Of a stretch of 47,759 nt of DNA, positions 1-47,759 are shown one piece after another. The notes under the pieces are model-generated. The model was not told the origin of the DNA. It worked only from the letters and a program-made list of their open reading frames with translations, and made no database searches. The position numbers were made by a program, and so were the translations under genes. Every line of letters begins with the position of its first letter. Position 1 is the first letter of the stretch. The stretch is from Plectonema radiosum NIES-515. GTDB taxonomy: Bacteria; Cyanobacteriota; Cyanobacteriia; Cyanobacteriales; Nostocaceae. The stretch spans positions 1 to 47,759 of the forward strand of contig NZ_JAOWRF010000334.1 in assembly GCF_025753815.1 (NCBI RefSeq). Reading direction: 5' to 3'.

Positions 1-3000
1 ATAGCGCTTGACGAAAGTCTGGCATTTTTTTTCCTGGTTGTTTTACAGGGATGTCGATCAAAAACTCAGCCCCCTCTTCAGGTTGGGACAGACATTGTAA
101 TTTGCCTCGGTGCTTTTCGACAATTTGGTAACTAATTGAGAGTCCTAAACCTGTGCCCTTACCCACCTCTTTTGTTGTGAAAAAGGGGTCAAATAGCTTC
201 GCGTTTACTTCTTGGTTCATGCCAATTCCATTATCTTTGATGGAAATTTGTAGCCAATCATTTTCTAAAAGCTGGGTTTTGATTGTAATGATCGGATGAT
301 GTTTTTCCTTAGCAGATTTAGCAGATTGACGGCACGACTCTTCTACTGCGTCAATTGCATTGGAGAGTAGATTCATAAAGACTTGATTGAGTTGTCCGGC
401 AAAACACTCTACCACCGGTAACTCACCATAATCCTTGATCAAATCAATGCCTGAATGTAATGAATTAGGCTTAAGACGATGCTGCAATATTAACACAGTG
501 CTATCGATTCCCTCATGGATATTAACGGCTTTTACCTCGGCTTGATCCAAACGAGAGAAGTTTCTTAACGAAAGAACAATCTCCCGAATGCGTTCAGCAC
601 CTAATTTCAGCGAAGAAAATAGTTTAGGCAAATCTTCCGCGATGAACTCTAAATCTGCCACTATTGCTTGTCGTTTAATTTCTGGTTCTGGTTCAGGATA
701 GTAATGTTGATATAGATTGAGCATCTTAATCAAGTTTTGCGTGTACTCATGAATATGGGCGATATTGCCGTAGATAAAGTTGACAGGATTATTAATTTCA
801 TGTGCTACCCCAGCGACTAATTGTCCTAAACTCGACATTTTTTCACTTTGAATTAAATGAGTTTGAGTCTGCCTTAAATGGTCGAGTGTTTCGGAAAGTT
901 GTGTGGCTTGCTGCTGTGTGTGTTTGAGCAGTACCGCATGTTCTAGGGCAACTCCTAACTGAGAGGCAATTTGGCTGAGAAATTCAATTTCAAATTCTTG
1001 CCACTCACGGGATTTTTCACATTGATGAATACACAATAAGCCCCATAGCTGATCTTGCTTAATCATGGGAACTACCAAGTTTGCCCTGATTCCGAAGCGA
1101 GACAGCATTGATATATAACACTCGTCTAGCTCGGAGTTATAAATATCACTAACAGCATGAATATGACCTTGGCAAAATTTCTCAGTATACTTCTCACCGA
1201 CACAGCGATCGTAGACTTTTGCGGTTAAGGTTGATGGCAAACCAGAGACAACATCTTCGGCAATAACTTCCCCACCCTCATATTCAGAGTCGGAGTAGAA
1301 ACGAAAAACAACAACACGGTCGGCATTGAGTACTCTGCGGAGTTCTTGCGTGGTGGTTTCAAAAATCTCGTTCAACTCAAGGGATTCCCGAACTTTGGTA
1401 ATGACACTCGCTAGGGTTTGCTGCTGTTCTGCGACACGAGCCAATTGTATGGATTGCGATCGCACTTGTTCTAAATACTCAGCTTGCTGCACCGCTACTC
1501 CCAGTTGAGTTGCGATTTGCGTCAAAAACTCTACTTCCATTGCTTCCCAATGCCGACTGTCTGAGTGTTGATAAGCACTCAATAAGCCCCATAAATCTTG
1601 CCCGACAAAAATCGGCGCAATCATAAACGCTTTAACATGAAATTGTTCGAGTAAATCAATGTGACATTGGCTAAATTCCATGCTATGCACATCATCAACC
1701 ACAAAGGGTTCATTATGGCGATAGCGTCCACCTTGGGTTTGTTGTAAGTAGGTGTCGTCCCATACTATGCCGACTTCAAGTTCGGTGCTTCTCTGCCATA
1801 GGGGATTTACAGATTCATAATCGCTGACAAATTCACCTCCCCAATCGGCATTAAAGCGATAAACTGCGACGCGATCGCTTTTGAGTAATTGACAAACTTC
1901 CTCTGTTGTGGTTTTGAAAATATTTTCCACATCCAGCGATTGGCGCATGTTGGCTATGATCCCAGCCAAAGCTTGTTGCCGTTCAACCGATCGCTGTAAC
2001 TCAATAGTTGAGCGTTGCAAGTCGATGTTAGTTTGTTGCAGTTGGGCAGTGCGATCGCGTACTTGTTGCTCTAAATTTGTATTGAGAGTTTGTACCTGTT
2101 GGTAAAGTCGGTATTGCCTCACAGCAGTGGAAAAGCGCTCACCTAATGCTTGCGCTAGCTTGACATCTGATTCTCCCCACTGTTGTGCCTGCCCAGTTTT
2201 CAATTCGCGCCACGCTTCAAACGACTGACGCGCCATCATTTGGCGAGAATCAGTAGAAAAACAGCCAGCCCAAATCGTTTCAATATCTACCTCATCTCGG
2301 AAAATACTTAAGCAGCCAACGACAGTGGAACCATGCTGAAGCGGTACAATTAACAAGCCGCGAATTTGGGTTGCTTGGAAACAAGGAGTGAGCGAGCGAA
2401 ATAAAGGTTCTTTATAAAGGTCGGCGATCGCCCACAAATTTGAGTCTGAAGTTAGTTCGTTGGGTGGAGCACTCAAAGCATAAACGGCTCTCATCCAGTT
2501 TACCGACCATGATTTAACACTGGGCTGTTCTGGATTGCCGACGGGCAACATAGAGGCAGAATAAAGATATTTCTGCCACAAGCGATGCTCCTCAATATAT
2601 CTACCTTGTCCGCCATCGAGTTGGGTAGGCTGCACCCCGCAGGTGTAGATTTCTGCGCTTTGCTCGCCGTCTCTTAGCAAGTAGAGCCGTCCTCCAGAGC
2701 CAGCAAAGGCAGCCACCGTTTCTTCTAGGGCAGTTTCAAGCTGAACCATCGGGGTGGTATACAATTGCTCGGTAACTTGGTTAATAATGGCTTCTAGGCG
2801 GGCTTGCTGTCGCACTTGGTTGAGCAATATCGACTGAGAAATAGCGATCGCCACTTGATCGACTACAGACTGAATAAATAATAATTCCTGCTCTGTTACT
2901 ATCCGTGGTTCTGAGTGGTGAGACACCAACAGCCCCCATAATTGAGATGATTGCTGTAAAGAAGGTAAAGAATCTTGACCGGTTTCCTTGCTTTCTAAAA

Positions 3001-3466
3001 CAATCGGCACCACAACCGAAGATTTTACACCCATTGCCGTTAAATATTCTACATGGCAAGGATCGACCGGGCGATAGCGAATATCTTGCTGGTCTAAAAA
3101 TTCGCCTGTTTCTGGGCAATTTAGAGGACTGATACCGATTTCGTGTGTTGTCAAATCGACTACTGTGCGCTGGCGTGCCCGAACATACAATTCACGCGCG
3201 TAGGGGGGAATGTCATCTGCGGGAAAATTCAGCCCTAGCAAAGGAGGTAAACGTCCTTCCTCAATTGATTCGGCAATTACTAATCCATGACTGTCAGGTT
3301 GAAACTGGTAAATTTTTACGCGATCGGTGCCGAGAAACGAACGTACTTCCGCAACCGTCGCCGATAAAATTTCTTGAAGTTCTAAAGATTGCCGAATGCG
3401 ATTTGCAATGCGGTGTAAAAAAATCTCTTGAGTATGACCTACATGCTTAGTAAGCGGATCTCCCAT
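1..3466 (-). CDS. Multi-GAF phytochrome/cyanobacteriochrome-type sensor histidine kinase (3' end outside window)
   Basis: The frame is open from an ATG at 3466 to the left edge (1155 codons visible, no stop), so the C-terminus lies outside. The first GAF has the phytochrome-like motif FPADDIPP and a Cys-His pair in VDPCHVEYL (Cys about 137). A degenerate GAF follows. Next is a cyanobacteriochrome GAF with GGRYRHNE and SQCHIDLLEQF (Cys about 601). A further GAF has ECYISMLSRF (Cys about 783, Tyr in place of His). Coiled-coil linkers rich in Gln separate them. The kinase module has the H-box VAHEINNP (His about 889), an N-box, DNGIGM and the G-box GKGTGLGLS. Family knowledge: Cys-His marks covalent bilin attachment, so this is probably a photosensory kinase. 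A broken paralog lies at 30058-32947. Which GAFs bind bilin is inference. Confidence 0.9.
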   Translation of the reverse strand, partial: MGDPLTKHVGHTQEIFLHRIANRIRQSLELQEILSATVAEVRSFLGTDRVKIYQFQPDSHGLVIAESIEEGRLPPLLGLNFPADDIPPYARELYVRARQRTVVDLTTHEIGISPLNCPETGEFLDQQDIRYRPVDPCHVEYLTAMGVKSSVVVPIVLESKETGQDSLPSLQQSSQLWGLLVSHHSEPRIVTEQELLFIQSVVDQVAIAISQSILLNQVRQQARLEAIINQVTEQLYTTPMVQLETALEETVAAFAGSGGRLYLLRDGEQSAEIYTCGVQPTQLDGGQGRYIEEHRLWQKYLYSASMLPVGNPEQPSVKSWSVNWMRAVYALSAPPNELTSDSNLWAIADLYKEPLFRSLTPCFQATQIRGLLIVPLQHGSTVVGCLSIFRDEVDIETIWAGCFSTDSRQMMARQSFEAWRELKTGQAQQWGESDVKLAQALGERFSTAVRQYRLYQQVQTLNTNLEQQVRDRTAQLQQTNIDLQRSTIELQRSVERQQALAGIIANMRQSLDVENIFKTTTEEVCQLLKSDRVAVYRFNADWGGEFVSDYESVNPLWQRSTELEVGIVWDDTYLQQTQGGRYRHNEPFVVDDVHSMEFSQCHIDLLEQFHVKAFMIAPIFVGQDLWGLLSAYQHSDSRHWEAMEVEFLTQIATQLGVAVQQAEYLEQVRSQSIQLARVAEQQQTLASVITKVRESLELNEIFETTTQELRRVLNADRVVVFRFYSDSEYEGGEVIAEDVVSGLPSTLTAKVYDRCVGEKYTEKFCQGHIHAVSDIYNSELDECYISMLSRFGIRANLVVPMIKQDQLWGLLCIHQCEKSREWQEFEIEFLSQIASQLGVALEHAVLLKHTQQQATQLSETLDHLRQTQTHLIQSEKMSSLGQLVAGVAHEINNPVNFIYGNIAHIHEYTQNLIKMLNLYQHYYPEPEPEIKRQAIVADLEFIAEDLPKLFSSLKLGAERIREIVLSLRNFSRLDQAEVKAVNIHEGIDSTVLILQHRLKPNSLHSGIDLIKDYGELPVVECFAGQLNQVFMNLLSNAIDAVEESCRQSAKSAKEKHHPIITIKTQLLENDWLQISIKDNGIGMNQEVNAKLFDPFFTTKEVGKGTGLGLSISYQIVEKHRGKLQCLSQPEEGAEFLIDIPVKQPGKKMPDFRQAL

Positions 3467-4135
3467 ACGTTTTAGTCTTATTGAATATCTAAAAATTTTG
3501 GGTTTGGATATATTACTATTTTCGTTATAAGTATTAATCTGAAACACTCGTAAAAATACGTATAATAAATTTGGAAATGAAACTACGGCTAATTTAAATT
3601 GCGTAGCTTTGGCATCAAATCGCGATCGCTGTAGAATTTACTTAGAACAGTGAAAGCCTTTGTCCTATATAGGTTTGATGATTTACTACGTGCCCATTGC
3701 CAAAAATCCCACTTACCACTATGACCGGAAGCCAGAAAAAAAAATTTTGAATTTGGTTGGACAAAAGACGCAATTGATGGTGGAATAGATAAGGAGCTTT
3801 CCTAAGTTGACAATAAAATAGACAAAAATCGACATATATCGAAAAATATTGACTATCTTTTGTTGCTAAAAACCAGGAATTAATGTATAATCATTAATTA
3901 TCTCAAGTATTTAACAAAACTATTGCTGACGCGAAAACAAAGCTTGGATAGTGATAGTTTTTTGGGATTTAAACAACAAAGTTAAAATCGCGTTTGGCTA
4001 AAGCGTGAAAGCTTACTGAGGGATAACCGCTCCCATGCTCCCATTGAAGTAAGAAGTAAGTGTCTAGACTTGTCTAGTATTTATATAGCAGGCATTTGCT
4101 GCCTCAATAAAATAAGCAAATCCCAAATAGCTGAT
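3467..4135. other. Intergenic region between the kinase and trnL
   Basis: This AT-rich stretch of about 670 bp has no convincing ORF. It holds one HIP1 site near 3620, the presumed upstream region of the leftward kinase gene, and a good sigma-70-type promoter reading towards trnL (listed separately). I see no other structured element. Confidence 0.6.
3863..3891 (+). promoter_or_regulatory. Candidate sigma-70 promoter upstream of trnL-UAA
   Basis: TTGCTA (3863-3868) and a perfect TATAAT (3886-3891) are separated by 17 bp. Transcription would start near 3898, about 240 bp before the tRNA, so a processed leader is implied. No better promoter is obvious closer to the tRNA. This is sequence-pattern evidence only. 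Confidence 0.4.
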
Positions 4136-4169
4136 GGGGGTGTGGCGGAATGGTAGACGCTACGGACTT

Positions 4170-4458
4170 AGCTAACTGAGCCTTGAAGGAGAAATCCCTC
4201 AAGTGAACGCTCTCAAACTCAGGGAAACCTAAATCTGGCAACAGACATGGCAATCCTGAGCCAAGCCGATAAGAGTGCTGAGTGCTGAGTCATGAGTTAA
4301 CTTTTAACTCTTAACTCATAACTCCTAACTCTAAAGGAAGGTGCAGAGACCCGACGGGAGCTACCCTAACGTCAAGTCGAGGGTAAAGGGAGAGTCCAAT
4401 TCTCAAAGCCAAAAGGTAAAACAACCGATTAGGCAGTAGCGAAAGCTGCGGGAGAATG
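4170..4458 (+). ncRNA. Group I intron of trnL-UAA (289 nt)
   Basis: The intron begins directly after the exon-1 T at 4169 and ends with the terminal G at 4458. It has the usual group IC3 trnL intron layout, including the conserved core stretch GACGGGAGCTACCC and a P9-side segment before the 3' splice site. No ORF is present. A heptad-repeat stem-loop fills the P6b position (4273-4332). It should self-splice and is needed for a functional tRNA. Confidence 0.9.
4273..4332 (+). repeat. Degenerate heptanucleotide repeats forming the P6b hairpin of the trnL intron
   Basis: The left arm repeats variants of GAGTGCT/GAGTTAA and the right arm repeats TAACTC variants, giving a long imperfect hairpin. 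Length variation of P6b by heptad slippage is well known in Nostoc trnL introns. The right arm contains AACTCCTAACTC, the same unit that flanks palindromes in mutL and follows petJ. Confidence 0.8.
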
Positions 4459-4552
4459 AAAATCCGTTGACCGTAAAAGGTCGTGTGGGTTCAAGTCCCT
4501 CCACCCCCACTAAAAAAACTCACTGTAGGATAGCCTTGTTCTGCAAGTCTAT

Positions 4553-4788
4553 TCTACAGTGACCGTGGACATACATACTAATGTCCTTGTGAGTGTTTAG
4601 TTATGGTCGTGACAAATTAAGTCTCGCTTGGTTACTATACATAGAAAGTCAAAAACTCCTAGAGACGTAGCATTGCTGCGTCTCTAGGAGTTTTGAGTAA
4701 TGCATAATTAATTTCCACATCGGCTGTCTACTGATGACAAATTAATATCATCAAGCTCATACACTCTGTAATTATCATACATTGTCGA
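4553..4788. mobile_element. Remnant of a type V-K CAST (Tn7-like) left end beside trnL
   Basis: The region starts TCTACAGTGAC and continues with spaced degenerate repeats (CTAATGTCCTTGTGA, GGTCGTGACAAATTAA). It ends in a block starting TGATGACAAATTAA (4731-4744) and running through ACTCTGTAATTATCATACA. From memory, the Scytonema hofmannii CAST left end has the same order: ACAGTGAC, ATTAATGTCATTGTGAC, GTCGTCGTGAC, then TGATGACAAATTAAATGTC and CTCTGCAATTATTATACA. The start lies 44 bp after the tRNA and 61 bp after GGTT (4488-4491) in the T-arm; published V-K elements insert 60-66 bp past an NGTN PAM. The terminal TGTACA is changed to TCTACA, and a palindrome (4652-4694) sits between TnsB-like sites. 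I see no tnsB, tnsC, tniQ, cas12k, CRISPR or right end in the window, so it is a scar. The comparison rests on recalled sequence. Confidence 0.72.
4652..4694. repeat. Palindromic repeat inside the CAST-like end
   Basis: Perfect 16-bp arms AAAACTCCTAGAGACG / CGTCTCTAGGAGTTTT surround an 11-nt centre. The arm core TAGAGACG marks it as a member of the palindrome family found throughout this window. It separates two putative TnsB-site blocks that lie about 22 bp apart in the recalled reference end but about 117 bp apart here, so it probably entered after the transposon. Confidence 0.8.
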
Positions 4789-5154
4789 TGTGGCTCCTGT
4801 GTGCGAGTCAGAGTTAGTTGAACGCATCTCAAGCAGAAGTGGAAAGCTGAAGAAGACTTTGAAAACCTCCGATCGCAAGATGGGGATGCTTTAGAAATTC
4901 AATATCACCACATCTGAGAAAACCTGGGGAAAGAAAAAGGACTGCTGGGGGTTATCTTCCGTAAAATCCACTTATTTAGTATAAATACGTACTCATTTGT
5001 ATAAATACAGAAGAAATCAAATAATTTAATATCCTGTTTATCAAATTTATGTAAAAAAATTACTTAATTTTTGAATAATAGATTGATCCTCTTGTTCACC
5101 AAGGTTAAGCTGATAAGAATATAGTCGGCAAACTTTTTGGTCTTGAGAACTGCA
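4789..5154. other. Decayed intergenic stretch with a broken reading frame
   Basis: One forward frame from 4822 reads about 31 codons to a TGA at 4915, then continues for about 24 more in the same frame (GKEKGLLGVIFRKI). This looks like a coding relic, but I do not recognise it. Beyond about 5000 the DNA is very AT-rich and probably holds the promoter of the next gene. No CAST protein is recognisable. Confidence 0.4.
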
Positions 5155-6516
5155 ATGACCGCAAATATGTTACAGAAAAATCAGGTAAATAAGGATTTTA
5201 TTAAGTCTAACTCTAAACAGATAAGTCTGCAAACTGCACAAGAGAAAACTTATAAGTTTTTAGTAGAAATTGTGCAAAAATGGTCACCAGAAGACGTGAT
5301 CAAAGAATTTAAGCTTTTATTTATAGACTGTCTTGATTCAGTTGATTTAAATTCTGCACCAAGTATATATGCAATGTTTTCTGAGAATAACGAACAAGAG
5401 TTTCGCCATACACTTAAGCGATGTTGCTACATTATAGTTAATAACTGGGATTCTCAGAGAAAATATAAATATATCAAAGAATTAGTGGAATTATTTGTTA
5501 ATTACCAAATCAAGATATGGGCTGCTAAATCTTGTTCAACTAAGATAAATATTTTCCAAAGATGGTTAATAAATTTTGTTAATAGTAACGATTATGAAGA
5601 ATTAAAGTTGTTCGCTCTTAAACACAAAGAAGAAAACAAAACTCATTGGACTAATCGCTATACAACATATTTATTAGTTGCTCAATCTTTTGATAAAAAT
5701 AATCCAAAAGAGCAACAAGAAGCGGCTTTAAAGCTCTCCAAGCAGATGAAAGACAAATTTAAGTTTGAACTAGCAATGTATCTTGCTCGTTCTCAGTGTG
5801 CTAACTCAAGCGAAACACGTTACAGAAATCCCACTATTTTGGAAAATAATGTTTTGCATTTAATCAAGACAATTGTTTTAAAAAAAGGTGCATTCAGTCA
5901 TGAAAATATTGCAAATATATTTCTCAAACAGACTCAAAATCAAACTTTAAAAGAGTTTAAAGATAGCTTACAAAAATATCTGATTTTTTCTGTAGAACGT
6001 CAAGATTTTGTAGAAACGTTGAAACAGCAGTTGTCAGATAAACTATCGCTTTGGAAAAAAGAATATGATGAAGAAACTATCAGCAAAGAATTGTTATTGA
6101 GAACCTGTAATCGAGTGATTGATTGTTTAACAACAGAAAAGGGACGAGAACCTTCACAATTATTCGTTTTATTACTTTCTCAGGGTCATACATTCACATT
6201 GGTGATTGTACTGCTAAAAGTAATTTTGATTTGCAAAAATGCCCGCAGTCATTTAGAAATTAGGATGGCTGATTTGATTGGTTATTACGACAAATATCCA
6301 GAAGAAGAATGCCAATGGGTTATTAATTTTATAGAAATTTTTAATATCACTTTTGCAATTTATGCAGAAAACGTTGAGTATAACTTGATTAATATGAAAC
6401 AAGATGAGCAAACATCTCAGCCAATGGTAAACTTAGATGCTTATCGTGTGTTTTCTCAGTTAAAAGTAGATGCACAATCAGGGGACAAGGGGACTACGCG
6501 ATCGCATTCTCCATAA
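5155..6516 (+). CDS. Hypothetical protein, AT-rich orphan gene (453 aa)
   Basis: I do not recognise this protein. ATG at 5155 is preferred over a TTG six codons upstream; another ATG follows at 5167. The protein looks almost wholly alpha-helical, rich in Lys, Glu, Asn, Ile and Leu, with no signal peptide and no clear transmembrane segment. Around residues 335-355 a hydrophobic stretch (LFVLLLSQGHTFTLVIVLL) could be a buried helix. The composition is much more AT-rich than its neighbours. The last dozen codons run through a HIP1-containing repeat (SGDKGTTRSHSP), suggesting that the stop was captured from repeat DNA. It is the first complete gene after the CAST-like end, so it could be former transposon cargo. 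That is inference. Confidence 0.6.
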   Translation: MTANMLQKNQVNKDFIKSNSKQISLQTAQEKTYKFLVEIVQKWSPEDVIKEFKLLFIDCLDSVDLNSAPSIYAMFSENNEQEFRHTLKRCCYIIVNNWDSQRKYKYIKELVELFVNYQIKIWAAKSCSTKINIFQRWLINFVNSNDYEELKLFALKHKEENKTHWTNRYTTYLLVAQSFDKNNPKEQQEAALKLSKQMKDKFKFELAMYLARSQCANSSETRYRNPTILENNVLHLIKTIVLKKGAFSHENIANIFLKQTQNQTLKEFKDSLQKYLIFSVERQDFVETLKQQLSDKLSLWKKEYDEETISKELLLRTCNRVIDCLTTEKGREPSQLFVLLLSQGHTFTLVIVLLKVILICKNARSHLEIRMADLIGYYDKYPEEECQWVINFIEIFNITFAIYAENVEYNLINMKQDEQTSQPMVNLDAYRVFSQLKVDAQSGDKGTTRSHSP

Positions 6517-6782
6517 CCCGATGATTTAATGCGATCGCTTATTTATAAGCTGTGAGACTTTTTATTTTATCGTTGAGGCACTAGAGGGAGAAGGGGAGAT
6601 AGTTTTAAGCTGACTCTCCTTTGGTTGCTTTTAAGAAGCTGCTCTTGTTAGGTCTGTATTTCATGCAATTGAGAACCGCTACAAGTGGTCATATTCAATA
6701 TTATTTGAAAATTTTTCTCTTGTACACAAATGTTCTGCATGGGTACGAGAATATAAGCTTACTTTCCTAGGCTTCGCTTGTA

Positions 6783-6806
6783 TAGCCCTATCCTTCTAGA
6801 ATAGGC
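6783..6806 (-). terminator. Weak hairpin downstream of mutL
   Basis: An imperfect inverted repeat (CCTATTCTAGAAGGATAGG on the minus strand) lies just past the mutL stop without a clear T-run. The rest of 6517-6810 shows nothing else convincing. Confidence 0.25.
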
Positions 6807-6810
6807 AAAA

Positions 6811-8562
6811 TCAAATTCCATGACTCTTGCCAATCACCCAATTACGACGGAAAAACCGCGCTAAGGCTGATTCTGACAAAGATAGATAAATCGGGCGCCC
6901 GTGGGGACAGGTGCGTGGGTTGCGGGTGCGTTGCCAATCATCTAAAAGTGTCTGCATTTCTGGTAAAGTTAGGGGTGTACCGTTGCGAATTGCACTGCGA
7001 CAAGCTACGGCTACTTGCGCTGTTTGTAAATCACCACCCCAACTAAGTTCTAAAATAGCTTCTGCACAATCGTCTCTTTGCTGTAAAAGTGCAGGTATGT
7101 TACGAACTGCCCAAAGTTGTTCGCCAAAAGGTTCTATATCTATATTGATGCGTTGTAGTTGGGAAACTTGCGCCGGCGACAATTGATATAAAATAATCGC
7201 AGGTTCCACGGTAACAAGTTGCCAATTATCGTATAATTGCTCATATAAAACTCGCTCATGAGCAATATGTTGTTCTACTAACCACATACCACCGGCATGT
7301 TCGACAACTATATAAGTGTTGTTAACTTGAGCGACAGCTTTTAAAGAGTTAGGAGTCGGGTAGAGACGACCCGGTGGGTCGTCTCTACGGGAGTTAGGAG
7401 TTTTGTTTTCGTCAGAATTAGGACGTTGAACATGATAACCTCCTTTTTCTTCTGCGGCTTTGATTAATTTACTAACTCGGGTTGTGTGAATTGCTTCTTT
7501 GATATTGACAGAATCGATGCGAAGTGCTTGCTGAATTGCGCTGGATATTTGTTCTTGCCAATAGCTTAATTCATTGAGGTAAATTTCCGTTTTTGCGGGA
7601 TTGCGGTTCCAGTTAATTTGATCGGGGGAAATATCAAGATGTAAAAAACAGATGGGATAGCGATCGCGTGGTAATGTTCTGTGAAATCCTGTAAAAATCG
7701 TTTGCTCTAATTCTTTTGATTTTACCATGCGTCCGTTGATCGCTACTCGCACCCAATCTGGACGATGACGATGACAGCGATCGGGCAATCCTATCACTAA
7801 TGAGAGTGAGGAGTTAGGAGTGGGGTAGAGACGACCTGGTGGGTCGTCTTTACAAGAGTTAGGAGGGTTGGGTACTTCTAATTTTAGTTCTTGTAAATCG
7901 CCTTGTTTAACTTGATGTAAAATTTGCGGCAACAGTTTTCCCGTTGTGGCAGCCGGTGAAAGAGTGAACCATTCACGGTCATTTTGCCAAACTTGCCAGG
8001 TAACATGAGGATGACATAAGGCAATTTGATGAATCGAGGCTTGTACCGCTTTCATTTGAATAGCTGTGGTTGGCAAACCTTGACGCCGAGTTGAGTAATT
8101 TCCGAATAAATTGGATATTGTGACAATTGTACCAGGTGCGATCGCTGCTGCTTCCACTACCACAGGTTCCCCACCATAGCCATACACAACCCTGAATCCA
8201 CCACTTGCAGAATTTGCCGGACGACTTAAAATTTCTAAATCTGCCAAAGTCGTCAAACTGTGTAACGCTTCACCCCGAAATCCTAAACTGTTAATTTGCC
8301 ACAAATCTGCACAAGAGCGAATTTTACTGGTACTGTGTGCCGATGCTGCTTGTTGCAAGTCATCCAAATTCATTCCACAACCATTATCTGCTACTCGCAC
8401 CCGCCACTGCTGTGCCCATACAGAAATTATAATCCGTGTTGCACCTGCATCTAGGGAATTTTCTATCAATTCCCGCACCACTGAAGCTAGAGAGTCAATA
8501 ACCTCTCCGGCTGTAATGAGGTATACTACCTCCGTTGGTAAAGCTTGAATTGTAGAAGACAT
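6811..8562 (-). CDS. mutL: DNA mismatch repair protein MutL (endonuclease-type), with two repeat-derived insertions
   Basis: MutL couples MutS mismatch recognition to strand incision. The start ATG at 8562 (MSSTIQALP) fits the family; the frame extends 35 codons upstream without homology. The N-terminal GHKL ATPase shows ELIENSLDAGA, DNGCGM and GFRGEAL. The C-terminal half carries the endonuclease set: EQHIAHERVLYE, ACRSAIRNG, CPHGRP and FFRR at the end, as expected where MutH is absent. At 583 aa it is somewhat long. The excess matches two in-frame copies of a peptide containing DDPPGRLYPTPNS at about residues 233-251 (ATPase/transducer domain) and 388-406 (interdomain linker). Both are encoded by palindromic repeats. 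It follows the lipoxygenase by 132 bp on the same strand. Activity is probably kept, since all motifs are intact. Confidence 0.95.
   Translation of the reverse strand: MSSTIQALPTEVVYLITAGEVIDSLASVVRELIENSLDAGATRIIISVWAQQWRVRVADNGCGMNLDDLQQAASAHSTSKIRSCADLWQINSLGFRGEALHSLTTLADLEILSRPANSASGGFRVVYGYGGEPVVVEAAAIAPGTIVTISNLFGNYSTRRQGLPTTAIQMKAVQASIHQIALCHPHVTWQVWQNDREWFTLSPAATTGKLLPQILHQVKQGDLQELKLEVPNPPNSCKDDPPGRLYPTPNSSLSLVIGLPDRCHRHRPDWVRVAINGRMVKSKELEQTIFTGFHRTLPRDRYPICFLHLDISPDQINWNRNPAKTEIYLNELSYWQEQISSAIQQALRIDSVNIKEAIHTTRVSKLIKAAEEKGGYHVQRPNSDENKTPNSRRDDPPGRLYPTPNSLKAVAQVNNTYIVVEHAGGMWLVEQHIAHERVLYEQLYDNWQLVTVEPAIILYQLSPAQVSQLQRINIDIEPFGEQLWAVRNIPALLQQRDDCAEAILELSWGGDLQTAQVAVACRSAIRNGTPLTLPEMQTLLDDWQRTRNPRTCPHGRPIYLSLSESALARFFRRNWVIGKSHGI
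7346..7401. repeat. In-frame palindromic repeat in mutL, linker copy
   Basis: The palindrome GTAGAGACGACCC / GGGTCGTCTCTAC (7360-7388) is bracketed by direct repeats GAGTTAGGAGT at 7346-7356 and 7391-7401. It is translated without a stop as part of MutL. It matches the second copy at 7811-7866 almost base for base. Confidence 0.9.
7811..7866. repeat. In-frame palindromic repeat in mutL, ATPase/transducer copy
   Basis: Same module as at 7346-7401: GTAGAGACGACCT / GGGTCGTCTTTAC (7825-7853) between GAGTTAGGAG direct repeats. It is read in the same frame and gives the same peptide, within the transducer domain before the conserved VRVAINGRMVKS strand. Confidence 0.9.
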
Positions 8563-8694
8563 AAATTTCAGTATAGGCGAGTTGCCAAGCACTGAATAGA
8601 ATAAAAAAATTTCTAGCGGGTTTATTCTTTGGCTATGTCGGGAAATACCCATTTCCCGACTATCCATCCCACATATACAACTACTCTGTATCTA

Positions 8695-10854
8695 TTAAAT
8701 ATTGATGCTTTGAGGAATATTCGTAGGGAGCAAAAATTTGTAAGGTATTATCCTATCACCCTTACTATTACTATTTCTCTGGTTAATCTGTTGCTCAATG
8801 TCTTTTAGGTTTGTCTGGAATTTCTCCAAAGCCGATATTACATTTGGATCTGTAAAAGCTGATGCGGAATAATTGCCTAAATTGGTGTAATAGATAGAGC
8901 CAAGTAAATAAACTAAATTTATCTGATTTAGTGCTTGCTCTAGCGGTGGTAGACCATTTATGAAATTCTCTGGCTGCTGGGTATCTATAGGTACAGGTAA
9001 ATAACGGGCTAAAGGAAATGCTGGTGTATACATCATCAGTTCCTTTTGCGGAAAATTAACAGCAGCGTGTTGAGCGCTAGCCGTAAAAATAATCGTCGAG
9101 ACAGCTTTCACTAGATAATCTAGCGTTTTAATATGCCCTTGTCCATCGTCACCAAAATTTTTTAAGCGACCTCCTTCATGGGAAATCAATGTAGATGCCC
9201 AAGTCTGTAAATCTGGATCGTTAAGAACTGATGAATCACTGCTGTAGTAGAGACTAAAATATTCCTGAACCCAACTTTCAATAGCACCCCAAATCAATAA
9301 CCCGTCATCTCTATAGGGGTAAGTAGGTAGTTTGCTCGCATCGTCAACACCCCGACTTGTTAAAGTATCAGGAAAGGCAATATCATTAAAGTTAAATAGG
9401 TAGCTTTGCGCTCCATGAGCACCTAGAGTTTGGTCACTGCCAATACTGCTAGCTAGCAGCTCATCTACACCACCCCCTGGGGCGATTAAGGTTGTATGGG
9501 CGCCATAATTAATCAGTATAGTACCCTCAAGATGAGGTTTCAGCAGGTTTCTTAGATTGTGGTTGTCAGGCAATTGATTAGTTGCCACAACAAAAGGCTC
9601 AACCACTAAGTGAGTACGACCTAAGTGACTGACTAACTCGTGATAGTTGCTATCTGCCATTTGTACAATATTCTTGGCAGTCATCCACGTATCTGCGTCA
9701 GTATCAGTAACTAAGGGTGTAAATAAAATCCAATTATTACTAATTGAAGTCTGCTGATAACTAATTGCTACTGGGAATAAAGAGCGAACTCTATAGCTAC
9801 TTGGTGGTACTGCAAATAGCGCTAAAGGAGCAGAAATATACTTTTGTTTTTGAGGGAAAGTGCCATTTACTAAGCTATCTAACAGAGTATAGTCGGCTAA
9901 ATAAATTCGACCCTCAGCTAGTGCGTTATTTAGAGTATCTGAAACTCCATAGAAGTTAGCAACATCAGAGTATTTATCTTCAGTAATTGGTAAACGCAAA
10001 TCTAGTTGTGCTAGCTGCTGTAGCATAACTGGGTTGGAACCAGCCACCTGCATATAAGCAAAATATTTATCTTGTTGAAAGTGATAAGAAATATCCGGCT
10101 TGGCTATAACTTGAAATTGTTTGTTGTAATTTTCAAGGCTAGGAGAATTAGAAGCCGACTTGGAACTGGGGGTTTGATACTTAGCTAGTTCTGCTAACTT
10201 AGCCGTGGATTTAATTATTTCCTTAAGATTTTGGATTTGAGGCTTTTCACTTAATTCTTCTAAATTCAGGGTAACCCTTTCTGGATTTTCAATTAATAAA
10301 TGAGCTATCTGTTTGTCAATTTCTTCAAATTCCTCATCAATTGAAGGGTGAGTAATGCTTTCTGGTTGTTTAGCAAGTCTAGCAAGCGCAAGTTGCTCAT
10401 CAACTTTCTCTTCTTGGTTAATTTCTTCTAAACTTGATTTCAACTTCAAAAGAATAATGCTTAATTCTTCTTGAATTTCTGGCTTGTTTATTTTGTTACC
10501 AATTGCATCTAAGGAAACGCCAATTATTGATTTCAAGAAATCTGGTTGGGTAATTAAAGATTGGTTTAACTGAATAACAATTAATCGGATTACTACTGCA
10601 ATAACCCATTTGAGGTTGGGAAGTTCTTCTTTAGGAAGAAGAGGTATAGTAATACGTCCAATCGGGTATTGAGGTACATTTGTTATGGCTAAAGGATTTA
10701 GATAATCGTGGTTGTATTTATATGTAAAACCTTTGAATGCGGCTTCACGTAATTTTATAAGTGAGTATAACAGTTTAAGCAAATCTACTGTATCTAAGAT
10801 TGTATTTTTCTGATATGAGGTAGATGAAGAATCTTCAGTGTTAATCTGTGACAT
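8695..10854 (-). CDS. Lipoxygenase family protein (719 aa)
   Basis: Lipoxygenases insert dioxygen into polyunsaturated fatty acids to give hydroperoxides, using a non-haem iron. The iron ligands are all visible: HELVSH (His about 403 and 408) within SNYHELVSHLGRTHLVVEP, then SAQHAAVNF (His about 594 and the following Asn), and a C-terminal Ile (ends SINI). A second supporting motif is LPDNHNLRNLLKPHLEGT. The catalytic domain fills roughly residues 245-719. The first 240 residues are a charged helical region, not a recognisable PLAT domain, with no signal peptide. ATG 10854 is the only sensible start. It could be co-transcribed with mutL downstream, though the functions are unrelated. Oxylipin product and regiospecificity cannot be read from the sequence. 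Confidence 0.93.
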   Translation of the reverse strand: MSQINTEDSSSTSYQKNTILDTVDLLKLLYSLIKLREAAFKGFTYKYNHDYLNPLAITNVPQYPIGRITIPLLPKEELPNLKWVIAVVIRLIVIQLNQSLITQPDFLKSIIGVSLDAIGNKINKPEIQEELSIILLKLKSSLEEINQEEKVDEQLALARLAKQPESITHPSIDEEFEEIDKQIAHLLIENPERVTLNLEELSEKPQIQNLKEIIKSTAKLAELAKYQTPSSKSASNSPSLENYNKQFQVIAKPDISYHFQQDKYFAYMQVAGSNPVMLQQLAQLDLRLPITEDKYSDVANFYGVSDTLNNALAEGRIYLADYTLLDSLVNGTFPQKQKYISAPLALFAVPPSSYRVRSLFPVAISYQQTSISNNWILFTPLVTDTDADTWMTAKNIVQMADSNYHELVSHLGRTHLVVEPFVVATNQLPDNHNLRNLLKPHLEGTILINYGAHTTLIAPGGGVDELLASSIGSDQTLGAHGAQSYLFNFNDIAFPDTLTSRGVDDASKLPTYPYRDDGLLIWGAIESWVQEYFSLYYSSDSSVLNDPDLQTWASTLISHEGGRLKNFGDDGQGHIKTLDYLVKAVSTIIFTASAQHAAVNFPQKELMMYTPAFPLARYLPVPIDTQQPENFINGLPPLEQALNQINLVYLLGSIYYTNLGNYSASAFTDPNVISALEKFQTNLKDIEQQINQRNSNSKGDRIIPYKFLLPTNIPQSINI

Positions 10855-11393
10855 GATTTTACTGTTTGTTAATTTACCGAAAATTGTGGCTATTTTAGTC
10901 TTGAAAATAGGACTTGTGCATTGACACAGAAGCCTAAATAGCAGGTATGCCTTTTAAGGCTTTTAGCTAGATTTATTCAACTCCCTTTTTGCGATGCCTG
11001 CGGTTCTTGCTAGCCTAGGCAACTAACAAAGGATAGTTTATAAAAGTTTGAAATAACGAAATGCGCGTTAATACACAAGATAGCTCGTTTGAGAGCGTGC
11101 GTAAGTGCTATTACCATTATTCTGACAGAATTTGTACCACAAGTATACTCGTGTAATAAATTGAAATAAGTACGGTGAACTCATGGACTTGGGTATGGTT
11201 AAAACTCTCTGAAAGCCTGTCTCCAAGCTGGATTTATCGCCATTGGACTGCACCAAGAGTGACAAAGGGAGCAATTTCCTTAACCTGTCAAGGATGATTA
11301 CGAACAAAGCCTGGGTAGGCAGGCTTCAAGAATTCTAGCCCACGCAGGCAGGCTTTGTACGCACAACGCCACACCCTTCTAGGGTGTTGGTGC
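10855..11393. other. Intergenic region with repeat fragments
   Basis: No supported gene. The motif TAGGACTTGTGCATTGACA (10907-10925) recurs with one mismatch at 35710-35728 and looks like a solo mobile-element end. Direct and inverted copies of an AGCCTGCCTGCGTGGG-type repeat lie at about 11305-11362. A 7-bp-arm hairpin ACACCCT/AGGGTGT (11371-11387) lies directly past the stop of the deaminase-family gene. Confidence 0.5.
11371..11387 (-). terminator. Hairpin after the deaminase-family gene
   Basis: Perfect 7-bp arms ACACCCT / AGGGTGT with a 3-nt loop lie 7 bp past the stop of the leftward gene. There is no T-run, so termination is a guess; it may only stabilise the 3' end. Confidence 0.35.
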
Positions 11394-12440
11394 TTAATTA
11401 TCCCGCATCGATAAAGCTTTCATTGGTTCAGGTTTGAGCAACCCATTTAACAATGATGCCGGACGTTGATGGTAGGGCCAAGCAAAAGCATGACGGAAAG
11501 CTGCATCTTGACAAGCTTGTAGCTGTTGGAAGTTGATAATGTCGTAAGTCAAGAGATTTTCATACTCAAAGGGTAGACGGACATTATGCAAACCTGCATT
11601 ATCAGTACAAATAGCGATATCTACCCCCGCATCAAAACATCGGTCAAAAACTAACTTGAGTTGACGTATATCGTCTAAAGTACCAGTTTTTAAGTATGTT
11701 GTCGGGCAGACCTCCAAACACTGCCCGCGTTTAGCTACATCTTTAAGTAATTCTGGATACAATAGGGGAATTTGGATGCCGTGACCAATCCGCATCAAAT
11801 AAGGTAATAATTGTGGATAGCAACCAGCGGTGGTTTCGTAAACATGTCCGGTGGTTTTGACATTATGCGATCGCGCATAATCATACAAACTAATCCACTC
11901 ATCCAAGCGATCGGCATAATAGCTATCACCACCAGCAACATCGATTCCACAGATATACTTGGTATTTTGCGCTGCTAAATCCACAATCGCTTTATTCACC
12001 TCATAAGGTAAACGCGAATGCATACAAAGTATTTGGCTAGTCACAATGGGATATTCTTGTAATTGACTGGCACGTCCGACAACTTCCACAATCTCTGCCA
12101 TCTGGTCAATTCTCTTTGATTGACTTAAATGCTTTGGTGTACGGAGATAAGGAGTATAGCGCAGTTCCAGATAAGCCAAATTCTCAAAAATATAAGCACC
12201 CCGCATCAGACGATAGATAAAGTAAGGCAAACTTTCGGCATTTTGCACGCTTTCTACCAAGGTGTGCAATTCCAGATATTCATCTAACGTGCTGCGCGAT
12301 CGCGTGAAAAACTCTTCAAAAGCCGAATAGTCAGCAAACCGTGAAAGTAAATCTGACGAATTGCGTTCTAGGTATCGCCACAGAACACGGGGTACAACCG
12401 AACCGCCCAGATGTCTATGCAATTCAGCGTATAAAGCCAT
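11394..12440 (-). CDS. Adenosine deaminase-family metal-dependent hydrolase
   Basis: This is a 348-aa amidohydrolase-fold protein of the adenosine/AMP deaminase family, which hydrolyses amino groups of purine nucleosides. Metal and catalytic landmarks are visible: the N-terminal ELHRHLGGS (HxH and substrate loop), CGIDVAGGDSYY, TGHVYE (the position of the usual HAGE, keeping His and Glu), RIGHG, and CTDNAGLHN (the position of STDDP). The departures HVYE and CTDN suggest a divergent subgroup, so adenosine as substrate is not certain. The start ATG at 12440 gives the usual compact N-terminus. It stands alone, with a hairpin just past its stop. Confidence 0.85.
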   Translation of the reverse strand: MALYAELHRHLGGSVVPRVLWRYLERNSSDLLSRFADYSAFEEFFTRSRSTLDEYLELHTLVESVQNAESLPYFIYRLMRGAYIFENLAYLELRYTPYLRTPKHLSQSKRIDQMAEIVEVVGRASQLQEYPIVTSQILCMHSRLPYEVNKAIVDLAAQNTKYICGIDVAGGDSYYADRLDEWISLYDYARSHNVKTTGHVYETTAGCYPQLLPYLMRIGHGIQIPLLYPELLKDVAKRGQCLEVCPTTYLKTGTLDDIRQLKLVFDRCFDAGVDIAICTDNAGLHNVRLPFEYENLLTYDIINFQQLQACQDAAFRHAFAWPYHQRPASLLNGLLKPEPMKALSMRDN

Positions 12441-12725
12441 AATGGTCTTTTCCCGGAAAATTTCTGAAAAAGTTTAATAATATTAACAATAACAAATAAA
12501 AACGTAATTGATGGCAGTAATCATTTTTGATAAAGCTAAATATAAGACGGGTAGAGAAAGCTAGATATCCTGAAAAAAAGAGTTTATTACTAGTTACTTT
12601 TTGTACTCACTATTCTCCGATGGTAAATTTTTGGTATGAATTTGTCTATGTAAAAAAAACTACAGACTCAAATCCAGAACTGTAGTATATTTTTGATTAA
12701 AGACCATTTATAAAGTAAATCTTAA

Positions 12726-12839
12726 GTAGGGTGCGTTAGGCTGAAGCCTAACGCACCCTCAGATAACATGGTGCGTTAGGCGCTCATATCATGTTTCTCG
12801 TGACAAACTAGATCAAAATATGCGCCTAACACACCCTAC
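12726..12839. repeat. GTAGGGTGCGTTAG / CTAACACACCCTAC repeat element (114 bp)
   Basis: The outer ends GTAGGGTGCGTTAGGC and GCCTAACACACCCTAC are inverted repeats. Inside are further GTGCGTTAGGC and GCCTAACGCACC units. A related 105-bp element lies at 28542-28646. This looks like a short non-autonomous repeat of a kind common in cyanobacterial intergenic regions. Confidence 0.8.
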
Positions 12840-12879
12840 AATAACTTTATTTTTAGTTTATAAATAACCTCTTACTGAA

Positions 12880-12970
12880 TAGACATCTCCAGAAAAGACG
12901 TAGAGACGTTCCGCCGGAACGTCTCTACAAGGGTTCGGGGGAACGTATAATTAATTTCTGGAGATGTCTA
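12880..12970. mobile_element. MITE-like element, 91 bp, with embedded GTAGAGACG palindrome
   Basis: Perfect 16-bp terminal inverted repeats TAGACATCTCCAGAAA / TTTCTGGAGATGTCTA enclose the palindrome at 12900-12928 and a stretch AAGGGTTCGGGGGAACGTAT. A second element of the same length and plan lies at 36414-36504. It has no coding capacity. It sits just before the M20 peptidase start codon and could supply or disturb its leader. Confidence 0.85.
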
Positions 12971-12989
12971 ATGATGGATTGTAAGAAAA

Positions 12990-14273
12990 GTGATTCTTCG
13001 CGCTAGAACCAGTTTGTTAACTATAAGTTTGTTGTGTGTAATTATTACAATCTTTTTTCTATTCTCAACCTTAGATTTTGCTGTAGCAGTTCGCAATCCG
13101 GTACTATATGAAAAAGCACTGATTGCGAAATCTGAGTTTGTCACTCAACTTGAACCTCTTGTTAATATTGACTCTGGAACATGTGATGCACTCTTAATTA
13201 AATCTGGGACATGTCATGTGGAAGGAATTACTAAGGTCGAAAACCTTGTAATTGAGCAACTTAAGTTAGTCGGAGCGCAAATCGAAACAACAAACGCGAC
13301 TCCTAGTGTTGGACGAAACATTCTGGCAACGATTAAAGGAACTGGCAAAGCTAATATTTTACTTCTTGCTCATACAGATACTGTTTTCAAAGAAGGAACC
13401 GTTGCTCAACGTCCATTTAAAATTGTGGGTAATAAGGCTTACGGTCCCGGTGTAATGGACGACAAGGGAGGAATTATTTTAGGGATCGAAGCATTGAAAA
13501 TTTTGAAAGAAATGAATTTTCAAAACTTTGGAAAAATCACTTTTTTAATTAATCCAGATGAAGAAAAAGGGTCGCGTGGATCGCGAGATTTAATTAAAGA
13601 AGTCGCAAAACAACACGATTATGCTTTAGTTTTAGAATTTGGTTCGCCACAAGATAAAATTACCTCATGGCGTAAAGGAATTGGTCAGTATGGATTTGAA
13701 ATCAAAGGTCGAGCTGCTCATGCTGGTGCGGAACCGGAAAAAGGCTGCAATGCTCTATTAGAAGCAGCACATCAAACCCTGAATGCAAGTAAACTCGGCA
13801 ATCCTAGCAAACAGACAACTGTTAATTTTACTGTTTTGAGTGCAGGCGATCGCGTAAACACAATTCCCGATTTTGCCAAAGTTCAAGCTGATGTGCGGGT
13901 ACTGGAAGTTCAAGAGTTTGATCGACTTGAGCGTGACTTTAGGCAGATATCGCAAAACAAGCTTTTATCATGTACTGAAGTCAAAGTCATCTCAGAACGA
14001 GGACGACCACCATTTCCACCTAATTCAAAAACTAATGCGTTAGTCAAAAAAGCTCAAGCTATTTACCGAGAAATTGCCCTGAATCTGGGAGTTGAGGGTA
14101 GTGGTGGTGGTACGGATGGTAACTACGCTGCTGCTGTTGGTACAGCTACTTTAGATGCACTTGGTCCTGTAGGTGGTGGCGCCCATAGTGCGGATGAATA
14201 CATAGAATTGGAACGAATCGCTCCTCGGATTTATCTACTGACCAAGTTGTTAATCGATTTGGCAGCGAGTTGA
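12990..14273 (+). CDS. M20 family metallopeptidase (glutamate carboxypeptidase-like), exported
   Basis: This is a zinc-dependent exopeptidase of the CPG2-like M20 group. Metal-site motifs appear in order: LAHTDTV (His, Asp), GPGVMDDKGG (bridging Asp), NPDEEKGS (catalytic Glu and metal Glu), LEFG, the dimerisation-domain motif GRAAHAGAEPEKG and the final GGGAHSADEYI (His). The N-terminus has a hydrophobic stretch (LLTISLLCVIITIFFLF) followed by FAVAV, so it is probably exported or membrane-anchored. The start is GTG at 12990; an upstream in-frame stop at 12972 excludes a longer start. The 3' end overlaps the convergent kinase gene by 24 bp. Confidence 0.9.
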   Translation: MILRARTSLLTISLLCVIITIFFLFSTLDFAVAVRNPVLYEKALIAKSEFVTQLEPLVNIDSGTCDALLIKSGTCHVEGITKVENLVIEQLKLVGAQIETTNATPSVGRNILATIKGTGKANILLLAHTDTVFKEGTVAQRPFKIVGNKAYGPGVMDDKGGIILGIEALKILKEMNFQNFGKITFLINPDEEKGSRGSRDLIKEVAKQHDYALVLEFGSPQDKITSWRKGIGQYGFEIKGRAAHAGAEPEKGCNALLEAAHQTLNASKLGNPSKQTTVNFTVLSAGDRVNTIPDFAKVQADVRVLEVQEFDRLERDFRQISQNKLLSCTEVKVISERGRPPFPPNSKTNALVKKAQAIYREIALNLGVEGSGGGTDGNYAAAVGTATLDALGPVGGGAHSADEYIELERIAPRIYLLTKLLIDLAAS

Positions 14274-16037
14274 GTCGATCGCTTGCAATAATTCTCTCGC
14301 TGTGCAGGGTTTAGATAAAAATCCTTTGACACCTGTGCCGGCGGATTCGGCAATGTTTTGATTTGATAACAAACCGCTCATGGCGATAATTTTCACATGG
14401 GGATTTATTTTTTGTAGGGTGCGGATAGCGATCGCACCATCCATCCAAGGCATCATCATATCCAACAATACTACACTAATTTCCTGCTGTCTTTGGGCAT
14501 AAATTGCTACAGCTTCAATCCCATCACTGGCAGTTAGCACCCGATAATTATATGTTTCTAAAGATGATTTAGTCACATCGCAAATTGCAGCTTCATCATC
14601 CACCACCAAAATTAATTCGTTATTTCCCGTAAGTGGTTCTAGTTCAACAGAAGGCAGATCGATTTCCACTTTGGTGGAACAAGGTAAGTAAATCTGAAAT
14701 TGCGTTCCCTGATTAACTTCACTGTATAAATTAACAAATCCACCGTGGTTTTTAATAATACCCAGTGCTGTGGAAAGTCCTAAACCTGTACCTTTACCCA
14801 CCTCTTTAGTAGTGAAAAAAGGCTCAAAAATTTGCTCTTGAATTGTCTGCGGTATCCCTATACCTGTATCCGCAATGGTGATAGCAACATAACAACCGAC
14901 TTGGGCATCGATATGCATTTTGGCATAATGTTCATCAATGAGGATATTTTCGGCTGAAATCGTCATTATACCCCCGTCGGGCATGGCATCGCGGGCGTTA
15001 ACAACTAAGTTCATTAGCACTTGATGCAATTGGGTAGCGTTTCCCTGCACCTGCCAAAGCTTGTCTAATATGTGTGTATGGCAAGTGATGGATTTAGAGA
15101 AGGTTCCGGTGATAATGTCTTCAATTTCTGTTAGCAAAGACTTAATTTTCACAGTTGTCTGTCTGCCTTCGATACCCCGTGCAAAAGATAAAATTTGTCT
15201 AACTAAATTTGCTCCGCGTTTGACATTATTTTCTAACATTTTTAGCAGATGTTCGCTTTGCGGATCGGACAATTTCATCTGCAATAAAGGAACTGCTAAT
15301 AAAATCGGTGCTAACACATTGTTGAGGTCGTGAGCAATACCACCAGCTAAAGTGCCGATACATTCCAAACGTTGCGATCGCAACAGTTGTGCTTCTAGTT
15401 GTTTCTTTTGGGTGATTTCTGTATTAACAATGAAAATTGATTTCGGTTGCCCAAATTCATCACGCACCAAAGTCCATCGACTTTCTACTAGAATTTCATC
15501 ACCGCTTTTTTGTACTTGTTTTAATTCACCTTGCCACGAGGCGTTTTTAATTACAGTTAAAAGCGCTGATTCTGGCTGTGGTAAATCTTCGTACAAAAGC
15601 GTCAAAGCATCTTTACCAACAGCTTCTTCAACTTTCCAGCCGTACAAAAATTCTGCGCTTTTATTCCAGAATAAAATCTCATTCTGGATATTTATTACGA
15701 AAATTGCGTCAGTTGCTACATCTAGTAGCGCTGCTTGTTCGCGAATTTTCTGTTCTGCTTGTTTCAGTTGGCTGATGTAATGTATAAGCAATTTATACAG
15801 GATTGTAAAAAGCGCAAAATCTGCACTCTTGCTGATGAAAAATTTAGCGATCGCCTTTATGCTCCCAGAAAATTGTCTTTCTGGCAAGTTTTTTTTTGTC
15901 TCTTTCGGAAACAACTTAGGCAACATTTTCTGTGATAACTTTTGTGTTGACTCAATGTCGATAACTAGCATTTGAATATTATTTGTCATTTGTTTATCTC
16001 TTGGAGATATAATTGACTGCCAAGCGGCTTCAAACAT
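14250..16037 (-). CDS. PAS-domain sensor histidine kinase with C-terminal receiver (hybrid)
   Basis: The order is: variable N-terminus, hydrophobic segment near FALFTILYKLLIHYI, a PAS domain (ATDAIFVINIQNEILFWNKSA), a HisKA H-box (GTLAGGIAHDLNN, His about 235), a HATPase with NLVVNARDAMP, DTGIGIP and GKGTGLGLS, then a receiver with VVDDE and the phospho-acceptor in VVLLDMMMPWMDG (Asp about 525). ATG 16037 gives 595 aa. TTG 16052 is possible upstream, and ATG 15989 (MTNNIQ), preceded by AAGAGA, is a good alternative. A receiver after the kinase core implies a phosphorelay to an unknown partner. Its end overlaps the M20 peptidase gene tail to tail. Confidence 0.9.
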   Translation of the reverse strand: MFEAAWQSIISPRDKQMTNNIQMLVIDIESTQKLSQKMLPKLFPKETKKNLPERQFSGSIKAIAKFFISKSADFALFTILYKLLIHYISQLKQAEQKIREQAALLDVATDAIFVINIQNEILFWNKSAEFLYGWKVEEAVGKDALTLLYEDLPQPESALLTVIKNASWQGELKQVQKSGDEILVESRWTLVRDEFGQPKSIFIVNTEITQKKQLEAQLLRSQRLECIGTLAGGIAHDLNNVLAPILLAVPLLQMKLSDPQSEHLLKMLENNVKRGANLVRQILSFARGIEGRQTTVKIKSLLTEIEDIITGTFSKSITCHTHILDKLWQVQGNATQLHQVLMNLVVNARDAMPDGGIMTISAENILIDEHYAKMHIDAQVGCYVAITIADTGIGIPQTIQEQIFEPFFTTKEVGKGTGLGLSTALGIIKNHGGFVNLYSEVNQGTQFQIYLPCSTKVEIDLPSVELEPLTGNNELILVVDDEAAICDVTKSSLETYNYRVLTASDGIEAVAIYAQRQQEISVVLLDMMMPWMDGAIAIRTLQKINPHVKIIAMSGLLSNQNIAESAGTGVKGFLSKPCTARELLQAIDSTRCQID

Positions 16038-16052
16038 GTGTTTCGACAACAA

Positions 16053-18109
<2,057 letters not shown>

Positions 18110-18111
18110 TA

Positions 18112-18238
18112 GGGCACGCTCGCATGGGGCATAGGGCATGGGGCATGGGGCATTGGTAATAATTCTTTTCCTTTTCCCCTTCCCCTTTTCCCATTGCCCA
18201 ATGCGAGCGTGCCCATTGCCCAATGCCCAATTACCTTT
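18112..18238. repeat. Short tandem repeats and a 14-bp inverted repeat between purA and rplY
   Basis: GGGCACGCTCGCAT (18112-18125) is the exact inverse of ATGCGAGCGTGCCC (18201-18214). Around them are heptads GGGCATG and CCCATTG/CCCAATG, separated by a pyrimidine tract (TTCCTTTTCCCCTTCCCC). The tract can fold into a long hairpin ending 13 bp before the rplY start codon, so it forms most of the rplY leader. Confidence 0.85.
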
Positions 18239-18250
18239 TTCCCAACTTGT

Positions 18251-18850
18251 ATGGATCTCACAATTGAATCTCAAAAGCGCCCAGAAGGCAGCAAACCGAA
18301 GGCTTTGCGCCGTTCTGGGCGAATTCCGGCGAATTTATATGGTCACAAAGGTACAGAGTCTATTGCTTTGACTATTGATGCCAAAACCGTTGAGCGTCTG
18401 CTGAAAAAAGGTTCAGTCAACAACACGTTGATTGATTTAAAAATTACTGATATCCCTTGGCAAGGTAAAACTTTGTTGCGGGAAGTTCAGATTCATCCAG
18501 CAAAACGCACCCCCTTCCACCTCAGCTTTTTTGCGGTGGCAGGTCACGGTCCGACTACGGTAGAAGTACCACTGCGGTTTGTCGGAGAAGCGATCGGCGT
18601 TAAACAAGAAGGTGGTATGTTAGACACCGTGTTTAACCAATTGCAAGTCAGTTGCGAACCAGAAAATATCCCCGAAGCAATTGAAGTTGATGTTTCTAAC
18701 ATGAAAGTTGGTGACAGCTTGCAGATCCATCAGCTTTCATTGCCCCCAGGTGTGACAGCTTTAGCTGAACCAGAGCAACTTGTTGTCAGCGTTTTACCAT
18801 CACAAGGGTCAGCTGAAAGCGAGTCTACAGACACTGAAACTCAGTCTTAA
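18251..18850 (+). CDS. rplY: 50S ribosomal protein L25 (CTC-type general stress form)
   Basis: This 199-aa protein has an N-terminal L25 5S-rRNA-binding domain ([16 protein letters not shown]) followed by the CTC beta-domain ([22 protein letters not shown], then a [17 protein letters not shown] segment). The tail is acidic, rich in Ser, Glu and Thr. The ATG at 18251 is right. A longer reading from 18194 would start inside the short tandem repeats and add a non-homologous peptide. No Shine-Dalgarno is visible because the repeats fill the leader. A strong intrinsic terminator follows at 18883-18908. Confidence 0.95.
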
Positions 18851-18882
18851 GCAAGCTTGAGTATATAATAATTGTCGATGAT

Positions 18883-18908
18883 ACCAGGAGGTAACTCCTG
18901 GTTTTTTT
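18883..18908 (+). terminator. Intrinsic terminator of rplY
   Basis: Perfect 8-bp stem ACCAGGAG / CTCCTGGT with the loop GTAA, followed by a run of T (18902-18908). Textbook Rho-independent form, 33 bp after the stop. Confidence 0.9.
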
Positions 18909-18947
18909 GTGTTTGAATTGCCAACTCACCAAGGACGCTAAAAAAAG

Positions 18948-20489
18948 ATGACAGTTTCTGTTCCAGCTTTGATTGAGCAAATGTTGCAACCTGGGTTTTA
19001 TCCCCATGCGGTAACTGAACCAATTCAACTGATTCAAACGCACATTTCTTATGTGCTCCTAACTGGGGATTATGCTTATAAAGTAAAAAAGCCGATGAAT
19101 TTTGGCTTTTTGGACTTTTCAACTTTGGAAAAACGGCAGCATTTTTGCAATGAAGAATTGCGGTTAAATCAGCGGGGTGCAGCAGAACTGTATTTAGAAG
19201 TTTTGCCTATTACTCTGACGGATAATCAATATCATCTGGGAGGAACGGGAGAAGCTGTAGAATATGTGTTGAAAATGCAGCAATTTCCTCAGGAGACTTT
19301 ATTTAGCGCTTTATTTGAGCAGGGTAAGTTGAATGAAACAGATTTGGAACACTTGGGACAAGTTGTAGCTGAATATCACGCGAAAACTGAAACTAGCGAT
19401 CGCATTCGCACTTTTGGTGAAGTTGCTCAAGTTAGAGAAGCGTTTGACGAAAATTACCAGCAAACTGAAAAATATATCGGTGGTCCTCAAACCCAGATGC
19501 AGTTTGACGAAACAAAGCTATATACAGATAAGTTTTTTGCAGAACGCACAGAACTATTTAAAAGTCGCATTGCCAATAACTTCATTCGTGAATGTCACGG
19601 AGACTTGCACTTAAGAAATATTGCTTTGTGGCACGATAAAATTTTGCTGTTCGATTGCATTGAGTTTAATGAACCGTTTCGCTTTGTCGATGTCATGTTC
19701 GACATCGCATATGCTGTGATGAATCTGGAAGCAGAGCAGCGACAAGATTTGAGTAATGCCTACTTAAATACTTATGTTGAGCAAACCGGTGATTGGGAAG
19801 GGTTACAGGTACTACCGATATATTTAAACCGTCAAGCCTATGTCAGGGCAAAGGTGACATCGTTTTTGTTAGACGATCCAGGTGTTCCCGCAACGGTTAA
19901 GGAAGAGGCGGCTAAAACTGCATCTGAGTATTATAAACTGGCTTGGAATTATACTAAACCCAAGCAAGGAAAATTAATATTGATGTCGGGGTTGTCGGGT
20001 TCTGGTAAAAGTACCACAGCGCGGTTATTATCTCGTGAGCTAGGAGCAATTCTGATTCGTTCGGATGCCGTGCGGAAACATTTGGCGGGAATTCCACTTT
20101 TAGAACGGGGTGGGGATGATTTATATACACCTGAGATGACTGAGAAAACTTATGCACGCTTGCTAGAACTAGGAATTATACTGACAAATCAAGGTTACAC
20201 GGTGATTTTGGATGCCAAGTACGATCGAGAGAAGTTGAGAAAAGAAGCGATCGCTTCTGCTAATAAACACCAACTTCCCCTACAAATTATCCAATGCACC
20301 GCACCAGTATCGGTTTTGCAACAACGGTTGCGCGATCGCACAGGTGATATTGCCGATGCCACAGCAGATTTATTACAATCACAACTTAACTCGGCTGAAC
20401 CCTTCACCGAAGAAGAAAAACCCTACCTGAAAATTTTGGATACAACTCAACCACAACAGGCACAATTAAAAGAAGTAATTCGCCAATAG
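18948..20489 (+). CDS. APH-like kinase fused to a P-loop kinase domain (COG2187-COG0645 type)
   Basis: This 513-aa two-domain protein resembles proteins often annotated as bifunctional aminoglycoside phosphotransferase/ATP-binding protein. The N-terminal half has a kinase-like fold: Lys in DYAYKVKKPMNFGFLDFS, catalytic loop ECHGDLHLRNIALW and metal motif LFDCIEFNEPFRFVDVMFDIAY. The C-terminal domain begins near residue 345 with a Walker A (MSGLSGSGKSTTARLLS), then RSDAVRKHLAG and the lid-like RLRDRTGDIADAT. ATG 18948 follows an A-rich tract. It may be co-transcribed with the membrane-protein gene 10 bp downstream. The substrate is unknown; resistance is not implied. Confidence 0.88.
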   Translation: MTVSVPALIEQMLQPGFYPHAVTEPIQLIQTHISYVLLTGDYAYKVKKPMNFGFLDFSTLEKRQHFCNEELRLNQRGAAELYLEVLPITLTDNQYHLGGTGEAVEYVLKMQQFPQETLFSALFEQGKLNETDLEHLGQVVAEYHAKTETSDRIRTFGEVAQVREAFDENYQQTEKYIGGPQTQMQFDETKLYTDKFFAERTELFKSRIANNFIRECHGDLHLRNIALWHDKILLFDCIEFNEPFRFVDVMFDIAYAVMNLEAEQRQDLSNAYLNTYVEQTGDWEGLQVLPIYLNRQAYVRAKVTSFLLDDPGVPATVKEEAAKTASEYYKLAWNYTKPKQGKLILMSGLSGSGKSTTARLLSRELGAILIRSDAVRKHLAGIPLLERGGDDLYTPEMTEKTYARLLELGIILTNQGYTVILDAKYDREKLRKEAIASANKHQLPLQIIQCTAPVSVLQQRLRDRTGDIADATADLLQSQLNSAEPFTEEEKPYLKILDTTQPQQAQLKEVIRQ

Positions 20490-20499
20490 ATTTAAGCTT

Positions 20500-21009
20500 A
20501 TGGCACCAAAAAAGAACGACTTCGGCGGTTTGATTACCATCTCTCAAGCTTTCTTTTCTCAACTCGTCTTTGGGTTATTTTTAACACTCATATTTACCAT
20601 GACGGGCGCCCCACCATCCCTAAGTATCTTCTTAGGTATATTGGGGGGTATAGCCTTAGGTGGGTTGACAACCGCAACTAGAACCAGTCCTCAAGCCCCT
20701 ACTTTAGGTTCAGCTGATGGTATTGATGCCGGACTGAAATACTGGTTATTTTTCTTGCTGGGCTTTCTAGTTTTGGGATATCCAGCACCGATGAGTGTTT
20801 TCTTGAGCGCATTAGCCGGTTTAGGGGGGGGCTGGATTATTGCTTGGTGGGAAACCTCAGAAGAAACTAAAACTCAATTAGCTGCTGAAGGCTCAGAAGA
20901 CGATCAAGGAGAACTCCCAAACGAAAGGGCAATCAAACGGAAACGCAGACCCACTCGTCGTTTCCGTCGCTCTCGTGGAGGTTTCAATTTGAGGTTTTGG
21001 GAAAGGTAG
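20500..21009 (+). CDS. Conserved cyanobacterial-type membrane protein (169 aa)
   Basis: Function unknown. Four hydrophobic segments can be drawn: about residues 16-34, 40-60, 82-100 and 105-118. Small residues in the second and fourth (GILGGIALGG, ALAGLGGGW) suggest close helix packing. The tail is strongly basic (KRKRRPTRRFRRSRGG), likely cytoplasmic and perhaps bound to phospholipid or nucleic acid. It starts 10 bp after the upstream kinase-like gene, suggesting one transcript. Confidence 0.75.
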   Translation: MAPKKNDFGGLITISQAFFSQLVFGLFLTLIFTMTGAPPSLSIFLGILGGIALGGLTTATRTSPQAPTLGSADGIDAGLKYWLFFLLGFLVLGYPAPMSVFLSALAGLGGGWIIAWWETSEETKTQLAAEGSEDDQGELPNERAIKRKRRPTRRFRRSRGGFNLRFWER

Positions 21010-21021
21010 TCTAATTAGTTG

Positions 21022-21220
21022 TTGGTTGATGGTCAACAGTCAATAGTCAATAGTTAGGCTGCACCTGGTTGCCCTCAGGCTGGAAGCCTGGGGCTATACA
21101 AACAAAGCCCACCTGCGTGGGCTTTATTAGGCGCATCTTCATATAGAAATAGTATATCAACTATCAACTAACCACTAACAACTATCAACTAACCACTATC
21201 AACTATCAACTAACCACTAA
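21022..21220. repeat. Short tandem repeat tract with hairpins
   Basis: Variants of CAATAGT and of AACTATC/AACTAACCACT repeat many times at both ends. Between them are two hairpins, CAGGCT/AAGCCTG and AAAGCCCAC ctgc GTGGGCTTT (about 21107-21128). The latter could terminate the upstream transcript. No coding capacity. Confidence 0.75.
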
Positions 21221-21229
21221 CCATTCCTA

Positions 21230-22021
21230 ATGTTTTTATATCTTTCTAAGTTATTACCGCTGTTTTTTTACCCTTTAGGGTTAGCCTGCGTTTTTTTGCT
21301 GTTTTCACTTGTTATGCTGTGGAAAAGACCGCGCATAGCAGCAATGGCGATCGCATTAGCATTAACTATATTGCTTGTTTCTGGTAATGCTTGGGTTTCT
21401 CACTCTTTGGTGCGATCGCTTGAATGGCAAAATCTCCCCAGAGCGGAAATACCTTCTTCTGAAGCAATTGTGGTTTTGGGTGGTGCAACTAAATCAGCTA
21501 CTCCGCCACGTCCAGGTGTAGATTTAAATGAAGCAGGCGATCGCGTTATTTACGCAGCTCAACTTTATCGCCAAAAAAAAGCCCCCATAATCATTCTCAG
21601 TGGTGGTCGCATCGATTGGCGCGGCAGCGGTTCCCCAGAGTCAGGGGATATGGCAACAATTCTGACTTCTATTGGTATACCAACAGAGGCAATTGTCCAA
21701 GAACCTGACTCTCTCAATACTCATGAAAATGCCGTAAATGTCCAGAAAATTCTCGCGGCTCGTGGTATTCGTCGCGTATTGTTAGTTACTTCGGCAATGC
21801 ATATGCCGCGATCGCTACTTATCTTCAAGCGTCAAGGAATTGATGCTATTCCCGCACCTACTGATTTTCTCGTCAGTCAGGGCGAAATGCAAGAACTCGC
21901 CAGCACTCCCAAAGCCGCAATTTTAAACTTCTTTCCCGATAGTGGGAACTTAGAGCAATTTACCAGCGCTGTAAAAGAGTACATTGGTACTGTCGTCTAT
22001 CGTTTACGTGGTTGGCTTTGA
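21230..22021 (+). CDS. YdcF/SanA/ElyC family (DUF218) membrane protein
   Basis: This 263-aa protein has two N-terminal transmembrane helices (about residues 8-30 and 37-58) followed by a DUF218 domain. Visible motifs are AIVVLGGATK, NEAGDRVIYAAQLYRQ, IILSGGR, EPDSLNTHENA and VLLVTSAMHMPRS. The family includes ElyC and SanA, which act in envelope polysaccharide or peptidoglycan-precursor metabolism, but the chemistry is unresolved. ATG 21230 follows directly on the short tandem repeat tract, so there is no recognisable ribosome-binding site. Confidence 0.9.
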   Translation: MFLYLSKLLPLFFYPLGLACVFLLFSLVMLWKRPRIAAMAIALALTILLVSGNAWVSHSLVRSLEWQNLPRAEIPSSEAIVVLGGATKSATPPRPGVDLNEAGDRVIYAAQLYRQKKAPIIILSGGRIDWRGSGSPESGDMATILTSIGIPTEAIVQEPDSLNTHENAVNVQKILAARGIRRVLLVTSAMHMPRSLLIFKRQGIDAIPAPTDFLVSQGEMQELASTPKAAILNFFPDSGNLEQFTSAVKEYIGTVVYRLRGWL

Positions 22022-22520
22022 GAATACTTTTTAGAGGAAAGCTGCCTACAGTTTTTAGCTGTTGCGATCGCTTGTTTCTTCTATTGATTGGTTATCTTGT
22101 GAAGTTAAATCGGATAAGTTTGCTTTTTGCTCCCACGAGTAATTACATATTTTGGTATGAATCAGTGTGCCTAGTGTGAAATTAATCAGTGCTGCCACTG
22201 AATCGGTAAAAACCATATCTATAGCTTGGTTAAACATAATTTTTCGTGAAGTAAGTTTTTTAGTTGTAGTTGGACGTAAAAATTACTTCACAAGACAAAA
22301 CGCCTTTTTCAGATAAAAATTAAAATTTCACCCTCAGAATTTACACTTATTTGTCGGAAAAATTGCTGCCTGGATGCGATCGCGTAGTAAATAAATCACA
22401 GGTATCACTCTACACCGTATTCCCGGCATTTTTTCAACCACACGGATGCATCGAGCAGGCAAGTTTTGTTTGTGTAACCCCACCCTTGCCTTGGTGAGGA
22501 TGCCTTTTTTCACGAGAGGA
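22022..22520. other. Intergenic region with a doubtful small ORF
   Basis: About 500 bp between two convergent genes. A 60-codon minus-strand frame (22055-22237, starting MFNQAIDMVFTDSV) has an ATG but no Shine-Dalgarno or known motif; it could be a small protein but is not supported. HIP1 sites lie at about 22064 and 22377. No terminator is evident for copA. Confidence 0.4.
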
Positions 22521-25127
22521 TTAATTCCGAAAATTCCGCAAACGTAAGGCATTAGTCACTACAAAGACAGAACTAAATGCCATTGCACCCCCAGCAATCA
22601 TTGGGTTGAGTAACCATCCAAAGATTGGATAGAAAACCCCAGCAGCGATAGGAATACCCGCGACGTTGTAGATAAAAGCAAAGAAAAGATTTTGCCGGAT
22701 ATTGCGGATGGTAGCACGACTAAGTTTAATCGCCGTGACAATGCCTTGTAAATCTCCCGAAATTAAAGTAATGTCACTGGCAGCGATCGCTATATCTGTT
22801 CCCGTCCCAATCGCAAACCCCACATCAGCTTGTGCTAGCGCTGGTGCATCATTGATACCATCACCCACCATCGCAACAAGAGAGTGGGGAAGCGTGGTGT
22901 GGGGGAAGCGTGGTGTGGGGGAAGCGTGGTGTGGGGGCAATACGGTTCGGTTAAGAATATTTGTGAACCCAAAACCCTTGTAGAGACGTTGCACTTGGTA
23001 GTCTCTACATACGTTAACCGAACCGTATTGGGAAGCGTGGTGTGGGGGAAGCGTGGTGTGGGGGAGTGGGGGAAATATATTCTTCCTAGTCTCCTTGTCT
23101 CCAAGGAGTCCCCTTGTCCCCCCATCTCCCCATCCCCCCCTCTCCCCATCCCCCCCTCTCCCCCTCTCTCCTTGCAACGACTTAATCACCGCTACTTTTT
23201 CATCGGGTCGGACTTCGGCAAAGATGTTAGTGATATTAACTTGAGAAGCGATCGCTTGTGCGGTTTGTCGATTATCTCCGGTAAGCATCACCACTTCTAA
23301 ACCCATCTTTTGTAGTGCTTTCACCGCATCTTGTGATGAAGGTTTTAAGGCATCAGCAATGCCCATCAACCCCTCTATTTTGCCATCAACAGCAATCAAG
23401 ACCACTGTTTTACCAGCGGCTTCCCAGACGGGTTTAAAATAATCTAACCTCTCCCCCACACCCTCTCCTACAACAAGAGGGGAGTCATTCTCCCCCTTCC
23501 CTCCCAGGGAAGGGGGTAGGGGGGTTAGGTTCTCTTCCAACCAGCGCTGTGTACCGATTTGTACTAGCTGATTTCCCACAAAGCCTTGGACACCGCTACC
23601 GGCGATCGCTTGAAAATTCTGGGCTTCGGGGAAATTAACTTGTTGCGATCGCGCATAATTTACAATAGCTTCACCCAAAGGATGTTCAGAATTACGTTCC
23701 ACCGCTGCGACTAACTGCAAAAGCTTCATTTCATTGTTATTCGCAGTCCCATTAACAGTTACAAAGTCGGTAACAGTCGGTTTTCCTTGAGTCAAAGTCC
23801 CGGTTTTATCCAGCACAATCGTTTTAATTTTGTGTGCCATTTCTAAGCTGGTTGCATCCTTAATTAAGATGCCATTTTCTGCACCTTTACCAGTTCCCAC
23901 CATCACAGAAGTTGGTGTAGCTAAACCTAAAGCACAAGGACAAGCGATAATCAACACACCAACGGTGGTAATTAAAGATAAACTCAGATTTCGTGTGACA
24001 CTAAACCAAATAATAAAAGTAACAACAGCAATAATAATTACTGCCGGCACAAACCATTCAGTTACCCGATCTGCTAATCTTTGAATTGGTGGGTTGCTTC
24101 CTTGCGCTTGTTGAACTAGTTGAACAATTTGCGCCAAAAACGTATCTTTACCAATTCTTGTAGCCCGAAATTTAAAGCTACCTGTTTTATTAATCGTCGC
24201 TCCAATTACCTCATCACCTGGGACTTTTTTATTCGGTAAACTTTCACCAGTCACCATCGATTCGTCAACTGTAGAATTGCCTTCAATAACTTCCCCATCA
24301 ACCGGAACTTTTTCGCCTGGACGCACTAAAATGACATCATCAATTATTACTTCTTGAATGGGAATATCAATTTCTTTGCCATTGCGAATTACTCTCGCAT
24401 CTCTAGCTTGCAAGCCGATAAGTTGGCGAATTGCCTCGGAAGTTTGTCCCCTAGCGCGACTTTCTAACAACTTTCCTAAAGATATTAAGGTAATAACTAC
24501 TGCTGCTGTTTCATAGTAGACTTCTGGCATCAAGCCTTGATTGACGAAAAAGGCAGGAAAAATAGTAGCAAACAACGAATAGAAATAAGCTGCACTTGTA
24601 CCCAGAACAATTAGCGTGTCCATCGTTGCAGAACGATTTCTTAAAGCTTTCCAGCTATTTATATAGAACTTATAACCGCACCAAAATTGTACAGGTGTAG
24701 TTAAAATTAATTGCAACCAAGGATTATGCAACCATGCAGGAATGAAAGGTAAATGTAAGCCAATCATCATTGGCAACGAACCAATTACCAGTAAAATACT
24801 AATTACTGCTGCAACTGCTAGTTTAATTTTCAAGTTGCGTAATTCTGCAAGACGAACGGCTTTTTCGGCATCATCTTCCCCAGTCATTATGCCTTCATCT
24901 TCTAGAGAATAAGCCGAGTATCCTGCTGCCTCTACAGCTGATTGAATTTGCTTTAAGTTAGTTTTGCGGGGATTATATTTAACTAGGGCTTGTTCTGCAC
25001 CAAAGTTGACGCTACATTCACTTACACCTGTAACGGAAAGAATCGTTTTTTCGATTCTTTTAGCGCAAGAAGCACAACTCATGCCTCTAAGTTTGAGTGT
25101 GAGGGTATCCATATTCAACTTTTTCAT
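22521..25127 (-). CDS. copA: Copper-translocating P1B-type ATPase with repeat-encoded insertions
   Basis: CopA exports Cu(I), or feeds copper to thylakoid targets, using ATP. The 868-aa protein has an N-terminal metal-binding domain (GMSCASC), eight expected transmembrane helices, TGES, the CPC motif [13 protein letters not shown] (about 397), DKTGTLT (about 439), HPLGEAI in the nucleotide-binding domain, TGDN and GDGINDAP. It is over 100 aa longer than usual. The excess is two insertions: about 532-561 ([13 protein letters not shown]), between the N domain and TGDN; and about 651-748, directly before GDGINDAP, from tandem repeats plus a 93-bp element. Both keep the frame. Whether the P domain tolerates the second insertion is uncertain. 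It is divergent from a MerR gene, with a MerR-type promoter at 25248-25278. Confidence 0.93.
22884..23066. repeat. 16-bp tandem repeats interrupted by a palindromic element, inside copA
   Basis: GAAGCGTGGTGTGGGG repeats with a 16-bp period, three copies before and two after a 93-bp inverted-repeat element (22938-23030). The same 16-bp unit, inverted, occurs three times at 43708-43757. Three copies (48 bp) and the 93-bp element are multiples of three. Confidence 0.9.
22938..23030. mobile_element. 93-bp inverted-repeat element nested in the copA tandem repeats
   Basis: Perfect 17-bp ends CAATACGGTTCGGTTAA / TTAACCGAACCGTATTG enclose CCCAAAACCCTT and a palindrome GTAGAGACG ... AGTCTCTAC (22980-23008). 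The CCCAAAACCCTTGTAGAGACG core also occurs, inverted, in the element at 36414-36504, although the outer ends differ. It adds 31 codons to copA. Confidence 0.85.
23446..23532. repeat. C/G-rich repeat in copA encoding [13 protein letters not shown]
   Basis: Runs such as AACCTCTCCCCCACACCC and CCCTTCCCTCCCAGGGAAGG form inverted repeats. The same repeat type lies at 40921-41006 in the CHAT gene in the equivalent frame, and related non-coding sequence lies at about 41930-41997. Confidence 0.85.
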
Positions 25128-25247
25128 AATCCAAAATGCCTAAGTCGTAGGATATAAAGGCATTTACGCATGTATCATGATTCCGATTATTTCAGTACGT
25201 TAAACTAGATTAAAGTACCACTCTTTATGTCAGCTTTACTAAAACTA

Positions 25248-25278
25248 TTATAAAATCTCTAGTTAGGTGGAGAGTCAA
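25248..25278 (-). promoter_or_regulatory. MerR-type copA promoter/operator with 19-bp spacer
   Basis: Read on the minus strand, TTGACT (25273-25278) and TTATAA (25248-25253) are separated by exactly 19 bp. The spacer carries an imperfect dyad of the form TCTCnAnnTAnnTnGAGA. Overlong 19-20 bp spacers bridged by a dyad are the hallmark of MerR-family targets. The promoter reads towards copA with a leader of about 110 nt. Confidence 0.65.
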
Positions 25279-25294
25279 GCAATTCTGAAAAAAC

Positions 25295-25480
25295 AAGATT
25301 CCCGACTTCTTAGAGGATACAGAAGAGCGAATCAGGGGTATTACCCCTTATTTCACGATTTTTCGTCATTATACACAATTGTAGAGACGTTCCGCCGGAA
25401 CGTCTCTACGAGGTTTTTTAATAAAATGAGGGGTCAGACTACCATTCACCAACGGTATCCTTAGAGAAGTTGGGGATCTG
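25295..25480. mobile_element. 186-bp inverted-repeat element between copA and merR
   Basis: Ends of 26 bp, 20 matching (AAGATTCCCGACTTC ... GAAGTTGGGGATCTG), enclose a palindrome GTAGAGACGTTCC / GGAACGTCTCTAC at 25381-25409 and an inner inverted repeat (CCCCTTATTT / AATAAAATGAGGGG). The end sequence also exists alone as a hairpin at 37861-37911. No coding capacity. Confidence 0.7.
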
Positions 25481-25542
25481 AGCAAGGTAAATTTTCAGAA
25501 CTTTTTTATCTATCTGTAGTGTGATAAGTTGAGAAATCTACC

Positions 25543-25956
25543 ATGTTAACTAAAGATAATCAACTGCTGTTAATTGGTCAGGTAACAGCCAAAAGCAAAG
25601 TCCCCATTAGGACGATTCGCTATTACGAAAGTCTCGGTTTACTCAAGTCATCAGGACGAACCGAGGGAAACTTTCGGCAATTTACCGCAGATGTACTGAC
25701 TCGTTTGTCATTTATTAAACGCGCTCAAAAACTGGGGCTGAGTTTGGAAGAAATTGGCGAAATCTTGCAAGTATATGATGGTGGGAAACCAGCGTGCGAT
25801 CGCATTCAACAAAAGCTCGAAGATAAAATATCAGACATTGACCATCAGATAGAACAATTGTTAACCTTGCGAGACGAATTAAAAGGAGTACTATCAGGAT
25901 GGGAAAGTTTGCCAATTAAGTCAGAAAATACAATTTGTCCTTTGATTGGCAACTGA
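25543..25956 (+). CDS. MerR family transcriptional regulator, probable copper/heavy-metal sensor
   Basis: This 137-aa protein has an N-terminal winged-helix MerR domain (TIRYYESLGLLKSSGRTEGNFRQF), a long dimerisation helix, and Cys residues in GGKPACDRIQQ and near the C-terminus in NTICPLIGN, positions used for metal binding in this family. It is transcribed divergently from the copper ATPase, whose promoter has the MerR-type 19-bp spacer. It most likely activates copA on metal binding. The metal (Cu, Ag, Zn or Cd) cannot be fixed by motif alone; the linked CPC ATPase points to copper. ATG 25543 gives a short leader before the DNA-binding domain, and no strong Shine-Dalgarno is seen. Confidence 0.88.
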   Translation: MLTKDNQLLLIGQVTAKSKVPIRTIRYYESLGLLKSSGRTEGNFRQFTADVLTRLSFIKRAQKLGLSLEEIGEILQVYDGGKPACDRIQQKLEDKISDIDHQIEQLLTLRDELKGVLSGWESLPIKSENTICPLIGN

Positions 25957-26005
25957 AAATCTCAAATATTAACTAAGTAGATGAGCATAAATAAACGCTC
26001 CTTAA

Positions 26006-26062
26006 CGTAGTAACGGCTTTAACCGTTAAAACCGAAGCTTGAGCGGTTTACCGCTCACTACG
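26006..26062. repeat. CGTAGT ... ACTACG inverted-repeat element
   Basis: Ends CGTAGT/ACTACG enclose AACGG-TTTAACCGTT and GAGCGG-TTTACCGCTC hairpins. Related units with GTAGTGAGCG...CGCTCA occur at 41861-41883 and 42032-42054. It lies at the 3' ends of two convergent genes. Confidence 0.7.
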
Positions 26063-26087
26063 ATATTTTACGTTTAATTTCGCCCAC

Positions 26088-26831
26088 TTACTTAATTCTG
26101 TTTAATTTGCGCTTTAGCGTCACTGCACCTAAAGCTATTAACCCAAAAGTGAAACTTGGTTCAGGAACAGCCGTAATACTTAATTTATTAATTCCAAAAG
26201 GACGATTTGCAACAGAACTACTAAAAACTAGCCGCTTAATATTAGCAATATCGCTGCTAACACCAAGAAAAACAGCAGAATTATCCAACGCTAACGAGGA
26301 AACCGCATCTAAAGAAAAAGTCCCCAATTCTTGATTTGCGTCATCAAAAGCTGAAACAAATGCTTTATATGGATTTAGTTCAAAAGCTACAGCTAGTTGA
26401 GTACCAGCGCTTTTCACAGGTTTATCAAAGGTAATACTTAAAGGACCCGCATTGCCATCTAGGGGAGGATTGAATTTAGCTCCTGTTAACAAGATATAAT
26501 CACCACTAGCAAAATCAGTTGCTATACCGGGTGTAGGTAAAGTATGAAAAACTAATGGTGCGCTAACACCCGGTTGAGGAAGCGGAATATCTACATTTAA
26601 ACTTAAACTGCGTTGAGATTTAGCTGAAAAAGAATTGGGTAAAACTTTGAAAGGATTAGTTTCACCGAGACTAGACCAATCTATTAAGTCATTACCTTTT
26701 AAAGCAGTCCTATCAGTAACAAATGTTAAGGCTTTAGCTGGTAGTGGTAAAACTGCAACTAAAGCTGTAAGTGCAGCGATTATAATCCCAGACAAACCTT
26801 TATTTGAAAAGTTGATTAATTTGGTTTCCAT
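26088..26831 (-). CDS. PEP-CTERM sorting domain protein, exported
   Basis: A 247-aa protein with an N-terminal signal peptide (GIIIAALTALVAVLPLPAKA) and a C-terminal PEP-CTERM tripartite signal: VPEPS, a hydrophobic helix (FTFGLIALGAVTL) and basic KRKLNR. The body is probably beta-rich with no catalytic motif. PEP-CTERM proteins are sorted by exosortase and are linked to extracellular polymer in many bacteria; many cyanobacteria carry scattered copies. Function unknown. Confidence 0.88.
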   Translation of the reverse strand: METKLINFSNKGLSGIIIAALTALVAVLPLPAKALTFVTDRTALKGNDLIDWSSLGETNPFKVLPNSFSAKSQRSLSLNVDIPLPQPGVSAPLVFHTLPTPGIATDFASGDYILLTGAKFNPPLDGNAGPLSITFDKPVKSAGTQLAVAFELNPYKAFVSAFDDANQELGTFSLDAVSSLALDNSAVFLGVSSDIANIKRLVFSSSVANRPFGINKLSITAVPEPSFTFGLIALGAVTLKRKLNRIK

Positions 26832-27080
26832 ATTAAAGTCTTTAGTAAATCCTTTTCAAAAAGGAAAAGATGTATAAAGACATTACTACACTTGTCACTT
26901 GAGATAAATATGTGTTAAAAAGGTTATTGATAACTTTACTAAGACTTCATCTATAATTCGTCTTCCCCCAAAACTCCGGGAACCGACTTATCACATTACT
27001 TGAGATGCGGCTGCTGAACCCAAGTCTCCCCAATCTCTTCACAACCAAGAGTCTTTTATAAGGCTTCCATTGGAGTATTC

Positions 27081-28523
27081 ATGCAGCCAAAAAATCTCAA
27101 GCGTCTCCTGCGTGCTTTAGCACGGCAGGGTTTAGATGTAACTTACAACAACAAAACTTATTCGGTTCGTTTACGTGATAATTCGGATACGCCTGTAGTG
27201 GAAGTGCTGCTACCAGAAGGCTTACCCGTAGAAGCGAAGGCACTGAAGCAGTTAGCAAATCTGGCAAGCGTTCGTCACCCAGCAGGGGGCTGTGTTTGCC
27301 GTGCCTGTGCTACACCTGACTTCCACCCAGGTGATGCGGGGATTGCCATTGGTTCAGTAATCGAAACTGAAGGTCAAATTATTCCTGCGGCTGTCGGGAG
27401 TGACATCAATTGTGGGATGCGTTTGCATGTCGTCGATTTGACAATCGATGAATTTTTAGCGAAACGCGATCGCTTTGTAGAATTGATGAAGGGTGATTAC
27501 TTCTTCGGCACCCGTGATGTCACCATGACAGCGAAAACATCCCGCGCTATGTTTCAATACGGAGTTCCCGGTTGGTTAGATGCGATGTTGGAAGCACCTA
27601 CAGGCAGTTTTGTCAAATCTAATTTGCAACAAATTGTTCAAGAAAGCGAACGCATTTTCTTAGATGGTTCAATGGATGGAAATTGGAAACTTGCACCGGA
27701 AGAACTTGTACCAGATGAAGGACTGGTGCGTGATGGTGGATTGGCTACGATTGGTGGGGGGAATCACTTTGTAGAAGTGCAGCGAGTTGATCGAGTTGAA
27801 AATCGCGCTCTTGCTCACGCTTGGGGAGTGCGAGAAGGACAACTTGCATTTATGATTCACTCAGGTTCTCGCAATGTGGGTAAATACATCGGCGGAATGT
27901 GGCAAGATAAAACTAAAGCCGCTTGGCAAAAAGGGTTGAAGTATCCTGACTCGCACATTTTTCCCCTTTCTGTGCATTCCCACCCCGAACTAGTTGCTAG
28001 TTATCTGCAAGCTGAGGCAACAGCTGCTAACTATGGCTTTATCAATCGCTTGATGTTAGCAGAACTATTACGTCTGCGTTTGCGAGAAGTTTACAAAAAT
28101 GTAGAAGCACCACTAGTTTATGACTTACCCCATAACATCACCTTGTCTGAGAAATCGGGTTCTTGGATAACTCGCAAAGGTGCTTGTCCCGCTTATGCCG
28201 GACAACCTGTAATTATCCCAGGTTCAATGGGTGATTATTCTTATCTTATGGTGGGTAGAGGGAATCCAGCTTTTTGCAATTCCGCTTCACATGGGGCAGG
28301 AAGAGTGCGTAGCCGTTTTGACCTCACCCGTCAAGGTGCATCGCAAAGTGAGTCAGAACTGAGATTAACGGGGGTAGACTGCATCACACTGCGTCAAGAA
28401 CGCAGAATTGAGGAAGCACCCGCTGCCTACAAGTCGATTCAGTCAGTAATTGATGTGCAAGTAGAGGCAAAAATGGTGGATATTGTAGCGCGTTTGAGTC
28501 CGGTTTTGACCTTTAAGGCTTAA
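27081..28523 (+). CDS. rtcB: RtcB-family RNA ligase
   Basis: RtcB joins 2',3'-cyclic phosphate or 3'-phosphate ends to 5'-OH RNA ends using GTP and Mn2+. The metal-site set is present in order: FHPGDAGIAIGSV, VGSDINCGMRL (Asp and Cys ligands), GGGNHFVEVQ (His), IHSGSRNVGK (His), LPHNI (His), WITRKGA, and the guanylylated-His motif SHGAGR. At 480 aa the length is normal. It departs from canonical RtcB in SDINCGM (usually VDIGCGM) and in an N-terminal CVCRACA Cys cluster, so it is a side branch; RNA repair is more likely than tRNA splicing. ATG 27081 has TGGAG upstream. Confidence 0.88.
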   Translation: MQPKNLKRLLRALARQGLDVTYNNKTYSVRLRDNSDTPVVEVLLPEGLPVEAKALKQLANLASVRHPAGGCVCRACATPDFHPGDAGIAIGSVIETEGQIIPAAVGSDINCGMRLHVVDLTIDEFLAKRDRFVELMKGDYFFGTRDVTMTAKTSRAMFQYGVPGWLDAMLEAPTGSFVKSNLQQIVQESERIFLDGSMDGNWKLAPEELVPDEGLVRDGGLATIGGGNHFVEVQRVDRVENRALAHAWGVREGQLAFMIHSGSRNVGKYIGGMWQDKTKAAWQKGLKYPDSHIFPLSVHSHPELVASYLQAEATAANYGFINRLMLAELLRLRLREVYKNVEAPLVYDLPHNITLSEKSGSWITRKGACPAYAGQPVIIPGSMGDYSYLMVGRGNPAFCNSASHGAGRVRSRFDLTRQGASQSESELRLTGVDCITLRQERRIEEAPAAYKSIQSVIDVQVEAKMVDIVARLSPVLTFKA

Positions 28524-28541
28524 AGCGTTAAATCTAACAGC

Positions 28542-28646
28542 GTAGGGTTGGTAACTAATATTATCAGTTGTCGGGTGCGTTACGGCTCCTCCCTAACGCA
28601 CCGCTAAGGCTGAAATGGTGCGTTATGCTTCGCTAACACACCCTAC
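28542..28646. repeat. GTAGGG ... ACACACCCTAC repeat element (105 bp)
   Basis: Same family as 12726-12839: it ends in CTAACACACCCTAC and contains GGTGCGTTA / CTAACGCACC inverted units. It lies between rtcB and dnaN. Confidence 0.75.
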
Positions 28647-28683
28647 GCTATCTTATATTTGTTTTCGCCTACCTACATGGTCA

Positions 28684-28700
28684 CATTGTTCGCAACAATG
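28684..28700. promoter_or_regulatory. Perfect dyad upstream of dnaN
   Basis: CATTGTT CGC AACAATG has perfect 7-bp arms 34 bp before the dnaN start codon. It could be an operator or a short leader hairpin. The binding protein is unknown. Confidence 0.4.
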
Positions 28701-28734
28701 GTGCTAACATACTTCTTCACCAGTTAGCCTGACC

Positions 28735-29901
28735 ATGAAATTAGTTTGCTCCCAAAGCGACCTCAGTACCAACCTCTCAATTGTGAGCCGTGCAGTTCCA
28801 TCACGTCCAACTCATCCAGTACTTGCTAACATTTTACTGCAAGCGGATGCTCAAACTAACTCGGTAAGTTTAACAGCTTTCGATCTCAGCTTGGGTATCC
28901 GCACAACCTTTAGTGCTGAAGTTATTCAATCCGGAGCGATCGCACTTCCTGCTAGACTACTCGTAGATATTACCTCTCGTCTTCCCGAAGGAGAAATCAC
29001 CTTAGAAGATGAATCTGCAAGCACTGCCGAAACCCCAGGTGGTGAAGGTATAATTGTTACACTCACACCCAAAAGTGGACGTTATCAACTTCGAGCAATG
29101 GGAGCGGAAGAGTATCCCGAACTACCTATAATCGAAAATATCGAAGCAATTCATCTGACCAGCGCTGCATTAATTGAAGGATTGCGGGGTTGTTTATTTG
29201 CCACCAGTAGCGATGAAACTAAGCAAGTGCTTACGGGAGTGCATTTAACACTTAAACAAGACGCGCTGGAATTTGCAGCGACAGATGGACATCGTTTAGC
29301 AGTTGTAGAAACACTCAACGAAAGTGCGATCGCTAGCAGTGAAAATCAACTAGAAGTAACAGTACCAAACAGAGCCATGCGGGAACTAGAGCGGATGTTG
29401 GCTCATAGTTCCTCTGAAGAAGAAACTGTAGCCTTATATTTCGATCAAGGTCAAATTGTCTTTCAATGGCAAAATCAACGCTTAACAAGCCGAATTTTAG
29501 AAGGACAATATCCCGCTTATCGGTTACTCATCCCCCGTCAATTTGAGCGACAATTAACACTCGATCGCAAACAATTAGTTAGCACCTTAGAGCGAATTGC
29601 TGTCTTAGCTAATCAAAAAAATAATATCGTCAAAATTAGCATGGACGGTGACGCCGAGGAAATTACCTTATCTGTAGAATCTCAAGATGTGGGTAGCGCT
29701 ATTGAGTCGATGCCGGCACAAATATCCGGAGAAGATATAGATATTGCCTTTAATGTCAAATATTTAATGGAAGGCTTAAAAGCATTGCCATCTCAAGAAA
29801 TTCAAATGCAGCTAAATGGAAATCTCACTCCAGTCATTTTTACACCACTGAGCGGTTTAAAGATGACTTATTTAGCAATGCCGGTGCAATTAAGAAGTTA
29901 A
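28735..29901 (+). CDS. dnaN: DNA polymerase III beta subunit (sliding clamp)
   Basis: A 388-aa clamp of three repeated domains. It opens MKLVCSQSDLSTNLSIVSRAVPSRP, has the second-domain motifs FAATDGHRLAVVE and PNRAMRELERML, the third-domain DGDAEEITLSVESQDVG, and ends in the conserved GLKMTYLAMPVQLR. The last segment forms part of the peptide-binding pocket used by polymerase III and other clamp partners, and fits MutL/MutS biology as well. ATG at 28735 is the conserved start. I saw no DnaA-box cluster nearby, so dnaN does not mark an origin here. A palindrome-bearing element follows the stop. Confidence 0.97.
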   Translation: MKLVCSQSDLSTNLSIVSRAVPSRPTHPVLANILLQADAQTNSVSLTAFDLSLGIRTTFSAEVIQSGAIALPARLLVDITSRLPEGEITLEDESASTAETPGGEGIIVTLTPKSGRYQLRAMGAEEYPELPIIENIEAIHLTSAALIEGLRGCLFATSSDETKQVLTGVHLTLKQDALEFAATDGHRLAVVETLNESAIASSENQLEVTVPNRAMRELERMLAHSSSEEETVALYFDQGQIVFQWQNQRLTSRILEGQYPAYRLLIPRQFERQLTLDRKQLVSTLERIAVLANQKNNIVKISMDGDAEEITLSVESQDVGSAIESMPAQISGEDIDIAFNVKYLMEGLKALPSQEIQMQLNGNLTPVIFTPLSGLKMTYLAMPVQLRS

Positions 29902-29919
29902 AAGTGCTGAAGAAGTCTC

Positions 29920-30065
29920 AAGTATGAAGGATAAAAAGGAATACAGTTGGTGCTAAAAAATGGTATGTCTGTAGAGACTATTCTGTGCTACGTCTCTACG
30001 AGGATTTGGGACTGATAGCGTTTCCTAGTCTGCTTTGGTTTTTTCATCGTTTATCCTTCATACTT
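29920..30065. mobile_element. 146-bp element with perfect 16-bp inverted ends and embedded palindrome
   Basis: AAGTATGAAGGATAAA (29920-29935) and TTTATCCTTCATACTT (30050-30065) are exact inverse copies. Inside is a palindrome GTAGAGACT ... CGTCTCTAC (29971-29999) followed by GAGGATTTGGG. The right end overlaps the stop codon of the kinase C-terminal fragment (30058-30060), so the element defines the end of that frame. Confidence 0.8.
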
Positions 30066-32947
30066 TATTTGTAATCGGAATTTGAATTGAAAATTCCGTA
30101 CCAGAGTCAGGTAGCGAATTACATTTGAAGACACCACTATGCTTGCATACCACAATTTGGTAACTAATTGATAGACCTAAGCCAGTACCCTTTCCTACTG
30201 GTTTGGTGGTAAAAAACGGGTCAAATATTCGCGTTTTGATGTGTTCGGGCATTCCCGAACCATTATCAGCGATGCGAATCACCACTTGATGATTGTTTAT
30301 AACTTCGGTACTAATCCGAATTTGGGGACGATCGCTTCTAAGTCGAGGTTTTTTTGACAATGACTCTTCTAAAGCATCAATGGCATTGCTCAAAACATTC
30401 ATAAACACCTGATTTAATTGTCCGGCATAGCATTCTACTAAGGGTAGGTTGCCGTATTCTTTAACTACCTCAATACCGCGACTGTTTGGCGTTGCTTTCA
30501 AACGATGCTGTAAAATCAGTAAGGTGCTATCAATACCTTGGTGAATATCAACCTGTTTCATCTGGGCTTCGTCAAGCCTGGAGAAATTCCGTAAAGACAG
30601 GACAATCTGACGAATGCGATCGCTTCCTAGTTTCAACGACGACAGTATTTTGGGCAAATCTTCGGCAATAAATTCTAAATCTATCTCTTTTGAGCGATCG
30701 CAAATCTCACGGCTAGGGTTCGGATACTGCTGTTGATAAAGAGTGACCAGCCTGATAGATGTCGTTTACTGCAAATGTTTGATTGTGGCGATACCTTCCA
30801 CCTTGGGTTTCTTGCAAATAACTATCTTCCCACACCATCTTGATCTGGGAACTAATTAATTTGACCCAATCCTCACCAACAAACTCGGCAAGAAACTGAC
30901 CGCTCCAATCAGCGTTAAAGCGATAAACTGCAACTCGATCCGCTTGTAGTGATTGACAAACTTCTTGGGTAGTCGTTTGAAAAATCGCATCCAAGCTGAG
31001 AGATTCCCGAATCTTGGCAACAACTTCAAACAATACTTGTTGTTGTTCTGCTGCCTGTTGCAAATCTAATGTCTGCTGTTGTGTTTGCTTGAGTAATTCA
31101 GCTTGCTGGAGTGCTACCCCGATTTGGGCAGCAATCTGACTAAAGAAATTAACTTCAAGGTCTTGCCATTGTCGAGATTCAGAGTGTTGATAAGTTGCTA
31201 GCAAACCCCAAAGTTTTTGTCCGACAAAGATCGGAGCAAGCACAAAAGCGTGAATCTGAAAGTGCTCTAGATTATCGATATGACACTGAGAAAATCCCAT
31301 CTTGTAGATGTCATCTACTGCAAATGTTTCATTGTTGCGGTAGCGTCCTCCCTGTGTGTCTTGTAAGTAAGTGTCGTTCCAAACAGTATTAATATCTAGT
31401 TTGTACTCATCATTCGACCAGTTAAGACTAGCATCAAAATCACCGACAAATTCACCACCCCAATCAGAATCAAAGCGATAAACAGAAACGCGATCAGTTT
31501 TTAATAGTTGACAAACCTCTTTAGTAGTTGTTTGAAAAATCGTATGGGTGTCAAGAGACTCACGAATCTTGGCAATGACTCCAAACACAGCTTCTTGCTG
31601 TTGACTTGTCCGTTGCAGTTCAATTGTGCGCTTTTTAACTTGATTTTCTAAGTCGATATTAAAGGCTTGTACGTGTTGGTATAATTCATACTGCTGACAG
31701 GCTGACGCAAAATGTTTACCAATTTCTTCAGCCAATTCAATCTCTTTAAACGTCCATTTCTGAGCCTGTGCTTTTTTAAATTCACGCCAAATATCAAATG
31801 ATACACGCGGGTAGAGTTGCCGCTGGTCGCGATCGCATTGACCAGCCCACAGAGTTTCTGTGTCTATTTCATCTCGGAAAATACTTAAATAGCCGAATAA
31901 TTGCTGACGATAATAAAGCGGAATCATCAAGATGCTGCGAATTTTGGTTGGTTGAAAAGCAGCTTGTAAATTTCGTAAATTTGGAGTTTTATATATATCT
32001 GAAATAGCCCAAACATTATAGTTACCAGACTTGTAGTGTTCCTGCCAAACGCTATACTGCTCCATCAATGGATATATTGTTTGTTCTGGTATTGCAGGTT
32101 GCTTTCCACTAATATAAAGTTTGACAGCATCGCTTCTTGATATCAAACATTCTGCGAAACTTCTGAAGCCGCAATTTTGATAATTAAAAGCTTCATTTCT
32201 AATACAAAGTCTGCCACCAGAACCACCAAAAGCAACAATGGCTGCTTCTAAAGCTGGCTGTAATATAATTGTCGGGAGTGAATGCAATAAAGTAGCAATG
32301 CGGCTAACGATCGCTTCACGTTCAGCTTTTTCACGAACTTGAGTCAGAAGAGCACTGTGAGCGATCGCGATCTCTAGTTGATCTACCACAATCTGTAGCA
32401 CTTCCAGTTCATCTTCCCCAACAGAACGCGGTTGCGAGTGGTGAGATACCAACAGTCCCCAGAGTTTTTTGTCTTTTAGAATCGGCACTACCAGAGATGA
32501 TTTTACACCCATTGCCGTCAAATATTCAACATGACAGGGGTCTACAGGACGATAACGAAAATCTTCAGAGATAATTTCTTTGGTTTGGGTGTCACACACA
32601 GGACTTTGACCAATTTTGTGCTCGTTCACATTTACAAGCGATCGCACTCGTGATTTCATAAATAATTCCCGTGCATGAGGGGGAATATCATCTGCCGGAA
32701 AATTAAGCCCTAACAAAGATGGTAAAGAGCGATCGTTTATAGATTCAGCAATGACCTGACCGCTACTATCCACATTAAATTTATAAATCATCACTCGATC
32801 TGTACCGAGAAACGAACGCACCTCCCCCACTGTCGCTATCAGAATATCTTGCACTTCTAGCGTCAGACGGATACGGTTTGTTATGCGATGTAGCAAATTT
32901 TCTTTATTTCCACTTACCCGCAAGTCTTCTTCTGTGGTAGAGGTCAT
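30058..32947 (-). pseudogene. GAF/cyanobacteriochrome histidine kinase broken by an internal deletion and frameshift
   Basis: The 5' part (32947-30713, 744 codons) matches the kinase at 1-3466. It has GAF1 with FPADDIPP and VDPCHVEYL (Cys about 138), a degenerate GAF, and a CBCR GAF with SQCHIDNLEHF (Cys about 555). A second CBCR GAF stops after QGGRYRHNQTFAVNDIYQAG, just before its Cys-His. The frame then ends in SLSTAVSEP. The 3' part (to 30058) is read in another frame: LVTLYQQQYPNPS, EIDLEFIAEDLPK, then N-box, DNGSGM and GKGTGLGLS. By comparison with the intact paralog, about 0.95 kb is missing between the two parts, including the rest of the GAF and the phospho-acceptor His H-box. The junction lies near 30745-30760. 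The N-terminal piece may still be made as a kinase-less bilin protein. Confidence 0.88.
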
Positions 32948-33138
32948 TGCTTTTAGTAAAATTACTAAGATAATTAATAGAAAATATATATTATTGTCTT
33001 ATTTAATTATTGATTTAGTCCTCAGGAAAATTACTGATTATATTTATATAAATCTGATTAATTGCTAATATTCACAAGACAACATCCTATCAATTATTAT
33101 ATATACCAATCCTAAATAAGAGCGTAAAAATTGAAATT

Positions 33139-33202
33139 GTAGAGACGCGAAATTTCGCGTCTCTACACAGATGTAGAGACGTTCCGGACGGAACGTCTCT
33201 AC
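33139..33202. repeat. Two adjacent GTAGAGACG palindromes at the 3' end of the ArsA-like gene
   Basis: GTAGAGACGCGAAA/TTTCGCGTCTCTAC (33139-33166) and GTAGAGACGTTCC/GGAACGTCTCTAC with a central GGAC-type core (33173-33202). The second ends exactly one base before the gene's stop codon at 33203. It may act as a transcript end. Confidence 0.9.
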
Positions 33203-34393
33203 CTAACTAATTTTTGCAGCATCAGCAAAGCGAATTTTCAGATAATCATCTTCCATCTTTGCACCAGATGGTTGCAATGCTGCCAAAGCTTGCGGTAATA
33301 CTAAATTACGGCGATGATTGCCAATTGTAATATTTAATTCGTCTCCACTTTTACTGAGTTGTACCTGATTTTTGGGAATCCCAGGTAAATAAAGTTCCAA
33401 ACTGTATTGATTCTGATCTTGCACTATTCTAATTGTCGTTTCTTTGTAATAAACTTGAGTTGGGTCTTCATCTTTATACAGCGTTTCCTTCAATCTTTCT
33501 AACGCTGCTAAACCGCAAAGTTCCTCAGAAAAAAGCGGTGCTTCTTTCACAGGCAGAGGAAGGAAGTTATCATGAATTTCTTGACGATATTGCTGCTGAT
33601 TTTCTTTCCAGCGTTGGAAAAATGGATCTTGTACTTCGTCGGGAATGATGCGATTAGCGATAATTAAATCCGTTGCCACATTATACAAACTCAAATAAGC
33701 ATGAGCGCGAAGAGACTCTTTAATCACCATCTTTTCTGGGTTGGTAATCAGCCGCACTGAAGTTTGAGTATTATCAGTTAATACTTTTTCTAAAGCTTCA
33801 ATTTGCTCATAAAATTCATATGGGGCATCCATCACCTCTTTATCTGGCAAAGAAAAACCAGCGATCGGTCTAAAAAAAGGTTCAACTATTGGTCTAAGTG
33901 CGACAGAGATGTTTTGAAACGGTTTATAAAATCGGCGCATATACCAGCCACTGATTTCTGGTAAACTCAATAGTCGTAATGCTGTGCCTGTGGGGGCTGA
34001 GTCAATAATCAAAACATCATACTCGCCTTCATCATAGTGGCGTTTCATCCTTACCAAGCCAAAAATCTCATCCATGCCTGGTAAAATTGCTAATTCTTGC
34101 GCTTGTACCCCATCCAAACCCCGTGCTTGCAAAACTTGGGTTATGTAGCGTTTGACGGCACCCCAGTTTGACTCTAATTCTAACAGCGCATCGAGTTCCG
34201 CACCCCACAAATTTGGGAGAATTTGTCTGGGTGCATGTCCTAGTTCTAAATCAAAACTATCTGCCAAGGAGTGTGCTGGATCTGTACTTAAAACAAGTGT
34301 GCGATAGCCTAGTTCTGCACAACGCAGTCCAGTCGCTGCGGCAACGGAGGTTTTGCCTACACCACCTTTGCCTGTCATCAAAATTACACGCAT
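33203..34393 (-). CDS. ArsA/Get3-like ATPase with C-terminal HSP20-like domain
   Basis: A 396-aa anion-transporting-ATPase-family protein. The N-terminus has the deviant Walker [18 protein letters not shown], followed by the ArsA/Get3 signature [13 protein letters not shown] and switch-type [21 protein letters not shown]. The last 90 residues ([19 protein letters not shown] onwards) form an HSP20-like beta-sandwich seen in many cyanobacterial and plastid members. There is no linked arsB or arsR, so tail-anchored protein targeting or chaperoning is more likely than arsenite export. Two palindromes abut the stop codon. ATG 34393 gives the P-loop at residues 8-15. Confidence 0.92.
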
Positions 34394-34435
34394 GGATTCA
34401 GTGTCCTAGCTGAGGATTTTTTACATTTATTTACA

Positions 34436-34825
34436 TTATCGACTTTTTAAGGGAAATAAATGCTGTTTCAGCACGTCTAAACGCGAACAATTCCAATAAT
34501 CAATGTGAGAGACAATCAGACTATCAGAGTTAAGGCGTAACTCACTCCAGCCAGGGATAGAAATGTGTGGTTTCCAGGGTAGAGGTGTATTCCAATTGAG
34601 TGTCCACTTAGTTTTGATTGTGTCTCCTTCTTTTTGGATATCGTGTAAATCCATTTTTGGATTTAAAAAGAAAGTCTCGATGAATTTAATCATCAGTTTG
34701 TACTGCTTGACACCACGAAATTTGTTCAGCGGATCTTGAAAAGAAACATCTTCAGCATAGATGCTGTAAGTTTGATTTGCCGGAAATCTTTGATAGTCTT
34801 CTTTGAGGATTTGAATAATATCCAT
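34436..34825 (-). CDS. DUF2358-type protein (129 aa)
   Basis: A small soluble protein of a family shared by cyanobacteria and plants, with an NTF2-like feel. Characteristic stretches are MDIIQILKEDYQRFP, YAEDVSFQDPLNKFRGV and an aromatic-rich KTKWTLNWNTPLPWKP strand. ATG 34825 is chosen; a longer frame to 34897 would overlap the next gene and has no homology. A short tandem repeat (GAATGCGT twice) separates it from the upstream gene. It may be co-transcribed with 34852-35421. Function unknown; the family name is from recall. Confidence 0.75.
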   Translation of the reverse strand: MDIIQILKEDYQRFPANQTYSIYAEDVSFQDPLNKFRGVKQYKLMIKFIETFFLNPKMDLHDIQKEGDTIKTKWTLNWNTPLPWKPHISIPGWSELRLNSDSLIVSHIDYWNCSRLDVLKQHLFPLKSR

Positions 34826-34851
34826 TTTGAATGCGTGAATGCGTGAATTTT

Positions 34852-35421
34852 TTATGGTTCTACTTCGTTCCAAAGACGTTCTAACTGACGTTGCCAAGCT
34901 GCGATAACTTCTGCTTGTGCTTCTGAAGTTTGTTCTATTTCACCTAACAATCCTTCAGCGTAAAAGCGTTCTAAAGTTTGCATAGTAGCTTGTAGAGATT
35001 GTCCTTGCTGTTTTGCTGCGAGGATAATTTGCCGAATGCGGCTTTCAATTAGCTGATTGAAGACATCATCTAAACCAGCTTCATATAAAGATACTAGTCT
35101 TTTGATGGCACCCTCCAAATCCGCACTTACCAAAGTGTTACTATTATGATGAAATACTCCCCAGACTACGCCTTCGTACACGGCGTAGCGTACTTCTTGA
35201 GTCTCATCAAAATTCGCTTTTAGCAACTGTTCTAATAAAGGTTGAGCTTCTTGTACTGGCACAATTGGCAGCAACACTCGCAACCATGTATTATCTTCGC
35301 TAAGTAGCACCAATAGCCGAAAGCCAGAGGTTTCTACTTGCCAAGATCCCAGTGCGATCGCGCTTACAGCAGCTTCACCAAATAAGTCTGTCAGGGTTAC
35401 CGCTATTTCATCAGATTTCAT
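34852..35421 (-). CDS. Conserved cyanobacterial-type hypothetical protein (189 aa)
   Basis: I do not recognise a named family. The first 110 residues look like an alpha/beta domain (strands FRLLVLLSE, WLRVLLPIVPV and YAVYEGVVWGVF; helices between), somewhat like secretion-chaperone/YbjN folds. The rest is helical and Gln/Glu-rich (IRQIILAAKQQGQSLQATMQ, QAEVIAAWQRQLERLW). It has no signal peptide and ends 27 bp before the DUF2358-type gene on the same strand. Confidence 0.7.
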   Translation of the reverse strand: MKSDEIAVTLTDLFGEAAVSAIALGSWQVETSGFRLLVLLSEDNTWLRVLLPIVPVQEAQPLLEQLLKANFDETQEVRYAVYEGVVWGVFHHNSNTLVSADLEGAIKRLVSLYEAGLDDVFNQLIESRIRQIILAAKQQGQSLQATMQTLERFYAEGLLGEIEQTSEAQAEVIAAWQRQLERLWNEVEP

Positions 35422-35869
35422 AGTTTTTTCTCATCTTTAGCCTCTAGGGTAACGTTTTGCGGTTCCAGGCGATAACAAACTATGTACTTACAGGCAAAAA
35501 TCACTGAAAAATCTATCTATCAGTCTGCTGTACTGCCTGCTGAACTACTTCTAAAGGTAAATCTAACAACCAGAGCGATCGCATCCTTTTTCCCCGATCA
35601 GCCCAGGTTGGACAGAAGCGATCGCACCTGGGCTTGTGGCTTTGTTGAGTCCACATTGCTCTGTAATCACGATACAACATTACCCCTCAAAATTAATGAG
35701 ACAGACCACTAGGACTTATGCATTGACAGGAAATACCAAATATGAGATATCGGTTTCAGGCATTAAAACCTGATTTTTCGCTCTTTCATCAGCCCAAAGA
35801 TCGCTCAAATAGCATAGTACATTAGGAATAAATAGCCCTCTTTGCCCTAACTACAAACTATAATCAACC
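35422..35869. other. Intergenic region with hairpin and a solo repeat end
   Basis: A 76-codon plus-strand frame (35482-35712) is not convincing. A hairpin with perfect 9-bp arms AGCCCAGGT/ACCTGGGCT (35600-35634) contains a HIP1 site. TAGGACTTATGCATTGACA (35710-35728) matches 10907-10925 with one mismatch. Confidence 0.5.
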
Positions 35870-36358
35870 ATGAGCAAAATAGAAGAAGCACAAGCTGCAT
35901 ATCAAAATTTTACAGATGGATTTCAAAGTCTAATCCTCAGCACCGTTAGCGAAGAAAATCAACCTAACGCTAGTTATGCACCTTTTGTGATGGATGAGGC
36001 AAAAAACGTTTATATATTCGTTAGCGGTCTTTCACCTCACACCCGTAACTTGTATGCTAAATCTCAAGCTTGCATTCTGTTTATTGACGATGAATCGAAA
36101 ACCGAGCAAATCTTTGCCCGTCGTCGTCTAACTTTTGATTGTTCTGCAAGTTTAATTGAAAGAGAAACTTCAGAGTGGAATCAAATTGCAGATAGATTTG
36201 AAGAACGTTTTGGAGACATGATCCAAGTCTTTCGTGGCTTGGCTGACTTCCGCATCTTTCAGCTTACACCAACTGAAGGACGTTTTGTAGTTGGCTTTGG
36301 TGCAGCTTATCAAATAACTGCTGATGATTTTAATAGTTTAAAGCATATTAAAGGTTAG
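35870..36358 (+). CDS. HugZ/HutZ-like FMN/haem-binding split-barrel protein
   Basis: This 162-aa pyridoxamine-phosphate-oxidase-like split barrel has the HugZ pattern: LILSTVSEENQPNASYAPFV, VYIFVSGLSPHTRNL, ACILFIDDES, FARRRLTF and the C-terminal FRIFQLTPTEGRFVVGFGAAY. HugZ/HutZ proteins bind or degrade haem; others in the fold use FMN. No haem-uptake genes are linked, so haem-related oxidoreductase is as far as the sequence goes. ATG 35870. A MITE-like element follows at 36414. Confidence 0.82.
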   Translation: MSKIEEAQAAYQNFTDGFQSLILSTVSEENQPNASYAPFVMDEAKNVYIFVSGLSPHTRNLYAKSQACILFIDDESKTEQIFARRRLTFDCSASLIERETSEWNQIADRFEERFGDMIQVFRGLADFRIFQLTPTEGRFVVGFGAAYQITADDFNSLKHIKG

Positions 36359-36413
36359 TTTGTAGTTAAAGTTACGTTATTGTATAGGCGATCGCTCTTA
36401 TTGCTTCACACAA

Positions 36414-36504
36414 TATACATCTCCAGAAAACAATGTAGAGACGCGAAATTTCGCGTCTCTACAAGGGTTTTGGGCAACGCATAGTTCATTTTTGGAGATG
36501 TCTA
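36414..36504. mobile_element. MITE-like element, 91 bp, second copy
   Basis: Same length and plan as 12880-12970. Imperfect ends TATACATCTCCAGAAA / TTTTTGGAGATGTCTA enclose GTAGAGACGCGAAA/TTTCGCGTCTCTAC (36435-36462) and AAGGGTTTTGGGCAACGC. It ends 3 bp before the stop codon of the leftward gene at 36508. Confidence 0.85.
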
Positions 36505-36507
36505 ATC

Positions 36508-37455
36508 TCAAGAGGAGCGAAATCTTGCCAACAACTCCTCACGAGATGATTGCAGCAAAAAACGAGTAAACTCTTCTGGTGGTAATACAACCATCGGCTC
36601 AATAATTGCTGCTAACTCCTCATCCAATGTCCCAAAGCGGACACGCAGCAAGTTTTCTATTGTGATCCGACGTTCCCTCTGAATACCTTGCTGTGCTGCC
36701 TCTGCTAGCCGTTGCTGAGAAATCTGCATACCCTGCTGGATACCTTCTTGTCTTGCCTCTGCTAGCCGTTGCTCATAAATGGGTGATAAGCGCATAATTA
36801 AATCCCTATCCTCTTGATCTACATTTTGACCGACTTCTAAGGTAGTCTTCAAACTAACTAACAAATCTATCGCTTTGGAACGTAAAGGATTATTTTCTGA
36901 AAGTGCCTCTAGTTCAGCTATTGCCTGTTGCTGAACTCTCCCTTTACCTAGAATTCTCAACCAGAGAGTTTCTTCAGTACATGGTAACTGGTGAATTGCG
37001 ACAATAGCTGTTTTGAGAAAGTCTCCTAAAAAATAGACTCCAGCACCCCAGTTATCTTCATCAATTCTAGCTCCAAATCCATCTAAAATCGACACAGAAG
37101 CGGTAGGCGATAAAATCCACAAACGCGGTAATTCAATCTCAGAAACGCGAGTATTATTACGTTTAGTCTGACGTTCCAAATCAGCAAAAACATCAAACAA
37201 TTTGTGTATACAACCGCGAATTTCACTTATGCTTGCCGCATTTCTAAACGGTTCAAACAGTGCTGCTGTAGCAGCAAATCGCCCTAATAATCCTAATAGC
37301 GTTGTGTTGCTTGAAGGTTGAGGTGACGGTGCAAAATAAACATCAATCTCCCGCACTTCTGCCGCAACCTGACGGCTTGTTTCTACTTTTCCTAATGGCA
37401 ATAACAATTCTTGGAGATAATCTTTGGCAAACTGGTCGTAGGGAAATCTGGTCAT
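36508..37455 (-). CDS. Rpn/DUF4351-like cyanobacterial protein (315 aa)
   Basis: This resembles a large cyanobacterial group often mislabelled flagellar assembly protein H or putative transposase. The N-terminus has REIDVYFAP, a PD-(D/E)XK-like strand. The C-terminal half has a charged heptad-like repeat (QRLAEARQEGIQQGMQ, then QRLAEAAQQGIQ) and a DUF4351-like end (IENLLRVRFGTLDEELAAII). Rpn proteins are recombination-promoting nucleases, but here the catalytic Asp/Gln-x-Lys residues are not clearly present, so activity is doubtful. ATG 37455. It stands alone and is bounded at its 3' end by a MITE-like element. Confidence 0.7.
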   Translation of the reverse strand: MTRFPYDQFAKDYLQELLLPLGKVETSRQVAAEVREIDVYFAPSPQPSSNTTLLGLLGRFAATAALFEPFRNAASISEIRGCIHKLFDVFADLERQTKRNNTRVSEIELPRLWILSPTASVSILDGFGARIDEDNWGAGVYFLGDFLKTAIVAIHQLPCTEETLWLRILGKGRVQQQAIAELEALSENNPLRSKAIDLLVSLKTTLEVGQNVDQEDRDLIMRLSPIYEQRLAEARQEGIQQGMQISQQRLAEAAQQGIQRERRITIENLLRVRFGTLDEELAAIIEPMVVLPPEEFTRFLLQSSREELLARFRSS

Positions 37456-37923
37456 TTATTCTCCCACTCACATAAGCGCTAGCAATAGCCACCAGATAAT
37501 TTAGTGTGTCAACATTGTAATATTCTAGGTTAGACTTTTTGCACTTATTCGCCTAATCTGGTTTATAGCGATTTTCAGGTAAATGAACCACATTATTTTT
37601 ATCTCACGCAAAGCCGCAGAGGCGCAAAGGAAGAAACAAGAGTGTGGTATAAATACATGAAAATTGCTGTAAAAACACGTCCTAGCCGTATTTTCAAGGC
37701 AAATCTATTGTGCCCCAACGACTTACAGTTTTTTTCATTGAGGGCAATACTGTTACAAAAACCGAAACAGAAGTAGATTTTTCCCAGTAATACCCGTAAG
37801 ATAATAATCAAACTTCAGTAATTTCTCTGAAGTCAACTAAATAATTTACTTGTATTCCAAAACAAGATCCCCGACTTTTTTAAGAAGTCGGGGATCTGAA
37901 GAATAACTTGTTGAGGCTTGAGG
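37456..37923. other. Intergenic region upstream of the TPR-CHAT gene
   Basis: It contains CACGCAAAGCCGCAGAGG followed by CGCAAAGG (37604-37629), a common cyanobacterial repeat whose reverse translation gives the spurious SFAPLRLCV peptide, and the long hairpin 37861-37911. A minus-strand 70-codon frame here is an artefact of that repeat. Confidence 0.6.
37861..37911. repeat. Hairpin AAGATCCCCGACTT / AAGTCGGGGATCT upstream of the TPR-CHAT gene
   Basis: The inner arms are near perfect (14 bp) with the outer pair AACAAG / CTTGTT. It has the same sequence as the ends of the element at 25295-25480. It lies 13 bp before the ATG at 37924, so it could affect translation or transcription of that gene. 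Confidence 0.8.
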
Positions 37924-40900
37924 ATGAAGAAAAGTGCAAGGTCTCAGCGGACTTTCTGGTGCTTGCTACCCAGTTTTACCCGAAGAAGTTTAATTTTATT
38001 ACTCAGTGGCGTCTTGGTGTCTGAGTCGGTGGGAGCAACATCTGAAAGAAGGTTGCAAATAGCACAGTTGCCAGCCACAAAACCACAAAACACAAAACCT
38101 GCGCTAAGTCCGGAAGAAGCGAAAATAAAGCCACTGAAGGATAAAGCATCTCAACTTTTGAAAGAAGCAATTGAGCTATCGAAGCAACCATCAGCAGCAT
38201 CACAGCGACAAGCAATTACAAAATTAGAAGAGGTGCTAAAAATCTGGAGATTACCAGAAGTACGTGCGGTAATACCTCAAGAAGCTCGATCCAACGAAGC
38301 TTCTATACTTAATGCGATCGCCAGTACTTACGGTGATCTGAATGAAAACACCAAAGCTCTGGGATATCTGGAGCAAGCATTAGCTATCTCGCGGGAACTA
38401 AAGGATCGTCTTGGTGAAGCTCGTACACTTATGACGTTCGGCAATATCTACGGCATCAACCTGACTCAATACACAAAAGCTGTGGGATATCTCGAACAAG
38501 CATTAGCTATCTTGCGGGAATCTAAAGAACCAAAAGCTCGCTCCCCGCAAGGTGTAACGCTCATACTACTTGGTGGATTTTACGAAGAATTAGGCGAAAA
38601 GCAAAAAGCGATTGATGCTTACAACCAAGCCCAGTCACTATATCATGCTGAAAATAAACCAAAAGAAGAGGCTCAAGCACTATCTGGAATTGGTGGAGTA
38701 TATGGTAAATTCGGCGAACGGAAAAAGGGGCAAGAATATTTAGATAAAGCCTTAGCGATTCACAAGGCAAATAAGGATTTACCAGAACAAGCACATACAC
38801 TGACATCCATCGCATTAAACTACCAAAATTTAGGCGAAACAGAGAAAGCCCTTGATTATTACCAGCAAGCATTAGAAATCTATCGCCAAACAAAAGATTT
38901 ATCAGAACAAGTAGAGACACTCATTGACATAGGCTTAGTCTACGGTACAAGAGGCGATCGCCCTTCAGCAGAAAAATATATCCAGCAGGCTTTAGAGTTA
39001 CAAAAAACAATCCAAAGCCAATTAGGACAGGACGCAAAATCTCAAAGAAATCAAATCATTATTCTCAAGCAAATTGCCTCCAGCTATTCTGGGTTGGGCG
39101 ATACACAGCAGCAAATCTTCTACTTAAACCAAGGACGAATTATAGCTCATGAGCTAGGTCAAACCCAGGATGAAGCACAGTTGATTTCCAGTATTGGTGA
39201 CGCTTACTACAATCTAGGTGAGACACAAAAAGCCAAAGATAATTTTACTCAAGCCCTAAAGCTGCAACGTGACATTAAAGATTCTAAAGGAGAAGCTAAC
39301 ACACTTCAAAGCATTGCCTCTATTCATACAAAATCAGGAGAATTTCAGCAAGCCTTAGATATACTCAACCAAGCACTGGAGATTTCTAAGCAAAAACAAA
39401 ACTCCGGTCTAGAACCATTGATTCTCTTTTACATCAGCAATGTTTACGGAGATTTAGGGGCTTATGAATTAAGTATCGAAAAAAGCAAAGAAATTTTGGC
39501 AATATATCAGAAAAGCAATCCCTATTTAGTAGGAAGTGGTCTCAATTATATAGGTACTGTTTATCTACGAAGCTGCTTTTATCAAGAAAAACCAGAAGAT
39601 TGTCGTCAATCATTATACTATTACAACCAGGCTTTAAAGTACGCCCGTGAACAACGTTCTGTTTCCACGGAAGCCGGCATCCTTGGAACCATTGCCAAGG
39701 CTTATGAGTTATTGGAGGATTATCAGCAAGCAATTACCAAAGCCAAAGAAGCTTTAGAATTATCTCGCAAATATAACCTTAAACATAACGAAAGTGGTAG
39801 CCTTCTTATTTTAAGCGCTGCCTATGAACGCGCTGGCGATTATCAAAACGCCCTTGATGCTAGCAAACAAAGTTTGTTGCTATCACAGCAACTAGGAGAT
39901 TTAACATCACAAGCCGCCGTTTACAAAATCCAAGGTAAGATTTACAGATCCATGAAGCAGCCGCAACTGGCTATAGAAGTTTACAATCAAGAACTAAAGC
40001 TAGCGCAGCAAATAGGTGACATATCACAACAAACTTATCCACTTTATAAGATAGCCGTTATTGAGCGCGATCGCGGCAATTTCAACCAAGCCAAGACGCA
40101 GATAGAAACAGTCATCGGCATTGTTGAGCAGACACGCAGCAAAGTCAACAGCCAAGACTTACGTTCTTCCTACTTTGCTACAGTGCAGGATTATTACAAA
40201 TTCTACATTGACTTGTTGATGCAACTGCACAAAAAAGACCCTTCAAAAGGATACAATGCCGAAGCACTGCACATCAGCGAGCGATCGCGCGCCCGTGGTT
40301 TAATTGAACTTTTAACTGAAGCTAGAGCAAATATCCGTAAAGATGTTGATACCCAACTTTTAGCAGAAGAAAAGCGCTTACAGCAGTTAATTGATGCGAG
40401 AGTAAAACTGTTACAAGAGGCATCTGGCAAACCAGCACAAGAAAAGCTTCAAAAAGAAGTCGAAAATCTCCTCACTCAACAGAAAGAACTGCAAACCAAA
40501 ATCCGCACTTCAAGTCCCAAATACGCAGCGCTAAAGTATCCCCAACCATTGACTCTACCGCAAATTCAGCAACAATTAGATAAAGACACGCTGCTGTTAG
40601 AGTATTCCTTAGGCAAAGAACACAGTTATCTCTGGGCTGTAACTCCCAACTCTATCGACACCTACGAACTCCCCAAACGCGAAGAGATAGAGAAAGCAGT
40701 CACCGAATTTAGAGAAACTTTAATTAAATGTCAGAAATTAAGAATATGTAACCAATTCTCCCCATCAGAAAAAGCTCAAGCTCTTAAAAATACGGCTTTA
40801 TCTGCAACTAAACTTAGTCAAATCATCCTTGCACCTGTAGCTGAGAAGTTGGGGAAAAAGCGTTTGGTGATTGTTGCTGATGGGGAATTGCAAACAATTC

Positions 40901-41844
40901 CCTTTGCGGCATTGAATGACCTAACCCCCCAACCCCCTTCCCTACAAGGGAAGGGGGAGCAAGATAAACTCCCCTCCCCTCATAGGGGAGGGGTTGGGGG
41001 AGAGGTCAGTTATCAACCTTTGATAGTCAATCATGAAATAGTTAATTTGCCTTCGGTTACAGCGATCGCAACCCAAAGACAAGACCTCAAAGGACGCAAA
41101 ACCGCACCCCTCACTCTCGCAGTGCTTGCCGATCCGGTGTTTGAAGCGAATGATGAGCGAATCACTGGCAAACCTGCAAGTCCCGTTCCTAACTCAGACT
41201 TTCGCGGTCAAATAGAACAATCTGACTTGAAGCGAGGAGCAAAAAATCTTAATCGCAATGGCTGGGAAAGAATTAAAAGTACACGCACTGAAGCAAACGG
41301 AATTTTAAATATCATACCCAATTCTAATAATCTCCAAGCCTTCGATTTTGATGCTAACTACAACTGGGTAACAAATAAGCAACTTTCACAATATCGCTTT
41401 TTACATTTTGCTACACACGGCTTTGCTGACCCTAAAAATCCAGAACTATCAGGAATCGTTTTATCTCTTGTAGACAAACAAGGTAAACCCGCTAATAAAG
41501 GTTATCTACGATTAGGTGATATTTTTAACCTTGACTTTGCAGCCGATTTAATCGTACTTAGTGCTTGTGAAACCGGTTTAGGCAAAGATGTCGATGGTGA
41601 AGGTTTAGTAGGCTTGACAAGAGGATTAATGTATGCTGGGGCGGAACGTGTGGGTGTGTCTCTTTGGCAAGTTGATGATGCGGGGACGGCAGAATTTATG
41701 CAACAATTTTACACGCAAATGTTGAAGCAGGGGAAATCACCTACAGTTGCTTTGCGTGCGGCTCAATTGAAACTATGGGAAAATTCAACTTGGAAAAATC
41801 CTTATTATTGGTCTGCCTTCACTTTACAGGGTGAGTGGCGATGA
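37924..41844 (+). CDS. TPR-CHAT protein (caspase-like protease domain), exported or membrane-anchored
   Basis: A 1306-aa protein. The N-terminus is basic with a hydrophobic stretch (FTRRSLILLLSGVLVSESVGA), a signal peptide or anchor. About 17 tetratricopeptide-like repeats follow (units such as ALGYLEQALAISRELKD and ALDYYQQALEIYRQTKD), roughly residues 60-760, then a coiled coil. The C-terminal CHAT domain has HFATHGF (catalytic His about 1161) and LSACETGLG (catalytic Cys about 1215), then GEGLVGLTRGLMYAGA and YYWSAFTLQGEW. CHAT domains are clan CD cysteine peptidases. A repeat-derived insertion (LTPQPPSLQGKGE ... GGVGGE, about residues 1000-1030) interrupts the domain in frame. ATG 37924 after GAGG is preferred to TTG 37918. 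No CRISPR or gasdermin-like gene is next to it. Confidence 0.93.
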   Translation: MKKSARSQRTFWCLLPSFTRRSLILLLSGVLVSESVGATSERRLQIAQLPATKPQNTKPALSPEEAKIKPLKDKASQLLKEAIELSKQPSAASQRQAITKLEEVLKIWRLPEVRAVIPQEARSNEASILNAIASTYGDLNENTKALGYLEQALAISRELKDRLGEARTLMTFGNIYGINLTQYTKAVGYLEQALAILRESKEPKARSPQGVTLILLGGFYEELGEKQKAIDAYNQAQSLYHAENKPKEEAQALSGIGGVYGKFGERKKGQEYLDKALAIHKANKDLPEQAHTLTSIALNYQNLGETEKALDYYQQALEIYRQTKDLSEQVETLIDIGLVYGTRGDRPSAEKYIQQALELQKTIQSQLGQDAKSQRNQIIILKQIASSYSGLGDTQQQIFYLNQGRIIAHELGQTQDEAQLISSIGDAYYNLGETQKAKDNFTQALKLQRDIKDSKGEANTLQSIASIHTKSGEFQQALDILNQALEISKQKQNSGLEPLILFYISNVYGDLGAYELSIEKSKEILAIYQKSNPYLVGSGLNYIGTVYLRSCFYQEKPEDCRQSLYYYNQALKYAREQRSVSTEAGILGTIAKAYELLEDYQQAITKAKEALELSRKYNLKHNESGSLLILSAAYERAGDYQNALDASKQSLLLSQQLGDLTSQAAVYKIQGKIYRSMKQPQLAIEVYNQELKLAQQIGDISQQTYPLYKIAVIERDRGNFNQAKTQIETVIGIVEQTRSKVNSQDLRSSYFATVQDYYKFYIDLLMQLHKKDPSKGYNAEALHISERSRARGLIELLTEARANIRKDVDTQLLAEEKRLQQLIDARVKLLQEASGKPAQEKLQKEVENLLTQQKELQTKIRTSSPKYAALKYPQPLTLPQIQQQLDKDTLLLEYSLGKEHSYLWAVTPNSIDTYELPKREEIEKAVTEFRETLIKCQKLRICNQFSPSEKAQALKNTALSATKLSQIILAPVAEKLGKKRLVIVADGELQTIPFAALNDLTPQPPSLQGKGEQDKLPSPHRGGVGGEVSYQPLIVNHEIVNLPSVTAIATQRQDLKGRKTAPLTLAVLADPVFEANDERITGKPASPVPNSDFRGQIEQSDLKRGAKNLNRNGWERIKSTRTEANGILNIIPNSNNLQAFDFDANYNWVTNKQLSQYRFLHFATHGFADPKNPELSGIVLSLVDKQGKPANKGYLRLGDIFNLDFAADLIVLSACETGLGKDVDGEGLVGLTRGLMYAGAERVGVSLWQVDDAGTAEFMQQFYTQMLKQGKSPTVALRAAQLKLWENSTWKNPYYWSAFTLQGEWR
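40921..41006. repeat. C/G-rich repeat in the CHAT gene encoding LTPQPPSLQGKGE
   Basis: Inverted units AACCCCCTTCCCTACAAG / AAGGGGG and CCCCTCCCCTCATAGGGG lie in frame. They encode nearly the same peptide as the insertion in copA. The insertion falls between the strand TIPFAALND and VNLPSVTAIA of the CHAT fold. Confidence 0.88.
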
Positions 41845-41860
41845 AGTTAATAAAAATTTT

Positions 41861-42054
41861 CGTAGTGAGCGCTGAAGCGCTCAATTTCAAAAGCTTATAG
41901 CGTTTCCTAATAAGAGTAAGGTACAGTTTAACCTCACCCCGATAAAGCACAGCTTTATCTCCCCTCTACACAGTGCAAAAAGAGGGGTTGGGGGTGACGT
42001 GCGTGATATGTGCTTCTATAAGCCAATGATATTGAGCGATAAATCGCTCACTAC
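41861..42054. repeat. Repeat cluster between the convergent TPR-CHAT and TPR genes
   Basis: CGTAGTGAGCGCTGAAGCGCTCA (23 bp, arms GAGCGCT/AGCGCTC) at 41861-41883; a CTCACCCC...GGGGTTGGGGGTGA inverted repeat at about 41932-41997; and TTGAGCGAT/ATCGCTCA with ACTAC at 42032-42054. The last abuts the stop of the TPR gene. The hairpins could end both transcripts. Confidence 0.7.
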
Positions 42055-42957
42055 TTAAAGCAGGGCAATCTCGGCTTCGGATGGTATCTGTTGTTGGACA
42101 GATTTAAGTAGATCGAGAGTTTTTTGGTAAGCTACTTTCTCTCTCTTTCCAAAACGTTGAGCCGCTTTTTCTAAGTCAGCGATCGCTGCTTGATGATATC
42201 CTAACCAATGTCGGGCAACTCCGCGATTAACATAAGCCTGAGCATTGCTGGGATTAAGTCTAATTACTTCCGAAAAATCGCGCACTGCACCGGAAATATC
42301 CCCGGTTCTCGTGCAAGCGCAAGCTCGGTTAAAGTATGCTCTATCATCGTTGGCATTGAGACGAATTGCTTTGTCAAAGTCGAGCATTGCTGCTTGCAAA
42401 TCTGCCAACTCTAACCGCGCTAACCCTCTGTCATTATATATATCCGCTTGTAGAGATTGCAAGTTCTGCGGAATTATTGACAAAGCTTTATTGTAATCGC
42501 CGATCGCCTGAACTTGATTCCCCAACATGGCAGTTGCGATGCCGCGATTGTAGTAAGCTCGAAAATCATCCGGTTTGAGAGCGATCGCTTGTTTATCATC
42601 AGCGATCGCATCCAAATAATTACCTTGTCTGTAGTGTGCTAATCCCCGATGTAAATAAGCTTCAGCATTTTTCGGAGCCAAATTTATTGCTTTTGTACAA
42701 TCTGCGATCGCACTATGGTAATCTTGTAATTGAAGATACGCAAGACAGCGATCGCTATAAGCTGCGACAAAATTACTTTCAAGCTGAATTGCCTCACTTA
42801 AATCTTGAATTGCTTGTTGATAATTGCCGCGTTGCATCTTGTCTACACCCAACTCCAAGAAGTCGCTAGCAATCGGTGTTGCCTCAGCGCTGAAAGTGAC
42901 AAAATTGAGAGCGATCGCCATCATAAAACTGAGAATGAATCGATAGCAGCGATTCAT
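42055..42957 (-). CDS. Exported TPR-repeat protein (300 aa)
   Basis: About six to seven tetratricopeptide repeats (for example NYQQAIQDLSEAIQLESNF, DYHSAIADCTKAINLAPKN and NYLDAIADDKQAIALKPDD) follow a signal peptide (FILSFMMAIALNFVTFSAEA). The start ATG at 42957 has a good GGGAGA Shine-Dalgarno. The frame extends 51 codons upstream, but that segment has no matching features. TPRs mediate protein-protein contacts; no partner is evident. It is convergent with the TPR-CHAT gene and shares the TPR theme, but the repeat types differ. Confidence 0.87.
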   Translation of the reverse strand: MNRCYRFILSFMMAIALNFVTFSAEATPIASDFLELGVDKMQRGNYQQAIQDLSEAIQLESNFVAAYSDRCLAYLQLQDYHSAIADCTKAINLAPKNAEAYLHRGLAHYRQGNYLDAIADDKQAIALKPDDFRAYYNRGIATAMLGNQVQAIGDYNKALSIIPQNLQSLQADIYNDRGLARLELADLQAAMLDFDKAIRLNANDDRAYFNRACACTRTGDISGAVRDFSEVIRLNPSNAQAYVNRGVARHWLGYHQAAIADLEKAAQRFGKREKVAYQKTLDLLKSVQQQIPSEAEIALL

Positions 42958-43173
42958 AAACAAATCTCCCAATTTGATTTTTTTTGCAAAACATGCAGCA
43001 ATAGGTAAGGCATATTTACCAAGAAAGGATTGAGGAGCCAGAATCCAGCATTTTATATTACGCTTTGCGTAATATAAATAACCATGTTTTTGCACCCCAT
43101 TCCCCAACATAAATAAATGTCAACGTCAACTACCTATGGTAACAAAATCCCCAAACGTTGCATTCTGACTCTT

Positions 43174-43225
43174 GTACAGACGCGAAATTTCGCTCCTGTA
43201 GAGACGCGAAATTTCGCGTCTCTAC
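43174..43225. repeat. Palindrome pair at the 3' end of petJ
   Basis: A complete GTAGAGACGCGAAA/TTTCGCGTCTCTAC (43198-43225) lies 11 bp past the petJ stop. A partial copy (GTACAGACGCGAAATTTCG) lies at 43174-43192. AACTCCTAACTC separates the palindrome from the stop codon, the same pairing as in mutL. Confidence 0.9.
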
Positions 43226-43236
43226 AACTCCTAACT

Positions 43237-43575
43237 CTACTTCTTCCACTCTTTATTGTTAGCCTGATCCAAGACGTAAGCAGCTACGTCTTCAATCTGA
43301 GCTGGTTTTAAACGACCTTTAAAAGCCGGCATAGCACCTTTACCCTTTGTAACTTGGGCAATAATCGCTTCTTGTGAGTTCATCGCATACTTCTCTAAAG
43401 CTTCTTTCTTCAGAGTTTTTTCAGCTTTAACTAAGTTTTTACCACCAGCATGACAAGAGGCGCAATTAGCGGCAAAAAGTTTCTTTCCACTAACTGCGTC
43501 TGCTAAAGCTGGACTGTTGAAGGCAAAGGTAAAGATTGTTACGCATAACAACAATACCGAAAGAATCTTTTTCAT
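43237..43575 (-). CDS. petJ: Cytochrome c6
   Basis: Cytochrome c6 carries electrons in the thylakoid lumen from cytochrome b6f to photosystem I or the terminal oxidase, replacing plastocyanin when copper is scarce. The 112-aa precursor has a signal peptide ([22 protein letters not shown]) and a mature part starting DAVSGKKLF. Haem attachment is CASCH and the axial Met is in [12 protein letters not shown]; the tail [11 protein letters not shown] is typical. ATG 43575 is the start; ATG 43593 is too far upstream. A GACN5GTC palindrome lies next to a TTGACT -35 upstream, fitting copper control. Confidence 0.96.
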
Positions 43576-43648
43576 CCCGTGTTCTCTCTGCAAAAAAAGG
43601 ACTGTTTAGTGCAATATCCTTCATAATTGTGAGCTTCATGGTTATTGT

Positions 43649-43668
43649 AGTCAAATGACAGCCTGTCA
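43649..43668 (-). promoter_or_regulatory. petJ promoter -35 with GACN5GTC operator
   Basis: The palindrome TGACAGCCTGTCA (43656-43668, GACN5GTC at 43657-43667) lies 1 bp upstream of TTGACT (43649-43654, minus strand). A weak CACAAT -10 is 17 bp further on. From recall, GACN5GTC is the published binding motif of PetR, the BlaI-type regulator of the petE/petJ copper switch in Synechocystis. No petR gene is in the window. Confidence 0.6.
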
Positions 43669-43707
43669 AACTTCGCGGTTTTGTTGGTTGTCAAGAACTA
43701 CTCCTAA

Positions 43708-43757
43708 CCACACCACGCTTCCCCCACACCACGCTTCCCCCACACCACGCTTCCCCC
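43708..43757. repeat. 16-bp tandem repeats past the GNAT gene
   Basis: Three copies of CCCCACACCACGCTTC (16-bp period), the exact inverse of the unit repeated in copA at 22884-23066. They lie just beyond the GNAT stop codon, in the petJ upstream region. Confidence 0.88.
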
Positions 43758-43764
43758 TCTCCCC

Positions 43765-44259
43765 CTACTCCCCACCCCCCAATTTATTCAACCCTTCTTC
43801 TGCAACCCGACAAATTCGCCAATCATCTAAAATAGAGGCTCCCATGCTGCGGTAGAATGCGATCGCAGGCTCGTTCCAATCCAAAACACTCCACTCTAAC
43901 CGTCCACAATTTCTTTGGACAGCTATTTGAGCCAATTTTTTCAATAAAGCTTTCCCAATACCTTTTCGTCGATATTTCGGTAAAACAAACAAATCTTCTA
44001 AATAAATTCCTGGCTTAGTCAGAAATGTTGAATAATTATGAAAAAACAGAGCAAAGCCGGCAGCTTGCCCTGGGTATTCTGCTAATATCGCCTCAATATA
44101 TTTATTAGAGCCAAATAAATGCTCTTTCAGAGATTCAGCATTACCAGTGACCGCATGAGATAATTTTTCATACTCTGCCAAAGCCTGAATTAACTCAAAC
44201 AGCACAGTGCAATCTGCTGGTTCCGCAAACCGCAAAATCAAATCGTTATCAAAAGTCAT
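43765..44259 (-). CDS. GNAT family N-acetyltransferase (164 aa)
   Basis: A single GNAT domain similar to the diamine acetyltransferase-like branch: YEKLSHAVTGNAESL, YLEDLFVLPKYRRKGIGKALL (acetyl-CoA loop RRKGIG) and RLEWSVLDWNEPAIAFYRSMGA. Substrate unknown; polyamine or thialysine is possible. ATG 44259 is preferred over TTG 44274. The last residues (NKLGGGE) and stop come from the C/G-rich repeat tract that follows, so the native C-terminus may have been replaced. Confidence 0.88.
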   Translation of the reverse strand: MTFDNDLILRFAEPADCTVLFELIQALAEYEKLSHAVTGNAESLKEHLFGSNKYIEAILAEYPGQAAGFALFFHNYSTFLTKPGIYLEDLFVLPKYRRKGIGKALLKKLAQIAVQRNCGRLEWSVLDWNEPAIAFYRSMGASILDDWRICRVAEEGLNKLGGGE

Positions 44260-44326
44260 TAGTAAATAGTCCAATAGTCCAAAGTCAATAGTACAATGAC
44301 CGTTGACTCCTAACTCCGTACCTGTA

Positions 44327-44387
44327 GTACAGACGTTCCGCCGGAACGTCTCTACTTGTACAGACGTAAAGCGTGGAACGTCTCTAC
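44327..44387. repeat. Two palindromes at the 3' end of the sigma factor gene
   Basis: GTACAGACGTTCC/GGAACGTCTCTAC (44327-44355) and a looser copy (GTACAGACG ... CGTCTCTAC, 44358-44387). The second overlaps the first base of the sigma stop codon. AACTCCTAACTC-like sequence lies on the far side. Confidence 0.88.
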
Positions 44388-45514
44388 TACACCAACCAAC
44401 CTTTCAAACGTTTGGCTATGTGAGGACGCCGCAATTTTCGCATGGCTTTGCTTTGAATTTGTCGCACTCGTTCTCTCGACAAATTAAACATATTGCCTAC
44501 TTCTTCTAAGGTACACGGTTCGCTGGTAGTCAAACCATACCGCAGAGAAATCACGTCTTTTTCTCGTGGTGTCAACACATCACCCAAAACTTCCCAAATC
44601 TCCTGACGCATCATGTTTTCGTTCATTTTTGCTTCGGGAGATTGATTATCCTCGTCTTCTAGCAAATCCATCAATTCCGTGTCTTCTTCTTTACCGACAC
44701 GGTGGTTGAGAGAAAGTGCTTGACGACGTAGTTGTTGTAGTTGGCGTAGTTGTGGCAAAGGTATTTCTAATACTTCTGCCATTTCGGCTTCTGTTGGGTT
44801 GCGACAAAGTTTTTGTTTAAGTTCGCGTTGCGCTTTTTTGAGTTTGTTAAGTTTTTCAACAATATGGATTGGTAAGCGAATTGTCCGTGCATCGTTAGCG
44901 ATCGCTCGTGTAATTGCTTGTCTAATCCACCAATAAGCGTATGTCGAAAATTTATATCCCTTATCGGGATCAAATTTTTCTGTAGCGCGATTTAACCCCA
45001 TTGCCCCTTCCTGAATTAAATCCAAAAAAGGTACTCCCCGATTCAGATATCGTTTCGCTATTGACACTACCAACCGGAGATTTGAGCGAATCATTTTCCG
45101 CTTCGCTACTCTACCTTGATACAAGCGACTTTCTAGTTGCTTTTCTGTCAACTCTAGTGAGGATGCGACTTTTTCCTTACTAGCTTGTTCACCCAATGTT
45201 TCGCTCAACGAAACTTGTAATTCCCTTACTTCTTCATTAAATCGCACTCGCCGCGCTAATTCTACTTCTTCTTCGGCTTTAAGTAAAGGATAACGCGCCA
45301 TTTCTTTAAAAAACGCGCCGACAGCATCATCATGCTCGGTTTTATTATATCCGGATGGTCGCGCTGCCGCCATTTTATCGCCATCGCGTTCCAAAGTTTC
45401 CATTTCGGCTATGGCAGTATATTCATCTCCTACTGCTTCTAGCTCGAGTGGTACTTCACTCTCAACAGCATTTTCTACTAGTATCTCCATTGTTCCCAAT
45501 TCAGCAATATTCAT
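44387..45514 (-). CDS. Group 2 sigma-70 family RNA polymerase sigma factor
   Basis: A primary-like but non-essential type sigma factor. Region 1.2 is DAVGAFFKEMARYPLLKAEEE. Region 2 is NLRLVVSIAKRYLNRGVPFLDLIQEGAMGLNRATEKFDP then FSTYAYWWIRQAITRAI, where the -10 element is read and melted. Region 3 is RLPIHIVEKLNKLKKAQREL. Region 4.2 is TLEEVGNMFNLSRERVRQIQ. ATG 45514 has AAGGA four bases upstream and gives 375 aa; ATG 45550 lacks a Shine-Dalgarno. Which group 2 member (SigB to SigE) it is cannot be fixed. Two palindromes abut the stop codon. Confidence 0.94.
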   Translation of the reverse strand: MNIAELGTMEILVENAVESEVPLELEAVGDEYTAIAEMETLERDGDKMAAARPSGYNKTEHDDAVGAFFKEMARYPLLKAEEEVELARRVRFNEEVRELQVSLSETLGEQASKEKVASSLELTEKQLESRLYQGRVAKRKMIRSNLRLVVSIAKRYLNRGVPFLDLIQEGAMGLNRATEKFDPDKGYKFSTYAYWWIRQAITRAIANDARTIRLPIHIVEKLNKLKKAQRELKQKLCRNPTEAEMAEVLEIPLPQLRQLQQLRRQALSLNHRVGKEEDTELMDLLEDEDNQSPEAKMNENMMRQEIWEVLGDVLTPREKDVISLRYGLTTSEPCTLEEVGNMFNLSRERVRQIQSKAMRKLRRPHIAKRLKGWLV

Positions 45515-45550
45515 AGTTTCCTTAAGGGATTGTTGCTTTGTTTGGTACAT

Positions 45551-46295
45551 AATTAAATGACAGCTGCTTTTTATTGAGGTTTGGTAGTTTTACCATCAGA
45601 ACAAATACACCTGTCTTATAGCAAAATATAGGTTTCTGCTAATGTCTCATTGAAAGCGACATTCAGTCTGTATCTTTCATTTCATACTTCCTGTTATATA
45701 TAATTCAAAAATCAATACTGGTATTTCCATTTTCAAATATCTGCTTCCACTCTCAACATATATATTCCTCATTCTTTTCTTTCTTAGCAAATCTGTCAAT
45801 TTTTCAAACTTTATCAACTTTAACAAATATAAATATTTTCGGTAATCATCCTTAAACCTTAAATGTTCCTATATTTTTTTGTCTACATTTTTATTTTTTC
45901 TGTCTGAGTACTGATTATAGACTTCAGAGTCTTCTTTTTCGGTTAATGTAACCGCCGCCAACTTCCGAATGAAAATACCAATATATCGGCTGTCTAAACT
46001 TGAGCTATATTTATCTAAATTCCAGCATCCCATATACTGACAGGGCTGAATATCTATCAATAGGTGGAAAAGCCCTGTACCTTACTTAGTATATGAAGAC
46101 AGCTTTTAGGAGTAGGCAAAGATGATTTGATTTTTTTTTAGATTGAACATTAAGTATTTATTTCTGCCTTGAGTTGAGATTAGTTTGACCGATAAATTAC
46201 ATAAAAGGAAACTTATCAACTATTATAAAGGATAAAAGTATTCGGAAATACAATTCGTCTTCGTAACTTGGAAAAGTTAAAGTTAACTTAGAAGA
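45551..46295. other. Long AT-rich intergenic region between divergent sigma and priA genes
   Basis: About 750 bp, very AT-rich, with no supported gene; a 63-codon minus-strand frame (45869-46060) looks random. It holds the nested inverted repeat at 46031-46095 and presumably both promoters. Confidence 0.6.
46031..46095. other. Nested inverted repeat, possible structured RNA
   Basis: CATATACT (46031) pairs with AGTATATG (46088), and inside it CAGGGCT (46041) pairs with AGCCCTG (46071) around a 23-nt loop. The two separate perfect stems suggest a folded RNA or binding site rather than a simple terminator; there is no T-run. Confidence 0.45.
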
Positions 46296-47759
46296 GTGAA
46301 TTCTAACCAAAACGCAGATGCGTTATCACAGTCTATTAATTCAAAAGCTATGTATAGTAATGGCGTAAGTTTATCTCCATTGGTAGTAGCCGAACCAGGT
46401 AATTCATACGAATCGGGCAGAGTTGTTGAGCGGTGGATCGAAGTGCTGGTTGACTGTCCAGGAAGCTCAGGGTTATTTATTTACCGATTGCCACCTCAGT
46501 TACTTTGTCAACCAGGAGATATTTTAAGTGTGCCATTCGGAGCGCAACAGTTAGGAGCTTTAGCCATTCGATTATTAACACAACCCAGCGCTGACATACC
46601 ACGAGAAAAAATTAGAGATGTCGAAGATGTAATTCATAGCGGTTTTTTTCAAGATAATTACTGGACATTGATCGAAAGGGTGTCGCAGTATTATTACACA
46701 CAACTGATCCAAGTTATACGAGTTGCATTACCGCCCGGATTATTAGGGCGATCGCAACGGCGTATCCGTTTAGTTTTAAAAGACACATCCCTCGATTCTT
46801 TGGCTACTGAAGCTTTCTTGTCGAATGCAGCGCGACAAATTGTAGAGCTTCTGCGTTCCTCAGCAGCAGGAGATTACAGCTTTACCTACCTTCAACAAAA
46901 AGTCAAGGGAGCATATCGAGGAGTACGCGAATTGTCGCGATGCGGTATGGTACAAAGCTATTTAGAACCGCCGCGCCCTTCTCGACCAAAGCGGCAAAAA
47001 GCAGTCACAATGGTAGGAAGTAGCTTTGATCGTGACTTAACAACTCGCCAAAGAGAAATTTTAGAAGTATTGCGGCGACATGGCGGTGAGTTATGGCAAA
47101 CTGAATTATTACAAATTTGTAGCACGAGTTCTTCTACCCTAAAAACGCTGGAAATAAAGGGTTATATTGTTATTCAAGAACGGGAAATTTTGCGAAGCGA
47201 AACTCCTGCGAGTGGAATATTAGCCGACCAAGCAAAATCATTAACAATAGCTCAATCCCAAGCGTTAGCGACAATAAATCAACTAAATGGATCTGCTCAA
47301 GTTTTATTGCATGGGGTGACAGGTTCGGGAAAAACCGAAGTATATTTGCAAGCGATCGCACCCCTACTCAATCAAAATAAATCTGCCCTCGTTTTAGTTC
47401 CAGAAATTGGATTAACACCGCAATTAACCGATCGCTTTCGGGCTAGATTTGGTAACAGAGTCAGTGTTTATCACAGCGCTCTAAATGATGGTGAACGTTA
47501 CGACACCTGGCGCCAAATGCTCACAGGAGAACCGCAAGTAGTTATCGGCACCCGAAGCGCCGTTTTTGCCCCTTTACCAAACTTGGGTTTGATCATTTTA
47601 GACGAAGAACACGACAGCAGCTTTAAACAAGACTTACCCATCCCCACCTACCACGCTCGAACCGTCGCTCAGTGGAGAGCCGAATTAGAAAATTGTCCCT
47701 TAATTTTAGGTTCTGCCACCCCTTCCTTAGAAAGTTGGTTGAGCGTCAGGGAAGGGGGA
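46296..47759 (+). CDS. priA: Primosomal protein N' (replication restart helicase), 3' end outside window
   Basis: PriA recognises stalled forks and reloads the replisome. The visible 488 codons include the N-terminal fork-binding domain (VVERWIEVLVDCPGSSGLFIYRLP, then LSVPFGAQQLGALAI), the linker, and the helicase start: Walker A LLHGVTGSGKTEVYLQAI, LVPEIGLTPQL, IGTRSAVFAPL, DEEH and LGSATPSLES. The zinc-binding and C-terminal parts lie beyond the edge. GTG 46296 is the first start after an in-frame stop (46284); ATG 46350 is an equally good choice. The final codons run into AGGGAAGGGGGA, the start of a repeat seen in two other genes here. Confidence 0.95.
   Translation, partial: MNSNQNADALSQSINSKAMYSNGVSLSPLVVAEPGNSYESGRVVERWIEVLVDCPGSSGLFIYRLPPQLLCQPGDILSVPFGAQQLGALAIRLLTQPSADIPREKIRDVEDVIHSGFFQDNYWTLIERVSQYYYTQLIQVIRVALPPGLLGRSQRRIRLVLKDTSLDSLATEAFLSNAARQIVELLRSSAAGDYSFTYLQQKVKGAYRGVRELSRCGMVQSYLEPPRPSRPKRQKAVTMVGSSFDRDLTTRQREILEVLRRHGGELWQTELLQICSTSSSTLKTLEIKGYIVIQEREILRSETPASGILADQAKSLTIAQSQALATINQLNGSAQVLLHGVTGSGKTEVYLQAIAPLLNQNKSALVLVPEIGLTPQLTDRFRARFGNRVSVYHSALNDGERYDTWRQMLTGEPQVVIGTRSAVFAPLPNLGLIILDEEHDSSFKQDLPIPTYHARTVAQWRAELENCPLILGSATPSLESWLSVREGG

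Follow-up and report, generated by a model that had tools for sequence, protein, structure and literature searches.

In-frame palindromic repeats set in 7-mer DNA at two sites of mutL in Plectonema radiosum NIES-515 and other Nostocales

Small dispersed repeats (SDRs) of 21–27 nt, often embedded in tandem 7-mers (STRRs) or in small transposons, were reportedly described from Nostoc by Elhai et al. in 2008. The available part of a later paper by Elhai mentions precise insertion of SDR5 in HIP1 (PMC4390886), and heptamer repeats are described, in the portion of another paper at hand, as enriched in Nostoc, mostly intergenic and under-represented on the coding strand of open reading frames (ORFs) (PMC4692102). 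According to the accessible text of a third source, GTAG/CGTC REPs are palindromes 20–40 bp long and present in many copies, some of them being intragenic and many of these lying in DNA repair genes; the same text describes the palindromic elements of Rickettsia, which are found in frame in genes likely encoding functional proteins (PMC3733652). Additionally, coding perfect inverted repeats of up to 284 bp are known from mitochondrial genes of Nematomorpha, as far as the accessible sections of that report go (PMC6649704).

Here, we describe two in-frame palindromic repeat cassettes in mutL of the cyanobacterium Plectonema radiosum NIES-515 and their counterparts in other Nostocales. They are like the Nostoc SDRs and STRRs as very short repeats of filamentous cyanobacteria, the 7-mer embedding being seen at the mutL cassettes and at a minority of the other copies, and differ, on a comparison with the reported description and not with the SDR1–8 sequences, in being mostly 28–30 nt long and in lying twice in frame in a conserved gene. 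With the palindromic elements of Rickettsia, to which they are likened by description, they share the character of a many-copy palindromic repeat in frame in a gene whose function is probable from conservation; the difference is that the present repeats are compound with 7-mer DNA and recur, in various members of an order, at one and the same pair of sites in a single gene. The heptamers of Nostoc and Xanthomonas, in contrast, are GGGNATC-type quadruplex repeats, for which the text at hand mentions no mutL site (PMC4692102). The palindromes of Nematomorpha are likewise inverted repeats inside protein-coding genes, whereas the accessible sections make no mention of a dispersed, shared-arm family (PMC6649704), and the mutL switch of Salmonella, as available in part (PMC2955026), likewise involves repeat DNA in mutL, with a unit of 6 bp and a reported effect as against the 7-mers and palindromes considered here. 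The kind of element is known, and its compound, recurrent mutL form was not found in print; such mutL inserts were sought in the literature with partial coverage, by title among the matches listed, and the 20 of 323 papers listed for the sequence itself have titles unrelated to cyanobacteria. The words mutL and mismatch repair are absent from the main text, as available, of the REP paper (PMC3733652), and the available part of a paper on cyanobacterial repair genes makes no mention of mutL inserts (PMC5101192).

The window, as we call the whole stretch of 47,759 nt that was analysed, is one contig (C88) of the 6.59-Mb genome of this strain (G000), an assembly of 421 contigs. Its mutL gene (Table 1) is identified by NCBIfam model NF000951 (911.6 bits, cut-off 391), with the frame open throughout. 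Column 1 of the mutL alignment is an invariant M, corresponding to M36 of the ORF (window position 8562), and the EQHIAHERxLxE columns are invariant as well (33 sequences in each case); from this conservation, the protein is probably functional. The 618-aa minus-strand ORF remains open through both cassettes, which are read in one frame as RRDDPPGRLYPTPNS and CKDDPPGRLYPTPNS, DDPPGRLYPTPNS being encoded twice. Together the cassettes form a direct repeat of 60 nt (7346–7405 and 7811–7870; 88% identical). The inverted repeat of site B (7360–7372/7376–7388) has fully complementary arms and the palindrome of site A is imperfect (GTAAAG...CTCTAC). The window holds seven copies of GAGTTAGGAG, compared with 0.03 expected in shuffles, and four of the seven bracket the two mutL palindromes. 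Folded as RNA, the 29-nt palindromes reach −22.9 kcal/mol at site B (z −6.1) and −13.9 kcal/mol at site A (z −4.4), with 0 of 200 shuffles as good in either case. A known RNA family at the cassettes was considered and rejected: positions 6500–8800 gave one sub-threshold match (E 0.61), outside the cassettes. Direct repeat, inverted repeat and open ORF thus bear out the original prediction of palindromic repeats lying in frame in mutL and encoding the same peptide twice; the plan of bracket, palindrome and bracket also stands, with the module corrected from about 56 bp to 55 nt and with only the palindrome of site B perfect.

Table 1. Positions in the window of mutL, its two repeat cassettes and a second repeat-bearing gene
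Feature	Position	Strand	Remarks
mutL	6811..8562	(-)	conserved start = M36 of 618-aa ORF, to stop codon
Site B cassette	7346..7400	(-)	bracket + 29-nt palindrome + bracket; in linker just before MutL_C
Site B palindrome	7360..7388	(.)	13-nt perfect arms; core ACCCACCGGGT in coding sense
Site B bracket GAGTTAGGAG	7346..7355	(+)	7-mer type
Site B bracket GAGTTAGGAG	7391..7400	(+)	7-mer type
Site A cassette	7811..7865	(-)	plan as site B; near start of transducer domain; chimera of older site-A palindrome and site-B cassette
Site A palindrome	7825..7853	(.)	imperfect; core ACCCACCAGGT in coding sense
Site A bracket GAGTTAGGAG	7811..7820	(+)	7-mer type
Site A bracket GAGTTAGGAG	7856..7865	(+)	7-mer type
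Heavy-metal P-type ATPase gene	22524..25127	(-)	in-frame repeat-filled stretch (about aa 654–750, ~95 aa)
Family palindrome in P-type ATPase stretch	22980..23008	(.)	within larger inverted-repeat element ~22938–23030 (own arithmetic)

The two sites were placed by the original prediction in the transducer domain and the linker. The palindrome of site A begins after ORF residue 271, just ahead of the DNA_mis_repair stretch (287–382) and near the start of what we take to be the transducer domain, at a point that aligns with a short turn of E. coli MutL (LAIEWQ-h-GDLTLRGW, chain 1bkn); that of site B begins after residue 426, just ahead of the MutL_C stretch (445–566) and hence at the end of the linker. 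The E. coli alignment and the Pfam borders suggest that both sites are loops, which the AlphaFold model, with a mean pLDDT of 48 (33 of the 110 loci in the alignment), does not confirm.

Alleles without these inserts are present in the genus, which as grouped here includes Hassallia byssoidea VB512170 (G003; its mutL is identical to that of locus L057). At site B, a palindrome is missing from all four other members (G001–G004), G003 having 7-mer DNA there; at site A, it is missing from G001, G003 and G004. The site-A palindrome of G002 has the same left flank, an altered arm (GTAAAG), a different core and an extra partial copy. Other genera have site-A palindromes with CGATTAATCG-type cores in the corresponding position, which suggests that the older palindrome of site A may have arisen before the genus did. 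The mutL tree pairs G004 with G000 as sisters (support 0.867), yet G004 lacks a site-A palindrome, which requires a loss or a parallel gain. Target duplications are not separable from the 7-mer brackets, as 7-mer DNA also occurs without a palindrome (site B of G003). Alleles without the inserts, together with a dispersed family of 503 copies, support the view that these are insertions of dispersed repeat DNA. The alternative named beforehand, that both insertions are shared order-wide as ordinary conserved sequence, is rejected, given the uninterrupted alleles of the genus; the two insertions together occur in no relative examined.

The dispersed family has the form GTAGAGACG–core–CGTCTCTAC, with constant arms, a variable core and a length of mostly 28–30 nt (range given, 27–30 nt). 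The 503 perfect-arm copies (core 4–14 nt) of the P. radiosum genome, against 0 for the reversed control, are the maximum among the 71 of 99 genomes, this one included, in which the pattern is present; the reversed control matches in one genome (G010). The commonest core is CGAAATTTCG in our sample of this genome, TAAAATTTTA among the listed copies of G081 and CGCCATGGCG among those of G099, and about half of the sampled cores (72/147) are self-complementary with at most two mismatched positions. The sample comprises 32 stretches, 663 kb of the 6.59 Mb (the window itself, 11 picked for listed palindromes, six from contigs C399 and C421, and the remainder from contigs with Y1 matches), and is non-random, so that densities may be too high. 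Although ORFs of at least 150 aa cover 74.3% of it, only seven of the 147 palindromes lie inside such ORFs, that is, at least 20 aa from either end on a mechanical ORF list. Of the seven, mutL has two, the genes for a P-type ATPase, an M1 peptidase and a glycosyltransferase have one apiece, and two ORFs with weak Y1_Tnp matches account for the rest. These last two ORFs (L185 on contig C366 and L193 on C410), perhaps decayed transposase genes, carry their family palindromes in frame.

A GTTAGGA-type 7-mer lies within 30 nt of 20 of the 147 sampled palindromes, compared with 762 of 20,000 random positions; most copies are therefore not set in such 7-mers, and a palindrome embedded in 7-mers is seen at the mutL cassettes and at 23 places in the genome. 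On contig C22 (8908–9525), one palindrome with core TTCCACACCGAA is repeated six times at spacings alternating between 86 and 165 nt. Cross-genome pairing of 45 palindromes taken as outside mutL (one is actually the G002 mutL site) gave few clean pairs among those listed; one intergenic palindrome is common to L068 (15734), L105 (16293) and L083, and its core differs among them in ways that preserve much of the pairing. Arms of this family, joined to other cores, are present in at least 120 stretches of a viral collection (80 looked at, L259–L338), and the arms match plasmids of Tenacibaculum and Aureibacter weakly (E 0.02–0.06; H13, H14 and H16); the arm family may cross phyla.

In size (20–40 bp), in its many copies and in being mostly intergenic, this family is like the GTAG-REPs. 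Its members could be GTAG-REPs or REPINs moved by a RAYT or another Y1 (IS200-like) transposase acting on single-stranded hairpins, with two independent insertions in mutL, an account that we consider unlikely. The palindromes do start with GTAG, the genome has 18 Y1_Tnp matches, and the two ORFs with weak matches and in-frame palindromes score 26.4 and 22.8 bits (cut-off 23); moreover, the accessible text of one paper describes GTAG-12, -15 and -16 in filamentous cyanobacteria and REPs inside repair genes, in some cases two to a gene (PMC3733652), and that of another describes REPINs in Nostoc punctiforme (PMC3116915). However, 0 of the 18 Y1 loci, a set in which RAYTs are not separated from other Y1 genes and several loci are cut by contig ends, is flanked by family palindromes on both sides, and three of the 18 loci (~3 kb each) have one palindrome, where about four would be expected from the genome density by our own estimate. 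The GTAG at one end is mirrored by CTAC at the other, with which it pairs in both mutL folds, so that the one-sided tag of GTAG-REPs is lacking, and the present repeats differ further in their 7-mer brackets, GTAG-12, -15 and -16 being compared by description only and not by sequence. A rare core shared by the two mutL sites and the chimeric make-up of site A also argue against two independent insertions.

That core, GACGACCCACCGGGTCGTC, has three matches within two mismatches in the P. radiosum genome, one at each mutL site and a third in contig C85, where the flanks are different and no 7-mers are seen in the 500 nt around it; a second place in C85 matches at three mismatches. Within two mismatches, it is absent from the other four members of the genus, one of which has a genome that is 54% complete. 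The left 22 nt of site A differ from site A of G002 by one mismatch and from site B by four, and the right 34 nt differ from site B by two mismatches and from site A of G002 by 29. On these short stretches, site A is a chimera, with a left part like site A of G002 and a right part like site B; as the core and right half match site B, the original prediction of two separate insertions is not upheld. Scytonema NIES-4073 (L111) has nearly the same core at both sites, but that core is frequent in the copies listed for its genome, and the case was set aside as giving no support for copying.

Across the Nostocales, 110 mutL loci yielded 101 distinct alleles once nine identical ones had been dropped, genomes with a mutL match in pieces being outside this set; for eight of the latter (G009, G020, G054, G059, G067, G080, G091 and G095), our own arithmetic puts the pieces in a single frame on a single contig. 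The 101 alleles vary in length mainly at site A, by up to 63 aa, and at site B, by up to 22 aa; a lesser third site, near residue 118, varies by up to 12 aa. Inverted repeats scoring at least 8 are present in 24 of the 101 alleles at site A and in 20 at site B (shuffles, 0.2 and 0.5). Identified by arm sequence, with up to three arm mismatches, family palindromes are present in 22 and 19, respectively, and at both sites in eight; these counts omit non-family sequence, namely an inverted repeat in L021 (site B) and GAATTC runs in L068 and L105 (site A). The alleles are related by descent, so these counts are not independent events; Fitch parsimony gives 18 changes at site A and 13 at site B on a mutL tree with weak nodes. 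In alleles without a family palindrome, the offset from the base length corresponds to whole sets of three 7-mers (multiples of 21 nt) in 31 of 57 at site A and 18 of 49 at site B, compared with 8.1 and 7.0 (1 in 7) if all multiples of 3 were equal and kinship is ignored. As side observations, the sister alleles L105 and L068 both have 222 nt at site A, made of different 7-mers (CCCCAGT runs versus CTCCTAA and CTCCCCA types), which looks like replacement or homogenisation of the array in situ; in G011, mutL is divided between contigs C143 and C380 exactly at site A, where repeats would be expected to interrupt an assembly; and G014 and G017 have no mutL match though 99% complete, mutS being present in both.

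We also surveyed 80 named loci (the best 80 of 160 confirmed). Allowing two arm mismatches, they contain 55 palindromes: 31 in mutL (21 loci, 137.5 kb), one in other ORFs of at least 150 aa and 23 outside. Period-7 arrays (at least three perfect copies) number 34 in mutL (26/80 loci), 12 in other ORFs (968.5 kb), where eight start within the first 37 residues, and 102 outside (416.1 kb); arrays of period 5, 6, 8, 9 or 10 number 0 in mutL of the 80 loci. The scarcity in other ORFs relative to mutL depends on the mechanical ORF list. No internal stop or off-frame allele was found among the 101 mutL alleles at the species level, the loci having been chosen by long protein matches. Given 101 of 101 open frames and the scarcity of palindromes in other large ORFs, we read the frame as the outcome of selection on a frame-blind process; the original prediction had left the choice between frame-compatible landing and a selective filter, and these data favour the filter and speak against frame-sensing.

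The density of 7-mer arrays per kilobase, about 20-fold higher in mutL than in other ORFs, and the long CCCCAGT array inside mutL of L105 would also fit an adaptive switch, in which arrays are kept because 7-nt slippage toggles MutL as a reversible mutator, with palindromes as by-products or stabilisers; indeed, a 6-bp repeat of Salmonella mutL is reported as such a switch in the accessible part of PMC2955026. We hold this to be improbable: 0 of 101 alleles is off-frame, albeit among loci chosen by long protein matches, the brackets in the window are probably too short for frequent slippage, and a P-type ATPase gene shows the same pattern, so that a function specific to mutL is unneeded.

This ATPase, also encoded in the window, contains a stretch (22878–23168) of 7-mer-like DNA and a larger inverted-repeat element containing a family palindrome. 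The stretch is much shorter or missing in seven aligned relatives, four of these outside the genus; among genus members, the end of the stretch carries 7-mers alone in G003 and a palindrome inside 7-mers in G001, and G002 has neither. MutS of Nostocales has one hypervariable in-frame site, which varies by up to 50 aa and in certain species contains 7-mers; H. byssoidea has a run of CCCCACT 7-mers there (L382) and P. radiosum other repeat-like DNA (L379). In mutS, there are 0 family palindromes in 47 genes and three arrays in three of the 47; in uvrA, which also has length-variable sites, there are 0 palindromes and 0 arrays in 30; and in a comparison set of 30 mutL genes, there are nine palindromes in six and three arrays in three, the genome sets being different and those for mutS and uvrA including more distant genomes. 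From the ATPase and mutS patterns, and their absence in uvrA, mutL is not the sole gene of this sort, nor do variable sites alone place a gene in this class. It is very doubtful that the MutL loops and the one MutS site are evolved contingency sites of Nostocales, at which 7-mer slippage would make transient mutators and hairpin cassettes exchanged between sites would reset the arrays.

Elhai is said to have put forward in 2008 the idea that small dispersed repeats are inserted via RNA. Strong hairpins, embedding in 7-mer DNA and pairing that is kept despite core changes at one shared intergenic site would all suit such a route. One hairpin arm can be copied from the other during replication, which keeps the core paired, and paired cores would thus also arise in this way; we give the RNA route little credence. 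An assembly artefact or chance similarity is scarcely credible: repeats do break assemblies, and this one is in 421 contigs, but both sites lie within one 47.8-kb contig, separately assembled genomes have palindromes at the same two sites, and shuffles have almost none.

The reading that we prefer, with a probability of about 0.64, is that repeat DNA accumulates in permissive loops of MutL, that selection keeps the in-frame events and that cassettes are copied between sites. The modules would be copies of a compound intergenic repeat, a palindrome of 27–30 nt with GTAGAGACG and CGTCTCTAC arms and an often self-complementary core, set in 7-mer DNA. Two loops of Nostocales MutL would tolerate extra residues, allowing 7-mer DNA and palindromes to build up, and selection would remove inserts causing a frameshift or introducing a stop codon, as the scarcity in other ORFs and the 101 of 101 open frames suggest. 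In P. radiosum itself, site B has a palindrome with the rare core within 7-mer DNA, and from this palindrome the core and right half would have been copied into the older one of site A, with the break in the shared arm. Copying would most likely have been by template switching or gene conversion, the microhomology being offered by the shared arm GACG and the 7-mer brackets. We infer the direction, from B to A, and the replicative or recombinational mechanism of the copying from the same comparisons, and the inserts are presumably neutral for MutL.

The findings suggest repeated entry of intergenic repeat DNA into those parts of a conserved gene that tolerate it. About 100 mutL alleles constitute a natural record of how intergenic repeats enter conserved coding sequence, where they are tolerated and how they recombine inside it. 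MutL itself restrains recombination between diverged repeats, so that repeat traffic inside mutL opens to direct testing the long-standing question of whether repeats can alter the mutation rate of their host.
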